A stretch of DNA of 55,790 nt. Source: Sandaracinobacter neustonicus (GTDB lineage Bacteria > Pseudomonadota > Alphaproteobacteria > Sphingomonadales > Sphingomonadaceae). The stretch is taken from NCBI RefSeq assembly GCF_006385875.1, contig NZ_VFSU01000009.1:1-55790 (forward strand), written 5' to 3'. The position numbers and the translations under genes are program-made. Shown in pieces: positions 1 through 55,790 of the stretch. Under the pieces are notes generated by a model that worked only from the letters and a program-made list of their open reading frames with translations, was not told the DNA's origin and did no database searches. Positions within the stretch are counted from its first letter, which is position 1. The number at the start of each line of letters is the position of its first letter.

Positions 1-563
1 TTGGCGTTGGAAGTGTGTCTGCGGTTTTTTGCCTCCGGCGGGCAGGGAAATGATTTCCCGGCACCCTCTACATTGGCGTTGTGGCCCCACTCCAACGCCG
101 AGCGGGTGATCAGATTTGATTGCCTGCGGCGCTACGGGGCTCTCTCCCCCTGCAAGGGGGAGAGTAGGAGAGGAGGTGTCACCGGTTGGCCTGATCCGCT
201 GACATCACAGCAAGCGCAACGGAAGCGCCGCAAGCTATAACCGACTTCTATCCCCCCACATCGTCGCCCCGGACTTGATCCGGGGTCCAGCCGTTCTTCG
301 GTGACGTTGGAGTAGAAAAGCGGGACCCCGGATCAAGTCTGGGGTGACGTGTGGAGAGGTGGGCAGGGCAGGCCCCAACGTAAAGCGCCGCAGGCAATAA
401 ACCCCAACCACGTGCCAAGCGGATGGCCCCCACCCCAACCCCTCGCCTAAAGGAGGAGGGGCTACGCAAAAGTCCGGGGGTGCGAGCGGCGTCACGCCCC
501 TGCCGGGTTCCAAGGGCAGAGCCCTTGGAGTCTTGTCCGCGCAGAGCCTCTCCGCAACGCCCC
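1..563. repeat. Intergenic mosaic repeat module 1
   Basis: No believable gene lies here. Bases 1-225 are, in reverse orientation, the same mosaic seen at about 10400-10620: a block reading GCCTCCGGCGGGCAGGG, a palindrome around AAATGATTT, a block with GCCTGCGGCGCTACG and a CTCCCCCTGCAAGGGGGAG palindrome. Bases 264-347 carry a pair of inverted 25-bp arms built on GGACTTGATCCGGGGTCC. Bases 410-515 carry a degenerate version of the CCCCTCCCCTGCAGGGGAGG block and a GGCGTCACGCCCCTGCC palindrome. The same blocks recur near 10.1, 24.7 and 46.4 kb. The left end of the module may extend outside the window. Confidence 0.75.
264..347. repeat. Paired inverted arms (TTGATCCGGGG element)
   Basis: Left arm 264-288 and right arm 323-347 are near-perfect reverse complements, separated by 34 bases. 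Each arm is itself a short palindrome centred on GGACTTGATCCGG. Copies with the same arrangement are at 10237-10320 and 24679-24763, and a collapsed single-arm form is at 46494-46520. The shape is that of a BIME/REP-like unit. Confidence 0.75.
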
Positions 564-986
564 TCAGTGGTGCTCCGGCTCCGCCATCAGTTCGATCAGC
601 ACGCCGCCCATGTCTTTGGGGTGGACGAAGATCACGGGCACGCCATGCGCGCCGATGCGGGGTTCGCCGCCGCGCAGCACGGTTGCGCCTTTGGCCAGCA
701 GTTCGTCGCGCGCGGCGATGATGTCGGGCACTTCGAAGCAGACATGGTGCTGGCCGCCCTTGGGGCTTTTGGCGAGGAAGCCGTGCACGGGGCTGTCCGC
801 GCCGAGTGGTTCGATCAGTTCGATCTGGCTGTTCGGCACGTCCACGAAGCAGACGCGCACGCCTTGTTCGGGCAGATCGAACGGCTCGTGGATTTTCGTC
901 GCGCCCAGAAAATCGCGGTAAAGCCTGATGCTGTCCTCGATGGAGGGGGTGGCGACTCCGACGTGATTCAGCCTGCCGATCTTCAT
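564..986 (-). CDS. mce: Methylmalonyl-CoA epimerase
   Basis: Predicted to interconvert (2R)- and (2S)-methylmalonyl-CoA in the cytosolic propionyl-CoA to succinyl-CoA route. The 140-aa protein is a vicinal-oxygen-chelate (glyoxalase/bleomycin-resistance fold) protein of the usual epimerase length. It opens with RLNHVGVATPSIEDSIRLY, giving metal ligand His8; His81 in the GQHHVCFEV strand and Glu132 in GGVLIELM fit the remaining ligand positions. The ATG is at 984-986. It faces left, next to repeat module 1, and is divergent from the acyl-CoA dehydrogenase pair, so the 986-1110 gap should hold promoters in both directions. No mutase gene is in view. Identification by family pattern is strong. 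Confidence 0.9.
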   Translation of the reverse strand: MKIGRLNHVGVATPSIEDSIRLYRDFLGATKIHEPFDLPEQGVRVCFVDVPNSQIELIEPLGADSPVHGFLAKSPKGGQHHVCFEVPDIIAARDELLAKGATVLRGGEPRIGAHGVPVIFVHPKDMGGVLIELMAEPEHH

Positions 987-1109
987 GGGGTTCCCTTCTT
1001 GCGGTGCGTGCCGGGCATAGGGCGGGTGGGGCGCCCCTGCCAAGACTGTGAATATCATGGCCTTGCCGCACGTGGTTTGAGGGGAGCGGGAGAAACCGAA
1101 AGGACAGGG

Positions 1110-2222
1110 ATGACGAGCAGCCTGAGCGCCGAGGAGCTGGACGCCTTTCTGGAGTCGCTGAAGCGGCTGCTGGCGGATCGTTGCACGGAGGGCGATGTGC
1201 GCCGGCTGATGGAACAGCCGGGCCATCATGACGCGGACCTGTGGGCGCGCCTGTCTGAGATGGGGGTGCCGGGGCTGCTGGTGGAGCCGGCGCATGGCGG
1301 GCTGGGGGCTGGCCCGGCGGTGCTGGAGCGGGCGATGGAGGAGCTGGGGGCGGTGCTGGCCCCCACGCCGATCCTCTCCACCGTGATCGCGACCGCGCTG
1401 GTGCAGGGGCTGGGGGATGAAGCGGTTTCGGCTCGGCTGTTGCCGGGGCTGGCCGATGGATCGACCATCGCGGCGGTGGCGCTGACGGGGCCTGCGGCGA
1501 AATGGACGGCCGAGAGTGTGGCCGTGGCGGCGATCCCGGAAGGCAATGGCTGGCGGCTGGACGGCAAGGCGGCGTTTGTGTTGCATGCCTCTGCGGCAAA
1601 CCTGTTGCTGGTGGTGGCGCGCGCGCCGGATGGCATTGCGCTGTTCGAGGTTGAGGCGGGGGCGAAGGGTATGTCGGTTGCGCCGCTGCCCGCCTTTGAT
1701 CGCACGCTGGACCTTGCGGATATCGGCTTTGAGGGCGTGGCGGCGGTGCGGCTGTCTGCGCCGGGCGATGGCTGGGCGGTTGTGGAGCAGGCGCTGGACA
1801 TGGGCCGGGTCGCGCTGGCGGGCGAGCAGGCGGGCGGCACCCGCCGGGTGTTCGAATTCACCACTGGCTATGCGCGGGATCGGCACCAGTTCGGCCGCGC
1901 CATCGGCAGTTTTCAGGCGATCAAGCATATGGCGGCGGACCTGCTGCTGGAAAGCGAATCCGCCATTTCCGCCGCGCGGCATGCCGCTGAGGCGCTGGCC
2001 GATGGCGCGGCGGATGCGCCGCAATCGATCAGCCTTGCCGCCTTCGCCTGCGCTGACGCCTATGTGCGGACCACGGCGGACAGCATCCAGATGCACGGCG
2101 GCATCGCCTTCACATGGGTGCATCCCGCGCATCTTTACCTGCGCCGCGCGCGCGCCGACGCCCAGTTGCTGGGATCGTCCGCCGCCATGCGGGAGCGTTT
2201 CGTGCAGCAATTGGGAGGCTGA
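1110..2222 (+). CDS. Acyl-CoA dehydrogenase, small-subunit type
   Basis: A 370-aa flavoprotein-family acyl-CoA dehydrogenase subunit, shorter than standard homotetrameric enzymes and of the type that pairs with a second subunit in alpha2beta2 enzymes (known for sterol and cyclic side-chain substrates). The C-terminal region has RDRHQFGRAIGSFQAIKH and IQMHGGIAFTW. In the motif usually written FTWEHPAHLY the Glu is Val here (FTWVHPAHLY). The ATG at 1110 follows GGACAGGG; a longer upstream reading frame is only antisense to mce. Only 4 bases separate its stop from the next ACAD, supporting a heteromeric complex. Substrate is unknown. Confidence 0.85.
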   Translation: MTSSLSAEELDAFLESLKRLLADRCTEGDVRRLMEQPGHHDADLWARLSEMGVPGLLVEPAHGGLGAGPAVLERAMEELGAVLAPTPILSTVIATALVQGLGDEAVSARLLPGLADGSTIAAVALTGPAAKWTAESVAVAAIPEGNGWRLDGKAAFVLHASAANLLLVVARAPDGIALFEVEAGAKGMSVAPLPAFDRTLDLADIGFEGVAAVRLSAPGDGWAVVEQALDMGRVALAGEQAGGTRRVFEFTTGYARDRHQFGRAIGSFQAIKHMAADLLLESESAISAARHAAEALADGAADAPQSISLAAFACADAYVRTTADSIQMHGGIAFTWVHPAHLYLRRARADAQLLGSSAAMRERFVQQLGG

Positions 2223-2226
2223 GCCG

Positions 2227-3417
2227 ATGACGGACGAAGAGCTGATCGCCGAGGTGCGCGGCTGGCTGGCCGCCAACTGGAACCCGCGCGACAAGGTGCA
2301 GGCCGAAAGTTTCGGCCGCAGCCCCTATCAGTCGTTTCTGGAGAAGGTGCTGGCCGCGGGTTATGCCGTGCCCAGCTGGCCGAAGGAACTGGGCGGGCGG
2401 GCGATGACGCCCGCGCAGGGGCGGCTGATCGAGCGCGAGTTCGCCGCCGTCGGCGCGCCGGGCGCCGGGCAGGACCGGCACAATCTGTGGGCGAACACCG
2501 CGCTCGCCTATGCCACGCCGGAATTCCGCGACGAGATCGTGCCGAAGCTGCTGACCGGCGCGGTGGGCATGTGCCTGCTCTATTCCGAACCCGGCGCGGG
2601 ATCGGATCTTGCCGCCGTGCGCACGCGGGCCGACCTTGAGGGCGACCGTTTCCGCGTGAACGGGCAGAAGGTGTGGACCTCCGGCGCAGCGATTGCGGAT
2701 TATGGCATGCTGATCGCCCGCACCGATTGGGATGTGCCCAAGCATCTGGGAATCAGCTTTTTCTTCCTGCCGATGAAGCAGCCCGGAATCGAGGTTCGGC
2801 CGCTGCGGCAGATCACAGACGAGGCGCATTTCAACGAAGTGTTCATCACCGATGCCTTCGTGCCCGCCGCCAACCTGTTGGGGCCGCTGAACGGCGGCTG
2901 GAAGGTGTTGCAGACGGCGCTGGCCTATGAACGATCGGTGATGGGCGATGCGGCGCGAGGCCCGCGCAGCGGCAAGGGCAGCCCCAAGGGCGACGGCGCG
3001 CTGGTGGAACTGGCGCGCGAGGCGGGCGTGCTGGACGATCCGCTGATCCGGCAGGAGATCGCGCAGGTGACGGCGTGGAAAATCCTGAACCGGATGAACA
3101 ACGCCCGCGCCAAGGCCGAACTGAAGCGCGGTACGAGTTCGCCGATCATGTCGCTCGGCAAGCTGGCGATGAGCCGCATCCTGCATCAGGAAGCCCGGCT
3201 GCGCACCTTGTTGCTGGGCGCGGACAGCCTGCTGGAAGGCCCGGACCACCCCCGCGCCGAAGACGCCAACTTCCTGAGCCTGAACGCCTATTTCACCTCT
3301 ATCGGCGGCGGCACGGATCAGATCCAGCGCAACATCATCGGCGAACGGGTGCTGGGCCTGCCCAAGGAACCGGAGATCGACCGGACCATGCCGTTCCGGG
3401 AGGTGCGCAGCGGGTGA
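2227..3417 (+). CDS. Acyl-CoA dehydrogenase, large-subunit type
   Basis: A 396-aa acyl-CoA dehydrogenase. Visible motifs are CLLYSEPGAGSDLA (FAD and substrate contact), GQKVWTSGA in the middle domain, and the C-terminal FTSIGGGTDQIQRNIIGERV, which matches the family FAD-binding end. It likely forms an alpha2beta2 enzyme with the preceding subunit and oxidises an acyl-CoA at the alpha-beta bond, passing electrons to ETF. The ATG is at 2227, four bases past the upstream stop. It converges on the TetR gene with a 24-base gap. The substrate cannot be read from sequence; the neighbouring kinase/SDR/ACAD cassette suggests an unusual carboxylic acid or lipid. Confidence 0.88.
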   Translation: MTDEELIAEVRGWLAANWNPRDKVQAESFGRSPYQSFLEKVLAAGYAVPSWPKELGGRAMTPAQGRLIEREFAAVGAPGAGQDRHNLWANTALAYATPEFRDEIVPKLLTGAVGMCLLYSEPGAGSDLAAVRTRADLEGDRFRVNGQKVWTSGAAIADYGMLIARTDWDVPKHLGISFFFLPMKQPGIEVRPLRQITDEAHFNEVFITDAFVPAANLLGPLNGGWKVLQTALAYERSVMGDAARGPRSGKGSPKGDGALVELAREAGVLDDPLIRQEIAQVTAWKILNRMNNARAKAELKRGTSSPIMSLGKLAMSRILHQEARLRTLLLGADSLLEGPDHPRAEDANFLSLNAYFTSIGGGTDQIQRNIIGERVLGLPKEPEIDRTMPFREVRSG

Positions 3418-3441
3418 CGGGGCTGCGGACCGCAGCTGTTT

Positions 3442-4113
3442 TCAGCCTTCGATGATCGCGGCGAGTGCGCGGGCGACGCGGTGCAGGGTCTGGCTGTCTG
3501 ACCACATCGGGTGATCGCGCGTCTGGTCGGCGAGTTCGGTTTCGCGGCCTGCCAATATGCCGCCCAGCGCGCCGCCCATGAACACCAGCCGCTGGTTCAG
3601 CAGGTCTGCGGGCATTTCGGGCTTCAGCCGCCGGACTTCATCCAGGCAGCGCTGGTAGCCCGAGTTCCAGCGCCCCGCGAGCGCCTCCATGAACAGCGGC
3701 CGGTTGGAAAACTGCAGGGCGACAACGAAGCGGTTGTAGCATTCGCCCCACGCCGGCGGATCGGGATCAACCGAGGTTTCGACCAGAATCTCCATCACCT
3801 GCGTGACGCTGCGCAGGCCGCCTGATTCTGCCGCCTGATCGAGGGCGGCGTTGCGGCGATTGTCGATGCGGCGCGCGCCGTCGACGATCAGTTCGCGGAT
3901 CAGCGCCTCCTTCGATCCGAAATAATAGGTTAGCGCGGCGTGGTTCTTCTGCCCCGCCGCCTCGGCGATCTGCCGCACGCTGACGCCGTCTACCCCGCGC
4001 TCGGCGAACAGCTTCAGCGCCACCGCCTTGATATGCGCGGGCGCTTCGGACTGCGTTGTGGAAGGATCGCGGGCCACCTGCCGCTTTTGCCATTTGACGG
4101 GCTGACGCGTCAA
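3442..4113 (-). CDS. TetR/AcrR family transcriptional regulator
   Basis: A 223-aa TetR-type repressor. The N-terminal helix-turn-helix is seen as ALKLFAERGVDGVSVRQIAEAAG followed by ALTYYFGSKEALIRELI; the C-terminal ligand domain is divergent. It is divergent from the kinase/SDR/ACAD/ADH run and convergent with the ACAD pair, so it most likely controls the local catabolic genes in response to an acyl-CoA. The reading frame opens with TTG at 4113; no ATG is in frame at the N-terminus, and a GTG at 4075-4077 (residue 13) is an equally possible start. An 18-bp perfect dyad lies immediately upstream. Confidence 0.9.
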   Translation of the reverse strand: MTRQPVKWQKRQVARDPSTTQSEAPAHIKAVALKLFAERGVDGVSVRQIAEAAGQKNHAALTYYFGSKEALIRELIVDGARRIDNRRNAALDQAAESGGLRSVTQVMEILVETSVDPDPPAWGECYNRFVVALQFSNRPLFMEALAGRWNSGYQRCLDEVRRLKPEMPADLLNQRLVFMGGALGGILAGRETELADQTRDHPMWSDSQTLHRVARALAAIIEG

Positions 4114-4136
4114 ACATATTTATCCAAGTGGATAAA
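4093..4136. promoter_or_regulatory. Candidate operator dyads between TetR and kinase genes
   Basis: Bases 4119-4136 form a perfect inverted repeat, TTTATCC-AAGT-GGATAAA. Next to it, TTTGAC (4093-4098) and GTCAAA (4109-4114) form a second dyad that includes the palindrome TGACGCGTCA. Both sit exactly between divergent genes, the classical location for a TetR autoregulatory operator. Assignment to this regulator is inference. Confidence 0.6.
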
Positions 4137-4154
4137 CGGGGAGAGTGGAGGGAT

Positions 4155-5180
4155 ATGGAGGGAGTCGACATCCCCGCGCTGGAGCGCTGGATGGATGCTC
4201 AGCGCGTCGGCGAAGGGCCGATTGCCGACGCCCGACTGCTGTCGGGCGGCACCCAGAATATCCTGATGCGCTTTCGCCGTGGCGATGCCGATTATGTGCT
4301 GCGCCGCCCGCCGCCGGTGCTGCGCGCCAATTCGAATGAGACGATGCGCCGCGAAGCCCGCGTTTTGGCCGCGCTGGAGGGCACTGCAGTGCCGCACCCG
4401 CGCCTTGTCGCGGCATGTGGCGACGAGGATGTACTGGGTGTCTCCTTTTACCTGATGCAGCCGGTCGAGGGCTTCAACCCGACGCAGGGGCTGCCAGCGC
4501 TGCACGCAGGCGACGCCGCGATGCGCCACCGTATCGGCCTGTCCATGGTGGAAGCGATCGCAGCGCTGGGGGCCATCGACACTCGCGCCGTCGGGCTGGA
4601 GGGCTTCGGCAAGCCAGACAATTATCTGGAGCGGCAGGTCGGCCGCTGGAAGTCGCAGCTGGAGAGCTATGCCGATTTTGCCGAATGGCCCGGGCCTGCC
4701 GCCATTCCGGGTGTCGAGCGCGTCGCCGACTGGCTCGATGCGCACCGCCCGTCCAGCTTTCGGCCGGGCATCATCCATGGCGATTTCCACCTCGCCAACA
4801 TCATGGTCCGCCCGGACAGCGGCGACCTCGCGGCGGTGGTGGATTGGGAACTGAGCACCATCGGCGATCCGCTGCTGGACCTCGGCTGGCTGCTGGCGAC
4901 ATGGCCCGAAGGTGACGCGCCGCGCGCAACCGATGTGGCGATCACGCCTTGGGAGGGCTTCGCGACCCCGCAGGAACTCGTCGCCCATTTTGCCGCCGTC
5001 AGCGGGCAGGATCTCTCCGCGCTCGACTGGTATGTCGTGCTGGCCTGCTACAAGCTGGGGATCATTCTGGAGGGCACATATGCCCGCGCCGCCGCCGGCA
5101 AGGCCCCGAAAGAGACGGGCGACCGCCTGCACGCCCACACAATCGACCTGTTCGAGCGCGCGTTGCGCCGCATCAGCTGA
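4155..5180 (+). CDS. APH-fold phosphotransferase (ACAD10/11- or LvaA-like kinase)
   Basis: A 341-aa small-molecule kinase of the aminoglycoside-phosphotransferase fold. The ATP-clasping segment is around GGTQNILMRF (31-40). The catalytic loop is IIHGDFHLANIMV with His208, Asp210 and Asn215, and the metal-binding segment is VVDWELSTIGDPLLDLGW with Asp230. This subgroup is the one fused to the N-terminus of mammalian ACAD10/11 and found as LvaA in levulinate catabolism, where it phosphorylates 4-hydroxyacyl-CoA. It heads a run with an SDR and an ACAD11-like dehydrogenase, which supports that role here. GTGGAGGG precedes the ATG at 4155, so I prefer it over the frame's first GTG at 4128. Confidence 0.88.
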   Translation: MEGVDIPALERWMDAQRVGEGPIADARLLSGGTQNILMRFRRGDADYVLRRPPPVLRANSNETMRREARVLAALEGTAVPHPRLVAACGDEDVLGVSFYLMQPVEGFNPTQGLPALHAGDAAMRHRIGLSMVEAIAALGAIDTRAVGLEGFGKPDNYLERQVGRWKSQLESYADFAEWPGPAAIPGVERVADWLDAHRPSSFRPGIIHGDFHLANIMVRPDSGDLAAVVDWELSTIGDPLLDLGWLLATWPEGDAPRATDVAITPWEGFATPQELVAHFAAVSGQDLSALDWYVVLACYKLGIILEGTYARAAAGKAPKETGDRLHAHTIDLFERALRRIS

Positions 5181-5190
5181 AGGAATGCGC

Positions 5191-5928
5191 ATGAAAGACG
5201 ATACCGATTTCACCGGGCGGCGGGTGCTGGTCGTCGGCGGATCGAGCGGCATCGGCAACGGCATCGCCCACGGCTTTCGCCTGCGCGGCGCGGAGGTGCA
5301 TGTGTGGGGCACCCGCGCTTCCGCTGCCGATTATGATCCCGCCGACGGCTCCGACCTGTCCGGGCTGGGCTATAGCGCCGTCGATGTCGGCGATCCCGAC
5401 GCCATCGAGGCAGTGGCGCTGCCGTTCGACGGGCTGGATGTGCTGATCCTGTGCCAGGGCACGGTCGTCTATCGCCGGGGCGAGTTCGAGCGTGCGGGGT
5501 GGGACCGGGTGATGGCCGTCAACCTCGACAGCCTGATGCACATCGCCCGCAAGTTTCGCGCGCAACTGGCCGAAGCGCGCGGCTCCATGGTGATCGTCAG
5601 TTCGATCTCGGGGTTGCAGGCCAATATCGGCAACCCTGCCTATGCCGCGTCGAAAGCGGGCGCGATCAGCCTGACCAAGACGCTGGGGCGGGCCTTCGCG
5701 GCAGACGGCATCCGCGTCAACGGTCTCGCGCCGGGGCTTGTCGACACCAAGCTCACCAAGGTCACCACGCAGCACCCGGAGCGGCTGGAAGGCGCGCTCG
5801 CCAACATCCCGCAACGGCGGATGGGGACGCCGGAGGATATGGCGGGGGCCGCCATTTTCCTCGCCTCGCCGCTCGCCTCCTATGTCACCGGCCACACGCT
5901 CATCGTCGATGGCGGCCTCTCACTCTAA
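5191..5928 (+). CDS. Short-chain dehydrogenase/reductase
   Basis: A 245-aa classical SDR. The Rossmann motif GGSSGIG is at 16-22, the catalytic Ser lies in VIVSSISG, and the active-site pair is Tyr151/Lys155 in YAASK. It ends in VTGHTLIVDGGLSL, the usual family C-terminus. It probably interconverts a keto and hydroxy acyl derivative with NAD(P)H. Between the kinase and the ACAD11-like gene it occupies the place of LvaD, which reduces a 4-ketoacyl-CoA. AAGGA is 6 bases before the ATG at 5191, while an ATG at 5185 would have no spacing, so 5191 is preferred. Confidence 0.88.
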   Translation: MKDDTDFTGRRVLVVGGSSGIGNGIAHGFRLRGAEVHVWGTRASAADYDPADGSDLSGLGYSAVDVGDPDAIEAVALPFDGLDVLILCQGTVVYRRGEFERAGWDRVMAVNLDSLMHIARKFRAQLAEARGSMVIVSSISGLQANIGNPAYAASKAGAISLTKTLGRAFAADGIRVNGLAPGLVDTKLTKVTTQHPERLEGALANIPQRRMGTPEDMAGAAIFLASPLASYVTGHTLIVDGGLSL

Positions 5929-5940
5929 GGAAACTGACAG

Positions 5941-7167
5941 ATGAATTTCGAACATAGCGACAAGGTCGCAGCGCTTCTCGCCAAGGTCGAAGCCTTCATG
6001 GACGCGCATATCTATCCGAACGAGCAGGCCTATTATGATTTCGTCCATGACCAGAGCAATCGCTGGCAGGAATGGCCGGGAATGGAGGCGCTGAAGGACA
6101 AGGCGCGCGCCGAAGGGCTGTGGAACCTGTTCCTGCCGCACGAATATGGCGATCTCTCGCCCGGCCTCACCAATCTGGAATATGCGCCGATTGCCGAATT
6201 GTTCGGGCGGGTGCCATGGTCCAGCCAGGTGTTCAACTGTTCCGCGCCGGATACCGGCAATATGGAGGTGCTGGCGAAATTCGGATCGCCCCAGCAACAG
6301 GAAAAATGGCTGAAGCCGCTGCTCGCCGGTGAAATCCGCTCGGCCTATGTGATGACGGAACCGCAGGTCGCTTCGTCGGACGCGACCAACCTTGAACTGT
6401 CCATCATTCCCGATGGCGACGATTATGTGATCAACGGCCGCAAATGGTGGATTTCGGGCGCGATGCACCCGCGCTGCGACATCTTCATCGTGATGGGCAA
6501 GACCGATTTCAACGCGCCGCGCCATGCGCAGCATTCGCAGATTCTCGTCCCGCGCGACACGCCGGGCGTCACGGTTGTCCGCAATCAGACGGTATTCGGA
6601 TCCTATAATTCGCCGGGCGGCGAATCCGAACTGAGGTTCGACAATGTCCGCGTGCCGAAGGAAAATCTGATCCTCGGCGAAGGGCGCGGTTTCGAGATCG
6701 CGCAGGGGCGGCTTGGGCCGGGGCGTATCCACCACTGCATGCGCTCCATCGGGCAGGCGCAGCGGGCGCTGGAATATATGGCGCGCCGCGTCGACAGCCG
6801 GGTGGCGTTCGGCAAGAAACTTGCCGATCAGAGCAGCATCCGGCAGGATGTCGCCCGCAGCTTCTGCGAAGTCGAGATGGCGCGGCTGCTGACGCTGAAG
6901 GCCGCCGACGCGATGGACCGTTACGGCAACAAGCAGGCGAAAGATCTGATCGCCGCGATCAAGGTCGTCGCGCCGACGATGGCGCAGACGGTGTCGGATC
7001 GCGCAATTCAGGCGCATGGCGGCATGGGCGTCAGCGATGATACGCCGATCGCCTATTTCTTCACGCTCAACCGCTATGTCCGCCTGACGGACGGGCCGGA
7101 GGAAGTGCATATGTCGCAACTCGGCAAGCAGAAGATCGCCGAATATGTCGCCGCGAACCGGCGCTGA
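5941..7167 (+). CDS. Acyl-CoA dehydrogenase, ACAD11/LvaC-like
   Basis: A 408-aa acyl-CoA dehydrogenase. The segment [16 protein letters not shown], then [17 protein letters not shown] and the C-terminal [17 protein letters not shown], are what I associate with the ACAD11 C-terminal domain and its bacterial relatives. In that group the flavoenzyme can act on a 4-phosphoacyl-CoA to give an enoyl-CoA after phosphate loss, rather than simply oxidising an acyl-CoA. Here the kinase domain is a separate gene 0.76 kb upstream, so the pair looks like a split ACAD11. The ATG follows AAGGAAACTGAC. Substrate chain is unknown. Confidence 0.88.
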
Positions 7168-7188
7168 GCGGGACAGGGAGGCCGACGC

Positions 7189-8229
7189 ATGAAAGCCCTT
7201 CGCTATTACGGCGCGCACGACATCCGCTATGAAAGCATGGATGATCCGACGCCGCAGTCCGACCGGGACGCGATCATCAAGGTGGACGCCTGCTCGATCT
7301 GCGGCAGCGACCTGCATATCTATCACGGCCATGGCTTCTCCGAGGATGTCGGCTTCTGCGTCGGCCATGAAGCTGTCGGCGAGGTGGTGGAGACGGGGCG
7401 CGGCGTCTCGCGCCTGAAGGTGGGGGACAAGGTGATGATCCCCGCAGCCGTCGGTTGCGGGGCGTGCCGCCACTGCCTCGCAGGCGTCGTCAACCTCTGC
7501 GAATATGGCATGGGTTCCTGCTATGGCCTGTCGGCGAAGCTGCAAGGCTCTCAGGCAGAGGCCGTGCGCGTGCCCGCCGCCGACATCAACGCCGTGCTGA
7601 TCCCCGATGGCGTATCGACCGAACAGGCGCTGATGATGACCGACGCGCTGGCGACCGCATGGTTCGGCGCGCGCAGCGCCGACATCGTGCCGGGCAGCAG
7701 CGTCGCGGTGATCGGGCTGGGGCCGATTGGCCTGATGGCGGTGGAAAGCGCCTTCGTGATGGGCGCGCATGTGGTTTACGCGATCGACCCGATTGCCGAA
7801 CGGCGCGCGCTTGCCGAGGCAGCGGGCGCGATCGCGCTGCATCCGGGCGAAGCGGTGGAGACGATCCGCGAAGCGACGAAGGGCCGCAGGCTGGACTGCG
7901 CGATCGAGGTCGTCGGGCGCGACGAGACGGTCGACCTTGCGCTGCGGCTGGTCCGCGCGCGCGGCACCGTGTCAGTGATCGGCGTGCAGCAATCGCGGCG
8001 CTTTGCCTTCCCGCTGGAACGCTTCTTCGTCGGCGGCCAGACCTTCCGCGCCGGCACCTGTTCCGTGCCGGAGGAACTGCCGACGCTGTTCCCGCTGGTG
8101 CAATCGGGGCGGCTGAAACCGGAAAAATATATCAGCCACCGGCTGCCGCTCAGCAAGGGAACAGAGGCCTACGCCCTGTTCGACGCCCGCGACGCAGGCG
8201 CGCTGAAGATGGTGCTGACACCCGATTGA
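7189..8229 (+). CDS. Zinc-dependent alcohol dehydrogenase
   Basis: A 346-aa medium-chain dehydrogenase. Catalytic-zinc ligands are Cys38 in CSICGSD and His60/Glu61 in GHEAVGEVVE. The structural-zinc lobe has Cys90, Cys93, Cys96 and Cys104. The NAD(P)-binding motif is VIGLGPIGLMAVESA. It is 21 bases after the ACAD11-like gene and probably the last gene of that operon. The length and motif set fit the threonine/sorbitol dehydrogenase branch rather than ethanol dehydrogenase. A role in handling a hydroxy- or keto-intermediate of the same pathway is inferred from position only. Confidence 0.88.
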   Translation: MKALRYYGAHDIRYESMDDPTPQSDRDAIIKVDACSICGSDLHIYHGHGFSEDVGFCVGHEAVGEVVETGRGVSRLKVGDKVMIPAAVGCGACRHCLAGVVNLCEYGMGSCYGLSAKLQGSQAEAVRVPAADINAVLIPDGVSTEQALMMTDALATAWFGARSADIVPGSSVAVIGLGPIGLMAVESAFVMGAHVVYAIDPIAERRALAEAAGAIALHPGEAVETIREATKGRRLDCAIEVVGRDETVDLALRLVRARGTVSVIGVQQSRRFAFPLERFFVGGQTFRAGTCSVPEELPTLFPLVQSGRLKPEKYISHRLPLSKGTEAYALFDARDAGALKMVLTPD

Positions 8230-8272
8230 ACCGCGACCTGCGGCGCGCAAACGCTTCAATGGGGAAAGCAAA

Positions 8273-8305
8273 AGGCCCTTGGGTTCCAAGGGCCTGATGC
8301 TTCAG
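8273..8305 (-). terminator. Rho-independent terminator of ssb
   Basis: A perfect 10-bp stem AGGCCCTTGG / CCAAGGGCCT (8273-8282 and 8286-8295) with a 3-base loop. On the minus strand it is followed by TTTTGCTTTCCCC, so it serves ssb; on the plus strand it could also slow read-through from the alcohol dehydrogenase operon. The minus-strand T-rich tail runs leftward from 8273. Confidence 0.75.
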
Positions 8306-8346
8306 AATCGACTGTTGGGTTCGCCCCTGTCCGGAAGGGCATTTGT

Positions 8347-8844
8347 TTAGAAGGGAACGTCGTCGTCCATGTCGTCGAACGAGGTGGCTGGCTTGCTGGC
8401 GTAGCCGCCGCCGGAGGGGGCGCGGGAAGGCGCAGGCGCCGGGCTGCCGTAATCGTCTCCGCCGCCATAGCCGCCCGATCCACCGCCTTCGCGGCGGCTG
8501 TCCAGCAGGGTGAGTTCGCCGCGGAAGCGGCCGACATAGACTTCGGTGGTGTAGCGATCATTGCCGTCGCGATCCTGCCATTTGCGGGTGCGCAGCTGGC
8601 CTTCCACATAGACCTTCGAACCCTTGCGCAGATATTGTTCGGCCACGCGGATCAGATTGTCATTGTCCAGCACCACGCTGTGCCATTCCGTGCGCTCCTT
8701 GCGCTCGTTGGTGGCGCGGTCTGTCCAGGATTGGGAGGTGGCGATCCTGAGGTTGGCGATCCGGCCGCCGCTCGGGAAGCTTTTCACTTCCGGGTCCGCG
8801 CCCAGATTGCCGACGATGATCACCTTATTGACGCTGCCAGCCAT
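8347..8844 (-). CDS. ssb: Single-stranded DNA-binding protein
   Basis: A 165-aa SSB that coats ssDNA as a tetramer in replication, recombination and repair. The OB fold starts at [20 protein letters not shown], with typical core strands [10 protein letters not shown] and [19 protein letters not shown] Gly/Ser/Pro-rich linker follows, and the acidic C-terminal tip DDMDDDVPF is the partner-binding tail. Length is normal. It is transcribed alone, with a strong terminator downstream. Upstream at 8857-8870 there is a small dyad, CCAATT-TG-AATTGG, between it and the divergent DUF3667 gene. Confidence 0.97.
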
Positions 8845-8919
8845 CCGGCCTGTCTCCCAATTTGAATTGGCCCATGCGATAGGCCAGCAATCGGGGGCCT
8901 AGCAAGGGATTCGGCGGCC

Positions 8920-10038
8920 ATGGTCAGCGGGCTGGAAGATGCAGGGGCGTTGATGACGGCTGGCGCGGCCGCGCGGGAGATTGATCCGTCACGCGCGACG
9001 GAGGAGGTGCATGAAGGCAATTGCCTGAACTGCGGCGCGCCGCTGCACGGGGCCTATTGTAGCAATTGCGGGCAAAAGGCGCATCTGCACCGCTCCGTGC
9101 TGCATGCCGTGGAGGAATTTCTACACGGCATCCTGCATTTCGACAGCAAGCTGTGGAACACGCTGCCGCTGCTGATCTTCCGGCCGGGCAAGCTGACACG
9201 GGATTATGTGATGGGCCACCGCGCGCGTTACATCGCGCCGGTCGCGCTGTTCCTGCTGACGATCTTCACCACCTTCCTCGTGTTCGGCTTCATGCCCACC
9301 CCCGTGCTGAACAATGGCGAAGCGATCCAGATGACTGGCAAGGATCGCGAAGCCGCTGCTGCGCGGATGAAGGCGGAGCTAAGCACAGTCGATGCAGAGC
9401 TAGCGACCGCGCGGGGCGCGCTGAAAGCCGATCCGGGCAATGCGGACCTGTCCGCCGAGGTGAAGCGGCTGGAGACGGCGCAGACGGTTGCGGATGCCGC
9501 GATGAAGCAGCTGGAGAGCGGGGGTGTGGCGGCGTCTGCCACCGACCTGATCGGCGCGCTAAGCGACGCTTCGAAAAGCGGCGAGATGAAGATGAATCTG
9601 ACCGACAAAAATCTGGAGGCCAAGATCCGCCGCGCGCTGGGCGACCCGGAGTTCATGTTCTATAAGATGAAGCAGAAGGGGTATAAGCTTTCCTTCCTGC
9701 TGGTGCCGCTGTCCCTGCCGTGGATGCTGCTGCTGTTCGCATGGAAACGGGGGGTGAAACCCTATGACCATGTGGTTTTCCTGCTCTATTCCATCAGCTT
9801 CATGTCCATGCTGGCGCTGGTGGCGATGCTGCTGAGCAGCTTCACCAATCTGCCATCGGGCTTTTACGCCTTCCTGCTGATCGTGGTGCCGGTGGCGCAT
9901 ATGTTCGCGCAACTGAAGGAAGGCTATGCGCTGGGTTGGTTTTCCGCCGCGTGGCGGACCGTGGCGCTGGCGACACTGGCGGTGGTGACTTTGGCGGGGT
10001 TCTTTGTGGGGATTTTGTTGTTGGGGTTGCTGGATTAA
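8920..10038 (+). CDS. DUF3667 zinc-ribbon membrane protein
   Basis: A 372-aa inner-membrane protein. The N-terminus has a zinc ribbon, CxxC at Cys35/Cys38 and CxxC at Cys47/Cys50, followed by a conserved segment with FDSKLWNTLPLLIFRPGKLTRDYVMGHRA characteristic of DUF3667. A first membrane segment (about 105-125) is followed by a soluble Ala/Lys/Glu-rich coiled stretch (about 135-235) and then four more membrane segments to the C-terminus. The function of the family is unknown. It ends next to repeat module 2 and converges on feoB. An ATG at residue 12 is an alternative start. Confidence 0.85.
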   Translation: MVSGLEDAGALMTAGAAAREIDPSRATEEVHEGNCLNCGAPLHGAYCSNCGQKAHLHRSVLHAVEEFLHGILHFDSKLWNTLPLLIFRPGKLTRDYVMGHRARYIAPVALFLLTIFTTFLVFGFMPTPVLNNGEAIQMTGKDREAAAARMKAELSTVDAELATARGALKADPGNADLSAEVKRLETAQTVADAAMKQLESGGVAASATDLIGALSDASKSGEMKMNLTDKNLEAKIRRALGDPEFMFYKMKQKGYKLSFLLVPLSLPWMLLLFAWKRGVKPYDHVVFLLYSISFMSMLALVAMLLSSFTNLPSGFYAFLLIVVPVAHMFAQLKEGYALGWFSAAWRTVALATLAVVTLAGFFVGILLLGLLD

Positions 10039-10628
10039 GGGGTGCTGGGGCTTGCCTCCGGCGGGGCGGGCTCTGTCCGCCACCCGGCAGGGGCGTGACG
10101 CCCCTGCACCCCCGAACTTTTTCTTAGCCCCTCCCCTGCAGGGGAGGGGTTGGGGTGGGGGCCATCCGCTTGGCGCGAGGTGGAGTGTTTTGTGCCTGCG
10201 GCGCTTTGGAGTGTGTTCCACCCACCTCTCCACACGTCACCCCGGACTTGATCCGGGGTCCAGCTGGTCTTTGGCAACGTTGCGGGTGGAAAGCTGGCCC
10301 CCGGATCAAGTCCGGGGTGACGGTTGTGGTTGGTGGGCTTGTTCAGGGGCCTTCGACCCTTCGGCAGGCTCAGGACTCAGGCTGAGCGGGTGGGGAGGTT
10401 TTGGGTTTGTTGTGATGTCAGTGGATCAGGCCAACCGGCGACACCCCCTCTCCAACTCTCCCCCTTGCAGGGGGAGAGAGCCGCGTAGCGCCGCAGGCAA
10501 TCGAATCTGATCACGTCCACGACGCTGGAGTTTCGGCACAACGCAAACTTAGAGGGTGCAGGGAAATCATTTCCCTGCCGGGTGCAGGGCAGAGCCCTGC
10601 CCGCCGGAGGCAAAATCCCCCGCCTCCG
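10039..10628. repeat. Intergenic mosaic repeat module 2
   Basis: A 590-base non-coding gap between convergent genes, made of recognisable blocks in order: GCCTCCGGCGGGGCGGG; the palindrome GGCGTGACGCC; the CCCCTCCCCTGCAGGGGAGG block (10128-10181) with its conserved flank GGCCATCCGCTTGGCGCG; the paired inverted arms at 10237-10320; a GGCTCAGGACTCAGGCTGAG unit (about 10350-10390); a CTCCCCCTTGCAGGGGGAG palindrome; the flank GCCGCAGGCAATCGAATCTG; the palindrome AAATCATTT; and GGGCAGAGCCCTGCCCGCC. The same blocks, in other orders and orientations, build modules 1, 3 and 4. No ORF here looks real. Confidence 0.85.
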
Positions 10629-12527
10629 CTAACCCAACCCCAGTGCCATCGCCGCATGATAGGTCACCCCGGCGGCGATATAGGCCAGTGCCGTGAGGTA
10701 GCCGAACATGAACAGCGGCCATTTCCAGCCGCCGGTTTCGCGGCGGACGACCGCGAGGGTGGAGAGGCATTGCGGGGCGAACACGAACCAGGCGAGGAAG
10801 GCGAGGGCCGTGGGCAGCGGCCAGCTGCCGCTGAGCCGTTCGATCAGGCCGGAGGTGTCTTCATCGTCTGCGTCCAGCGCGTAGATGGTGGCGAGCGCGG
10901 CGACGGCGACTTCGCGGGCGGCCATGGCGGGCAGCAGCGACATGGCGATTTCATGGTTGAAGCCGATGGGGCGCACCAGCGGCTCGATGGCGTTGCCGAT
11001 GCGGCCGGCGATGGAATATTCCACTTGGCTTTGCGGGTGTCCTTCCGGCACGGCGGGGAAGCTGGCGAGCGCCCAGAGCGCGACGGTGACGCCCATGATG
11101 ATGGTGCCGGCGCGCTTCAGGAAGGCGCCTGCGCGCAGCCACAGGCCGACCAGAATGTCGCGCAGCGCGGGCAGCTGATAGCTGGGCATTTCCATCATGA
11201 AGCTGGGGGGTGGGCCTTTGGTGACGGTGCGTTTCAGCACGAAGGCGGCGGCCATCGCGCCGAGGATTCCGCTGAGGTAGAGGATGAACAGCACGAGGCC
11301 CTGCAGGCCGACGGGGCCGAACACGGATCGGGCCGGGATGAAGGCGGCGATGATCACGGCATAGACGGGCAGCCGGGCCGAGCATGTCATCAGCGGCGCG
11401 ATGAGGATGGTGGTGAGGCGGTCGCGCGCGTCCGGGATGGAGCGGGTGGCCATTATGCCGGGGATGGCGCAGGCAAAGGAGGAGAGCAGCGGGATGAAGG
11501 CCGCTCCGTTCAGGCCGACTGAAGCCATCAGCCGGTCCATCAGGAAGGCCGCGCGCACCATGTAGCCCGAGCCTTCCAGCACGAGGATGAAGGCGAACAG
11601 GATGATGATCTGCGGCAGGAAGACGATAACGGAGCCGACGCCCGCCAGCAGGCCATCGTTCAGGAAGGAGCGGAAAACGCTGTCTGGCAGGATGGACGAG
11701 ACGATGCCCTGTGCCCATGCGATGCCGGATTCGATCCAGCCCATCGGCGCTTCCGCCCACGAGAAAACGGCCTGAAACATCAGGAACAGCAGCAGGGCGA
11801 GGATGATCGGCCCGGCGACGGGGTGCAGAAGCACGGCGTCCAGCTTGCGGCTGGCGGCGCGCGACTGGCCTTCCGCCAGCGTCACGGATTTGGCGATGGC
11901 GCGGGCTTCGCGGCCCAGCTTGCGCGGGTCTGCGGGTGTGAATTCGGGCTGGGGCGCGGGTGTGGTGCCCGATGTGGGAAGCGCGCGCTCCACGGCGGCG
12001 AGCAGCTCGTCGAGGCCGCGCTTGCGCACCGCGACGGTGCCGATCACGGGGATGCCGAGTTTTTCAGACAGCAGCGCGCTGTCGAGGCTGAGGCCGTCCC
12101 GTGCGGCCATGTCCATGCGGTTCAGCGCCATCACGGTGGGGATGCCCAGCCGCATCGCGTCCAGCGCGAAGCGCAGATGGGCCGCAAGGTTGGTGGCATC
12201 GGTGACGATCAACACCGCATCCGGGCGGGATTCACCCGGTTGCAGGCCCAGCAGCGTGTCGCGCGTAACGGCTTCGTCCAGCGAATGCGGGATCAGGCTG
12301 TAGCAGCCGGGCAGGTCCAGCAGTTCCACGCGGGTGCCGGAGGGCAAAGCGAGATCGGCGGATTTCCGCTCCACGGTGACGCCGGGATAGTTGCCGACCT
12401 TCTGCCGCGCGCCGGACAGCGCATTGAACAGGCTGGTTTTTCCGGCATTGGGGTGGCCGACGACGGCGACCAGCGGCTGACGGCGGGCGGCTGCGGTTGG
12501 CTTCAGACTTTCGGTGGCTGTCGTCAT
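10629..12527 (-). CDS. feoB: Ferrous iron transporter B
   Basis: A 632-aa inner-membrane Fe2+ importer. The N-terminal G domain shows G1 GHPNAGKTS (24-32), G3 in ELLDLPGCYSL and G4 ALNRMD; helical gate/core segments follow, including IIILFAFILVLEGSGYM and ACAIPGIMATR, typical of FeoB. C-terminal membrane helices end near residue 630. Length is slightly short of E. coli FeoB, as is common in alphaproteobacteria. Its start overlaps the feoA stop by four bases, so the two are translationally coupled. A separate FeoC was not seen. Confidence 0.96.
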   Translation of the reverse strand: MTTATESLKPTAAARRQPLVAVVGHPNAGKTSLFNALSGARQKVGNYPGVTVERKSADLALPSGTRVELLDLPGCYSLIPHSLDEAVTRDTLLGLQPGESRPDAVLIVTDATNLAAHLRFALDAMRLGIPTVMALNRMDMAARDGLSLDSALLSEKLGIPVIGTVAVRKRGLDELLAAVERALPTSGTTPAPQPEFTPADPRKLGREARAIAKSVTLAEGQSRAASRKLDAVLLHPVAGPIILALLLFLMFQAVFSWAEAPMGWIESGIAWAQGIVSSILPDSVFRSFLNDGLLAGVGSVIVFLPQIIILFAFILVLEGSGYMVRAAFLMDRLMASVGLNGAAFIPLLSSFACAIPGIMATRSIPDARDRLTTILIAPLMTCSARLPVYAVIIAAFIPARSVFGPVGLQGLVLFILYLSGILGAMAAAFVLKRTVTKGPPPSFMMEMPSYQLPALRDILVGLWLRAGAFLKRAGTIIMGVTVALWALASFPAVPEGHPQSQVEYSIAGRIGNAIEPLVRPIGFNHEIAMSLLPAMAAREVAVAALATIYALDADDEDTSGLIERLSGSWPLPTALAFLAWFVFAPQCLSTLAVVRRETGGWKWPLFMFGYLTALAYIAAGVTYHAAMALGLG

Positions 12528-12763
12528 GCCGCGTCTGCCAGCAGAATATGATGGGCGAGCGCGCGGCGCAGCGCCACCACGGAGCCATCGACGCGGACCG
12601 CGATCGGATCGCCGAGCGGGGCCTGATGGATCACTTCCACCAGCGCGCCTTCATCGAACCCAAGCTCGATCAGGCGATGGGCGAGCGGCCCGGCGGAGGG
12701 GGCGATGCCCGCGACACTGGCGGTGCGGCCGGCGGCGAGCGTGTCGAGAGTCTGATTGGTCAC
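12524..12763 (-). CDS. feoA: Ferrous iron transport protein A
   Basis: A 79-aa SH3-like cytosolic partner of FeoB. The recognisable core is HRLIELGFDEGALVEVIHQAPLGDPIAVRVDG, followed by the family end VALRRALAHHI. The start codon is GTG (12761-12763) with no clear ribosome site before it, and the Fur-like box ends right next to it, so the transcript may be leaderless or nearly so. Confidence 0.93.
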   Translation of the reverse strand: MTNQTLDTLAAGRTASVAGIAPSAGPLAHRLIELGFDEGALVEVIHQAPLGDPIAVRVDGSVVALRRALAHHILLADAA

Positions 12764-12780
12764 TTGCGAGCGACTATCAA
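12764..12780 (-). promoter_or_regulatory. Candidate Fur box of feoAB
   Basis: The 17-bp imperfect palindrome TTGCGAGCGACTATCAA (TTGnnAGnnnCTnnCAA) touches the feoA start and resembles the 7-1-7 Fur sites written as TGATAAT-type half-sites. On the minus strand a TATATT just upstream can serve as -10. Iron-responsive repression of feoAB is the known rule; the site call is by eye. Confidence 0.6.
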
Positions 12781-12822
12781 TATAAGCCCGGAAAGGGAAG
12801 CCGCCCGCGACGTTCGGCGCGG

Positions 12823-13488
12823 TCAGCCCTCCACCGGATAGCGCAGGCGGCCGAGGAATCGGCTGAGGCTGGGGCGTTCATCGGCGGGGCGCAGGCGGGC
12901 CTTGGCCTTTTCGATCTGCATCACATTGGCGATCCGCCTGTCGAGGAAGGCCCATGTGTCGGCGCTGCCCTCGCTGTCGTCGTTCAGCCAGTAGAGCAGG
13001 GTGGCGGAATAGACGGCGGCGGCCAGCGCGCGCTTGCTGTAATGATTGAAATCCGTCGCCGTATCACCTGCAACGCGCCAGATGCTGTCGGCCGTGCGCC
13101 ACGACAGGCGGGCGGCGAGCGGGGCGTTCTGCGGCTGGGCGAGCAGGTGCATGGCGCGGCGGATGGCTTCCTTGTGCGAGGCCGCCTGCTCCAGCCGGGT
13201 GCGGATGGCGAGGGTAATTTTCTCCCGCACCTTCAGCGCGTTGAACTCGGGCGTGGCGAGTGCCGCGCGCATCTTCGCATCGGCCAGCGCGGTGTGGGTG
13301 TCCAGCATCTCTGCCACGCCGGGAAGGGCGAGTCGGGCAGTGGCGGGCAGGATGCCGATATCGGTGGCGGCAGCTTCCAGCGCGGTGCGGCCCCAGCCAT
13401 CGAACGGAATGTGGGGGAGCATGGCTTCGGCGAGCACGGGTTTCAGCTCGTCGAGCGTCATGTCGGCGGGGGAGAGCGGGTTGGCCAT
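12823..13488 (-). CDS. COQ9 family protein
   Basis: A 221-aa protein matching the COQ9 family, lipid-binding relatives of the TetR fold that in eukaryotes present substrate to COQ7. Visible family features are the opening TLDELKPVLAEAMLPHIPFDGWG, the segment ALKVREKITLAIRTRLEQ, then SIWRVAGDTATDFNHYSKRALAAAVYSATLLYWLND, and the C-terminal RIANVMQIEKAK. It lies 60 bases from the feoA promoter region on the same strand as feoAB but is probably transcribed separately. The partner gene coq7 is in the same window at 24964-25497. Confidence 0.9.
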   Translation of the reverse strand: MANPLSPADMTLDELKPVLAEAMLPHIPFDGWGRTALEAAATDIGILPATARLALPGVAEMLDTHTALADAKMRAALATPEFNALKVREKITLAIRTRLEQAASHKEAIRRAMHLLAQPQNAPLAARLSWRTADSIWRVAGDTATDFNHYSKRALAAAVYSATLLYWLNDDSEGSADTWAFLDRRIANVMQIEKAKARLRPADERPSLSRFLGRLRYPVEG

Positions 13489-13566
13489 GGCCTTGTTCTA
13501 AGGCGTTTCGGCAGCGCATGGAAGGCGGCGGCTTGCCGCGTGTTGGTTTGGCGTCGCGCGTTCCGC

Positions 13567-13595
13567 TTGCCGGTGGGAGCCTGCTTTGCTATGGG
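13567..13595 (+). promoter_or_regulatory. Possible promoter of rpsU
   Basis: TTGCCG (13567-13572), 17 bases, then TATGGG (13590-13595) is the best sigma70-like match in the gap between COQ9 and rpsU. It would give a leader of about 110 bases. Weak by-eye call. Confidence 0.3.
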
Positions 13596-13710
13596 CGCGC
13601 CAGCGACGCCGGGGCCACCGGCGGCGATACCGATTCTTTTCGGGTTGCCGCAGGGCTGTCTGGCCGGTGTTAATTGATTGAATTCTTTCCGGGAAGGTGC
13701 TGATCCTTTT

Positions 13711-13917
13711 ATGCAGATCATCGTTCGCGACAACAATGTCGATCAGGCGCTGCGGGCGCTCAAGAAGAAGCTGCAGCGTGAAGGCGTCTATCGTGAGATG
13801 AAGCTGCGCCGCCATTATGAGAAGCCGTCGGAAAAGCGCGCCCGCGAAAAGGCCGCTGCCATCCGCCGCGCCCGCAAGCTGGACCGCAAGCGCGCCGAGC
13901 GCGACGGCCAGCGCTGA
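13711..13917 (+). CDS. rpsU: 30S ribosomal protein S21
   Basis: A 68-aa small, basic ribosomal protein of the 30S platform near the anti-Shine-Dalgarno region. The sequence opens [20 protein letters not shown] and continues with [16 protein letters not shown] and a Lys/Arg-rich tail, the standard S21 pattern and length. The ATG at 13711 is chosen over an upstream in-frame ATT/TTG extension because S21 proteins begin at this residue and GGGAAGGTG lies upstream. It is followed after 11 bases by the FKBP gene on the same strand. Confidence 0.96.
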
Positions 13918-13928
13918 GCTGACCGAGC

Positions 13929-14435
13929 ATGGCTGAAGCAGCGACCGGGGGCCACGGCCTCGGGAAATGGATTGTGGCGGGCCTTGTGCTGGCGCTTGGC
14001 GCGGTGAGCCTTGCGGTGGCCGGCACGGCCGCGCAGCGCGCCCCGGCGCGGGAAGCTGGCCAGTTCCTGAAGACCAACGCGGAGAAGCCCGGCGTGACGA
14101 CGACTGCAAGCGGCCTGCAAGTGGAAATGCTGGCGGCGGGCGAAGGCCCGACGCCCACCATCAGCGACACGGTTGCCGTGCATTATGAAGGCCGTCTGGC
14201 CGATGGCACGGTGTTCGATTCCAGCTATCAGCGCGGCCAGCCGGCGATCTTCGGCGTGGCAGACGTGATCCCGGGCTGGACCGAAGGGCTGCAACTGATG
14301 CGGCCGGGCGGCAAGGCGCGCTTCACCATCCCGCCGGAGCTTGGCTATGGCGCGCAGGGCGCTGGCGGCGTGATCCCGCCCAACGCGGTTCTGGTGTTCG
14401 ACGTGGAGCTGCTGGCCATCGCGCCGAAGAACTGA
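13929..14435 (+). CDS. FKBP-type peptidyl-prolyl cis-trans isomerase
   Basis: A 168-aa membrane-anchored or secreted prolyl isomerase. Residues about 13-35 form one hydrophobic segment (IVAGLVLALGAVSLAVAG), so the FKBP domain (about 60-165) should face the periplasm. The domain has the usual pieces VAVHYEGRLADGTVFDSS, GWTEGLQLMRPGGKARFTIPPELGYG and PPNAVLVFDVELL, with the aromatic active-site residues retained. It probably assists folding of exported proteins. It follows rpsU by 11 bases and ends before a hairpin terminator. Confidence 0.93.
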   Translation: MAEAATGGHGLGKWIVAGLVLALGAVSLAVAGTAAQRAPAREAGQFLKTNAEKPGVTTTASGLQVEMLAAGEGPTPTISDTVAVHYEGRLADGTVFDSSYQRGQPAIFGVADVIPGWTEGLQLMRPGGKARFTIPPELGYGAQGAGGVIPPNAVLVFDVELLAIAPKN

Positions 14436-14457
14436 TCTTCACGATACACCCCGATTG

Positions 14458-14500
14458 ACGGCGGCCGGGTGCATAGGCACCTTGGTCGCCGTTTTCGTTT
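14458..14500 (+). terminator. Rho-independent terminator after FKBP gene (copy 1)
   Basis: A hairpin with ACGGCG pairing to CGCCGT and GGTGC pairing to GCACC, followed by TTTTCGTTT. A near-identical hairpin recurs at 15094-15136; both precede a DUF805 gene, so the terminator was duplicated with the gene. Confidence 0.7.
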
Positions 14501-14541
14501 CAGAACAGCGTTTGAAAACAAATGGTAAGGGGTGCGTGCAC

Positions 14542-15033
14542 ATGGATTTCGGCGAATCCATCAAGACCTGCCTTCGGAAATACGCCACATTTTCCGGCCG
14601 GGGGCAGCGGTCGGAATATTGGTGGTTTTACCTGTTCACCCTTCTGGCTAGCGTTGCTGCGACGTTCGTTGACGCCGCTCTCTTCTCAAGAGAGTGGTCC
14701 GAGAACGGGCCTGTCGGCCTTGGGGTTTCCGCTGCGTTTTTGGTGCCCAGCCTCGCTGCGACCAGCCGTCGGCTGCATGACGCCAACCTGAGCGGCTGGT
14801 GGATGGTGCCTCCTTTCGTGGTGATTGCACTATCTGTAATCTTCATGATTATGCGCTTGAGATCGGATGTCACTGTCATAGGATCGCCCACAGTGCTGAT
14901 CGCGATTGCGGCCCTGGCAGGTATGGGCACGTTTGGACTGCTGCTCTACTGGCTGATCAGGCGCGGCACCGCCGGACCGAACCGCTTCGGGCCGGATCCG
15001 TTGAAGCCTGTTCAGGTCGATGGCGTGTTCTGA
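14542..15033 (+). CDS. DUF805 membrane protein, copy 1
   Basis: A 163-aa inner-membrane protein of the DUF805 family (function unknown). Typical opening is CLRKYATFSGRGQRSEYWWF, then membrane segments, the internal signature SRRLHDANLSGWW, more membrane helices, and the C-terminal GPNRFGPDPLKPV. The ATG at 14542 aligns with that of copy 2, and GTAAGGGG precedes it. The frame's longer 5' extension runs through the terminator hairpin and is rejected. Confidence 0.9.
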   Translation: MDFGESIKTCLRKYATFSGRGQRSEYWWFYLFTLLASVAATFVDAALFSREWSENGPVGLGVSAAFLVPSLAATSRRLHDANLSGWWMVPPFVVIALSVIFMIMRLRSDVTVIGSPTVLIAIAALAGMGTFGLLLYWLIRRGTAGPNRFGPDPLKPVQVDGVF

Positions 15034-15093
15034 GACCGGTGCCGCGCTCAGCGGCGTCGTGCTGAGGAATTGTCCCTAAGCATATCCCGATTG

Positions 15094-15136
15094 ACGGCGG
15101 CCGGGTGCATGGGCACCTTGGCCGTCGTTTTCGTTT
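15094..15136 (+). terminator. Rho-independent terminator after DUF805 copy 1 (copy 2)
   Basis: Hairpin built from ACGGCGGCC pairing with GGCCGTCGT, an inner GTGC/GCAC pair, and the tail TTTTCGTTT. It matches 14458-14500 closely. Confidence 0.7.
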
Positions 15137-15178
15137 GAGAACGGCGTTTCAAAAAGCAAATGGTGAGGGGGCGTGCAC

Positions 15179-15655
15179 ATGGAATTCGGCGAAGCCATCA
15201 AGACCTGTTTCCGGAAATACGCCACATTTTCTGGCCGGGCGCAGCGATCTGAATATTGGTGGTGGTATCTGTTCAATTTCCTTGTCGTCGGTGGAGCGAC
15301 CATCATCGACATCGCGATTTTCGGCGTGGGACCAGACAAGGTTCAGCCGATCAGCGGTATTCTTTCCCTTGGGTTCATGTTGCCAAACCTGTCCGTGACG
15401 TGCCGCCGCCTTCATGATGGCAACCGGCGTGGCTGGTGGATGCTGCTTCCGCTTCTGACTTTTATCCCTCTGATGTTTCTTTTCGCGGGCGCGGCCAAAC
15501 CGCAACCTTCATTTGCAATGGGCGGAGTTACCATAGTCGTTGGGTTCGGTACGATTGGCCTGCTGCTCTATTGGCTGATTAAGCGCGGCACTGACGGGCC
15601 CAACCGCTTCGGGCCTGATCCGTTGCGCCCGGTTTATACTGAAGGCGTGTTCTGA
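15179..15655 (+). CDS. DUF805 membrane protein, copy 2
   Basis: A 158-aa paralogue of the preceding gene, sharing CFRKYATFSGRAQRSEYWWW, CRRLHDGNRRGWW and GPNRFGPDPLRPV at the same places. The first membrane region and the loop before the last helix differ most. The duplication includes about 90 bases upstream with terminator and ribosome site (GGTGAGGGGGCGTGCAC). The ATG at 15179 matches copy 1. No function is known for the family. Confidence 0.9.
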   Translation: MEFGEAIKTCFRKYATFSGRAQRSEYWWWYLFNFLVVGGATIIDIAIFGVGPDKVQPISGILSLGFMLPNLSVTCRRLHDGNRRGWWMLLPLLTFIPLMFLFAGAAKPQPSFAMGGVTIVVGFGTIGLLLYWLIKRGTDGPNRFGPDPLRPVYTEGVF

Positions 15656-15693
15656 CACTGGCGCGGCGCGCATGGGCGGGGCATAGCTTGGCC

Positions 15694-16626
15694 ATGCGCG
15701 CTGCCTTGTTTTTGCTCTGTCTTGCCGCGCCGCTGGCGGCGAAGCCGGTGCCGTTGGTGGAGCTGGAGGCGGACCCGATCCCGTTGACACGCGTGCAGAT
15801 GAAGCGCGGCGGCGTCGATGTGCGGGTGAGTCTGGGGTTCGACAAGGCGCTGCTGCTGAACCTTGCGCCCGCGCAGCAACTGGGGCTGAAGCCCTTTCCG
15901 CTGATCGGCAAGTTCAAGGTGAAGAACCCGCAGATTCCGGGCGGGGAAGCGATGATCCGCGGCAATTTCGTCTCCGGCGATGTCGGCGGCACCGGTATGC
16001 AGAAGCTGCCGACCATCTGGATCGACAAGGATGTGGTGGTGCCGCCGCAGCAGGGCATCGTGTCCGTGTTGGCCTTCGATGCGGATCGGGTGCGCATCCG
16101 CAACCTGCGCGCGCCAGCGGGCGGGCAGGTTTACCGGCTGGCCCGCGCCGGGAAAACGGATGCCGAAGTGAAGCTGAATCTGGGCGGTGAAACGCTGCGG
16201 CTGATCTTTGATTTCACCAGCGAACGCAGTGTGATGAACGCCCGCGCCGCCGCCGTGCTGGAAAGCGAGGGGATGGTGCGTCGCACTGGCCGGGTGGGGT
16301 TGTGGAGCCCGGTTCCCGCCTTTGCCGTTCCGGTGGAATTGCTGAGGCCGGAACCCGGCGCGAAACTTCAGGGGCTGCCGCTGTTCGATCCCGTCGTCCG
16401 CATCAGCCGCGCTCGCGCGGAGGAACTGGACGCCCGCGCCGCCGCCGGAATCACCGGAGACAGCGAGGATGACCCGGACGCCATCGTGGTGACAGCGGAG
16501 CGGGAAAAGGGCCGCCGCCGCGAGCCGTGGATATTGATCGGCCGCGACGTGCTGCGCTTTTGCGGCACGGTGGAACTGGACCGGCCCGGCGCGGCGTGGG
16601 TGCTGACCTGCCAGTTTCCGGGTTAG
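15694..16626 (+). CDS. Secreted protein of unknown function
   Basis: A 310-aa protein with a clear signal peptide (MRAALFLLCLAAPLAAKP). I do not recognise the family with certainty. The mature part is beta-rich with segments such as VRVSLGFDKALLLNLAPAQ and VSVLAFDADRVRIRNL that recall retropepsin-like folds, but no DTG/DSG catalytic motif is seen. The C-terminal part (about 245-275) is rich in Asp, Arg and Lys. The ATG at 15694 is preferred over TTG at 15688 because the signal peptide starts there. Its stop overlaps the end of the convergent isomerase gene by four bases (16623-16626). Confidence 0.75.
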   Translation: MRAALFLLCLAAPLAAKPVPLVELEADPIPLTRVQMKRGGVDVRVSLGFDKALLLNLAPAQQLGLKPFPLIGKFKVKNPQIPGGEAMIRGNFVSGDVGGTGMQKLPTIWIDKDVVVPPQQGIVSVLAFDADRVRIRNLRAPAGGQVYRLARAGKTDAEVKLNLGGETLRLIFDFTSERSVMNARAAAVLESEGMVRRTGRVGLWSPVPAFAVPVELLRPEPGAKLQGLPLFDPVVRISRARAEELDARAAAGITGDSEDDPDAIVVTAEREKGRRREPWILIGRDVLRFCGTVELDRPGAAWVLTCQFPG

Positions 16627-17228
16627 GCGGCCAGTTCGCGCAGTTCCGCCTCCAGATCGGCGAGGCTGTCTTTCCCGAAGAACAATTCCTCGCCCACAAG
16701 GAAGCTGGGGATGCCGAACACGCCCTTGTCCACGGCGGCCTGCGTGTTGGCGACAAGGCGCTCTTTAATCGCAGGGTCTTGTGAAAGCACGAGAATCTGC
16801 TCGGCGGGCAGGCCCGCTTCGGCCAGTGTTTCGGCGAGGATGGCCGGATCGTCCAGCTTGCGCGGGCGTTCCCACATATAGGGCAGCATCGCGTCCACAT
16901 AGGGTTTCAGCAGGCCGATGCTCTCTGCCGCGACGGCCCCGCGCATCAGCGCCAGCGTGTTCACCGGGAAATGGGGGTTCATGGTGAAGCGTTGCAGGCC
17001 GTGGCGGCGGATGAAACGCTGCATTTCCCGGCCCTGATAGGCGATCTTGGCGGGAACATTGGCGAAGGCCAGCATGGGGGCCTGATTGCCCGTCGCCTTG
17101 AAGATGCCGCCCAGCAGCACGGGCACATAGGTGAAGGTCGCCCCCGTGCGGGCTTCGATTCCGGGGATCAGCTGATGCGCGAACCAGGCGTTGGGGCTGC
17201 CGAAATCGAACCAGAATGTGACGTCCAT
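16623..17228 (-). CDS. 2-hydroxychromene-2-carboxylate isomerase-like (DsbA family)
   Basis: A 201-aa kappa-class GST/DsbA-fold protein. Residues VTFWFDFGSPNAWFAHQL contain Ser11 where the thioredoxin-fold nucleophile stands, as in HCCA isomerases, which use glutathione in aromatic degradation. Later family features are QAPMLAFANVPAKIAYQGREMQRF and GIPSFLVGEELFFGKDSL. Start: ATG at 17226-17228 with GAGGAG 7-8 bases upstream; an upstream ATG would overlap the SDR gene. It is the second gene after the atypical SDR, so the pair probably share a transcript and a substrate. Confidence 0.88.
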   Translation of the reverse strand: MDVTFWFDFGSPNAWFAHQLIPGIEARTGATFTYVPVLLGGIFKATGNQAPMLAFANVPAKIAYQGREMQRFIRRHGLQRFTMNPHFPVNTLALMRGAVAAESIGLLKPYVDAMLPYMWERPRKLDDPAILAETLAEAGLPAEQILVLSQDPAIKERLVANTQAAVDKGVFGIPSFLVGEELFFGKDSLADLEAELRELAA

Positions 17229-17239
17229 TGGTTGGCTCC

Positions 17240-17974
17240 TCACCATGTTTCGCCATAGGGGCGCAGATCGAGTTCGTGCGTCCATGCGTCTCTCGGCTGG
17301 TTGTGCAGCATCCAGTAAGTGTCTGCGATGGAAGTGGGATTCATCAGCGCGCCTTCCGGAATTTCGCCGCCGCCGCGCGCGGCGAAGCGCTCACGGACAA
17401 ACGCGGTATCCACGCCTGCGTCGATCACCAGATGCGCGACATGGATATTCTGCGGCCCAAGCTCGCGCGCCATCGCCTGCGCCGCCAGCCGCAGCCCGGC
17501 CTTGGCAGACGCAAAGGCGGCATAGCCCTTGCCGCCGCGCACGGAAGCCGTGGCCCCGGTGAAGAACAAGGAGCCGCGCCCATGCGCCAGCAGGCGGCGC
17601 GCGCCTTCGCGGCCCGCGAGGAAGCCCGCGTAGCAAGCCATTTCCCACACCTTGCGGAACACGCGCTCGGTCGTCTCCAGCAGGGGGAAATTCACGTTCG
17701 CGCCGACGTTGAAGATCACAACTTCCAGCGGCGCGGCGGCGTCTGCTGCGTCCAGAAAGGCGATGACCTGTTCCTCGCTGCGGGCGTCCAGCGTGTGCGC
17801 GGTGAAGCGGCCGCCTGCGGCCTCGATTTCGGCTGCCAGCGGGGCAAGCTTTTCGCCCTGCCTACGGCCGCCATGCACATGAAAGCCTTCGGCGGCAAAG
17901 CGGCGGCAGATGGCGGCCCCGATGAAATCGCCTGCGCCGATCACGGCGACGCTGGCGTTGCGCGGCTGCACCAT
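17240..17974 (-). CDS. SDR-family protein with Phe in place of catalytic Tyr
   Basis: A 244-aa SDR-fold protein. The nucleotide-binding start is VAVIGAGDFIGAAICRRF. The usual YxxxK motif reads YAAFASAK: Lys158 is kept but the residue four before it is Phe154, not Tyr. The Tyr at 151 is three residues too early. The Ser region is GSLFFTGATASVRG. I recall an SDR subgroup with FAAFAxAK that shares the downstream ARELGPQNIHVAHLVID, so this is probably a family trait rather than a mutation, and the enzyme may use different chemistry or be a binding protein. It is divergent from an HxlR regulator. Confidence 0.85.
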   Translation of the reverse strand: MVQPRNASVAVIGAGDFIGAAICRRFAAEGFHVHGGRRQGEKLAPLAAEIEAAGGRFTAHTLDARSEEQVIAFLDAADAAAPLEVVIFNVGANVNFPLLETTERVFRKVWEMACYAGFLAGREGARRLLAHGRGSLFFTGATASVRGGKGYAAFASAKAGLRLAAQAMARELGPQNIHVAHLVIDAGVDTAFVRERFAARGGGEIPEGALMNPTSIADTYWMLHNQPRDAWTHELDLRPYGETW

Positions 17975-17991
17975 CCAATTCCCTCCCGAGT

Positions 17992-18010
17992 CAGTTTACT
18001 TTTGGAACTG
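17992..18010. promoter_or_regulatory. Candidate HxlR operator
   Basis: CAGTT-N9-AACTG forms a dyad in the 78-base gap between the divergent SDR and HxlR genes. The position suits an operator for the HxlR protein; the call is inference. Confidence 0.4.
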
Positions 18011-18052
18011 TATCGGGCAGGGTTCTCGGGCTGTCAAGAAGGAGGCGCGCGC

Positions 18053-18508
18053 ATGAAGTGGACCGAGCTGGAGGCCGCCGATTGTTCGCTGGCCCGCGCG
18101 CTGTCTGCGGTGGGGGATCGCTGGACGCTGCTGATCCTGCGCGATGCCTTCCTGAAGGTGCGGCGCTTCGAAGCGTTCGAAGCGAGCCTTGGCATCAGTC
18201 GCCGCACATTGACGGAGCGGCTGGAGGCGCTGGTGGCGGCCGGAATCTTCGAGCGGCGGCCCTATCAGGAAAAGCCCCTGCGCCACGAATATCGGCTGAC
18301 GGAGAAGGGGCTGGGGCTGTATCCGGCGCTGCTGGCGCTGATCCACTGGGGGGATGAATGGGTTGCCGGGCCGGAAGGGCCGCCGGTGCGCCACCGGCAT
18401 AAGGGCTGCGGCCAGCAGTTTCGCAGCGTGATCAGCTGTTCGGAATGCGGCGAGCCGGTGACGGCGCGCGACGTGATCGCGGAACGGCGGGGCGCAGCCG
18501 CAGGCTGA
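18053..18508 (+). CDS. HxlR family transcriptional regulator
   Basis: A 151-aa winged-helix regulator. The HxlR pattern is plain: DCSLARALSAVGDRWTLLILRDAF, then FEASLGISRRTLTERLEALVAAGIFERRPY, and YRLTEKGLGLYPALLAL. Cys11 sits where redox- or electrophile-sensing Cys occur in relatives. After the domain there is a zinc-ribbon-like tail (CGQQF...CSECGEPV) with three Cys. AAGGAGG is upstream of the ATG at 18053. It likely controls the divergent SDR/isomerase pair. Confidence 0.92.
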   Translation: MKWTELEAADCSLARALSAVGDRWTLLILRDAFLKVRRFEAFEASLGISRRTLTERLEALVAAGIFERRPYQEKPLRHEYRLTEKGLGLYPALLALIHWGDEWVAGPEGPPVRHRHKGCGQQFRSVISCSECGEPVTARDVIAERRGAAAG

Positions 18509-18523
18509 CGCCCCGCTGTTGAC

Positions 18524-20293
18524 TTAGCCCTTCCGCTTCATCGCGTTGGGCTTGCCGCCGCCGGGCTTGCCGGCTTTGTCTTTCCAGGGCTTGGCGGCAT
18601 GCGGCTTTGCGGGGCCGCCGTGCGGTCTTGCAGGCCCTGTGTGCGGACGCGGCGCTGCGGCTGCCTGCGGGCCGGGGCGGCCGCCATCCAGCTGCTCGAA
18701 CTGCACGCCGGATTCATCGTCTCCGCCGTCCTGCGCGGTGCGGCGCACGGCGGCTGCGAAGCGGGCGGCGCTGGCGCGCGGAATGGCGAAATGGGTTTCG
18801 GCCGCCTGAATGCGGATCGCGCCCACTTCGGATCGGGTGAGGTGGCCGCGACGGCAGATCAGCGGCAGAATCCAGCGCGGATCGGCGTTCTGGCGGCGGC
18901 CGATGCTCATGCGGAACCACACCACATCGTCGAAGCCGGGGCGATGTTCCTTGGCGGTCGCGGTTTCCGGCTTGCCGCCATCCAGCATGTCTTCCGGCGC
19001 GGGCAGCTTGGCGCGGCTGGCTTTCAGCAGTTGCGCGGCCAGCTGCTCCGGCGTGCGATCCGCCAGCAGTTGCGCGATGAGGTCGGCGTCGCCTTCCTCG
19101 ATTTCCACTGGTTGCAGCAGGTCGTGCAGCAGCCGGGCGCGGTCCTTCTCGCGGATTTCCTCCGCCGTGGGCGGGCGGCGCCATTCCGCCGTGATGCGGG
19201 CGTCGCGCAGCAGCCCTTCCACCCGGCGGCGGCGCGGATAGGGCACCAGCAGGATGGCAGTGCCCTTGGCCCCGGCGCGGCCCGTCCGGCCGGAGCGGTG
19301 TTGCAGCGTTTCCGCATCACGCGGGATTTCCACGTGAATCACGAGGCTGAGGCCGGGCAAATCGATGCCGCGCGCTGCCACATCGGTGGCCACGCACACC
19401 CGCGCGCGGCGGTCGCGCAGGGCCTGAAGCGCCTGATTGCGCTCAGACTGGCTGCTTTCGCCCGACAGCATCACCGCGTCGAAGCCGCGTTCGGACAGGC
19501 TGGCGTGCAGGCGGCGGACATTTTCCCGCGTTGCCGCGAACAGGATCGCGGTGTCCGCTTCGTGGAAGCGCAGCAGGTTCACCACGGCATTTTCAATGTC
19601 AGACGGGGCGACGGTGACGGCCTGATAGCTGATGTCGCCATGGCCGCGATCTTCGCCCACCGTCGAAATGGTGAAGGCATCACGCTGGTAGCGCTTGGCC
19701 AGCGCCACGATCGGGCGCGGCATGGTGGCGGAAAACAGCAGCGTGCGGCGGCCTTCCGGCGTGGCGTCCAGAATCTCTTCCAGATCCTCGCGGAAGCCCA
19801 TGTCCAGCATTTCGTCGGCTTCATCGAGGATGGCGACGGAGAGGCTGCCGAGGTCGAGCGCGCCGCGCTCCAGATGATCGCGCAGGCGGCCCGGCGTGCC
19901 GACCACCACATGCGCGCCACCGGCCAGCGCCCGGCGTTCGCGCGCGGCATCCATCCCGCCCACGCAGGTGACGACGCGCAGTTGCGCCCCGGCATAGAGC
20001 CATTCCAGCTCGCGGCTGACTTGCAGCGCCAGTTCCCGCGTGGGGGCGATGGCGAGCGCGAGCGGCGCGAAGGCGTGGCGCGCCTTCCCCTCTTCATCCA
20101 GCAGTTGCGGCGCGATGGCGAGGCCGAAGGCGACCGTCTTGCCGGAGCCGGTCTGCGCGGAGACGATCAGGTCTCGACCCGCAGTTTCCGGTTGCAGCAC
20201 GGCCGCCTGCACGGCGGTGGGTTCGGTATAGCCACGGGCGGCAAGCGCCTCGGCAAGGAGGGGGAGGGTGGGGAAGCTCAACTGGGTGTCCAT
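18524..20293 (-). CDS. DEAD-box RNA helicase with DbpA-like RNA-binding domain
   Basis: A 589-aa ATP-dependent RNA helicase. Q motif in GYTEPTAVQAAVL (21-33), Walker A AQTGSGKT (46-53), PTRELALQ, DEADEML, SAT in LLFSATMP, and HRSGRTGRAG are all present. After the two RecA lobes a segment with WFRMSIGRRQNADPRWILPLICRR, then VGAIRIQAAETHFAIP, matches the DbpA/CsdA RNA-binding domain, which targets rRNA in 50S assembly or cold adaptation. The tail is Gly/Pro/Lys-rich. The ATG at 20291-20293 was chosen because it precedes the Q-motif helix at the usual distance; upstream in-frame starts are possible. Confidence 0.93.
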   Translation of the reverse strand: MDTQLSFPTLPLLAEALAARGYTEPTAVQAAVLQPETAGRDLIVSAQTGSGKTVAFGLAIAPQLLDEEGKARHAFAPLALAIAPTRELALQVSRELEWLYAGAQLRVVTCVGGMDAARERRALAGGAHVVVGTPGRLRDHLERGALDLGSLSVAILDEADEMLDMGFREDLEEILDATPEGRRTLLFSATMPRPIVALAKRYQRDAFTISTVGEDRGHGDISYQAVTVAPSDIENAVVNLLRFHEADTAILFAATRENVRRLHASLSERGFDAVMLSGESSQSERNQALQALRDRRARVCVATDVAARGIDLPGLSLVIHVEIPRDAETLQHRSGRTGRAGAKGTAILLVPYPRRRRVEGLLRDARITAEWRRPPTAEEIREKDRARLLHDLLQPVEIEEGDADLIAQLLADRTPEQLAAQLLKASRAKLPAPEDMLDGGKPETATAKEHRPGFDDVVWFRMSIGRRQNADPRWILPLICRRGHLTRSEVGAIRIQAAETHFAIPRASAARFAAAVRRTAQDGGDDESGVQFEQLDGGRPGPQAAAAPRPHTGPARPHGGPAKPHAAKPWKDKAGKPGGGKPNAMKRKG

Positions 20294-20455
20294 CGGAAAA
20301 AGGGGCGCGGCCGAAACTGGCCGGGTGCGCATAAGCCGGGGCGTATGAACGCACACTGTGGCGTTGCTGTGGCGGTTTGCGAAAAAATGACGATTATACT
20401 CTTCGCGAACGAGTATCGCTTGCCTGTCTCTGTCCCGCTCAGGCTGACCTCCTCC

Positions 20456-20560
20456 ACCCGCTCAGGCTGAGCTTGTCGAAGCCCCGGACGGGAAAAGAGC
20501 GAAGGCTGAGCCGGGCTGGGCATGCCCGATGGGGCTTCGACAAGCTCAGCCTGAGCGGGG
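20456..20560. repeat. Long inverted repeat (CTCAGCCTGAGCGG element), copy A
   Basis: A 30-base arm (20456-20485) and its exact or near-exact reverse complement (20531-20560) flank a 45-base spacer. The arm core is GCTTCGACAAGCTCAGCC. A partial third unit is at 20433-20449. The same arrangement with similar outer flanks (ATCGCTTGCCTGTCTCTG versus ATCGCTTACCTGTTCTTTG) occurs at 49437-49540. It may form a cruciform or strong RNA hairpin between the DEAD-box gene and accC. Confidence 0.85.
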
Positions 20561-20577
20561 GGATACGGGGGGGTGCT

Positions 20578-21921
20578 TCAGCCCTTTTTCGCCAGCAGCG
20601 CTTCCAGCCATTTGATGCTGTAATCGCCAGAGCGGAAATCCGGCTCGTCCACCAGCCGCTGGTGCAGCGGGATGGTGGATTTGATCCCGCCCACCACCAT
20701 TTCCTCCAGCGCCCGCTTCAGCCGGGCGATGGCCTGTTCGCGGCTGTCGTCATGGACGATCAGCTTGGCGATCAGGCTGTCATAGGTGGGGGGCACGCGA
20801 TAACCGCTGTAGAGCGCGGAATCGATGCGCACGCCGGGGCCGCCCGCCGCGTGAAATTCGCTGACGAGGCCGGGGGAGGGCGCGAAGGTCTGCGGGTCTT
20901 CCGCGTTGATGCGCACTTCGATGGCGTGGCCGCTGAGCGTCACCTGATCCTGCGTGCGGGACAGCGGCAGGCCTGCGGCGACATTAATCTGTTCCTTCAC
21001 CAGATCCATGCCCGTCAGATATTCCGTGACGGGATGTTCCACCTGCAGCCGGGTGTTCATCTCAATGAAGTAGAATTCATTGTTTTCCCACAGGAATTCA
21101 ATGGTTCCCGCGCCGCGATAGTGCATGTCCGCCATGGCCTTGGCGCAGATCATGCCCATGCGTTCGCGTTCCGGGGCGGAGAGCACGGGGGAGGGGGCCT
21201 CCTCCAGCACCTTCTGGTGGCGACGTTGCAGCGAACAATCCCGCTCACCCAGATGGATGGCCTTGCCCTTGCCATCGCCGAAAATCTGGAACTCGATGTG
21301 GCGCGGGTTCTTCAGATATTTTTCAATGTAAACAGCGTCATGGCCGAAGGCGGCCTTGGCTTCCGCGCGAGCCTGCCGGAACGCGCCCTCCAGCATGGCG
21401 TCATTTTCCACGACCTTCATGCCGCGTCCGCCGCCCCCGGCGGCCGCCTTCACCAGCACCGGATAGCCGAATTCCTCGGCCACCTTGCGGGCGTGCTCCA
21501 CCGTCTCCACCGCGCCGTCCGATCCGGGCACCAGCGGCAGGCCCAGCGCGCCTGCGGTGCGCTTCGCCTCCACCTTGTCGCCCATGGTGCGGATATGCTC
21601 GGGCTTCGGCCCGATCCAGGCGATGCGATGCTCCTCCACGATCTCCGCGAAGCGGGCGTTTTCGCTGAGGAAGCCATAGCCGGGGTGGATGGCATCGGCC
21701 TGCGCGATTTCGGCAGCGGCGATGATGTTGGGGATGTTCAGATAGCTATCCGAAGCGGACGGCGGGCCGATGCAGATGGCCTCATCCGCCAGCCGCACAT
21801 GCATGGCGCTGGCATCCGCCGTGGAGTGGACGGCGACCGTCTTGATGCCCATTTCGCGGGCGGCGCGCAGCACGCGAAGCGCGATTTCGCCCCGGTTTGC
21901 GATCAGGATCTTGCGAAACAT
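20578..21921 (-). CDS. accC: Acetyl-CoA carboxylase, biotin carboxylase subunit
   Basis: A 447-aa ATP-grasp enzyme that carboxylates biotin on AccB in the first step of fatty-acid synthesis. The opening [20 protein letters not shown], then [31 protein letters not shown] (ATP-binding Gly loop), [16 protein letters not shown] and [16 protein letters not shown] are textbook AccC, and the length matches. The frame also has a GTG at 21939 that overlaps the accB stop (GTGA); the ATG at 21919-21921 gives the conserved N-terminus and is preferred. Order aroQ-accB-accC is conserved in proteobacteria. Confidence 0.97.
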
Positions 21922-21935
21922 CGGCAGCTGAGCCG

Positions 21936-22406
21936 TCACTCGATGATGACGAGCGGCTGGTCATACTCGACCGGCTGTTCGTTGGCGATCAGGATCGCCT
22001 TCACCGTGCCGGCCTTGGGCGCGGTGATGGGGTTCATCACCTTCATCGCTTCCACGATCAGCAGGGTTTCGCCTTCCTTCACCGCCTTGCCGACGGTGAT
22101 ATAATCGGCAGCGCCGGGTTCCGGGGCGAGATAGGCGGTGCCCACCATCGGCGATTTCACCGCGCCGGGGTGCTCGGCGGCCGGTGCTGCTGCGGCAGGA
22201 GCCGCGGCGACCGGGGCAGCGGCCACCGGCGCGGCGGCAACGGCCACCGGGGCGGCGCTTCCGCGCGCCACGCGAATGGCGCGTTCGCCATCATGCACTT
22301 CGATTTCCGTCAGGTTGGTTTCGTCGAGCAGGCTGGCGAGCTGTTTCACCAGTTCGATTTCGACGCGCATCTTGTCACCGGGTTCGGCGCCCTTGGAAGC
22401 AGCCAT
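21936..22406 (-). CDS. accB: Acetyl-CoA carboxylase, biotin carboxyl carrier protein
   Basis: A 156-aa BCCP. The C-terminal biotinyl domain contains EAMKVMNPI with the biotin-accepting Lys122. The N-terminal helix region ([21 protein letters not shown]-type) binds AccC, and an Ala/Pro-rich linker joins the two. It carries CO2 on biotin between AccC and the carboxyltransferase AccAD. It is transcribed between aroQ and accC, which keeps the subunit ratio of BCCP and biotin carboxylase. Confidence 0.96.
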
Positions 22407-22462
22407 TCGTTGTCCCTTAGATTTCTGGAATATGGTTAGCGCCCTTGCCGTATTGTTGCGGC

Positions 22463-22906
22463 CTAGTCCAGTCGCATCGCGGCGGCAGCATCCAGCGCCA
22501 GTGCATAGCCCTGTGCGCCGAAGCCCTGGATCACGCCCGCCGCCACAGGGGATATGTGGCTGACATGGCGGAAGGATTCGCGCGCGGCGGGGTTGGAAAG
22601 ATGCACCTCGATCACCGGCACACTGATGGATTTGATGGCGTCCCTCAGCGCAACCGACGTGTGGGTGTAGGCGCCCGCATTCAGGATCACGGCGATGGCC
22701 TGCTTCGCGCCCGCCTCGTGCAGCCAGTCGATCAGATGGCCTTCATGGTTGGACTGGCGCAGATCGATCATGATCCCCAGCCTGTCGCCCTGATCGGTCA
22801 GCATCTGCGCGATATCGTCCAGCGTCGTCGCGCCGTAAACCTCAGGCTCCCGCGTGCCCAGCAGGTTCAGGTTGGGGCCATTCAGCACCATCACGAGGTT
22901 CGACAA
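22463..22906 (-). CDS. aroQ: Type II 3-dehydroquinate dehydratase
   Basis: A 147-aa dodecameric enzyme converting 3-dehydroquinate to 3-dehydroshikimate in aromatic amino-acid synthesis. The signature [19 protein letters not shown] at the N-terminus, [16 protein letters not shown] in the middle, and [16 protein letters not shown] are type II landmarks; the catalytic Tyr lies in VYG and the His in [15 protein letters not shown]. It is the first gene of aroQ-accB-accC and is divergent from the ThiS-ThiG gene with a 50-base gap. Confidence 0.96.
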
Positions 22907-22956
22907 GATGCTGCCTTTCGGTTGAGCCTGCGCATGAGGGCTTTATAGAGGCGCAC

Positions 22957-23931
22957 ATGAAAATCACCATCCGCTTGAATGGGGAGCCGCGCGAACTGGC
23001 GGCAGGCAGCAGCGTGGCGGCGCTTGTCGCCTCTCTGGACCTCACGAAAGGCCGGGTCGCGGTGGAGCGCAACCGCGAGATCGTGCCGATGAGCGCATGG
23101 GACGAAGCCGCTTTGGCAGACGGAGACGAGGTGGAAATCGTGCATTTCGTGGGTGGTGGGCAAGACGACAGCTGGACGGTCGCCGGGCGGACGTTCAACT
23201 CGCGGCTGATCGTGGGGACGGGGAAATATAAGGATTACGCCCAAAACGCCGCCGCCGCTGAAGCCTCCGGCGCGGAGATCGTGACGGTCGCGGTGCGCCG
23301 GGTGAATCTGACGGACAAATCCCAGCCGCTGCTGACGGATTATGTGAAGCCCGACCGTTTCACTTACCTGCCCAACACGGCGGGCTGCTTCACCGCGGAC
23401 GACGCGTTGCGCACATTGCGACTGGCGCGCGAAGCGGGCGGCTGGACGCTGGTGAAGCTGGAGGTGTTGGCAGACCAGAAGACCCTGTTCCCCGATGTGA
23501 TCGAAACCATCCGCGCCACGGAAGTTCTGGTGAAGGAAGGGTTCGACGTGATGGTCTATACCTCCGACGATCCCGTGGTCGCGCGGCGGTTGGAGGATGC
23601 GGGCGCGGCGGCGATCATGCCGCTGGGCGCGCCGATCGGATCGGGGCTGGGCATCCAGAACCGGGTGAACATCCGGCTGATCGTGGAGCAATGCAAAGTC
23701 CCCGTGCTGGTGGACGCAGGCGTGGGCACCGCCAGCGACGCGGCCATCGCCATGGAACTGGGCTGCGACGGCGTGCTGATGAACACCGCCATCGCCGAAG
23801 CCAAAGACCCGGTGCGCATGGCCCGTGCGATGAAGGCGGCGGTGGAAGCAGGGCGCGATGCCTATCTGGCCGGGCGGATGCCGGTCAGGCGCTATGCGGA
23901 TCCGTCCAGCCCGCTGGCGGGGTTGATCTGA
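22957..23931 (+). CDS. thiSG: ThiS-ThiG fusion (sulfur carrier / thiazole synthase)
   Basis: A 324-aa fusion of ThiS (about 1-66) and ThiG (about 73-324), forming the thiazole moiety of thiamine. ThiS shows the beta-grasp pattern [18 protein letters not shown] ... [11 protein letters not shown]. The normally C-terminal Gly-Gly, where the thiocarboxylate is made, is internal (Gly66-68) and followed by [10 protein letters not shown]. ThiG has [19 protein letters not shown] and the Schiff-base Lys167 in [16 protein letters not shown], then [12 protein letters not shown] and [18 protein letters not shown]. No stop or separate ThiS exists at the junction. Upstream, the region is shared with aroQ. 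Confidence 0.92.
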
Positions 23932-23957
23932 CGTCAGGGGATTTTTCCGAGACGGGC

Positions 23958-24599
23958 ATGCGGCTGTTGAAGGCTGTGCTGAACCCATCCGCTTGCGATC
24001 AACTGATCTCGCTTTTTTCCAACCTTCCGCAGCATGACGCGGGGGTCCGCATCTCAGGGTTGGAGGGGCTGGACGCCTTTGTTGGCCGGAACGGACCGAT
24101 AGGTTCGATTGCAGCCAGCCACCTTGGCCCTGAATGCAGGGCTGTGCGCGCGGTTCTGTTCGACAAGAGCGCTGAGACCAACTGGGCACTGGGTTGGCAT
24201 CAGGATCGGACGATATGTGTCCGTGAGCGCAGGGACGTGCCCGGTTTCGGGCCCTGGACGATCAAGAGCGGGCTATTGCATGTGGCACCGCCATTCGCTC
24301 TGCTTGCAGGAATGCTGACCCTGCGCGTGCATCTGGATGATGTGCCGTCTGACAACGCGCCCTTGCTCGTCGCGCCCGGTTCGCATCGATACGGGCGCGT
24401 GCCTGTCGCTGACATCGAGGCCGTTGTCCGTAAGTGCGGGGTGCAGGCGTGCATAGCGAAAGCCGGGGATGTGTGGCTGTACGCAACGCCAATTCTGCAT
24501 GCGTCGGAAGCAGCAGTCTCTCCTGCCCGCCGACGTGTTCTGCAATTGGACTATGCTGCGGAAAAGCTGCCTGACGGGCTGGAATGGGCTGGCATCTGA
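23958..24599 (+). CDS. Phytanoyl-CoA dioxygenase (PhyH)-like protein
   Basis: A 213-aa Fe(II)/2-oxoglutarate oxygenase-like protein. The metal triad is readable as His81 and Asp83 in GWHQDRT and His181 in TPILHAS, with an Arg-rich segment just after for 2-oxoglutarate. SGLLHVAPPFALLAGMLTLRVHLDD and LLVAPGSHRYGRVP are typical PhyH pieces. It starts 26 bases after thiSG, but its base usage seems a little less GC-rich than its neighbours, so it may be a later arrival. The ATG at 23958 is the first good start. Substrate unknown. Confidence 0.8.
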   Translation: MRLLKAVLNPSACDQLISLFSNLPQHDAGVRISGLEGLDAFVGRNGPIGSIAASHLGPECRAVRAVLFDKSAETNWALGWHQDRTICVRERRDVPGFGPWTIKSGLLHVAPPFALLAGMLTLRVHLDDVPSDNAPLLVAPGSHRYGRVPVADIEAVVRKCGVQACIAKAGDVWLYATPILHASEAAVSPARRRVLQLDYAAEKLPDGLEWAGI

Positions 24600-24963
24600 C
24601 GAGGTGGATTGAAGTGGCGGGGGTGGACAGTGGTCCGTTGGCCGGGTTGATCCACCAACCTCCACGTAACCACAACCGTCACCCCGGACTTGATCCGGGG
24701 TCCAGCTTTTCACCCGCGACGTTGGAGAAGAACAAGCTGGACCCCGGATCAAGTCCGGGGTGACGTGTGGAGAGGTTGGTGGGGCACGCTCCAAAGCGCC
24801 GCAGGCAACAACCCCCAACCTCGCGGCCAGCGGACAGCCCCCACCCCAACCCCTCCCCTGCAGGGGAGGGGCTAAGTAAAAAGTTCGGGGGTGCAGGGGA
24901 ATCATTCCCTTGCCGGGGGAGTTTGAGGGGGCAGAGCCCCCTCAACTCTGACCTCGCCGCCGC
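24600..24963. repeat. Intergenic mosaic repeat module 3
   Basis: A 364-base non-coding gap between convergent genes. It holds the paired inverted arms (24679-24763), the reverse copy of the CCCCTCCCCTGCAGGGGAGG block with its CCAGCGGACAGCC flank (about 24820-24872), a GGGTGCAGGGGAATCATTCCC palindrome and a GGGGGCAGAGCCCCC palindrome. All are shared with modules 1, 2 and 4. Confidence 0.85.
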
Positions 24964-25497
24964 CTAAACCCGCTCCGCCGCGCGGATCGCCGCCCGGCAG
25001 CCTGCGCGCACCAGTGCGGAGAGTAGGGGGTAGGCGGGGGCCTGTTCTGCGCCATGGGCGATGGCGCTGTCGCGGTGCTCGACTTCTTCCGCCTGGAATT
25101 TGGCGATCAGCGCTTCGAGGTCCGGGTCGTCGCCAGCCAGTGCGTCGCGCTGGGCCTGATAGTGGCGGTCGATTTCGGTTTCGACGGCTGCTGTGACGGC
25201 CATGGCGGCTTTGGGGCCGGCGAGGGCGGATGCGGCACCCAGCGCGAAACCGGCGACATGCCACAGCGGCATCAGCAGCGTGGGGCGCACGCCGCGTTCC
25301 GTCACCAGTTGCGCGAAGGCGTTCAGATGCACGTCTTCCTGCGCCTCCATCCGGGCGATTTCTCCCGAATAGGGGTGGCGGGTGCCCATCACTGCCAGCT
25401 GGCCCGCATAGATGCGTTTCGCGCCATATTCCCCGGCATGATCCACGCGGATCATCGCCCTGGTGTCGGGGGCAGGGTCTCCGGCGAGCCGGGTCAT
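24964..25497 (-). CDS. coq7: Demethoxyubiquinone hydroxylase (COQ7)
   Basis: A 177-aa di-iron monooxygenase that hydroxylates demethoxyubiquinone near the end of ubiquinone synthesis. Ligand segments are visible: MIRVDHAGEYGAKRIYAGQ, MEAQEDVHLNAFAQL, AVETEIDRHYQ and EEVEHRDSAIAHGAE, giving the two ExxH-type pairs. Length fits the short bacterial COQ7. The ATG at 25495-25497 overlaps the dsbB stop by four bases (ATGA), so it is the last gene of the ctpA-dsbB-coq7 tail of the long operon. Confidence 0.95.
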   Translation of the reverse strand: MTRLAGDPAPDTRAMIRVDHAGEYGAKRIYAGQLAVMGTRHPYSGEIARMEAQEDVHLNAFAQLVTERGVRPTLLMPLWHVAGFALGAASALAGPKAAMAVTAAVETEIDRHYQAQRDALAGDDPDLEALIAKFQAEEVEHRDSAIAHGAEQAPAYPLLSALVRAGCRAAIRAAERV

Positions 25498-25979
25498 GCG
25501 GGTCTCCTCTGCGTGAAGATCAGGACGAAGGCCCCGCACAGCGCGGCACCTGCCGAGATCAGCGCGTTCCACCCTGCCATGGAAATGCCCAGCAGGCTCC
25601 ATGGTATCTGGTCGCAGCGGACGAGCGGCGCGTTCATCAGCTTGTCCAGCATGTCTGCCGTGGACATGCCGGCGGAGACGGGCGCGGTGCAGGCGGTGAC
25701 GCCCTGCCACCATTTCAGCTCGACACCGGCGTGGAACAGCCCCAGCCCGGCGGCGATGGCCATCGCCAGCACCGCCAGCCAGCCGATGGCGCGGTTTCCG
25801 CTGATCAGCGCAAGGCCCGCCACCGCCAGCACCGCCAGATGCGCATAGCGCTGCCAGTAACACATTTCGCATGGAGCCAGCCCGCCGATGAACTGGAAGG
25901 CCAGCGCCCCCAGCAGCAGCGAGCCGGACACCGCGATCAGCAGCCAAGCGGCCTGCCGCACCCCCTTCGTGCGCGTCAT
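25494..25979 (-). CDS. dsbB: Disulfide bond formation protein B
   Basis: A 161-aa four-helix inner-membrane quinone oxidoreductase that re-oxidises DsbA. The first Cys pair is Cys37/Cys40 in APCEMCYWQRYAH and the second is Cys97 and Cys122 in the long periplasmic loop (VTACTAP ... VRCDQ). Start and stop both overlap neighbours by four bases (ctpA upstream, coq7 downstream), so translation is coupled. Confidence 0.94.
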   Translation of the reverse strand: MTRTKGVRQAAWLLIAVSGSLLLGALAFQFIGGLAPCEMCYWQRYAHLAVLAVAGLALISGNRAIGWLAVLAMAIAAGLGLFHAGVELKWWQGVTACTAPVSAGMSTADMLDKLMNAPLVRCDQIPWSLLGISMAGWNALISAGAALCGAFVLIFTQRRPA

Positions 25980-27313
25980 TTGTTCGACGAAGCCACCTGC
26001 GCCGGGGCGACCGGCTTCGCGCCAAGGCGGGAGACGAGCTTAACGGCATAATCCAGCTGGAAGTCGGTGATGCCCTGCTTTTTCAGCTCGTCGGCCGTCA
26101 TGCGGAAGCGGGGATCGGGCTTGCCGTCATCCTCGATCAGCTTGTCGTCGGCCTTCTTCTCGGCGATCAGATGGTTCCTGAGGTCCGCTTCGCGCAGGCG
26201 CGGCCTGTCGATGCGGCTGCCGTCTGTCAGTTGCGGCACCTTGATGTCGGGATCAATCCCGGCCTCCTGCACGGATCGGCCGGAGGGCGTGTAATAACGC
26301 GCCGTCGTCAGCCGCAGCCCCGAATCGGCGCTCAGCGGGATCAGCGTCTGCACACTGCCCTTGCCGAAGGTGCGCTGGCCCAGCACGATGGCGCGCTTCT
26401 GATCCTGCAACGCCCCCGCGACGATTTCGGCGGCAGAGGCCGAGCCTTCGTCCACCAGCACGACGATGGGCTTGCCGCCCGTCAGATCGTCTGCGCGGGC
26501 ATAGTAACGCTCGATATCGTCCTTCGTGCGGCCGCGCTGGCTGACGATCTCGCCGCGCTCAAGGAAGGCGTCCGTCACTTCGATGGCCTGATCCAGCAGC
26601 CCGCCGGGGTTGGAGCGCAGATCGATCACATAGCCCGCCACATCGGGGCCGATCTTCTTCGAAAGCTCCGTCACGGCCTGCCTTGTGGCTTCGCCCGTCT
26701 GCCGGTTGAAGCTGGCGATGCGGATCACGCCCACATTGCCCTTCGCCTCCCAGCGGACCGGGCGCACCTTGATCACTTCGCGGGTGAGATCGAAGGTCAG
26801 CGGCTTGGGCGCGCCAGGGCGCACCACCGTCAGCTTGATCTTGGTGCCGGGCGTGCCGCGCATCTTGTCCACCGCTTCGTTCAGGGTGGAGCCGTAGAGC
26901 AGCTGATCGTCGATATGGGTGATGAAGTCGCCGGACTTGATGCCCGCGCGCGCAGCCGGGGTGTCATCCGTGGGGGACACCACGCGCACCGCGCCCTCGT
27001 CGCTGGATACGGTGAGGCCGAGGCCGCCATATTCGCCGTCCGTCTGGCTGCGCATATTTTCGCTGTCGCGCGCGTCCAGATAGCTGCTGTGCGGATCGAG
27101 GCTGGCCAGCATGCCGTTAATCGCGCCTTCGATCAGCTTTTTATCATCCACCTGATCCACATAGGATTCGCGCACCTTCAGGAACACGTCCATCAGCGTG
27201 TCCAGCTCTCGCCAGGTTTCGTTGCCGCGCGCGGCGTTCACGGCGGTGGGCGCGGTGATCGCCAGCAGGGCGCCTGCTGTCCCGGCCAGAAACGTGTGCA
27301 CAATCGGCTTCAT
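25976..27313 (-). CDS. ctpA: C-terminal processing peptidase, S41 family
   Basis: A 445-aa periplasmic serine protease. A signal peptide (KPIVHTFLAGTAGALLAI...) is followed by the N-terminal helical part (MDVFLKVRESYVDQVDDKKL), a PDZ domain (about 85-170, GGLGLTVSSDEGAVRVVSP), and the S41 core with the catalytic Ser in VDEGSASAAEIVAGAL and Lys in VLGQRTFGKGSVQT. It trims C-termini of envelope proteins. It is followed directly by dsbB. In many alphaproteobacteria an EnvC-like M23 peptidase gene sits between rlmH and ctpA; it is missing here, with only 111 bases between the two genes. Confidence 0.95.
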   Translation of the reverse strand: MKPIVHTFLAGTAGALLAITAPTAVNAARGNETWRELDTLMDVFLKVRESYVDQVDDKKLIEGAINGMLASLDPHSSYLDARDSENMRSQTDGEYGGLGLTVSSDEGAVRVVSPTDDTPAARAGIKSGDFITHIDDQLLYGSTLNEAVDKMRGTPGTKIKLTVVRPGAPKPLTFDLTREVIKVRPVRWEAKGNVGVIRIASFNRQTGEATRQAVTELSKKIGPDVAGYVIDLRSNPGGLLDQAIEVTDAFLERGEIVSQRGRTKDDIERYYARADDLTGGKPIVVLVDEGSASAAEIVAGALQDQKRAIVLGQRTFGKGSVQTLIPLSADSGLRLTTARYYTPSGRSVQEAGIDPDIKVPQLTDGSRIDRPRLREADLRNHLIAEKKADDKLIEDDGKPDPRFRMTADELKKQGITDFQLDYAVKLVSRLGAKPVAPAQVASSNK

Positions 27314-27424
27314 CGACAGACCCTCTTGGGTTGATGCCCCGGCGCAACTCCCGCACCGGATTCACCCATAATTGCAATTTATGAGAGTGGCAGTTTGAAC
27401 CTCCGCTGAAAAGAGGGGGGGGCA

Positions 27425-27841
27425 TCATTCACGATGATAGGGGTGGCCCGTGAGGATGGAAAAGGCGCGATACAACTGTTCCGCCAGCATGGCGCGGGCC
27501 AGAAGATGCGGCCATGTGGCCGGGCCGAGCGCCAGCACAAGGTCTGCCGTGTCGCGGGTTTCCGCCTTGTGGCCGTCTGCCGGGCCAAGCAGGAAGCGCA
27601 CGTCGCGCACGCCGCCGTCTCTCCACTGGCCCAGCCGCTGCGCAAAGGCCTCGCTGGAAAGCGCCTTGCCGCGTTCGTCCAGCACCACGGTGCGGCTGTT
27701 GGCGGGCGCGGGCGGGAAGGTGGCGCTCTCTGCCAGTTCGATCACGGACGCGCCCCACGGGATGCGCTTCAGATAGCGGTCGACAAGCTCCGATTCCGCG
27801 CCGCGCCCGGCCTTGCCATAGGCGAGTATGCTGAACTTCAG
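27425..27841 (-). CDS. rlmH: 23S rRNA (pseudouridine1915-N3)-methyltransferase, CTG start
   Basis: A 138-aa SPOUT methyltransferase acting on pseudouridine 1915 of 23S rRNA. The C-terminus LLARAMLAEQLYRAFSILTGHPYHRE is diagnostic. The N-terminus must begin KFSILAYGKAGRGAESELVDRYLKR, which is preceded only by CTG: the first in-frame GTG is at residue 34 and would delete the first strand and helix, and no ATG, GTG or TTG precedes it (in-frame TAA two codons upstream). CTG overlaps the rsfS stop as CTGA, where relatives would have ATGA. The SAM-loop reads FLLGPADGH, with Pro where Gly is usual. Confidence 0.9.
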   Translation of the reverse strand: MKFSILAYGKAGRGAESELVDRYLKRIPWGASVIELAESATFPPAPANSRTVVLDERGKALSSEAFAQRLGQWRDGGVRDVRFLLGPADGHKAETRDTADLVLALGPATWPHLLARAMLAEQLYRAFSILTGHPYHRE

Positions 27842-28215
27842 GGTTTAGCACCCTCGGCACGAACCGGCGCGCCGTCCGCGTCAAACGCCCACATCTTTTC
27901 CAGCCCGTAGAATTGCCGCACTTCGGGGCGGAACAAATGGACGATCACGTCATGCGCGTCGATCAGCACCCAGTCCGCGCTGGCCAGCCCTTCGATCTTC
28001 ACATTGCGGTGCAACGATTGCTTCACTTCCGATTCGATGCGCTGCGCCAGCGCCGCCACCTGCCGGGTGGAGCGGCCGGAGGCGACCACCATATGATCGG
28101 CAATGGCGCTTTTCCCGGCCAGCGGGATGCTCACCACCTCTTCGGCCTGCCCGTCTTCCAGGCATTTCAGGATCAGCTTGTGGAGCGCGTCCACATTCTT
28201 TTCGGCGTCAGTCAA
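27838..28215 (-). CDS. rsfS: Ribosome silencing factor
   Basis: A 125-aa protein that binds L14 and blocks subunit joining in starvation. The family core is AIADHMVVASGRSTRQVAALAQRI, then IEGLASADWVLIDAHDVIVHLFRPEVRQFYGLEKMW, at normal length. It overlaps nadD upstream by four bases and rlmH downstream by four bases. The tail DADGAPVRAEGAKP is variable. Confidence 0.95.
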   Translation of the reverse strand: MTDAEKNVDALHKLILKCLEDGQAEEVVSIPLAGKSAIADHMVVASGRSTRQVAALAQRIESEVKQSLHRNVKIEGLASADWVLIDAHDVIVHLFRPEVRQFYGLEKMWAFDADGAPVRAEGAKP

Positions 28216-28823
28216 TCTTCACTATCCTGTTGCAAGCGGAGGTCATCAGCCCAATCGGGGTCGGCACGGCGGATCGCAGTCGCAGACCGCTGATCAAGGC
28301 CAAGGTTCACGAGCGCCAGCCCGGGCAGATGCCAATTCCTCCATCCGGCGGGGTTCTGGTGACGCCAGCGGCGCAGCCAGCCCATGGCCGGGGCGAACTG
28401 GCTGCGCCCAACATAGGGCGAACGCGCCATCACCACAATCGGAACCTGCCGGGCAATCTGCCGCCATGCGGCCCAGCGGTGGAATTGCTGCAGATTGTCC
28501 GATCCCATCAGCCACAGGAATTTCACCTGCGGGTAACGCCGCTTCAGCGCTTCGATGGTGTCGATGGTCAGTTGCGTGCCCAGCTCCGCCTCGATCCCCG
28601 TCACGCGGATGCGCGGATGTCGCGCCGCCGCCTTGCCCGATGCGATTCGCAGGGCCAGCGGGGCCATCCCGGCCACCGGCTTCAGCGGATTCTGCGGGGA
28701 CACCAGCCACCAGACCTCGTCCAGCCCCAGCCGCTCCAGCGCCGCCACACTCATCCGCCGGTGGCCGCCATGCGCCGGATTGAACGATCCGCCCAGCAGG
28801 CCGACTGTGAAGCCTTTCTTCAA
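28212..28823 (-). CDS. nadD: Nicotinate-nucleotide adenylyltransferase
   Basis: A 203-aa nucleotidyltransferase forming nicotinate adenine dinucleotide in NAD synthesis. The nucleotide-binding motif [18 protein letters not shown] and the later [14 protein letters not shown] are family marks. The start is TTG (28821-28823), overlapping the proA stop as TTGA; no ATG or GTG precedes the GSFNP motif in frame. The C-terminus ([16 protein letters not shown]) is slightly short, but the ISSTxIR-type motif reads RSATAIRR. Confidence 0.92.
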
Positions 28824-30079
28824 ACCGGCCTCACCTGCCCACTTCCCGTCACGACAGTCTTGTAGCTGGTGAGGCCCTCCAGCGCGACGGGGCCGCGCGC
28901 ATGCAGGCGGCCGGTGGCGATGCCGATTTCCGCGCCGAAGCCGAATTCGCCGCCGTCGGCGAATTGCGTGGAGGCGTTCCACAGCAGGATCGCCGAATCG
29001 ACCGCCGCCAGAAAGCGCTGCGCAACGGCTTCATCGGCGCTCACGATGGCGTCTGTATGGTGGCTGCCGTGCGCCTCGATATGGGCAATCGCCCCTTCCA
29101 CGCCATCCACCTGTGCCACGGCGCAGATGGCGTCCAGATATTCGGTGTCCCAATCCTCTGGCACGGCCGGTTTCAGCCGCGCGTCCAGCGGCAGCAGGGC
29201 CGCCTCGGCCCGGCATTCGCACCCCGCATCCAGCAGCGCAGCCAGCAGGGCGGGGGTTTGCGGATAGGCGCGGTCGATCAGCAGGGTTTCCATCGCCCCG
29301 CAGACGCCGGTGCGGCGCAGCTTGGCGTTCAGCACAACCGCCCGGGCCATCTCCGGGTTGGCCGCGCCATCCACATAGACATGGTTGTTCCCGTCCAGAT
29401 GCGCCAGCACGGGCACCCGCGCTTCGGCCTGCACGCGCGCGACGAGGCTTTTGCCGCCGCGCGGGATGATCACGTCGATCAGCCCCGCCGCGCCAAGCAT
29501 TGCCCCCACCATGGCGCGATCCGTGGTGGGCACCAGCTGGATCGCATCCGCCGGAAGCCCGGCGGCGGCCAGCCCGGCCGCCAGACAGCGGTGCAGCGCA
29601 CGGTTGCTCTCCGCCGCTTCCGATCCGCCGCGCAGGATGCAGGCATTGCCCGCCATCAGGCACAGCACACCCGCGTCCGCCGTGACGTTGGGGCGGCTTT
29701 CGAAAATGATGCCGATCACCCCCAGCGGCACCCGCACCCGGCGGAATTGCAGCCCGTTGGGCTGCCGCCATTCGCGGATGGTTTCGCCCACCGGATCGGG
29801 CAGGGCGGCCACCTGCGCCACGGCGTCAGCGATACCCTCGACGCGCGCCGGGGTCAGCAGAAGCCTGTCCTGCATGGCGGGGCTGAGGCCATCGGCTGCG
29901 GCCATGTCGCGGGCATTGGCGGCCAGAATGTCGGCGGCGTTGGCGCGGATCGCGGCGGCCATCGCCTGCACCGCCGCAGCCTTCACGGCGGTGGGTGCAG
30001 CCGCGACCAGCCGTGCAGCGGCGCCCGCCCGCGCGCCCATGTCTGCCATCAGCAGGTCCGGCGTCAGTCCCATGTTCAC
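28820..30079 (-). CDS. proA: Gamma-glutamyl phosphate reductase
   Basis: A 419-aa aldehyde-dehydrogenase-fold enzyme making glutamate semialdehyde for proline synthesis. Visible marks are [45 protein letters not shown] and the active-site region [16 protein letters not shown] with the catalytic Cys, then [28 protein letters not shown] near the end. It begins with GTG at 30077-30079 overlapping the proB stop (GTGA), with an ATG two codons later as alternative. Confidence 0.96.
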
Positions 30080-31200
30080 AGCATCACCATCTGGTCCCGG
30101 TGGATCATCGCACTGCGCGGAGCATAGCCCAGAATCTCGCGCAGGGCCTCCCGGCTTTTGCCCGCGATGGCGCGGGCGTCGGCCGCGTCATAACCCACCA
30201 GCCCGCGCGCCAGCAGCTTGCCCGCTTCATCCAGAACGTCCACCGCGTCGCCCCGGCGGAACTGCCCCTCGATGCCGATCACGCCCGCCGCCAGCAGGCT
30301 TTTGCCGCCCTTCAGCGCGCGCACCGCGCCGGCATCCAGCGTCAGCCGGCCTTCCACCTGCATCCGCCCGGCCAGCCACGCCTTGCGTGACGTCATCGGG
30401 TCCGGCGCTTCGAAAATGGTGCCATGGCCGGTTTCGATGAACTGCTTCAGCGGATGCGCCGGCGCGCCCGCGACGATGGCGACGGGAATTCCGGCAGCAT
30501 GGGCGATGCGCGCCGCTTCCACCTTGGCCACCATTCCGCCGGAGCCCATGCCCGAGGAGGAGGCCCGGCTGGCCATATGCGCCACCGCCGAGATGTCGGA
30601 GACGGTGGGGATCAGCTCGGCCGCCGGATCTTCCGCCGGATTGGCGGTGTAAAGCCCGTCGATATCGGACAGCAGCACCAGCGCATCCGCCCGCGCCGCC
30701 TGCGCCGCGCGGGCGGCCAGCCGATCATTGTCGCCAAAGCGGATTTCCTCGGTGGCGACCGAATCATTCTCGTTCAGGATCGGCACCACCCCAAGGCTCA
30801 GCAAGCGGCTGAGCGTGGCCGAGGCGTTCAGGAAGCGCCGCCGGTCCTCGAAATCGCCCAGCGTCACCAGCATCTGCGCCGCGACGATGCCATGCTTGCC
30901 CAGCAGTTCCGCCCACAGCCCGGCGAGGATGATCTGCCCGGTGGCGGCGGCGGCCTGCGCATCCTCAAGGCTGGCCCGCCCGCCCTTCGCCAGCTTCAGC
31001 CGCCGGGAGCCCAGCGCAATCGCCCCGGACGATACCAGAATCACCTGCTGCCCGCCCGCATGGGCAGCGGCGATATCGGCCACCAGCGTTTCCAGCCACG
31101 CCCGCCGCACCTCGCCGGATTTCTCCACAAGCAACGCCGACCCCACTTTCAGGGTGAGGCGTGGGGCGCGGGCAAATGGCAAGGTGCGGGCGTTTGACAC
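30076..31200 (-). CDS. proB: Glutamate 5-kinase
   Basis: A 374-aa amino-acid kinase with a C-terminal PUA domain. [54 protein letters not shown] and [19 protein letters not shown] are standard; the PUA domain is about 280-365 ([22 protein letters not shown]). The GTG at 31198-31200 gives the normal length; the frame continues upstream only as antisense to the next gene. It starts the proB-proA-nadD-rsfS-rlmH chain of overlapping genes. Confidence 0.95.
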
Positions 31201-31306
31201 GGCGGATGGCCCTACAGGCCGCCCGCGCGGAAGGCGAGTGTGAAAGATTAGAGGCCGCCGGGGAGGCCGCCTCGACAGGCGGCGTGCCGAACGATAACGT
31301 GAGGCC

Positions 31307-33903
<2,597 letters not shown>

Positions 33904-33973
33904 TCAGCGAATCAGGTCCAGTCAGCGGCGGTGCGCACCGATTGGCGACGCGCACATGCAAAGGACCTTGAAT

Positions 33974-34129
33974 ATGCTGAAGCAATCGATTGTTGCCGCA
34001 GCTCTGACCTTCGCTCTTGCCAGCGGCGCTTATGCCGCGACAAGTGCCCCCAAGGAACCAGCAAAAGCCTCGCAGCACCAGAAAAAGGAAGCTGCGAAGC
34101 ATGAAAAGGCTGCGGTCGCGCCGAAATAA
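33974..34129 (+). CDS. Small secreted cationic peptide
   Basis: A 51-aa protein: signal peptide MLKQSIVAAALTFALASGAYA, then about 30 residues rich in Lys, Ala, His and Gln (ATSAPKEPAKASQHQKK...). The composition recalls acid-shock-type periplasmic proteins, but no family can be named. AAGGAC lies 7 bases before the ATG at 33974, and a perfect terminator follows. It lies on the plus strand inside the otherwise minus-strand rpmA-obgE interval, in a frame whose longer 5' extension is not needed. Confidence 0.75.
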   Translation: MLKQSIVAAALTFALASGAYAATSAPKEPAKASQHQKKEAAKHEKAAVAPK

Positions 34130-34152
34130 GGCAGACCAGAGCCGAAACGAGA

Positions 34153-34185
34153 AGGCCGGAGCGGAAGCTCCGGCCTTTCTTGTTT
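34153..34185 (+). terminator. Strong rho-independent terminator
   Basis: Stem AAGGCCGGAGC-GGAA-GCTCCGGCCTT followed by TCTTGTTT on the plus strand. It ends the small cationic peptide gene. Confidence 0.85.
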
Positions 34186-34246
34186 CAGAAACCCGTCGCC
34201 GGGGTCTGAATGGGCCGGGCCGCCAAAGCGGCCCGTTCACTTGGTC

Positions 34247-34513
<267 letters not shown>

Positions 34514-34525
34514 TTCAGGGGCTCC

Positions 34526-34819
34526 TTAAGCGATCGAGAGAATCTTCAGCACCGTCTGGTGCTGGCGATGGCCGTTCTTGCGGCGATAATTGTGGCGGCG
34601 CTTCTTCTTGAAGATCGTCACCTTGTCGCCCCGGTTGTGGGCGACGATTTCGGCGGTGACCTTGGCCTTGCCGGCGTCCTTCAGCGCGCCGCCGTCAGAG
34701 ACGAGCAGCACATCAAGGCTCACCTGGCTGCCGGCATCGCCGTCCAGCTTTTCGACCGTGATCTGGTCATCGGCGGCAACCCGATATTGCTTGCCACCCG
34801 TGCGCACCACCGCGAACAT
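34526..34819 (-). CDS. rplU: 50S ribosomal protein L21
   Basis: A 97-aa ribosomal protein. The start [20 protein letters not shown] and the C-terminal [24 protein letters not shown] are diagnostic. The ATG is at 34817-34819; the longer frame upstream runs through the leader and is rejected. It heads rplU-rpmA. Confidence 0.97.
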
Positions 34820-34851
34820 CTCGAAATCCTCATCATCAAGACAGCAAAGGC

Positions 34852-34881
34852 GGCAGGCCCCTGCCGGAACAGGGGTGCCGC
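34852..34881 (-). promoter_or_regulatory. Structured leader of rplU-rpmA
   Basis: In the rplU 5' leader (minus strand), CGGCA/TGCCG and CCCCTG/CAGGGG can pair as a two-tier hairpin with a TTCCGG loop. It lies between the promoter and the start codon and could be an L21 autoregulatory or termination structure. This is by-eye inference. Confidence 0.4.
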
Positions 34882-34892
34882 GAAAGCCGGTG

Positions 34893-34921
34893 CCTTTATG
34901 GATCGACTCGCCGATTGTCAA
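34893..34921 (-). promoter_or_regulatory. Promoter of rplU-rpmA
   Basis: On the minus strand, TTGACA (34921-34916), 17 bases, then TAAAGG (34898-34893). The perfect -35 and the spacing make this the strongest sigma70-like promoter I see in the window. It predicts a leader of about 65 bases that contains the hairpin at 34852-34881. Confidence 0.6.
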
Positions 34922-35054
34922 CCAACCAGAGACACTGGCAGCCGCTCAAGCAAGCCGGACACGCCATCAAAATGCGCTTTGTGTTGGCCGCGCGCAAGAC
35001 TATCTCGCAAGATCAGAGAGGGGCGACAATCCCAAGGTGAAGGCTGAAAATCCT

Positions 35055-36881
35055 ATGAAAACCTATCTGCTGGCGGGCCCGGCGCTTCTGGCCGCTATCT
35101 CGCCGATCCCTGCGGCTGCGCAGGTGAAGGACGCCCCTGCCGCCGTGATCGCGGTGGATACGCCATCTGCGAACCTGCAGCGCCTGTTCCTGCAGAGCGA
35201 CGAGGAGAATCTGAAGCGCAACCCGCTGAACGCGCTGTTCCGCGGTGACACGCGCTATGCCGACCAGTTCGGCGACTATATCTCCGACGCGTATCTCGCG
35301 GCCGAGAAGGCGGCGGCGGAAGCCGATCTGAAGGCGCTGGCCGCCATCGACCGTTCGAAGCTGAGCGCGGACGAGCAGATCAGCTATGACGTGTTCAAAT
35401 GGCAGCGGGACTCGCAGCTGAAGGGCTATGATCCCGCGATCCTGAACGTCTCGAAGCTGCTGCCGATCGACCATTTCAACGGCATCCACCAGTTCGTGCC
35501 CGATATCTTTTCGGGCACCTCCATCGCCCAGTTCAAAACGGTGAAGGATTATGAGGACAATCTGAAGCGGCTGGACGGCTTTGCCGTGGCGCTGGATGCC
35601 GTGCTGGGCCGGATGAAGCAGGGCGTGGCCGCAGGCGTGGTGCAGCCCAAGCTGGTGACGGAACGGGTGTTGGATCAGCTGAACCGCCATGTGGATAGCG
35701 GCGTGGACGCCATGCCGCTGATGATGCCGGTGCAGAAATTCCCCGAAGGCATTTCAGCGGCCGATCAGGCCCGGCTGAAAGAGGCTTACACGGTGAAGGT
35801 GCGCGACGTGATCCTGCCGCGCTACAAGGCGCTGCGCGATTACACCCGCGACGTGTATCTGCCTGCCAGCCGCGGCAATGACCGCCCCGGTCTTGTCTCC
35901 ATGCCGGGCGGGCCGGACCTGTATCGCTACCTCGTTTCCACCCACACCACCACGAACATGACGCCGGACGAAATCCACAACCTCGGCCTCTCCGAAGTGA
36001 AGCGCATTCACGGCGAGATGGAAAAGGTGATGAAAGAGGTGGGCTTCAAGGGCACGCTGGCTGAGTTCTTCGTCTACATCAAGGAAGATCCGAAGTTCAA
36101 ACCGGCCAGCCGCGAAGCGCTGACGCAGGGCTATTACGACATCGGCAAGCGGGTGGAGGTGGCGCTGCCGAAGCTGTTCCGCACCGTGCCGAAGACACCG
36201 CTGGAAATCCGCCCCTATCCGCCCTTCCTTGAAAAGGATTCGGCTGGCGGCTCCTATATGCCCGGCCCGCCGGACGGGTCGCGGCCCGGCATCTTCTATT
36301 TCAACGCCTATGATCTGCCGAGCCGCACCACGCCGGGGATGGAGACGCTGTATCTCCACGAAGGCAAGCCGGGGCACCATTTCCAGATCGCGCTGGCGCT
36401 GGAGAATGACAAGCTGCCCAGCTTCCAGCGCTTTGGCGGCAACACCGCCTTTGCCGAAGGCTGGGGCCTCTATGCCGAAAGCCTTGGCAAGGAACTGGGC
36501 ATGTTCACCGATCCGTATCAATATTACGGACGGCTGGACGACGAGATGCTGCGCGCCATGCGGCTGGTGGTGGACACCGGCCTGCACGACAAGGGCTGGA
36601 GCCGCCAGCAGGCGATCGATTATATGCTCGCCAACTCGTCGCAAGGCCCCACGGATGTGGTGAACGAAGTGGATCGCTATGTGGCGATGCCGGGGCAGGC
36701 GCTGGCCTATAAGGTGGGCGATCTGCGCATTCAGGCCGCGCGCAAGCGGGCGGAAAAGGCGCTGGGCAAGAATTTCGACATCCGCGCCTTCCACGAACAG
36801 GTGCTGATGACGGGCGCGCTGCCGCTGGAAGTGCTGGACGCGAAGATCGACCGCTGGATCGCCAGCGGCGGCAAGAGCTGA
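35055..36881 (+). CDS. Secreted DUF885 family protein (putative metallopeptidase)
   Basis: A 608-aa exported protein. The signal peptide (KTYLLAGPALLAAISPIPAAA) is followed by a long helical DUF885 domain. The C-terminal half holds the likely zinc site ETLYLHEGKPGHHFQ with the family HExxPGHH-like pattern, then NTAFAEGWGLYAESLG with a candidate Glu ligand. The family resembles M2/M3-like carboxypeptidase folds but has little experimental work. The ATG is at 35055. It is divergent from rplU, with about 235 bases between, and may be transcribed from its own promoter there. Confidence 0.9.
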   Translation: MKTYLLAGPALLAAISPIPAAAQVKDAPAAVIAVDTPSANLQRLFLQSDEENLKRNPLNALFRGDTRYADQFGDYISDAYLAAEKAAAEADLKALAAIDRSKLSADEQISYDVFKWQRDSQLKGYDPAILNVSKLLPIDHFNGIHQFVPDIFSGTSIAQFKTVKDYEDNLKRLDGFAVALDAVLGRMKQGVAAGVVQPKLVTERVLDQLNRHVDSGVDAMPLMMPVQKFPEGISAADQARLKEAYTVKVRDVILPRYKALRDYTRDVYLPASRGNDRPGLVSMPGGPDLYRYLVSTHTTTNMTPDEIHNLGLSEVKRIHGEMEKVMKEVGFKGTLAEFFVYIKEDPKFKPASREALTQGYYDIGKRVEVALPKLFRTVPKTPLEIRPYPPFLEKDSAGGSYMPGPPDGSRPGIFYFNAYDLPSRTTPGMETLYLHEGKPGHHFQIALALENDKLPSFQRFGGNTAFAEGWGLYAESLGKELGMFTDPYQYYGRLDDEMLRAMRLVVDTGLHDKGWSRQQAIDYMLANSSQGPTDVVNEVDRYVAMPGQALAYKVGDLRIQAARKRAEKALGKNFDIRAFHEQVLMTGALPLEVLDAKIDRWIASGGKS

Positions 36882-36891
36882 GGGGTTTGCC

Positions 36892-37926
36892 TCAGTTTCG
36901 GCCGACGATGGTGACGGGTTCGCGCGCCAGCTGATCGAAACGGGCGATGATGTCGGCCATGTCGGCATCGTCGCCCGGGCCGTCCAGTATCTGCAGCACG
37001 ATCCTGTCGGATATCCGGTCGAACAGCAGCCACCAGCCCGCCTTGCCGACGGGTATCACCGCCGGTTCCAGCTTCAGCATGGCACCATTATCCCCCAGCG
37101 GCACGCGGTAGACATTCGCCCCCTTTTCCGCAGGGCCTCGATAGAGGGTGATCGGAAGCTGCCCGATCTGCGTCGCTCCGGCTGTGCACCAGTCTGTCGT
37201 GTCGGTCTCTTTCCCCACACTGGACAGCATGGCGACTGCGCCCAGAGTGAGCTGCATCCGCTGCTGGGATGAGACTTGCTCGGCCTTGGGCGTGCGGGCG
37301 AATTCCAGCGGCTCGCAGGCCGGGATCGGCCGAAGATCCGGCGCGATCAGGCTGCGCCCTTCGGGCAGGGCGATGCTGTTGAACAGGGCGAGCGCTTCCG
37401 CCCGCGCCTCTGCGGCGGGCGGACGGCTGGAAAGGCGCAGCTTCAGGTTCCAACCATTGTCCAGCCGACCCATCATCAGCACGTCGGCTGCGTGCTTGTT
37501 GTCAAAACTCGCAAGCATGGCGGGGCCGCGCGCCGCAGCCACCGCCTCCACCTGTTGGGCTGCCCCTCCGCCCTCACTCTGCAGGCGCCTGCGAACTATG
37601 TTCAGCGCGCTATTCCACTGCAGCCGCGCGGCGTTGTCGATCGGCTGATAAAGATAGAGGGTGAGATGCTCGTCGCCGCGCTGGTAACGGGCCACTGCAT
37701 CGAAGCCCTGCGCATCCAGGAGGCGCGTCTCGATCAGGCGGAAGCCCCGGATTTCCTTGGGCAGGGCGATCCCCGCCCGGCCCAGCCTGACCTGCTCGCC
37801 ACTCTCCACCCAGCCAGTCGGCCCTTCGGGTTTTTCAGTCTGGATGGTGGCGGCCTGCCCCAGCGCGGGCTGGCCGATCGCCGCCCCCGCAAGCAGCAGC
37901 CCCGCGATCGCGACCCATGAACGCAT
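36892..37926 (-). CDS. Secreted protein of unknown function
   Basis: A 344-aa protein with a signal peptide (RSWVAIAGLLLAGAAIGQPALGQA). I do not recognise the family. Segments such as RLIETRLLDAQGFDAVARYQRGDEHLTLYLYQP and GWNLKLRLSSRPPAAEARAEAL suggest a mixed alpha/beta periplasmic domain; a single Cys pair (about 204 and 246) could form a disulfide. It converges on the DUF885 gene with a 10-base gap. An 11-bp perfect hairpin lies 10 bases upstream of its ATG. Confidence 0.75.
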   Translation of the reverse strand: MRSWVAIAGLLLAGAAIGQPALGQAATIQTEKPEGPTGWVESGEQVRLGRAGIALPKEIRGFRLIETRLLDAQGFDAVARYQRGDEHLTLYLYQPIDNAARLQWNSALNIVRRRLQSEGGGAAQQVEAVAAARGPAMLASFDNKHAADVLMMGRLDNGWNLKLRLSSRPPAAEARAEALALFNSIALPEGRSLIAPDLRPIPACEPLEFARTPKAEQVSSQQRMQLTLGAVAMLSSVGKETDTTDWCTAGATQIGQLPITLYRGPAEKGANVYRVPLGDNGAMLKLEPAVIPVGKAGWWLLFDRISDRIVLQILDGPGDDADMADIIARFDQLAREPVTIVGRN

Positions 37927-37936
37927 ACATCTGGCT

Positions 37937-37966
37937 CCCCAAGAGGCAGGAATCGGCCTCTTGGGG
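37937..37966 (-). promoter_or_regulatory. Hairpin just upstream of the unknown secreted gene
   Basis: CCCCAAGAGGC (37937-37947) and GCCTCTTGGGG (37956-37966) form an 11-bp perfect stem with an 8-base loop, 10 bases upstream of the ATG at 37924-37926. It could block or tune translation or be an operator; the T-rich tail of a terminator is missing. Confidence 0.45.
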
Positions 37967-38002
37967 GCAGGTTAGATGCAGCCCATCCGGCGTCAAGCAC
38001 AG

Positions 38003-38028
38003 ACGGCCGGGCCATCCGGCCCGGCCGT
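38003..38028. terminator. GC-rich hairpin after the PEP-CTERM gene
   Basis: An 11-bp stem ACGGCCGGGCC / GGCCCGGCCGT with a 4-base loop, 28 bases past the stop of the PEP-CTERM gene on the minus strand. The stem is very strong but the T-tract is poor, so termination is probable rather than certain. Confidence 0.5.
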
Positions 38029-38055
38029 CGCAGGTTCCGACCCTGCGGCTTGCCC

Positions 38056-38931
38056 TTACGCTTCGACCACGGCGCTGCGGCGGCGGCGCGCGGCGGCACC
38101 CACCAGCCCGAAGCCCGCGATCAGCATCGCCCATGTGGCGGGCTCCGGCACGGCGCCGGATTGCGTCGGGGTCTTGTCAAAGCCGAGGAAATCGCCCGAT
38201 TCCGAGGTGAAGCTGCCGTTTGGCGCGCTGATGGAGAGCCGCGCCGTGTTCATCGAGTTCATCTCGATGAAGCCGCCATAGATGCCGGGGTTCAGCAGCA
38301 GGTTGAAGGCGACATAGACTTCATAATAGGCACCGTTCGTCAGGAACAGATCATTGCCCAGCAGCACGTTGAAATCCTGCTGGAAATCCAGCCCATAATC
38401 GCCCCAAGTCTCGGTATAGGATTCATTGTAGAGTGCGGTGCCCTTCTGGCTGCCGTGGGTCGTCCAGTCGCCCCATGTCGCGCCGGTCCCGGCTTCATAG
38501 ACGGCGAAATGCGCCTGGATGCCGATGTAGCGGCTGTCATAATATTCCGAGCCGAGATCATATTGGAAGCTGCTGATCAGGCCATCGAAGTTGGTGTAGA
38601 AGCTGACGGATTCCGTCTCGCTGCCCCAATAGCGGAGGGTATCGCCGTAAATGCCGGTGGCGATCAGATAGTTGCTCTGCGGCCCATTGGACGAGACATA
38701 GGTTTTGATCTCGCCTGCGCCCATGTTCACCGAGGCGCTGAGGCTGGTGTAGCCGTCGTTGAAGCTGTGCGTCTTGGCGGTGAGGTTGTTCAGCGAAAGC
38801 CCGTCCACCATTTCGCCTTGCCCATATTGCAGCACCGGACGGATGAAGAAGGCGGCTTCGGCGGTTGTTGCGCTCGCCAGCGTGACGGTGGCGGCGAGCG
38901 CCATGGCGGTGATGCGTGTGTGTCGAATCAT
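38056..38931 (-). CDS. PEP-CTERM (PEPxxWA) sorting-domain protein
   Basis: A 291-aa exported protein. The N-terminal signal (RHTRITAMALAATVTLASATTAEA) is followed by a beta-rich, Tyr/Gly/Asn-rich domain with no named family. The C-terminus is a clear sorting signal: VPEPATWAMLIAGFGLVG then AAARRRR, with PEP at 262-264. Such proteins are processed by an exosortase and often belong to extracellular matrix or biofilm loci. No exosortase gene is in the window, so it must be encoded elsewhere. Confidence 0.88.
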   Translation of the reverse strand: MIRHTRITAMALAATVTLASATTAEAAFFIRPVLQYGQGEMVDGLSLNNLTAKTHSFNDGYTSLSASVNMGAGEIKTYVSSNGPQSNYLIATGIYGDTLRYWGSETESVSFYTNFDGLISSFQYDLGSEYYDSRYIGIQAHFAVYEAGTGATWGDWTTHGSQKGTALYNESYTETWGDYGLDFQQDFNVLLGNDLFLTNGAYYEVYVAFNLLLNPGIYGGFIEMNSMNTARLSISAPNGSFTSESGDFLGFDKTPTQSGAVPEPATWAMLIAGFGLVGAAARRRRSAVVEA

Positions 38932-39103
38932 GTGATCTGCTCCTGTTCGATCATGTAGGGGCCTGCCCCGTGCAGCCCCTCAACTGCTCAAGCGGGGCGA
39001 GCGGGGAAAACGGGTCAAAAAATGGATGGTTAACGGCTCAACTGATCAGGCCCAGTGGAGACAGCCGTTTCGCAGCCGCGCGCGCGCCCGCCACATCGCC
39101 TTT

Positions 39104-39799
39104 TTACAGCAGCGGCAGAATCACCCGCGCCTGCTTCTGCAACAGCATTTCGAAGCCGTCGCGCGGGGGCGCTTTCAGGCTGCGCTGCAACAGCGCCTTG
39201 GCGCGGGGCGCATTGTCTGCCGACAACGACAGCAGGTTCAGCGCGTAGAAGTGCGGCACCATCGGGTCTGCGCCGGGCAGGGTGATCGCCTTTTCATACA
39301 GGCGGATGGCCTCGGATTCCTTTGCCCCCAGCGCCGCGCCCGCCACGAAGCCACCCAGCGTCGCCACCGATTCCCCGTGCCAGCCGGCCAGCGCGGCGTT
39401 GGCCAGCGGGTTCTCCGGGTTGCGTGCCAATATCGCCTCGAAATTGCGCCGCGCCTGCTTGGCGAGCGCGGGGGCGGAATCCAGCTTGGCGCGATAGCCG
39501 ATCACCACCGCCTTTTGCAGCAGCGCATCGAATTCGCCCGGAGACTTGGCCAGCGCCGAATCGAAATCGGCCTGCGCCAGCTTCAGCAACTCGCGCGCGA
39601 CGGCCTTGTCGGTGGCTTGCAGCGTGGCGCGCGCGGCGGTGGCCCGCCCCGCCAGCAGGTAACCCTGCGTGGTGCCCAGCGCCCGGCCCGCGGCTGCGGC
39701 CTCGCGATAGTCGCCCGCCATGAACAGCTCATCCGGGCTGGCCGGTGCGGCGACAACAGGCGTCGCCAGCAGCAACAGCAGCGCGGCGCGCAGCTTCAT
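39104..39799 (-). CDS. TPR-like periplasmic protein
   Basis: A 231-aa protein with a signal peptide ([18 protein letters not shown]). The rest is Ala/Leu-rich helical repeats (for example [32 protein letters not shown] and [27 protein letters not shown]) that read as tetratricopeptide-like pairs. Function unknown. Its start overlaps the lysK stop by four bases, so it is translated in the same operon, downstream of lysK. Confidence 0.8.
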
Positions 39800-41409
39800 G
39801 CGGGCACTTCCCCCAGCGCTTCGCCGATCAGGCGGCGGCTGTTTTCCACACCATAGAGCGCGAAGAATGTGCCCATGCGCGGCCCCTGCGACGATCCCAG
39901 AAGGATTTCATACAGCGCCTGAAACCAGCTGCGAAGTGGCTCAAAACCATAACGCTTGCCGATTTCATACACTTCGAACTGGATCGCTTCCGCGTCTGCC
40001 TCCGCATGGCCCTGCAGCCAGACTTCCAGCTCCACCAGCGCCTCGCGTTCGCGGGCATCCGGGGCGCGCCGCTTCAGCGTGGGGGCCACATGATCGGCGT
40101 GGAAGGCGATGGCCGCGTCGATCAGCGCCTTAAGCCGCGGGTCCGCTTCCGGCTCGCACTGCGGGGCGTAGCGCTTCAGATAGGCCCCCAGCATCGCCGC
40201 ATCCGTCGCGCCGGAGACGGCGACAAGGTTCAGCAGCAGCGCGAACGGCACCGGCGGCGCATAGGCGGGCGGCGGGCCGCCGTGCACATGGAAGGCGGGG
40301 TTGCCCAGCTGCTCCTTCGCGCTCTGGTGCGGGAAGGCGGCGACGAACTGGAAATAGTCGTCCATCGCCTTGGGGATCACCCCCAGATACAGCTTCTTTG
40401 CCGCGCGGGGCTGCTGGAACATGTAAAAGGCGAGGCTTTCCGGCGGGGCATAGCGCAGCCATTCCTCGATCGTCAGGCCATTGCCCTTCGTCTTGGAAAT
40501 CTTCGCGCCCTCGCCATCGAGGAACAGCTCGTAATTGAAGCCTTCCGGCGGCTTCGCGCCCAATATTCGGGTGATCTGGCTGGAGAGCTTCACCGAATCG
40601 ATCAGATCCTTGCCCGCCATCTCGTAATCGACGCCCAGCGCCACCCAGCGCATCGCCCAATCCACCTTCCATTGCAGCTTGCAATGGCCGCCGGTGACGG
40701 GAACGGTGATGGTCTCGCCCGTATCCGGGTCGGCATAGGAAATGGTCCCCGCCGCTTCATCGCGCGCGGTGATCGGCACTTGCAGCACCTTGCCGGTGGT
40801 GGGCGAAACCGGAAGGAAAGGCGAATAGGTCGCCTGCCGTTCGGCCCCCAGCGTGGGCAGCATCACGGCCATGATCTTCTCGTAATTCGCCAGCACCTTC
40901 AGCAGCGTGGCGTCGAACCGGCCGGACTTGTAGCAATCCGTAGAACTGAGGAATTCATATTCGAAGCCGAAACTGTCCAAGAAGGCGCGCAGCCGGGCGT
41001 TGTTGTGCGCGCCGAAGCTGCTGTGCGTGCCGAACGGATCGGGCACCACCGTCAAGGGCAGGTCCAGCGCGGCCTTCAGCAATTCCTGATTGGGCAGGTG
41101 CGGCGGCACCTTGCGCATGCCGTCCATATCGTCGCTGAAGGCGATCAGCCGGGTGGGCACGCCGGGGCACAGCAACTGGAAGGCGCGCCGCACCATGGTG
41201 GTGCGCACCACTTCGCCAAAGGTGCCGATATGCGGCAGACCGGAGGGGCCATAGCCGGTTTCGAAAATCACCCCTTCAGCCGGGAAGCCGTTCGGATAGC
41301 GGGCGATCAGTTTTCGCGCTTCCTCGAACGGCCAGGCCTTGCTCACCTGCGCTTCGTCGCGCAGGGCTTGCAAATCTTGGGGCGAAAGGCTGTCGAGTCC
41401 GGTGAACAT
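39796..41409 (-). CDS. lysK: Class I lysyl-tRNA synthetase
   Basis: A 537-aa class I LysRS, the archaeal-type enzyme that many alphaproteobacteria use instead of class II LysS. HIGH-type motif [13 protein letters not shown] (about 56-66), and the KMSKS-type loop reads [16 protein letters not shown]. Length is typical. It charges tRNA-Lys. Its ATG (CAT on the plus strand at 41407-41409) overlaps by two bases the ATG of the divergent helicase gene. Confidence 0.95.
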
Positions 41410-44110
41410 GGTCGCCCCTTCGCTTTATCCTGCGCTTGTTGCAAGCCATGCCGGTGTCTGGCGGGCCGATGCGGGCGGCCGTGTGGAGGCGGTTTCGCGG
41501 GCCGAAGCTGTGCGGCGGCTGGCGGATACGCCGCATCTTCTGCTGAACGCGCCGCAGGTGGCGGCGCGGCTGGGGCTGCCGGAAGTCTCCGGGCTGGACC
41601 TGCTGGAGCTCTGGGCCTTTGCCTCTCCGGCGATGTTCCTCGTGCCTTCCGCGCGCGGGCTGGCGGACGCGCTGGGGCTGGAACTGCCCACGCGGGAGGC
41701 GGACGAGGCCGCTTTCCTGCAAACGGCGGCCGCCGCCCTGCTGGATCGGCTGGCGGACAGGCAGTGGCCGCATCGCGCGGGCGCGGCGGACAGCCTCTAC
41801 CGCTTGCAGCGCAAGGGCTGGCTGTGGGCGGAACCTGTCAGCGCGGCGATGGGAACCAGCCCGGCGGCGGCCTCCATCTTCGATGCGCTGCCGGAATGGC
41901 AGGATGCGCCGCCGCGCCTGCCGCCACTGGTGCGCCGCCATTCCGACGAGCAGCTGCTGGCCCAGCTGGCGCAACTGGCGGGCAGCCGCCGCGAACCGCG
42001 CGAGGGGCAGAAGGCCTATACGCTGGCCGCGGCCCACGCCTTCCAGCCGCGTGACAGCCGCGACGGCCCCAATCTGGTGGTGGCGGAAGCAGGCACCGGC
42101 ATCGGCAAGACCTTGGGCTACCTCGCGCCTGCCAGCCTGCACGCGGCGGAAACCGGGGAGCAGGTTTGGCTCTCCACCTTCACCCGCGCGTTGCAGCGGC
42201 AGTTGAAGGCGGAAACCCGGCGCAGCCTGCCCGGCATGCTGGCGGCCGGGCAGATCGTGGTGCGCAAGGGGCGGGAAAATTACCTGTGCCTGCTGAACCT
42301 TGAAGATGCGATGCAGGGCAGCTTCGCCGGGCGGCAGGGGGTGTTCGCCGAACTGGTGGCGCGGTGGGCCAGATTTACCGCCGATGGCGACATGGTGGGC
42401 GGCGATTTGCCCGGCTGGCTGCCCGGCCTGTTCCGGCGCGGCGCTGCGCTGCCCGCGCTGACGGATCGGCGCGGCGAGTGCATCCGCTCCGCCTGCCCGC
42501 ATTACCGGCGCTGCTTCATCGAACGCTCCGTGCGGGAGGGGCAGAAGGCCGGCCTCGTGATCGCCAACCATGCGCTGGTGATGGCCAATGCCGTGCGTGC
42601 GCGCGCTGAGGGGCAGGGGCTGACGCGGCTGGTGTTCGATGAAGGCCATCATCTGCATTCCGCGGCCGACAGCGCCTTCGCGGTCGTGCTCTCCGGCGGG
42701 GAGGCGATCGAGCTGCGCCGCTGGCTGCTGGGGCCGGATCGGCCCGGCCGCCGTTCCGGCCGTCGCCGGGGGCTTTCCGCGCGGCTGATGGACGTGACCA
42801 GCTATGATGGCGAGGGGGGCACCGCGCTGGAGGAAGTGCTGCACCTCGCCACCGAATTGCCCGGCGCGGACTGGCTGAGCCGCATCGGCGCAGGCGAACC
42901 CGAAGGCCCCATCGAAACGCTGATCGCCGCCGTCCGCACCCATGTCCTCACCCGCGCCAGCGACGAGGAGCGGGGCTTCAGCCTTGAAACCGGCATCGCC
43001 AGCCTCGCGCCCGGCCTGCCCGAAGCGGTGGATGGCGCGGCGGCCTGCTTCTCGCGCATGGCGCGCGCCATGCTGACGCTGAAAGCGCGGCTGTCGGCGC
43101 TGGCGGAGGAGCGGCCCGAATGGCTGGATCAATCCGGCATCGCCCGCCTCTCCGCCGCTGCCGAAGGGCTGCAACTGCGGCTGGACCTGCTGGGGGCGTG
43201 GCAGCGGCTGCTGGCCCGAGTGTCGGGCGAACCGGAGGCCGATTTCGTCGACTGGTTCGCGCTGATCCGCGCGGAGGGGCGGGAGATTGATTGCGGCATC
43301 TGGCGGCACTGGCTGGACCCGCTGAAACCGCTGGCAGGCGCGGTGCTGGCCCCGGCGCATGGCGTGCTTGTCACCTCCGCGACGCTGGGCGATCCGCCGG
43401 AAGCGGCGGCAGGGGCGGCGCATCTGTCCGTCAGCCCGCACATCTTCCGTGTGGCGAGCCCGTTCGATTATGCCGCACAGGCGCGCGTGTTCATCGTGAC
43501 GGACGTGGAGCGTGGCAACACCGCCAGCCTCGCCCACGCCTATCATGCGCTGATCGAGGCGGCGGGCGGCGGCACGCTGGGGCTGTTCACCGCCATCGCC
43601 CGGCTGCGCGCGGTGCATGCGCGGCTGGCGGACCGCATGGCGCGCGCGGGGCTGCCGCTGCTGGCGCAGCATGTGGATGCCGTGGATACCGGCACGCTGG
43701 TGGACCTGTTCCGCGCCGACCGCCGCGCCACCCTGTTCGGCACCGATGCCCTGCGGGATGGCGTGGATGTGCCCGGCGAATCGCTGCGGCTGATCGTGTT
43801 CGAAGGGGTGCCATGGTCCCGCCCGACCATCCTCAACGCGGCGCGGCGGGCGGCGTTCGGCGGGTCTGCCTATGAGGAGATGGCGGTTCGCCACCGCTTG
43901 GCGCAGGCGTTCGGGCGGCTGATCCGTTCGGCGGAGGACAAGGGCGCGTTCGTGCTGCTGGGGGCCTCCACCCCCAGCCGCTTGCTGTCGGCCTTCCCGC
44001 CGGACGTGCAGGTGTCCCGCGTGCCGCTGGCGGATGCGGCTGCCGCTATCCGCGACTTCCTGAACGAGGGCGCCCCTACGGGGATTGTGCCGTCGGAGCG
44101 GCAGCTTTAG
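41408..44110 (+). CDS. DinG-like Fe-S ATP-dependent DNA helicase
   Basis: A 900-aa superfamily 2 helicase of the XPD/DinG group. Walker A is [13 protein letters not shown], the DEAH-type box reads [10 protein letters not shown], and the C-terminal motif is [10 protein letters not shown]. Cysteines in [10 protein letters not shown] and [15 protein letters not shown] fit the Fe-S cluster. It lacks the N-terminal exonuclease domain of Firmicute DinG and has about 200 extra residues before Walker A. It probably resolves R-loops or unusual DNA. The ATG at 41408 is shared in part with lysK's start on the other strand. Confidence 0.9.
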
Positions 44111-44124
44111 GACAAGGCGGACAA

Positions 44125-44685
44125 ATGGGGAGCGGTGCCATAGCCACGAAGCGTCTCAATCTGCTGCGCCACGCCAAATCCAGCTGGGACGATCCTGTGG
44201 AGCGCGATTTCGACAGGCCGCTGAACGGGCGCGGCCATCGCGCCGCGCGCCGCATGGGCGAATGGCTGAAAGAGCAGCAGCTGCAGTTCGATAGCGTGAT
44301 CGCCTCCCCGGCGCTGCGCATCCGCCAGACGATCGAGGGCGTCGAATCCGGGCTGGGCCGCAAGCTGTCGCCCGTGTTCGATAAACGCATCTACATGGCC
44401 TCTGCCGCCTCGCTGTTCGATATCCTGCGGGAAACGCCGGACAGTGTGGAGACGCTGCTGCTGATCGGCCACAATCCGGGTCTTGAAGATCTGCTGCTGC
44501 TGGCGACGGAGGAGGACGTCTCTGCGTTGCGCGCGGAAGCGGAGATCAAATATCCCACCGCCACCTTCGCGACCATCGAGCTGGACGTGGAAAGCTGGGC
44601 TGCGGCGGAGGAGCATATGCCGGGCCGCCTGACCGCGTTCGTCCGCCCGCGTGATCTGGATTCGACGCTTGGCCCGGATGACTGA
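44125..44685 (+). CDS. SixA-like histidine phosphatase
   Basis: A 186-aa branch-1 histidine phosphatase. The phosphoacceptor is in LNLLRHAKSSWDD, the downstream pattern is RPLNGRGHRAARRMGEWL, and the second catalytic His is in LLIGHNPGLEDL. SixA relatives dephosphorylate phosphohistidine in phosphorelay or PTS proteins; the real substrate here is unknown. It starts 14 bases after the helicase stop and probably shares its transcript. Confidence 0.88.
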   Translation: MGSGAIATKRLNLLRHAKSSWDDPVERDFDRPLNGRGHRAARRMGEWLKEQQLQFDSVIASPALRIRQTIEGVESGLGRKLSPVFDKRIYMASAASLFDILRETPDSVETLLLIGHNPGLEDLLLLATEEDVSALRAEAEIKYPTATFATIELDVESWAAAEEHMPGRLTAFVRPRDLDSTLGPDD

Positions 44686-44745
44686 GGCGCGAAGGGCAGC
44701 GGCGGGCTTGCCGTTCCCCCGTCTCCCCCGCTACCAGCGCGCTTG

Positions 44746-45540
44746 ATGGTCCTCGCCGATACCCTATTCCGCCCGCTGATCGTGCTGGGCAGCTTCGCGC
44801 TTTCGCTGCTGGCGGGCATCGGCCGGCTGGCGATGTTCGCCGGGCGTGCCGTGCGCGCCATGCTGACGCCGCCCTGGTATCCCGCCCGCCTGTTCGAGCA
44901 GATGGCGCTGATCGGCTGGTTCTCGCTGCCGGTGGTGGGGATGACGGCGCTGTTCACCGGGGCGGCGTTGGCGCAGCAAATCTATGTCGGCGGGCAGCGC
45001 TTTTCCGCCGAATCCACCGTGCCCGCCGTCACCGTGATCGCCATGGTGCGCGAACTCGGCCCGGTGCTGGCGGGGCTGATGGTGGCGGGGCGGGTCTCCT
45101 CGGCGATTGCCGCCGAACTGGCGACCATGCGCGTGACGGAGCAGCTGGACGCCATGGTGACGCTGCGCACCGACCCATGGCGCTACCTGATCGCGCCGCG
45201 CATCATTGCCGCCACGCTGATGATGCCGGTGCTGGTGGGCGTCGCCAATATCGTCGGGATTCTGGGCGGTTATCTGCTCGCTGTCTATCGGCTGGATTTC
45301 AACGGCAGCACCTATCTCGCCACCACCATGCGCTATCTGGAGGCGGACGATATCGTTTCCAGCCTGGTGAAGGCCGCCGTGTTCGGCTTCCTGCTGGCGC
45401 TGGCGGGCTGCTACCATGGCTATCGCTCGGGCGGCGGCGCGGCGGGCGTGGGGCGCGCCACCACCAACAGCGTCGTCACCGCCTTCATCCTGATCCTGAT
45501 GTTCAACCTCGCCATCACCGTCGCGGTGTTCGGCGGATGA
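44746..45540 (+). CDS. mlaE: MlaE-family ABC transporter permease
   Basis: A 264-aa inner-membrane permease of the phospholipid/lipid transport type. MALIGWFSLPVVGMTALFTGAALA and MVRELGPVLAGLMVAGRVSSAIAAELATMRVTEQLDAM are MlaE hallmarks. It is coupled to the ATPase gene by an ATGA overlap (45537-45540). No MCE-domain substrate-binding protein (MlaD) follows, which is unusual. ATG at 44746 follows an in-frame TTG. Confidence 0.92.
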   Translation: MVLADTLFRPLIVLGSFALSLLAGIGRLAMFAGRAVRAMLTPPWYPARLFEQMALIGWFSLPVVGMTALFTGAALAQQIYVGGQRFSAESTVPAVTVIAMVRELGPVLAGLMVAGRVSSAIAAELATMRVTEQLDAMVTLRTDPWRYLIAPRIIAATLMMPVLVGVANIVGILGGYLLAVYRLDFNGSTYLATTMRYLEADDIVSSLVKAAVFGFLLALAGCYHGYRSGGGAAGVGRATTNSVVTAFILILMFNLAITVAVFGG

Positions 45541-46307
45541 GCGTGCCGCGCCTTTCCATCCGTGGCCTGAAGAAGGCGTTCGGCCCCAAGGTCGTGCTGG
45601 ACGGGGTCGATCTGGATGTGGCGGTGGGCGAAAGCCTCGTGATCATCGGCGGCTCGGGCACCGGCAAATCCGTGCTGCTGAAGTGCATCCTCGGCCTGAT
45701 CCACCCCGATTCCGGCTCCATCAAGCTGGACGGGCAGGAACTGGTCGGCCTGAAGGGCAAGGCGCTGGAACAGGCCCGCGCCCGCTTCGGCATGTTGTTC
45801 CAAGGCGGCGCGCTGTTCGATTCGCTGCCGGTTTGGCGCAACGTCACCTTCGCGCTGACGCAGGGCAAGCTGGGCGCGGGCGCGGCGATGCACAAAATCG
45901 CGGTGGAAAATCTCGCCAAGGTGGGGCTGGAGCCGCGCGTGGCAGACCTGCGCCCGTCCGAATTGTCCGGCGGGATGCAGAAGCGCGTGGCGCTGGCCCG
46001 GGCGATTGCCGCCAACCCGGAAATCCTGTTCTTCGACGAACCCACCACCGGGCTGGACCCGATCCGCGCCGACACCATCAACGCCCTCATCCGCCAGCAA
46101 GTCAGCGCGATGGGTGCCACCGCGCTGACGATCACCCACGACATGGCCTCCGCCCGCCACATCGCAGACCGCATCGCCATGCTGCACGGCGGCCGCATCC
46201 TGTGGGACGGCCCGGTTTCGCAGCTGGACAGCAGCGGCAACGCCTTCGTGGACCAGTTCGTGCACGGGCGGTCGGAAGGGCCGATCACGGCTGGCGCGAA
46301 CGGCTGA
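45537..46307 (+). CDS. mlaF: MlaF-family ABC transporter ATPase
   Basis: A 256-aa ATPase partner of MlaE. Walker A GGSGTGKSVLLK, signature SELSGGMQKRVALARA, Walker B EILFFDEPTTGLDP, and the switch His in LTITHDM are complete. The predicted role is retrograde lipid transport between membranes together with an MCE protein. Downstream is repeat module 4 instead of the expected mlaD. Confidence 0.93.
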   Translation: MSVPRLSIRGLKKAFGPKVVLDGVDLDVAVGESLVIIGGSGTGKSVLLKCILGLIHPDSGSIKLDGQELVGLKGKALEQARARFGMLFQGGALFDSLPVWRNVTFALTQGKLGAGAAMHKIAVENLAKVGLEPRVADLRPSELSGGMQKRVALARAIAANPEILFFDEPTTGLDPIRADTINALIRQQVSAMGATALTITHDMASARHIADRIAMLHGGRILWDGPVSQLDSSGNAFVDQFVHGRSEGPITAGANG

Positions 46308-46829
46308 CGAACGTTTTCGAAGGGGCTCTGCCCCTTCACCCCGGCAGGGGCGTGACGCCCCTGCACCCCCGACGTTTTTTGTGTAGCCCCTCCCCTGCAG
46401 GGGAGGGGTTGGGGTGGGGGCCATCCGCTTGGCGCGAGGTTAGAGTTTATGGCCTGCGGCGCTTTGGGGTCTGTCCCACCCACCTCTCCCCACGTCACCC
46501 CGGGCTTGATCCGGGGTGACGGTTCGGGGTGTGGGGAGGGTGGCGGGTATGTTCAGGGGCCTTCGACAGGCTCAGGCTGAGCGGGTGGGGAGGTTGGGAG
46601 CGGGTGCGGAGGTTAGTGGATCAGTCCCGGCGTTGCTCCCCTCTCTCCACCTATCTCCCCAGAGGGGAGAGAGAGCCTGTTGCGCCGCAGGCAATCGAAT
46701 CTGATCACACACACACAACGCTGCAGGTGGAGCACAACGCCAACTTCGGGGGTGCAGGGGAATGATTCCCCTGCCGGGTGCAGGGCAGAGCCCTGCCCGC
46801 CGGAGGCAAGAACCCCTAACCGCCCCGGC
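46308..46829. repeat. Intergenic mosaic repeat module 4
   Basis: A 522-base gap between convergent genes. It contains GGCGTGACGCC, the CCCCTCCCCTGCAGGGGAGG block with flank GGCCATCCGCTTGGCGCG (46387-46440), a collapsed single-palindrome form of the TTGATCCGGGG arms (46494-46520), a GGCTCAGGCTGAGCGGG unit (about 46558-46590), a CTCCCCAGAGGGGAG palindrome, GCCGCAGGCAATCGAATCTG, then AATGATT and GGGCAGAGCCCTGCCCGCC palindromes. Same blocks as modules 1-3. Confidence 0.85.
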
Positions 46830-48482
46830 TCAAACCCAGAGCTTCAGCCGCACCCAGCGCACAGCGGGGCGGACAATCTGCCAGCCTAGTGGTGCCCAGC
46901 CGCCGGTGACGGAGCCGCTGCCGGACATACCCGCGCGCAGACCATCGGTATCACTGGCGTCGATGGTGACGAGGGTGCGGAAGATGTTGCGGCCTTCCAC
47001 CACTTCCGAGAGCGGGTAGACGCGCGAGACGGTTCCGCTGAGGCGGGAGAGCGGGCGGGAGGCGAGGCGCATGGAGACGGCAGCACCCGGTTGCACCCGG
47101 CCGACGTCGCTGTCGCCCACCAGCAGTTCGGCGCGATAGCCGCCCGGCGCGGCGATGCTGAACAGCGTGTCGCCCCGGCCCATGGTCGCGCCCACGCGCC
47201 GCCGCAGGTCTTCGCCGTTCACGGTGCCGGCGATGGGGGCGCGGACGATGGTTTCGCCCAGCCGCGTTTCCAGGAGCGCGACTTGCCCGGCGAGTTGCGC
47301 GGCCTTTAGCTGCGCCAGCCGTTCGGCTTCCACATCGCCGTCTGCGCGGGCGGCGGCGGCCTGCGTGCTGGCGGCTTGCAGGGCGGCGGTGGCTTCGTCG
47401 CGGTCGCGCTCGATCTGCGTGGAATCGAAGCGCACCAGCACCGCGCCCGCCTGCACCTGATCGCCCGGATCTGCGGCGACTTCGTCGATGCGCGCGGTGA
47501 TCGGGGCGGTCACCACCCGGCGTTGCAGCGGCTCGATGGTCAGTGGTGCGCGAACCCGGTCTGGCAGGGGCAGCAGCAGGGCGAGCAGCAGCAGCGCGGC
47601 CAGCCCGCGCCGGGCGAGCGGGGCGCGGCGCTCGACGGGCACGGAGGCAGGCCATGGCGCGGTGGCGACCAGCTTGTCGAAGCGGGTGGAGAGTGTCGGC
47701 CGATAGAGGCGCGCCACGGCGACGGGCGCAGCGCGGCGGGCGAAGGCAGCGGCGGCGGCCCCGTCTCCGGGCGGCCATGTCAGCACCACGAGGCCGTCGC
47801 CTTCGGGCGAGAGGCTGGCGCTGCTGTGCAGGGCCGCACCATCGGCCAGCCGTTCGAGGCCGGTGAAGGCGGAGCTCGGTGCGGCGGAGACACCATCGGC
47901 CACTTCGCCGGCTGCGAGTTCCAGTGCCCGGCGCGATTCGGCGGAGAGTTGTGCGGTCTGGCTGTCGGCCACCCGCACCACGCGCAGCCGCCGCAGCGTG
48001 GCGAAGGCGAGGCGCGGCGCACCGGCCAGTGCGGCGGCGCGCACGGCCAGCTGATGCAGGGCGGCGTCTGTCCAGTCGGCGGCGGCGACATCCAGCAGCA
48101 GCGCCTCCATCGCCGGGTTCTGCCCGGCGGCGTGCGCGGCGGCGATGGCACGGATCAGTTCCAGCCGCTCGCGCGCCAGCGCCTGCGCCAGCGGCGTGTC
48201 CTGCGCCAGCCGGTGCACGGCGACGGGAATTCCGGCGTCATCCGGCCCCAGCACGCCCGCCGCGCCGCGCCCTTCCACCGCCACGCCGTCACGCGCGGCG
48301 GCGCGGGCCAGCGCCATCACCGGGGGTTCCAGCGTCTCGGGCAGCACGTCGCCATCTGCCGTTACACGGGCGATGGCGAAGGCTTCGCTGTTTAGCAACT
48401 GGGACTGGAACTCGGCGAGGTCGCGCAGCCGGTCCGGCCCGGCGGTGGCGAGCGCGTCGAGCGCCTGACGCAGGCGGCTCAT
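46830..48482 (-). CDS. HlyD-like membrane fusion protein with GAF-like N-terminus
   Basis: A 550-aa protein. The first ~285 residues are a soluble Ala/Arg-rich domain with a GAF-like look (LAGAPRLAFATLRRLRVVRVADSQTAQ). A single membrane segment follows (GLAALLLLALLLPLP), then the HlyD-type adaptor: beta-barrel/lipoyl pieces (RVVTAPITARIDEVAADPGDQVQAGAVLVRFD), a coiled-coil Glu/Ala/Gln region, and the barrel EDLRRRVGATMGRGDTLFSIA. It lies last in a five-gene minus-strand group with an M50 protein and another adaptor. There is no ABC ATPase or outer-membrane channel nearby. It overlaps the next gene by four bases. Confidence 0.82.
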   Translation of the reverse strand: MSRLRQALDALATAGPDRLRDLAEFQSQLLNSEAFAIARVTADGDVLPETLEPPVMALARAAARDGVAVEGRGAAGVLGPDDAGIPVAVHRLAQDTPLAQALARERLELIRAIAAAHAAGQNPAMEALLLDVAAADWTDAALHQLAVRAAALAGAPRLAFATLRRLRVVRVADSQTAQLSAESRRALELAAGEVADGVSAAPSSAFTGLERLADGAALHSSASLSPEGDGLVVLTWPPGDGAAAAAFARRAAPVAVARLYRPTLSTRFDKLVATAPWPASVPVERRAPLARRGLAALLLLALLLPLPDRVRAPLTIEPLQRRVVTAPITARIDEVAADPGDQVQAGAVLVRFDSTQIERDRDEATAALQAASTQAAAARADGDVEAERLAQLKAAQLAGQVALLETRLGETIVRAPIAGTVNGEDLRRRVGATMGRGDTLFSIAAPGGYRAELLVGDSDVGRVQPGAAVSMRLASRPLSRLSGTVSRVYPLSEVVEGRNIFRTLVTIDASDTDGLRAGMSGSGSVTGGWAPLGWQIVRPAVRWVRLKLWV

Positions 48483-49330
48483 TTCGCCAGCGGCTTCAGG
48501 ATCACGCTTCCCTGCAGGCCGGACGGCAGCGCCTCCCCGGTGTTTTGCAGGCGGAACACCGCGCGCACCTGCCCGCCGTCGATCACCGGATCGATGTAGA
48601 TCAGCGTCGCCGGAAGGGTGCGGCTGAAGGGCGCGGCGAACACCACCGGATAGGTCGCCCCCTGCTTCAGGCCGGAATAGCGCGCCACCGGCACGAAGGT
48701 TTCGCCGCGCAGGGTGGACATGTTCACCACCGTCGCCAGCACGTCGGATTTGCGGACGGACATGCCCGGCCGCGCGCCGATCCGCGTCACCCGGCCATCG
48801 AACGGCGCGCGGGCGACGTAATTTTCAAGCATCACCTTTTCCAGAGAGAGCCGCTGCCCCTCCACCGATTGCCGATCCTGCGCGGCGCGGCTTTCCAGCC
48901 CGGCCTGCTCGGCGGCGGCGCGGGCCTGCCGCAGCTCCCAATCGGTGGCGGCACCCTTGGCGCTGGCCTTCTGCGTACCCTCCAGCCGGGCCTGCGCTTC
49001 CTGCCGCCGCACCTCGGCGGCGCGCGCATCGGCGCTGGACCCGGCCGCCTTCGCCGCCAGAGACACCCGCGCCCGCTGCTCGCGATCATCCAGTTGCACC
49101 AGCACCGCGCCCTTGCGCACGGGGCTGCCTTCTGTCGCGCCCACGGAGACGACGCGGCCATCGGTGGCGGCACGCAGCGCGACCATCTGTTCGGCCATGA
49201 AGATGGCAACGGCGCGCGGCTCCGCCGCCGGGCGCGCCACCGGTTTCGCGGCAGGTTTCGCAGCCGGGGCCTGCGCAGCAGCGGCCCCCGCGACGGCGAG
49301 CAACGGCAAAAGGGCAGGAAACAGACGCAT
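48479..49330 (-). CDS. Secreted HlyD-like periplasmic adaptor
   Basis: A 283-aa protein with a signal peptide (RLFPALLPLLAVAGAAAAQA), without a lipobox. The lipoyl half-motifs (MVALRAATDGRVVSVGATEGSPVRKGAVLVQLDD and NYVARAPFDGRVTRIGARPGMSVRKSDVL) flank a coiled-coil hairpin (about 95-165), and a beta-barrel follows. It resembles RND-type adaptors but stands next to an M50 protein rather than a pump. Start: ATG at 49328-49330. It is separated from the M50 gene by the 49437-49540 repeat and overlaps the next gene by four bases. Confidence 0.82.
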   Translation of the reverse strand: MRLFPALLPLLAVAGAAAAQAPAAKPAAKPVARPAAEPRAVAIFMAEQMVALRAATDGRVVSVGATEGSPVRKGAVLVQLDDREQRARVSLAAKAAGSSADARAAEVRRQEAQARLEGTQKASAKGAATDWELRQARAAAEQAGLESRAAQDRQSVEGQRLSLEKVMLENYVARAPFDGRVTRIGARPGMSVRKSDVLATVVNMSTLRGETFVPVARYSGLKQGATYPVVFAAPFSRTLPATLIYIDPVIDGGQVRAVFRLQNTGEALPSGLQGSVILKPLAK

Positions 49331-49436
49331 GGCGGTTCTTCTATGCGATTGCGAAATGGGGGCAATCCCTTGGCGATTGTATTCTTTGGAAATAAGCATC
49401 GCTTACCTGTTCTTTGTTCCGCTCCGGCCAATATCG

Positions 49437-49540
49437 CCCCGCTCAGGCTGAGCTTGTCGAAGCCCCTGACGTGAAAGCACTATGGCCGGGCCGGGGTGGG
49501 CAAGCTCCATGGGCTTCGACAAGCTCAGCCTGAGCGGGGG
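49437..49540. repeat. Long inverted repeat (CTCAGCCTGAGCGG element), copy B
   Basis: Left arm 49437-49466 and right arm 49511-49540 repeat the arrangement at 20456-20560, with similar spacer content (GGCCGGG, GGGCAAGC-type). It lies inside the sigma/M50/adaptor group, between the M50 gene and the adaptor, so it could act as a processing or attenuation site for the transcript. Confidence 0.85.
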
Positions 49541-49607
49541 AGAGGAGCGGCGGCTAAGGCCGACGGGCTTGTAAAGACTGTGATCGCCAATCCTTTTCAA
49601 AGCGGTT

Positions 49608-51674
49608 TCAACGTTCAGACTGCGGGTCCAGCAGCCGCATCGCGGCGGTTGCCGCCTGCCACGCCAGCGGCCGTGCCGGGGCGCCCAGCCGCAGCTCCAC
49701 CCGCTGCCCCTGCCTGAGCGCGGGCGCGCCCGGCTCCGGCACCAGCCACACTTCCACCATTGGCACGGTGGTGCGCCGCCGCGCCGGATCGGTCGGGTCC
49801 ACCGTGAACGGGCCGCCCGCGGGCTTGCCCAGCGCTTCAGAGGGGAGCTTCTGCGTCGCATCGTCGGCAACTGCCATAATACGGGCGCGAAAGCGCAGAT
49901 CGGGCCGCCCGGCCACGCGGGCCTGCGCCAGCGCGCGACCCTGCGCGAAACTGGCCCGCACCCGGTCCGCATCGCCTTCGCTTACCAGCGCGTGCAGCCG
50001 CCAGTCGTTGCTCGGGATGATGATGGCCAGCGGCTGGCGCGGGTTCGGGGCCACCCAGCTTCCGGCATAATCCCCGGCGTTCAGCGGGTCCCAGCCCGGC
50101 TCGGCGGGCACTTGCAGCATCGCTTCCTCGCCGGCGAGCGCGGCGGCGGTCGCCTGCAATCCGGCGGCGGCTTCGGCGGCGGCCTGCGCGCCTTCGCCGC
50201 CCAGATCGGCGGATTGCCGCCAGCGCGCCATGGCCTCCGCACCGCGAATCGTGGCCAGCCGCTGTGCGTCCGCCAGTTCGGGCGACTCCAGCTCCAGTGC
50301 CATCCCCTCGCCCGCGCCCGCAGGGGCCACCGCCGCCACTCGCACGTCGCGCGGGGGGTAGATGAAGCGCGCGCCGCGCGCCTCCGCCACGCCCGTGGCC
50401 GGAACCCCGGCGGGCAGCGGCAGCAGGAACAGAAAGGCCAGCACAGCGCCCGCGAACAGCAGCATCCGCCGCTTCACCAGCGCAGGCTCGGCCGCCATCG
50501 CCAGCATCCGCCGCCCCGTCCCCAGCGCGGGCCGCACCACCAGCAGGGACAAGGCCACCGCCAGCATCAGCAGCGCCGCCCAAGGCGACAGCTTGTGCGC
50601 CAGCCACACCAGCCCGGCGAACACCAGCAGCCGGTAAGACAGCATCCCCAGCCAATAGGCGATCAGCCATGGGTCCGGCCGGGGCAGCTCTGCCGCCGGG
50701 CGAACCCGGAACAGCCGGGCGGGCACCACCATCGCGGCGGCCGACGCACGCTGCATCAGGTTCGGCCGCTCCAGCAGGTCAGACGCGACATAATAGCCGT
50801 CCATCCGCCCGAACGGGTTCAGGTTGAACAGCAAGGTCGTCACGGCAGCCACCGTCGCCACCTGAATGGCGGCGCTCCGCAGCAGCGGATCGTCGCTCGC
50901 CGCCCACAGCAGCACGGCGAAAATGGCGATCCAGCTTTCCACATACATGCCCGCCACGCCCACCACGGCGCGCCGCCACTTGGACCTGAGCCGCCAGGCG
51001 CTCGTCACGTTGGTGAAGGGGAAGGGCATGATCAGCATCACCGCAATCCCGGCGCGGATGGATTGCACCGGCAGCCCCTCGGCCGCGGCCATGCGCCACA
51101 GCGCGGTGGCATGGCCCAGTTCGTGCAGCCCCTTCAGCGCGAGGAACAGGATGTAGAGCAGCACGGCCGCGCGGGCATCGAACTGGTTCACCCACGCCAT
51201 CACGTCGGATCGGCCATCGTCCGCCACGAACAACAGCAGCGCCGTGATCGCCAGCACCGCCCACAGCAGGGCGACGGCGGGGCGGAACATCCAGCCCATC
51301 AGCCGGTTCGCCAGCGGCATCCACGGCCCCAGCTCCAGCAATTCGCGGCGCAGGAACAGCGCTTTGCCTTCGATAGGCCCCACAGGCGCAGCAACCCCCG
51401 CCTCCAATCCCGGCGCAGACACCAGCCCGGCGGCAATTAACTGCCGCAGCAGCGCCTCGCCCTCAGCCGGGGGCAGTCGCAATTCCGCCAGCGCTACGGG
51501 CAGCGGCCGCACGCCATCCAGCCGCCCCAGCAGCGCATAGGCCTTGGGCGAAACGGCCAGATGCCGCCCCGCCGTCACATCAGAGACGATATAGCGCGGC
51601 GAATCCCGGAACAGCGTGCGAACCGCCGCCAATCCGGGCCGACGCGTAAACAAGACAGGCGATTGATTGGCCAT
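49608..51674 (-). CDS. M50 site-2-protease-type membrane protein with PqqD-like N-terminus and adaptor-like C-terminus
   Basis: A 688-aa polytopic inner-membrane protein. Residues about 20-85 look like a PqqD/peptide-binding winged domain (VSDVTAGRHLAVSPKAYALLGRL). The zinc site is HELGH at 184-188 in a membrane helix and the matching NPFGRMDG at 286-293. Several membrane helices follow to about 440, then a soluble region with lipoyl/adaptor-like pieces, a coiled segment (Ala/Glu-rich, about 520-560) and a barrel end. This architecture recalls the YydH-type peptide zinc metalloproteases. It follows the sigma and anti-sigma genes. The ATG at 51672-51674 was chosen; an upstream TTG frame is unlikely. 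Confidence 0.85.
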   Translation of the reverse strand: MANQSPVLFTRRPGLAAVRTLFRDSPRYIVSDVTAGRHLAVSPKAYALLGRLDGVRPLPVALAELRLPPAEGEALLRQLIAAGLVSAPGLEAGVAAPVGPIEGKALFLRRELLELGPWMPLANRLMGWMFRPAVALLWAVLAITALLLFVADDGRSDVMAWVNQFDARAAVLLYILFLALKGLHELGHATALWRMAAAEGLPVQSIRAGIAVMLIMPFPFTNVTSAWRLRSKWRRAVVGVAGMYVESWIAIFAVLLWAASDDPLLRSAAIQVATVAAVTTLLFNLNPFGRMDGYYVASDLLERPNLMQRASAAAMVVPARLFRVRPAAELPRPDPWLIAYWLGMLSYRLLVFAGLVWLAHKLSPWAALLMLAVALSLLVVRPALGTGRRMLAMAAEPALVKRRMLLFAGAVLAFLFLLPLPAGVPATGVAEARGARFIYPPRDVRVAAVAPAGAGEGMALELESPELADAQRLATIRGAEAMARWRQSADLGGEGAQAAAEAAAGLQATAAALAGEEAMLQVPAEPGWDPLNAGDYAGSWVAPNPRQPLAIIIPSNDWRLHALVSEGDADRVRASFAQGRALAQARVAGRPDLRFRARIMAVADDATQKLPSEALGKPAGGPFTVDPTDPARRRTTVPMVEVWLVPEPGAPALRQGQRVELRLGAPARPLAWQAATAAMRLLDPQSER

Positions 51675-51737
51675 CCGGCAGTTCCGACCCCTGTCGCTCC
51701 TAACCTGAAAAGGGCCGCGCTGCAATCAGCCCTGATC

Positions 51738-52580
51738 CTAGAATCTGGGCCTTGGCCCCTGTGCGGCGGGCGGCTGGGGACGGGCGGGTACCGGAGGCGA
51801 CCCGGAATGGGAGGCGATGGCTGCGGCAGGGGCTTCGACGGACGTGGCCGGCGGCGCAGCCGACCCTCCGGCCGCTGCCAGCGCGGTCGGCGCGGGCGGG
51901 CCATAGGCTTCGGCGGGAAGCTTGCTGTCCTGTCTGGGCGCGGGAGGTCCGAATTGTGCCAGCTTATTTTCGGACGCGAGCGGATCGACCGGCGAGACAG
52001 CGGGGGCTTCGTCCTGCGCGAGCCGAACCTCTGGCAGAGCTGCGGGCGACTGCGGAACGGCAGAGGGCCCGTTTGCCTTCAAATCGGCCGCCTTCAAATC
52101 GATCGGCGCGCGGGCAGGCTTCGCGTTCGCCGACTCTGCCGGGAAGGAAGGCCGCATCTGTTGCGCGGGCGCGTTGGCGAGTCGGACCGGCGCGGCTGCC
52201 GGTTCCGCGGCAGGAAGCGCGGGCGTGCCTGCCAGCGTGACGGAGGGGGTGGCGCCGGAATCCTGCCCCGGGCGCGCCATGAGGAGGCTGATGGAGACAA
52301 GGCCAATGGAGAGAAGCACGACAGCTGCGGCCGAGGCGGCAGCATAGCTGCGCCAGCTATCGGCCCGACGCCCCCGCGTCACGGATGCCGGGTCTACGGC
52401 GCCGGGCGCGGCAACAAGCAGCTTCGGCGCGGCACCGACATCGGCGGCGGCCAGCTGTGCCGTCGCCGTCGCGCGGGCAGTAATCCGCGCGGCCATCCCG
52501 TCTGGCAACGGGGGCTCGGGCAGCTTCGACAACGCGTGCGCGACGCGTTCGTCTTTCTGGTTGTCCGTCGCTTCGTTCAT
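51738..52580 (-). CDS. One-pass, Pro/Ala-rich anti-sigma-like protein
   Basis: A 280-aa protein. The short cytosolic part (about 1-75) has no Cys and no HxxxCxxC zinc motif; one membrane segment (about 77-101, AAAVVLLSIGLVSISLLMA) follows; the rest is a long Pro/Ala-rich periplasmic tail. Its ATG overlaps the ECF sigma stop (ATGA), the classical arrangement for an anti-sigma factor. Family domain not recognised, so the function is inferred from position and topology. A site-2-type protease gene lies next downstream, which could suggest regulated proteolysis. Confidence 0.75.
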   Translation of the reverse strand: MNEATDNQKDERVAHALSKLPEPPLPDGMAARITARATATAQLAAADVGAAPKLLVAAPGAVDPASVTRGRRADSWRSYAAASAAAVVLLSIGLVSISLLMARPGQDSGATPSVTLAGTPALPAAEPAAAPVRLANAPAQQMRPSFPAESANAKPARAPIDLKAADLKANGPSAVPQSPAALPEVRLAQDEAPAVSPVDPLASENKLAQFGPPAPRQDSKLPAEAYGPPAPTALAAAGGSAAPPATSVEAPAAAIASHSGSPPVPARPQPPAAQGPRPRF

Positions 52581-53233
52581 GCCAGCAGTTTCAGATCCTC
52601 GGGCGCTATGCCCATGCGTTCCAACTCTTCCCGCAGGCTTCGCCGTGCCCGGAAGAGCAGCGATTCCATCGCCTTCAGGTTCAGGCCCAGCATTTCCCCC
52701 GCGAGCAGGTTCGAAACGCCTTCAAGATAGCATAGCACAAGCGCGGCGCGATGCCGATGCGGAAGCGCACACAGCGCCTGATCGATCACCTCCTCCAGCC
52801 GTTGCATCGCCAGTTGCCGTTCGGGGCCGGGCGATTCGTCCGCTATCTCAGGGAGTGGTCCGTCGGGCACCACGCGAAAGCGGCGCAGCCGATCAAGGCA
52901 GAGGTTGATCGTCACCTGCTGCAGCCAGGTCAGCAGCCCGCCGCCGCGGCTTTCCCAGCGGGGCGCATTCTGCCACAGCCGGGTGAAACATTCCTGCACG
53001 GCATCCTCAGCTTCCTGCGCGTCGGTCAGCAGGCGATAGGCTACGCGATACATGCGGGGGCTGTGGCGATCGACCAGCCGCCCGAAGGCGCAGACATCGC
53101 CGATGCCGGCCCTTCGCATCAGCGCGTCATCCGTATCCGCCGCCCGCAGCGCCGCTTCGGCATTGCGGCCGGCATCAGCGAATGCCGGGACATCTTCAAG
53201 CTGTGAAAGGGACTGCTGAGGGGGCACCGGCAA
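52577..53233 (-). CDS. ECF-type RNA polymerase sigma factor
   Basis: A 218-aa ECF sigma. Region 2 is FGRLVDRHSPRMYRVAYRLL then EAEDAVQECFTRLW; region 4 is LPHRHRAALVLCYLEGVSNLLAGEMLGLNLKAMESLLFRARRSL. About 40 residues precede region 2. The frame starts at TTG (53231-53233), with no ATG nearby; an internal ATG at residue 39 is possible. It is divergent from the secreted beta-solenoid gene and heads the anti-sigma / M50 / adaptor group, so it likely controls one or both. Confidence 0.9.
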   Translation of the reverse strand: MPVPPQQSLSQLEDVPAFADAGRNAEAALRAADTDDALMRRAGIGDVCAFGRLVDRHSPRMYRVAYRLLTDAQEAEDAVQECFTRLWQNAPRWESRGGGLLTWLQQVTINLCLDRLRRFRVVPDGPLPEIADESPGPERQLAMQRLEEVIDQALCALPHRHRAALVLCYLEGVSNLLAGEMLGLNLKAMESLLFRARRSLREELERMGIAPEDLKLLA

Positions 53234-53448
53234 CCACTGTTCCGCGGGACGTTCAGGCTTTCGGCTAGGGGTTGCGCAATGAACCCCGGATGTATCCGGA
53301 AAAAATCCCGGTCGCGCGCGAAGGGTCTGCGCACCGGCAACGTTTATCGTTGGATGACCAACCGTTGCCCGAGGCTCTCCACAGTTTCTGTCGCCGGAAT
53401 GCCGGTGCGGGCGTTGGCGTCCCCTTTCTTCAATCGAGGACGTTAGAA

Positions 53449-54960
53449 ATGAAATTGAGCACCCTGCTGGGCTCGCCCTGCATCGTCACACTCGCCGTTG
53501 CAGCGGCACCGGCGCTGGCTGACACCACTATCAGCAAGGACAGCACCACCCCCCTCGATACATTGAGCGCCGGGAATATCCTGATCAAGAAGGACGCGGA
53601 GCTGAGCGTTGCGACCGGCGCGGCCATCACCGTGAACAGCAGCAACACGGTGACGGTCGAAGACGACGACAGCGACGACAGCGACGATGAGCCGGGCCAG
53701 ATCACCGCAGGAAAGGCGGACGGCGCCACGGGCGTCCTGATTCAGCCCGGCGTCACGACGACCATCACCAACGGCGGCACCATCTCGGTGCTGGAAGAGT
53801 TTGTGCCGTTGGACGAGGACGGCAATTCGATCGCCGACGGGCCGATTGCCTCCGCGAAAAATCGCTATGGAATCCATGTGGCGTCGGGCGACAGCGTTAC
53901 CGGCTCCATCACCAACACCGGCACGATCACCCTGGAAGGCCTGAATTCCGCCGGGATCGCGGTGGATTCGACACTCGTCGGCTCTTTGACCAACAGTGGA
54001 TCGATCCGGGTGGTGGGCGACAACAGCTACGGCATCCGCACCTCGGATGTTACAGGCAACATCGTGCTGGAGGGCAGTATCGTCGTCACCGGCGCTGGCG
54101 CGCGAGCGGTGAGCATCGAGGGGGATGTCGGCGGCAGTATCCGCATCCAGGGCACCGTCGCGCACCAGACATCCTTTGTTTATGACGACGACGGCAACAC
54201 AATCTACCTGTCCCGCTACGACCTGCGCCTCGGTGCCCCGGCCGTCTCGGTGGCGGGCAATGTCGCGGGTGGGATCGTCGTGGCGGTGCCGCCCGACGAC
54301 AACAGCAGCACGGATGATGACGAGGACGACGACGGCGTCGTCGACAGCAGCGAGGGCAGCGGCACCGTCATCGCCTATGGCAACGGCCCCGGCATGCTGA
54401 TCGCCAGCGACAAGGATATCGTGATCGGCACGCTGCCCACCGCGAACGGCGGCTACTCGCTGCTGGTGGAGGGCGGTGTTTCGGGCACCGCCACCTATAG
54501 CCGTACAGACGCGTACGGCATTGTGATCGGCGGTGCCGAAGGCACCGTCAGCCTGCCCGGCGGCATCGGGGTAACCGGAGCGGTGCAGGCCACGACGCAG
54601 GATGCGAAAGCCACGGCCCTGCTCATCAACGAAGGGGTAACCGTTTCCTCCCTCTACAACAGTGGCACGATCATGGCGGCCATCAGCTCGCAGGGGGAGG
54701 GCGAGGCCTATGCCATCCAGGATCTTTCCGGGACCCTCACCAAGATTGAAAACACCGGTTTCATCACTGCCAGCGGATCGAGCACGGATATCGTCTATGC
54801 TCTGGATCTTTCCCGGACTACAGCCGACGTTGTCATCGACCAGTATATGAACGCGGAGGACATCGAGACGAGCGAGGATATCGAGGAGGATCTCGACGAA
54901 GGCGAAACGGACGACACGGTCTACACCCTTTCAATTACCCACAAGTGGTCGCGAGCGTGA
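53449..54960 (+). CDS. Secreted beta-solenoid (autotransporter-passenger-like) protein, C-terminally truncated by IS
   Basis: 503 aa as read. Signal peptide KLSTLLGSPCIVTLAVAAAPALA, then a right-handed beta-solenoid-like passenger with repeated turns of the form GSITNTGTITLEGLNSAGIAV, GSLTNSGSIRVVGDNSYGI, and so on. Asp-rich insertions occur at about 64-80 (EDDDSDDSDDEPG) and about 284-300 (DDNSSTDDDEDDDG), with more Glu/Asp near the end. The coding frame enters IS sequence at 54928 (residue 494), so the last ten residues LSITHKWSRA are foreign and no beta-barrel is left. GAGGA lies 8 bases before the ATG. Confidence 0.8.
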   Translation: MKLSTLLGSPCIVTLAVAAAPALADTTISKDSTTPLDTLSAGNILIKKDAELSVATGAAITVNSSNTVTVEDDDSDDSDDEPGQITAGKADGATGVLIQPGVTTTITNGGTISVLEEFVPLDEDGNSIADGPIASAKNRYGIHVASGDSVTGSITNTGTITLEGLNSAGIAVDSTLVGSLTNSGSIRVVGDNSYGIRTSDVTGNIVLEGSIVVTGAGARAVSIEGDVGGSIRIQGTVAHQTSFVYDDDGNTIYLSRYDLRLGAPAVSVAGNVAGGIVVAVPPDDNSSTDDDEDDDGVVDSSEGSGTVIAYGNGPGMLIASDKDIVIGTLPTANGGYSLLVEGGVSGTATYSRTDAYGIVIGGAEGTVSLPGGIGVTGAVQATTQDAKATALLINEGVTVSSLYNSGTIMAAISSQGEGEAYAIQDLSGTLTKIENTGFITASGSSTDIVYALDLSRTTADVVIDQYMNAEDIETSEDIEEDLDEGETDDTVYTLSITHKWSRA

Positions 54961-55790
54961 TTCCGTTGGCCGCATGAGCATTGCCCGTCTGGAATCAAGC
55001 ATGATTCATTCCCTGGCACCTGAATCGGTTGGCGGGGTGCAACGTGGAGACGTCCGTTTTCGATGCGGCAGGATGGGCTGACGGGGAAGTCGATCCCGCC
55101 GCCTTTCGTGATAAGCGACTGGGCGAACGGCTTCGAACGATGCTTAAGCAGATGGCAGGAGCGATTGGCGCACCGATACCGATGGCGTGTCAAGACTGGG
55201 CCAATACAAAGGCGGCCTACCGTTTTTTGTCTAATGGCTCGGTGAACGAGGGAGACATACTTGCCGGGCATTTTCAGGCGACACGGACACGCGCGGCGGC
55301 GCTTGAGGGGTTCATCCTGGTTTTACAGGACACCACCGAATTCTCCTATCAAAGGCGCAATCCTGAAACGATTGGCGCCATCGGGCTTGCGCCGAGCCGG
55401 CGTGATGAGAATGGTCGGCTTCGGCTTCATACGGTCTGCGGCCTGCTCATGCACTCCAGCCTTGCGATCACGACTGAGGGATTGCCACTGGGTCTGACAG
55501 CGGCGAAATTCTGGACCCGCACCAAGTTCAAGGGCGCCAACGCGTTGAAGCGGCGGATCAATCCCACGCGCGTGCCGATCGAGGAGAAGGAGAGCTACCG
55601 CTGGCTCGAGAATATGCGTCAATCGACCACCCTGCTAGGCGATCCGGAGCGACTGGTTCACATTGGCGATCGAGAGAACGACATTTACGAGTTCTTCTGC
55701 GAAACACAGGCGCTCGGCACGCATTTCTTGGTCCGCACCTGTGTCGATCGTCTGGCTGGCGACGGTGGCCATACGATCGCCGACGAAATG
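54928..55790 (+). mobile_element. IS4-family (Tn5/IS50-like) insertion sequence, left part
   Basis: Bases 54928-54946, CTTTCAATTACCCACAAGT, match the IS50 outside end CTGACTCTTATACACAAGT at 13 of 19 positions by eye and are followed after about 100 bases by a Tn5-like transposase. The right end and target duplication lie outside the window. The insertion interrupts the beta-solenoid gene. Confidence 0.65.
55044..55790 (+). CDS. IS4-family transposase (Tn5-like), incomplete at window end
   Basis: 249 codons are visible and the frame is open to the last base. From the GTG at 55044 the N-terminal DNA-binding part reads DKRLGERLRTMLKQMAGAIGAPIPMACQDWANTKAAYRFL, typical of the Tn5/IS50 branch. 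Asp96 in VLQDTTEF fits the first catalytic Asp and Asp209 in HIGDRENDIYEFF the second; the Glu would follow outside. It catalyses cut-and-paste transposition. No in-frame ATG gives the conserved N-terminus, so GTG is the likely start. Confidence 0.88.
   Translation, partial: METSVFDAAGWADGEVDPAAFRDKRLGERLRTMLKQMAGAIGAPIPMACQDWANTKAAYRFLSNGSVNEGDILAGHFQATRTRAAALEGFILVLQDTTEFSYQRRNPETIGAIGLAPSRRDENGRLRLHTVCGLLMHSSLAITTEGLPLGLTAAKFWTRTKFKGANALKRRINPTRVPIEEKESYRWLENMRQSTTLLGDPERLVHIGDRENDIYEFFCETQALGTHFLVRTCVDRLAGDGGHTIADEM

Follow-up and report, generated by a model that had tools for sequence, protein, structure and literature searches.

A conserved M50 protease-adaptor gene triplet found in Sandaracinobacter neustonicus is associated with giant proteins with an N-terminal tag

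The window analyzed here, a stretch of 55,790 nucleotides from contig NZ_VFSU01000009.1 (C9) of Sandaracinobacter neustonicus, contains a conserved unit of three genes at positions 46830-51725, coding for an M50-adaptor fusion, a small adaptor and an N-extended HlyD adaptor. The fusion protein is the core of the system, and the linkage of the triplet to giant proteins with an N-terminal LExR tag is strong. We propose, with a probability of roughly 0.7, that these LExR-tagged giant surface proteins are exported, and probably also processed, by a system to which the triplet contributes the inner-membrane and periplasmic components. What the sequences show is that the genes are linked and co-occur, that giants carry the tag, and that tag variants track the branches of the M50 family; transport, cleavage and tag recognition are predicted steps. 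The triplet looks like most of a widespread and apparently undescribed machine.

The gene triplet and its surroundings in the window

The M50 protein has six hydrophobic segments in a simple hydropathy scan and contains both motifs of the M50 (site-2-protease-like) class, HExxH and NPxxxxDG (Table 1), as an earlier note on this DNA had described. Residues H186, E187, G189, H190, N286, P289 and D294 (alignment A3 numbering) are invariant in all nine aligned rows. All nine family members match Pfam M50 at E≤0.1 (best 1.6e-7), with the window protein below the curated cut-off. The predicted adaptor-like C-terminus holds for the family, with HlyD_3 matches in eight of the nine members (best 2.1e-13) and a sub-threshold match (0.01) in the window protein itself. 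The N-terminal ~100 residues are weakly PqqD-like; this proposal of the note finds weak Pfam PqqD matches in two of the nine members (best 9.6e-4), but none in the window protein. A structure model of the M50 protein, built on two sequences, was too poor (pLDDT 42.8) and was set aside. The window triplet is placed in a small third branch of the M50 family.

Table 1. Features at the right end of the window.
Feature	Positions	Strand	Remarks
HlyD adaptor, N-extended	46830..48482	-	HlyD_D23 7.8e-17
Small exported periplasmic adaptor, RND_mfp type	48479..49399	-	HlyD_3 4.4e-17
M50 intramembrane-metalloprotease/adaptor fusion	49608..51725	-	Motifs, alignment, Pfam
NPFGRMDG motif of M50 protein	50796..50819	-	Residues 303-310
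HELGH zinc motif of M50 protein	51111..51125	-	Residues 201-205
Anti-sigma candidate	51738..52580	-	One hydrophobic segment, residues 84-102
ECF sigma factor	52577..53233	-	NCBIfam NF004113, 211.7 bits, cut-off 208
Solenoid/autotransporter-like surface protein gene, 5' part, 493 residues	53449..54927	+	Cut by IS
IS4-family element, left part	54928..55790	+	Contig ends inside element

Both HlyD-like adaptors are confirmed by their profile matches. Their genes overlap by 4 bases, and 208 bases separate the M50 gene from that of the small adaptor. The HlyD adaptor has a single hydrophobic segment (residues 288-306) preceded by an N-terminal part of ~290 residues, which in the relative Alisedimentitalea is occupied by a GAF domain; the window adaptor has no Pfam GAF match.

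The ECF sigma factor and the one-pass anti-sigma candidate also stand as genes, the latter with no match in Pfam or NCBIfam. The solenoid gene is truncated, and the last 11 codons and stop of its frame fall within the IS4-family element that starts at 54928. One exact-pattern search of the genome did not find the far side of the gene beyond the element, and no PF03797 autotransporter barrel is encoded on C9; an autotransporter reading was not adopted for this gene fragment. PF03797 barrels are encoded elsewhere in this genome.

Conserved neighborhoods of related M50 loci

A survey of 60 neighborhoods from 50 genomes, a non-random set picked by score and contig room, shows that the M50-adaptor and the two adaptors form one conserved unit: the small adaptor is present at 54 loci, the HlyD adaptor at 56, and both at 53. 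A TolC gene is adjacent at only half of the loci (30/60). The strict tag pattern identifies a tagged giant at 37 loci (37 matches, one per locus, in a set of 5,036 frames that have a real 5' end and a length of 100 residues or more), and the number rises to 42 when five variants recognized by eye are counted, consistent with the tie of M50 and adaptor genes to large surface-type proteins that the earlier note had drawn. At three of the other 18 loci the start of the giant is out of view, and at 15 none is seen; several of these 15 stop at contig ends and three have an M50 gene without adaptors. The tag is missing in two examined plasmid neighbors, from Phyllobacterium (1,413 aa) and Magnetospirillum (492 aa, with ELWxxDGT).

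The gene order in the window, and the tight spacing of the sigma, anti-sigma and M50 genes (a 4-base overlap followed by a 12-base gap), are what led to the earlier proposal of an ECF-controlled set acting on the divergent solenoid protein. Among M50 homologues in the survey the link to the adaptors is kept, but those to the sigma and solenoid genes are lost, with sigma at one of the 60 loci and the anti-sigma and solenoid genes at none. Moreover, no anti-sigma match was found in 29 relatives, no solenoid match in five congeners, and the solenoid gene is itself broken by the IS. The sigma factor is thereby rejected as a component of the conserved system, and the solenoid protein as its conserved cargo. 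As a conserved association the proposal is largely refuted, and we give it the least credence of the readings considered. Sigma and anti-sigma are probably local additions outside the conserved system; local regulation by the sigma factor is possible, and the pair may regulate this copy of the triplet.

The reported lack of an ABC ATPase within the cluster extends to the surveyed loci. A phmmer scan with two ABC queries found ABC-like frames in six of the 60 regions, none within the TolC/adaptor/M50 span, and an ABC gene inside the clusters was accordingly rejected; five of the six are more than 1 kb off, and the sixth, at L082, lies 108 bases past the cluster on the opposite strand. Phyllobacterium has a separate T1SS pair 3.3 kb from its M50 gene, and an ABC gene elsewhere in a genome is possible. 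In 12 plasmid neighborhoods, with incomplete PLSDB gene tables, no RND pump is annotated close to the M50 cluster, and the window operon has none either. A pump hidden in big flanking frames was considered and rejected: of the six frames scanned, the two of ~1,100 residues that lie near adaptors code for an iron-sulphur protein and a DUF2126 amidoligase, one is a type I restriction subunit, two are giants, and one, at L085, has no family.

Tagged giants, TolC, and co-occurrence with M50 genes

The window contig has no TolC gene, as had been noted, but the genome does. TolC is part of the system and is here encoded elsewhere, on contig C28, just upstream of a tagged giant that is unlinked to the triplet on C9. 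The C28 TolC is 51% identical over 570 residues to that of a congener, which itself matches Pfam OEP at 9.1e-15. The C28 giant is 3,595 residues long, with DUF11 repeats and the tag LLEERIMLDA near its N-terminus; it matches the tag profile at E 4.2e-9, being itself one of the profile seeds. In the congener G001 the genes for TolC, giant, M50 and the two adaptors form one run, and among six genomes of the genus the giant and the M50 gene are both present in three and both absent in three (one of the latter is 81% complete). The giants of G001 and G003 have a common C-terminus (33% identity over ~240 columns); the feature common to giants across the family is N-terminal.

The tag profile, of 42 N-terminal residues with the consensus ALEPRxMFDGA, was built from giants adjoining M50 genes, and the tag is widened here to the forms LExRx(M/L)FDG/A and LExRIMLDA. 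An M50-adaptor gene is present in 78 of 396 Pseudomonadota genomes in a search that scored two candidates per genome. At E≤0.005 the tag profile matches in 69 of these 78 (the other nine have no match) versus none of the 318 M50-negative genomes (Fisher 1e-67), and in 39 of 48 M50-positive genomes when seed genomes are removed. Among giants outside the profile seeds, those from Azospirillum, Burkholderia, Eleftheria, Thalassospira and Alisedimentitalea carry the tag, as do all five sphingomonad giants whose start can be seen; the longest tagged frames have 14,920 (E 7e-5) and 19,427 (E 0.017) residues. By eye, the tag region is unlike an ordinary signal peptide. One branch of the M50 family has a dedicated SecA (SecA_DEAD 8.6e-91, preprotein-binding domain 3.9e-26) at 15 of 19 loci, mostly with the variant tag LEPRxLLSAD, and tag class changes once over the 55 labelled rows of the 84-row M50 tree, with the mixed form L126 left out.

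The near-exclusive co-occurrence of M50 genes and tagged giants, and the tracking of M50 branches by tag class, argue against a set devoted to RiPP-like peptide maturation or export with the giants as bystanders. The M50 part does resemble the daptide (NF041824) and YydH/LiaK (NF058609) M50 proteases, and PqqD acts as a leader-peptide chaperone according to the available text of PMC8939145, but the window protein misses both cut-offs (88.4 bits against 300, and 16.7 against 225), and we regard this account as very improbable.

A proposed export route and its relation to known systems

In the export system that we favor, the PqqD-like domain at the N-terminus of the M50 protein would bind the LExR tag of the C28 giant (LLEERIMLDA here), a role suggested by the chaperone function of PqqD. 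The giant would then cross the inner membrane, most likely via the Sec channel, given that in one branch of the family a separate SecA is encoded next to the M50 gene, and the M50 active site would cleave in or near the tag. Because of the adaptor/TolC architecture, we envisage that the small adaptor and the HlyD adaptor, together with the M50 adaptor domain, connect to TolC, through which the giant would exit to the surface. The broader proposition is of a distinct pathway, in which the M50 protease-adaptor would read the LExR tag and pass the chain from a Sec-type translocase, driven in one branch by a dedicated SecA, along an adaptor stack and on to TolC with no ABC, RND or MFS pump, one machine serving several cargo genes per genome; we judge its chances to be about even.

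Adaptors and TolC are channel-forming families, not processing complexes, and in G711, G746, G721 and G737 the frames of the giant, TolC, both adaptors and M50 abut or overlap without space for a transporter gene. Both points weigh against conventional export of the giants, either through housekeeping Sec and a different outer-membrane path or through an ABC type I system encoded elsewhere, with the M50-adaptor cluster merely processing, anchoring or releasing them. We consider this unlikely, although the M50 zinc site is conserved, no ATPase is seen within class A clusters, and a giant-adhesin precedent exists in the cleavage of LapA by LapG (available text of PMC9430717).

Type I secretion (HlyB/HlyD/TolC) likewise has HlyD-type adaptors, TolC, and big repeat-rich surface or secreted proteins encoded alongside, but the clusters examined have no ABC transporter inside, the inner-membrane position is filled by an M50 membrane protease that carries a fused adaptor domain, three adaptor-type proteins are present, and the common cargo feature is N-terminal; the window HlyD adaptor scores 48.3 bits to type_I_hlyD, versus a cut-off of 208.65. 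RND tripartite efflux (RND_mfp, TIGR01730) is similar in its TolC partner and small adaptor (96.3 bits, cut-off 94.9), whereas here the linked cargo is a protein and no adjoining RND pump is annotated or found. The RiPP M50 proteases share the M50 region, and the PqqD-like part suggests leader recognition, but the proteins described here add a C-terminal adaptor domain and have cargo thousands of residues long. The BapP adhesin cluster, in the available text of PMC12153261, also has a large Ig-like surface adhesin adjoining an adaptor gene, but includes two ABC transporter genes and a LolD-like ATPase, and that text contains no 'M50'.

The LEPR-XLL/LEPR-8K (NF012209) and DUF4347 giants correspond to the cargo described here. 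The G001 giant scores 15.5 bits against NF012209, just below the cut-off of 17; the cargo is annotated as LEPR-XLL in Thalassospira and Pseudosulfitobacter, and as DUF4347 in Azospirillum, Burkholderia and Niveispirillum, and that of Kosakonia contains a DUF4347 domain. None of the open-access papers searched, including the available portions of PMC12322963 and PMC10868602, links the LEPR-XLL or DUF4347 motifs to M50-adaptor machinery or describes M50-adaptor export machinery.

How chains of several thousand residues are delivered to the surface is an open question for many DUF4347, LEPR-XLL, DUF11 and tandem-95 giants. If the link holds, they would have a common machine with a defined tag in about one fifth of the sampled Pseudomonadota genomes, and culturable strains, for instance Azospirillum brasilense Sp7, would allow direct tests of the question. 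If true, the proposed route would be a TolC-type pathway without a dedicated pump, and would apply leader-peptide recognition to very large proteins.

Genes of the window and an interrupting IS4-family element

The window is the entire contig C9 (55,790 bases) of a 3.65 Mb genome in 34 contigs, and the minus-strand set reported in the earlier note (ECF sigma, one-pass anti-sigma, M50 protein and two adaptors) is real. The M50 protein has HELGH at residue 201 and NPFGRMDG at 303, the small adaptor is exported, and the HlyD adaptor has one membrane segment preceded by an N-terminal part of ~290 residues. Between the genes for the M50 protein and the small adaptor lies a 32-base inverted repeat (97%). 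Its core of 26 bases turns up again in the window as an identical pair and, with 3 mismatches, at one further site; the repeat is a dispersed palindromic element.

The divergent solenoid gene does begin with a methionine and a signal-like N-terminus, but it is not intact: an IS4-family element interrupts it at 54928, and the last 11 codons of the frame, stop included, belong to that element. Matches to the element occur at no fewer than 12 sites across the genome. For four other copies, the left and right flanks can be paired by eye through nine-base target duplications; the right flank of the insertion at 54928 was sought in the genome with one exact pattern and not found. The assembly is fragmented by this multi-copy element, and many contigs begin or stop within it. 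Contig C2 has an autotransporter barrel fragment (a frame of 456 residues matching profile positions 1-226 of 255) ~500 bases away from another copy; this may be a second surface-protein gene that the same element has disrupted.

Coordinates of features and forms of the N-terminal tag
Feature	Location	Detail
HlyD adaptor	window 46830-48482 (-)	
Small adaptor	window 48479-49399 (-)	
M50-adaptor fusion	window 49608-51725 (-)	
Anti-sigma	window 51738-52580 (-)	
ECF sigma	window 52577-53233 (-)	
Solenoid gene	window 53449-54927 (+)	
IS4-family element	window 54928-55790; same genome, contigs C2, C4, C16, C17, C18, C21, C24, C29, C30, C34	sequence matches
Inverted repeat	window 49437-49539	
Repeat core, identical pair	window 20458-20558	
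Repeat core, further copy	window 46559	
Barrel fragment	contig C2, 49452-50141	
Tagged giant	L084:15496-19902	
SecA-like, annotated 'prepilin peptidase'	L227:19733-21649 (Methylosinus)	phmmer 3e-164
SecA-like, annotated 'prepilin peptidase'	L229:20993-23017 (Pseudosulfitobacter)	phmmer 2e-174
Tag variant	L081, L082	LEQRIAFDA
Tag variant	L119, L134, L138	LEPR/IEPRxLLSAD
Tag, non-seed giant	Azospirillum	LEPRFMFDA
Tag, non-seed giant	Burkholderia	LEPRVVYDA
Tag, non-seed giant	Eleftheria	LEARLMFDA
Tag, non-seed giant	Thalassospira	IEPRILLSAD
Tag, non-seed giant	Alisedimentitalea, immediately upstream of annotated start	LEPRLLLAAD

M50-adaptor loci and their giant neighbours

The proposed linkage of sigma, anti-sigma and solenoid with the M50 and adaptor genes is not kept. 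The triplet of M50 and two adaptors persists in the congeners G003 and G001, where none of the other three genes lies beside it, and among 60 related loci the sigma occurs at one and the anti-sigma and solenoid at none; the anti-sigma has a match in its own genome alone among 30 tested. In a set of 59 genomes, own included, G003 (68%) and G001 (49%) alone encode close homologues of the window M50 protein; two further homologues are distant (29-30%). The triplet of G001 comes directly after a TolC gene and a 4,082-residue giant frame built of DUF11-type repeats. The same giant, 3,595 residues long and 52% identical across the first ~900, is encoded on contig C28 of the window's genome, directly downstream of a TolC gene. 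In G003 the giant begins on contig C17, whose end falls within it, and a matching C-terminal piece stands at the start of contig C14, facing the triplet; these are likely one gene divided by an assembly gap. Giant and M50 gene are both present in three of six genomes of the genus and both absent from three (E<=0.001), one of the latter 81% complete. Of 396 genomes of the order, searched at E<=1e-30 with two candidates scored in each, only the window's own yielded a member of its close branch; eight further family members, at 29-32% identity, have a TolC-type (six) or SecA-type (two) gene set.

Matches were found on 71 plasmid records, and among the 12 neighbourhoods inspected of the 40 listed, giant, TolC, both adaptors and M50-adaptor cluster together in Kosakonia, Azospirillum, Burkholderia, Thalassospira, Niveispirillum, Eleftheria and Variovorax, the last adjoining a 48.7 kb 'tandem-95' gene. 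Weaker M50 relatives occur on at least 17 Escherichia and at least 8 Citrobacter plasmid records.

At E<=1e-146, a profile of nine M50-adaptor proteins matches 78 of 396 Pseudomonadota genomes, with the protein full-length in 77 and truncated by a contig end in one; G392, a partial match, is left out, and copies are undercounted because two candidates were scored per genome. Sixty of 106 matches at E<=1e-136, from 50 genomes, were picked non-randomly by score and contig room, and 19 of these regions were extended. The HlyD adaptor is present at 56 loci, the small adaptor at 54 and both at 53, with TolC at 30 and a SecA-like gene at eight (weak in L119, 53 bits). ABC-like frames lie inside none of the 60 clusters and elsewhere in six fetched regions. 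The clusters examined differ from type I secretion in having no ABC component, from RND efflux in having no pump where tested, and from RiPP M50 families in missing the curated cut-offs. Loci L102, L106 and L140 have an M50-adaptor gene with no adaptor, TolC or tagged giant close by, and their genomes have a second M50-adaptor match; these genes are possibly separate processing enzymes.

The N-terminal tag of the giants

Giants beside M50-adaptor loci have a short motif near the N-terminus, typically ALEPRxMFDGA, already listed by NCBI under the name LEPR-XLL. Under a strict pattern it occurs at 37 of 60 loci, one frame per locus (5,036 frames scanned), short matching frames exiting the fetched region except for a closed 316-residue frame in L100; variants in five more giants bring the total to 42. 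Conservation of L, E, R and D/E in the alignments is partly by construction, as these are in the search pattern; the proline, FDG and alanines lie outside it. Of the other 18 loci, three have a giant whose beginning falls beyond the visible sequence and 15 show no giant, several of these reaching contig ends. A 1,539-residue frame in L106 lacks the tag; shadow frames, antisense or overlapping, were excluded from the untagged count. The L084 giant has DUF4347 and six PATR repeats, the latter typical of autotransporter passengers.

A 42-column tag profile at E<=0.005 matches 69 of 78 M50-positive versus 0 of 318 M50-negative genomes of the same 396-genome draw (Fisher 1e-67), and 39 of 48 versus 0 of 318 with the 30 M50-positive seed genomes removed. 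Relaxing the threshold to E<=0.05 gives 70 of 78 versus 13 of 318; among these 13 genomes, twelve have the match in a frame of 17-891 residues, and the remaining one is G392, with its partial M50 match. The tag is also present in the non-seed giants of Azospirillum, Burkholderia, Eleftheria, Thalassospira and Alisedimentitalea, and in every one of the five sphingomonad giants whose start can be seen (LEPRMMFDG in four, LEDRVLLSAD in one); two further sphingomonad giants have starts out of view and one locus shows no giant. It is absent from two M50 neighbours, a 1,413-residue Phyllobacterium gene and a Magnetospirillum ELWxxDGT gene, which may be non-cargo. A passage of PMC10868602 mentions a LEPR-XLL protein of ~8,000 residues in Vibrio, and one of PMC12322963 lists a DUF4347 protein whose level increases in stationary-phase Burkholderia thailandensis. 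A search of the open literature, with subscription journals and preprints outside its scope, found no account of the M50-adaptor/giant machinery.

The SecA class and a proposed working

One class of cluster usually has a dedicated SecA and a longer HlyD adaptor, and sometimes DUF3467. In Alisedimentitalea the SecA matches SecA_DEAD (8.6e-91) and the preprotein-binding domain (3.9e-26), and the HlyD adaptor a GAF domain (1.3e-14). The tag is readable at nine SecA loci of the tree set: seven have the LEPRx(L/M)LS type, Alisedimentitalea has LEPRLLLAAD and L126 has LEPRVLLDG; G600, a SecA locus outside that set, has LEDRVLLSAD. L043 and L188 have LLS/LFS-type tags, yet no SecA. A quick M50 tree of 84 rows (SH-aLRT support only) separates an MFDG-type class (62 rows, support 100) from a SecA class (19 rows, support 99, SecA in 15), with the window, G003 and G001 as a third, long-stemmed branch. 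Tag class changes once across 55 labelled rows, L126 and unread-tag rows omitted, and SecA presence four times. Such agreement between tag and tree is in keeping with the machine recognizing the tag; shared descent alone could also produce it.

The sequences show gene linkage, co-occurrence, the tag, its variants matching M50 branches and the conserved protease site; the working proposed here goes further. In it, the M50 protein would read the tag through its PqqD-like N-terminal part; Pfam PqqD matches just two of nine members, and a passage of PMC8939145 mentions PqqD as a peptide chaperone. The giant would cross the inner membrane via Sec, as the dedicated SecA in one class suggests, be cleaved at the M50 site and be passed by the three adaptor domains to TolC. 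Export might be gated by the part of the HlyD adaptor that precedes its membrane segment, where one relative has the GAF domain, and the sigma/anti-sigma pair may control the window's copy. Between five and seven tag matches occur in each of seven genomes, many on contigs without a listed M50 match, and therefore one machine probably serves several cargo genes.
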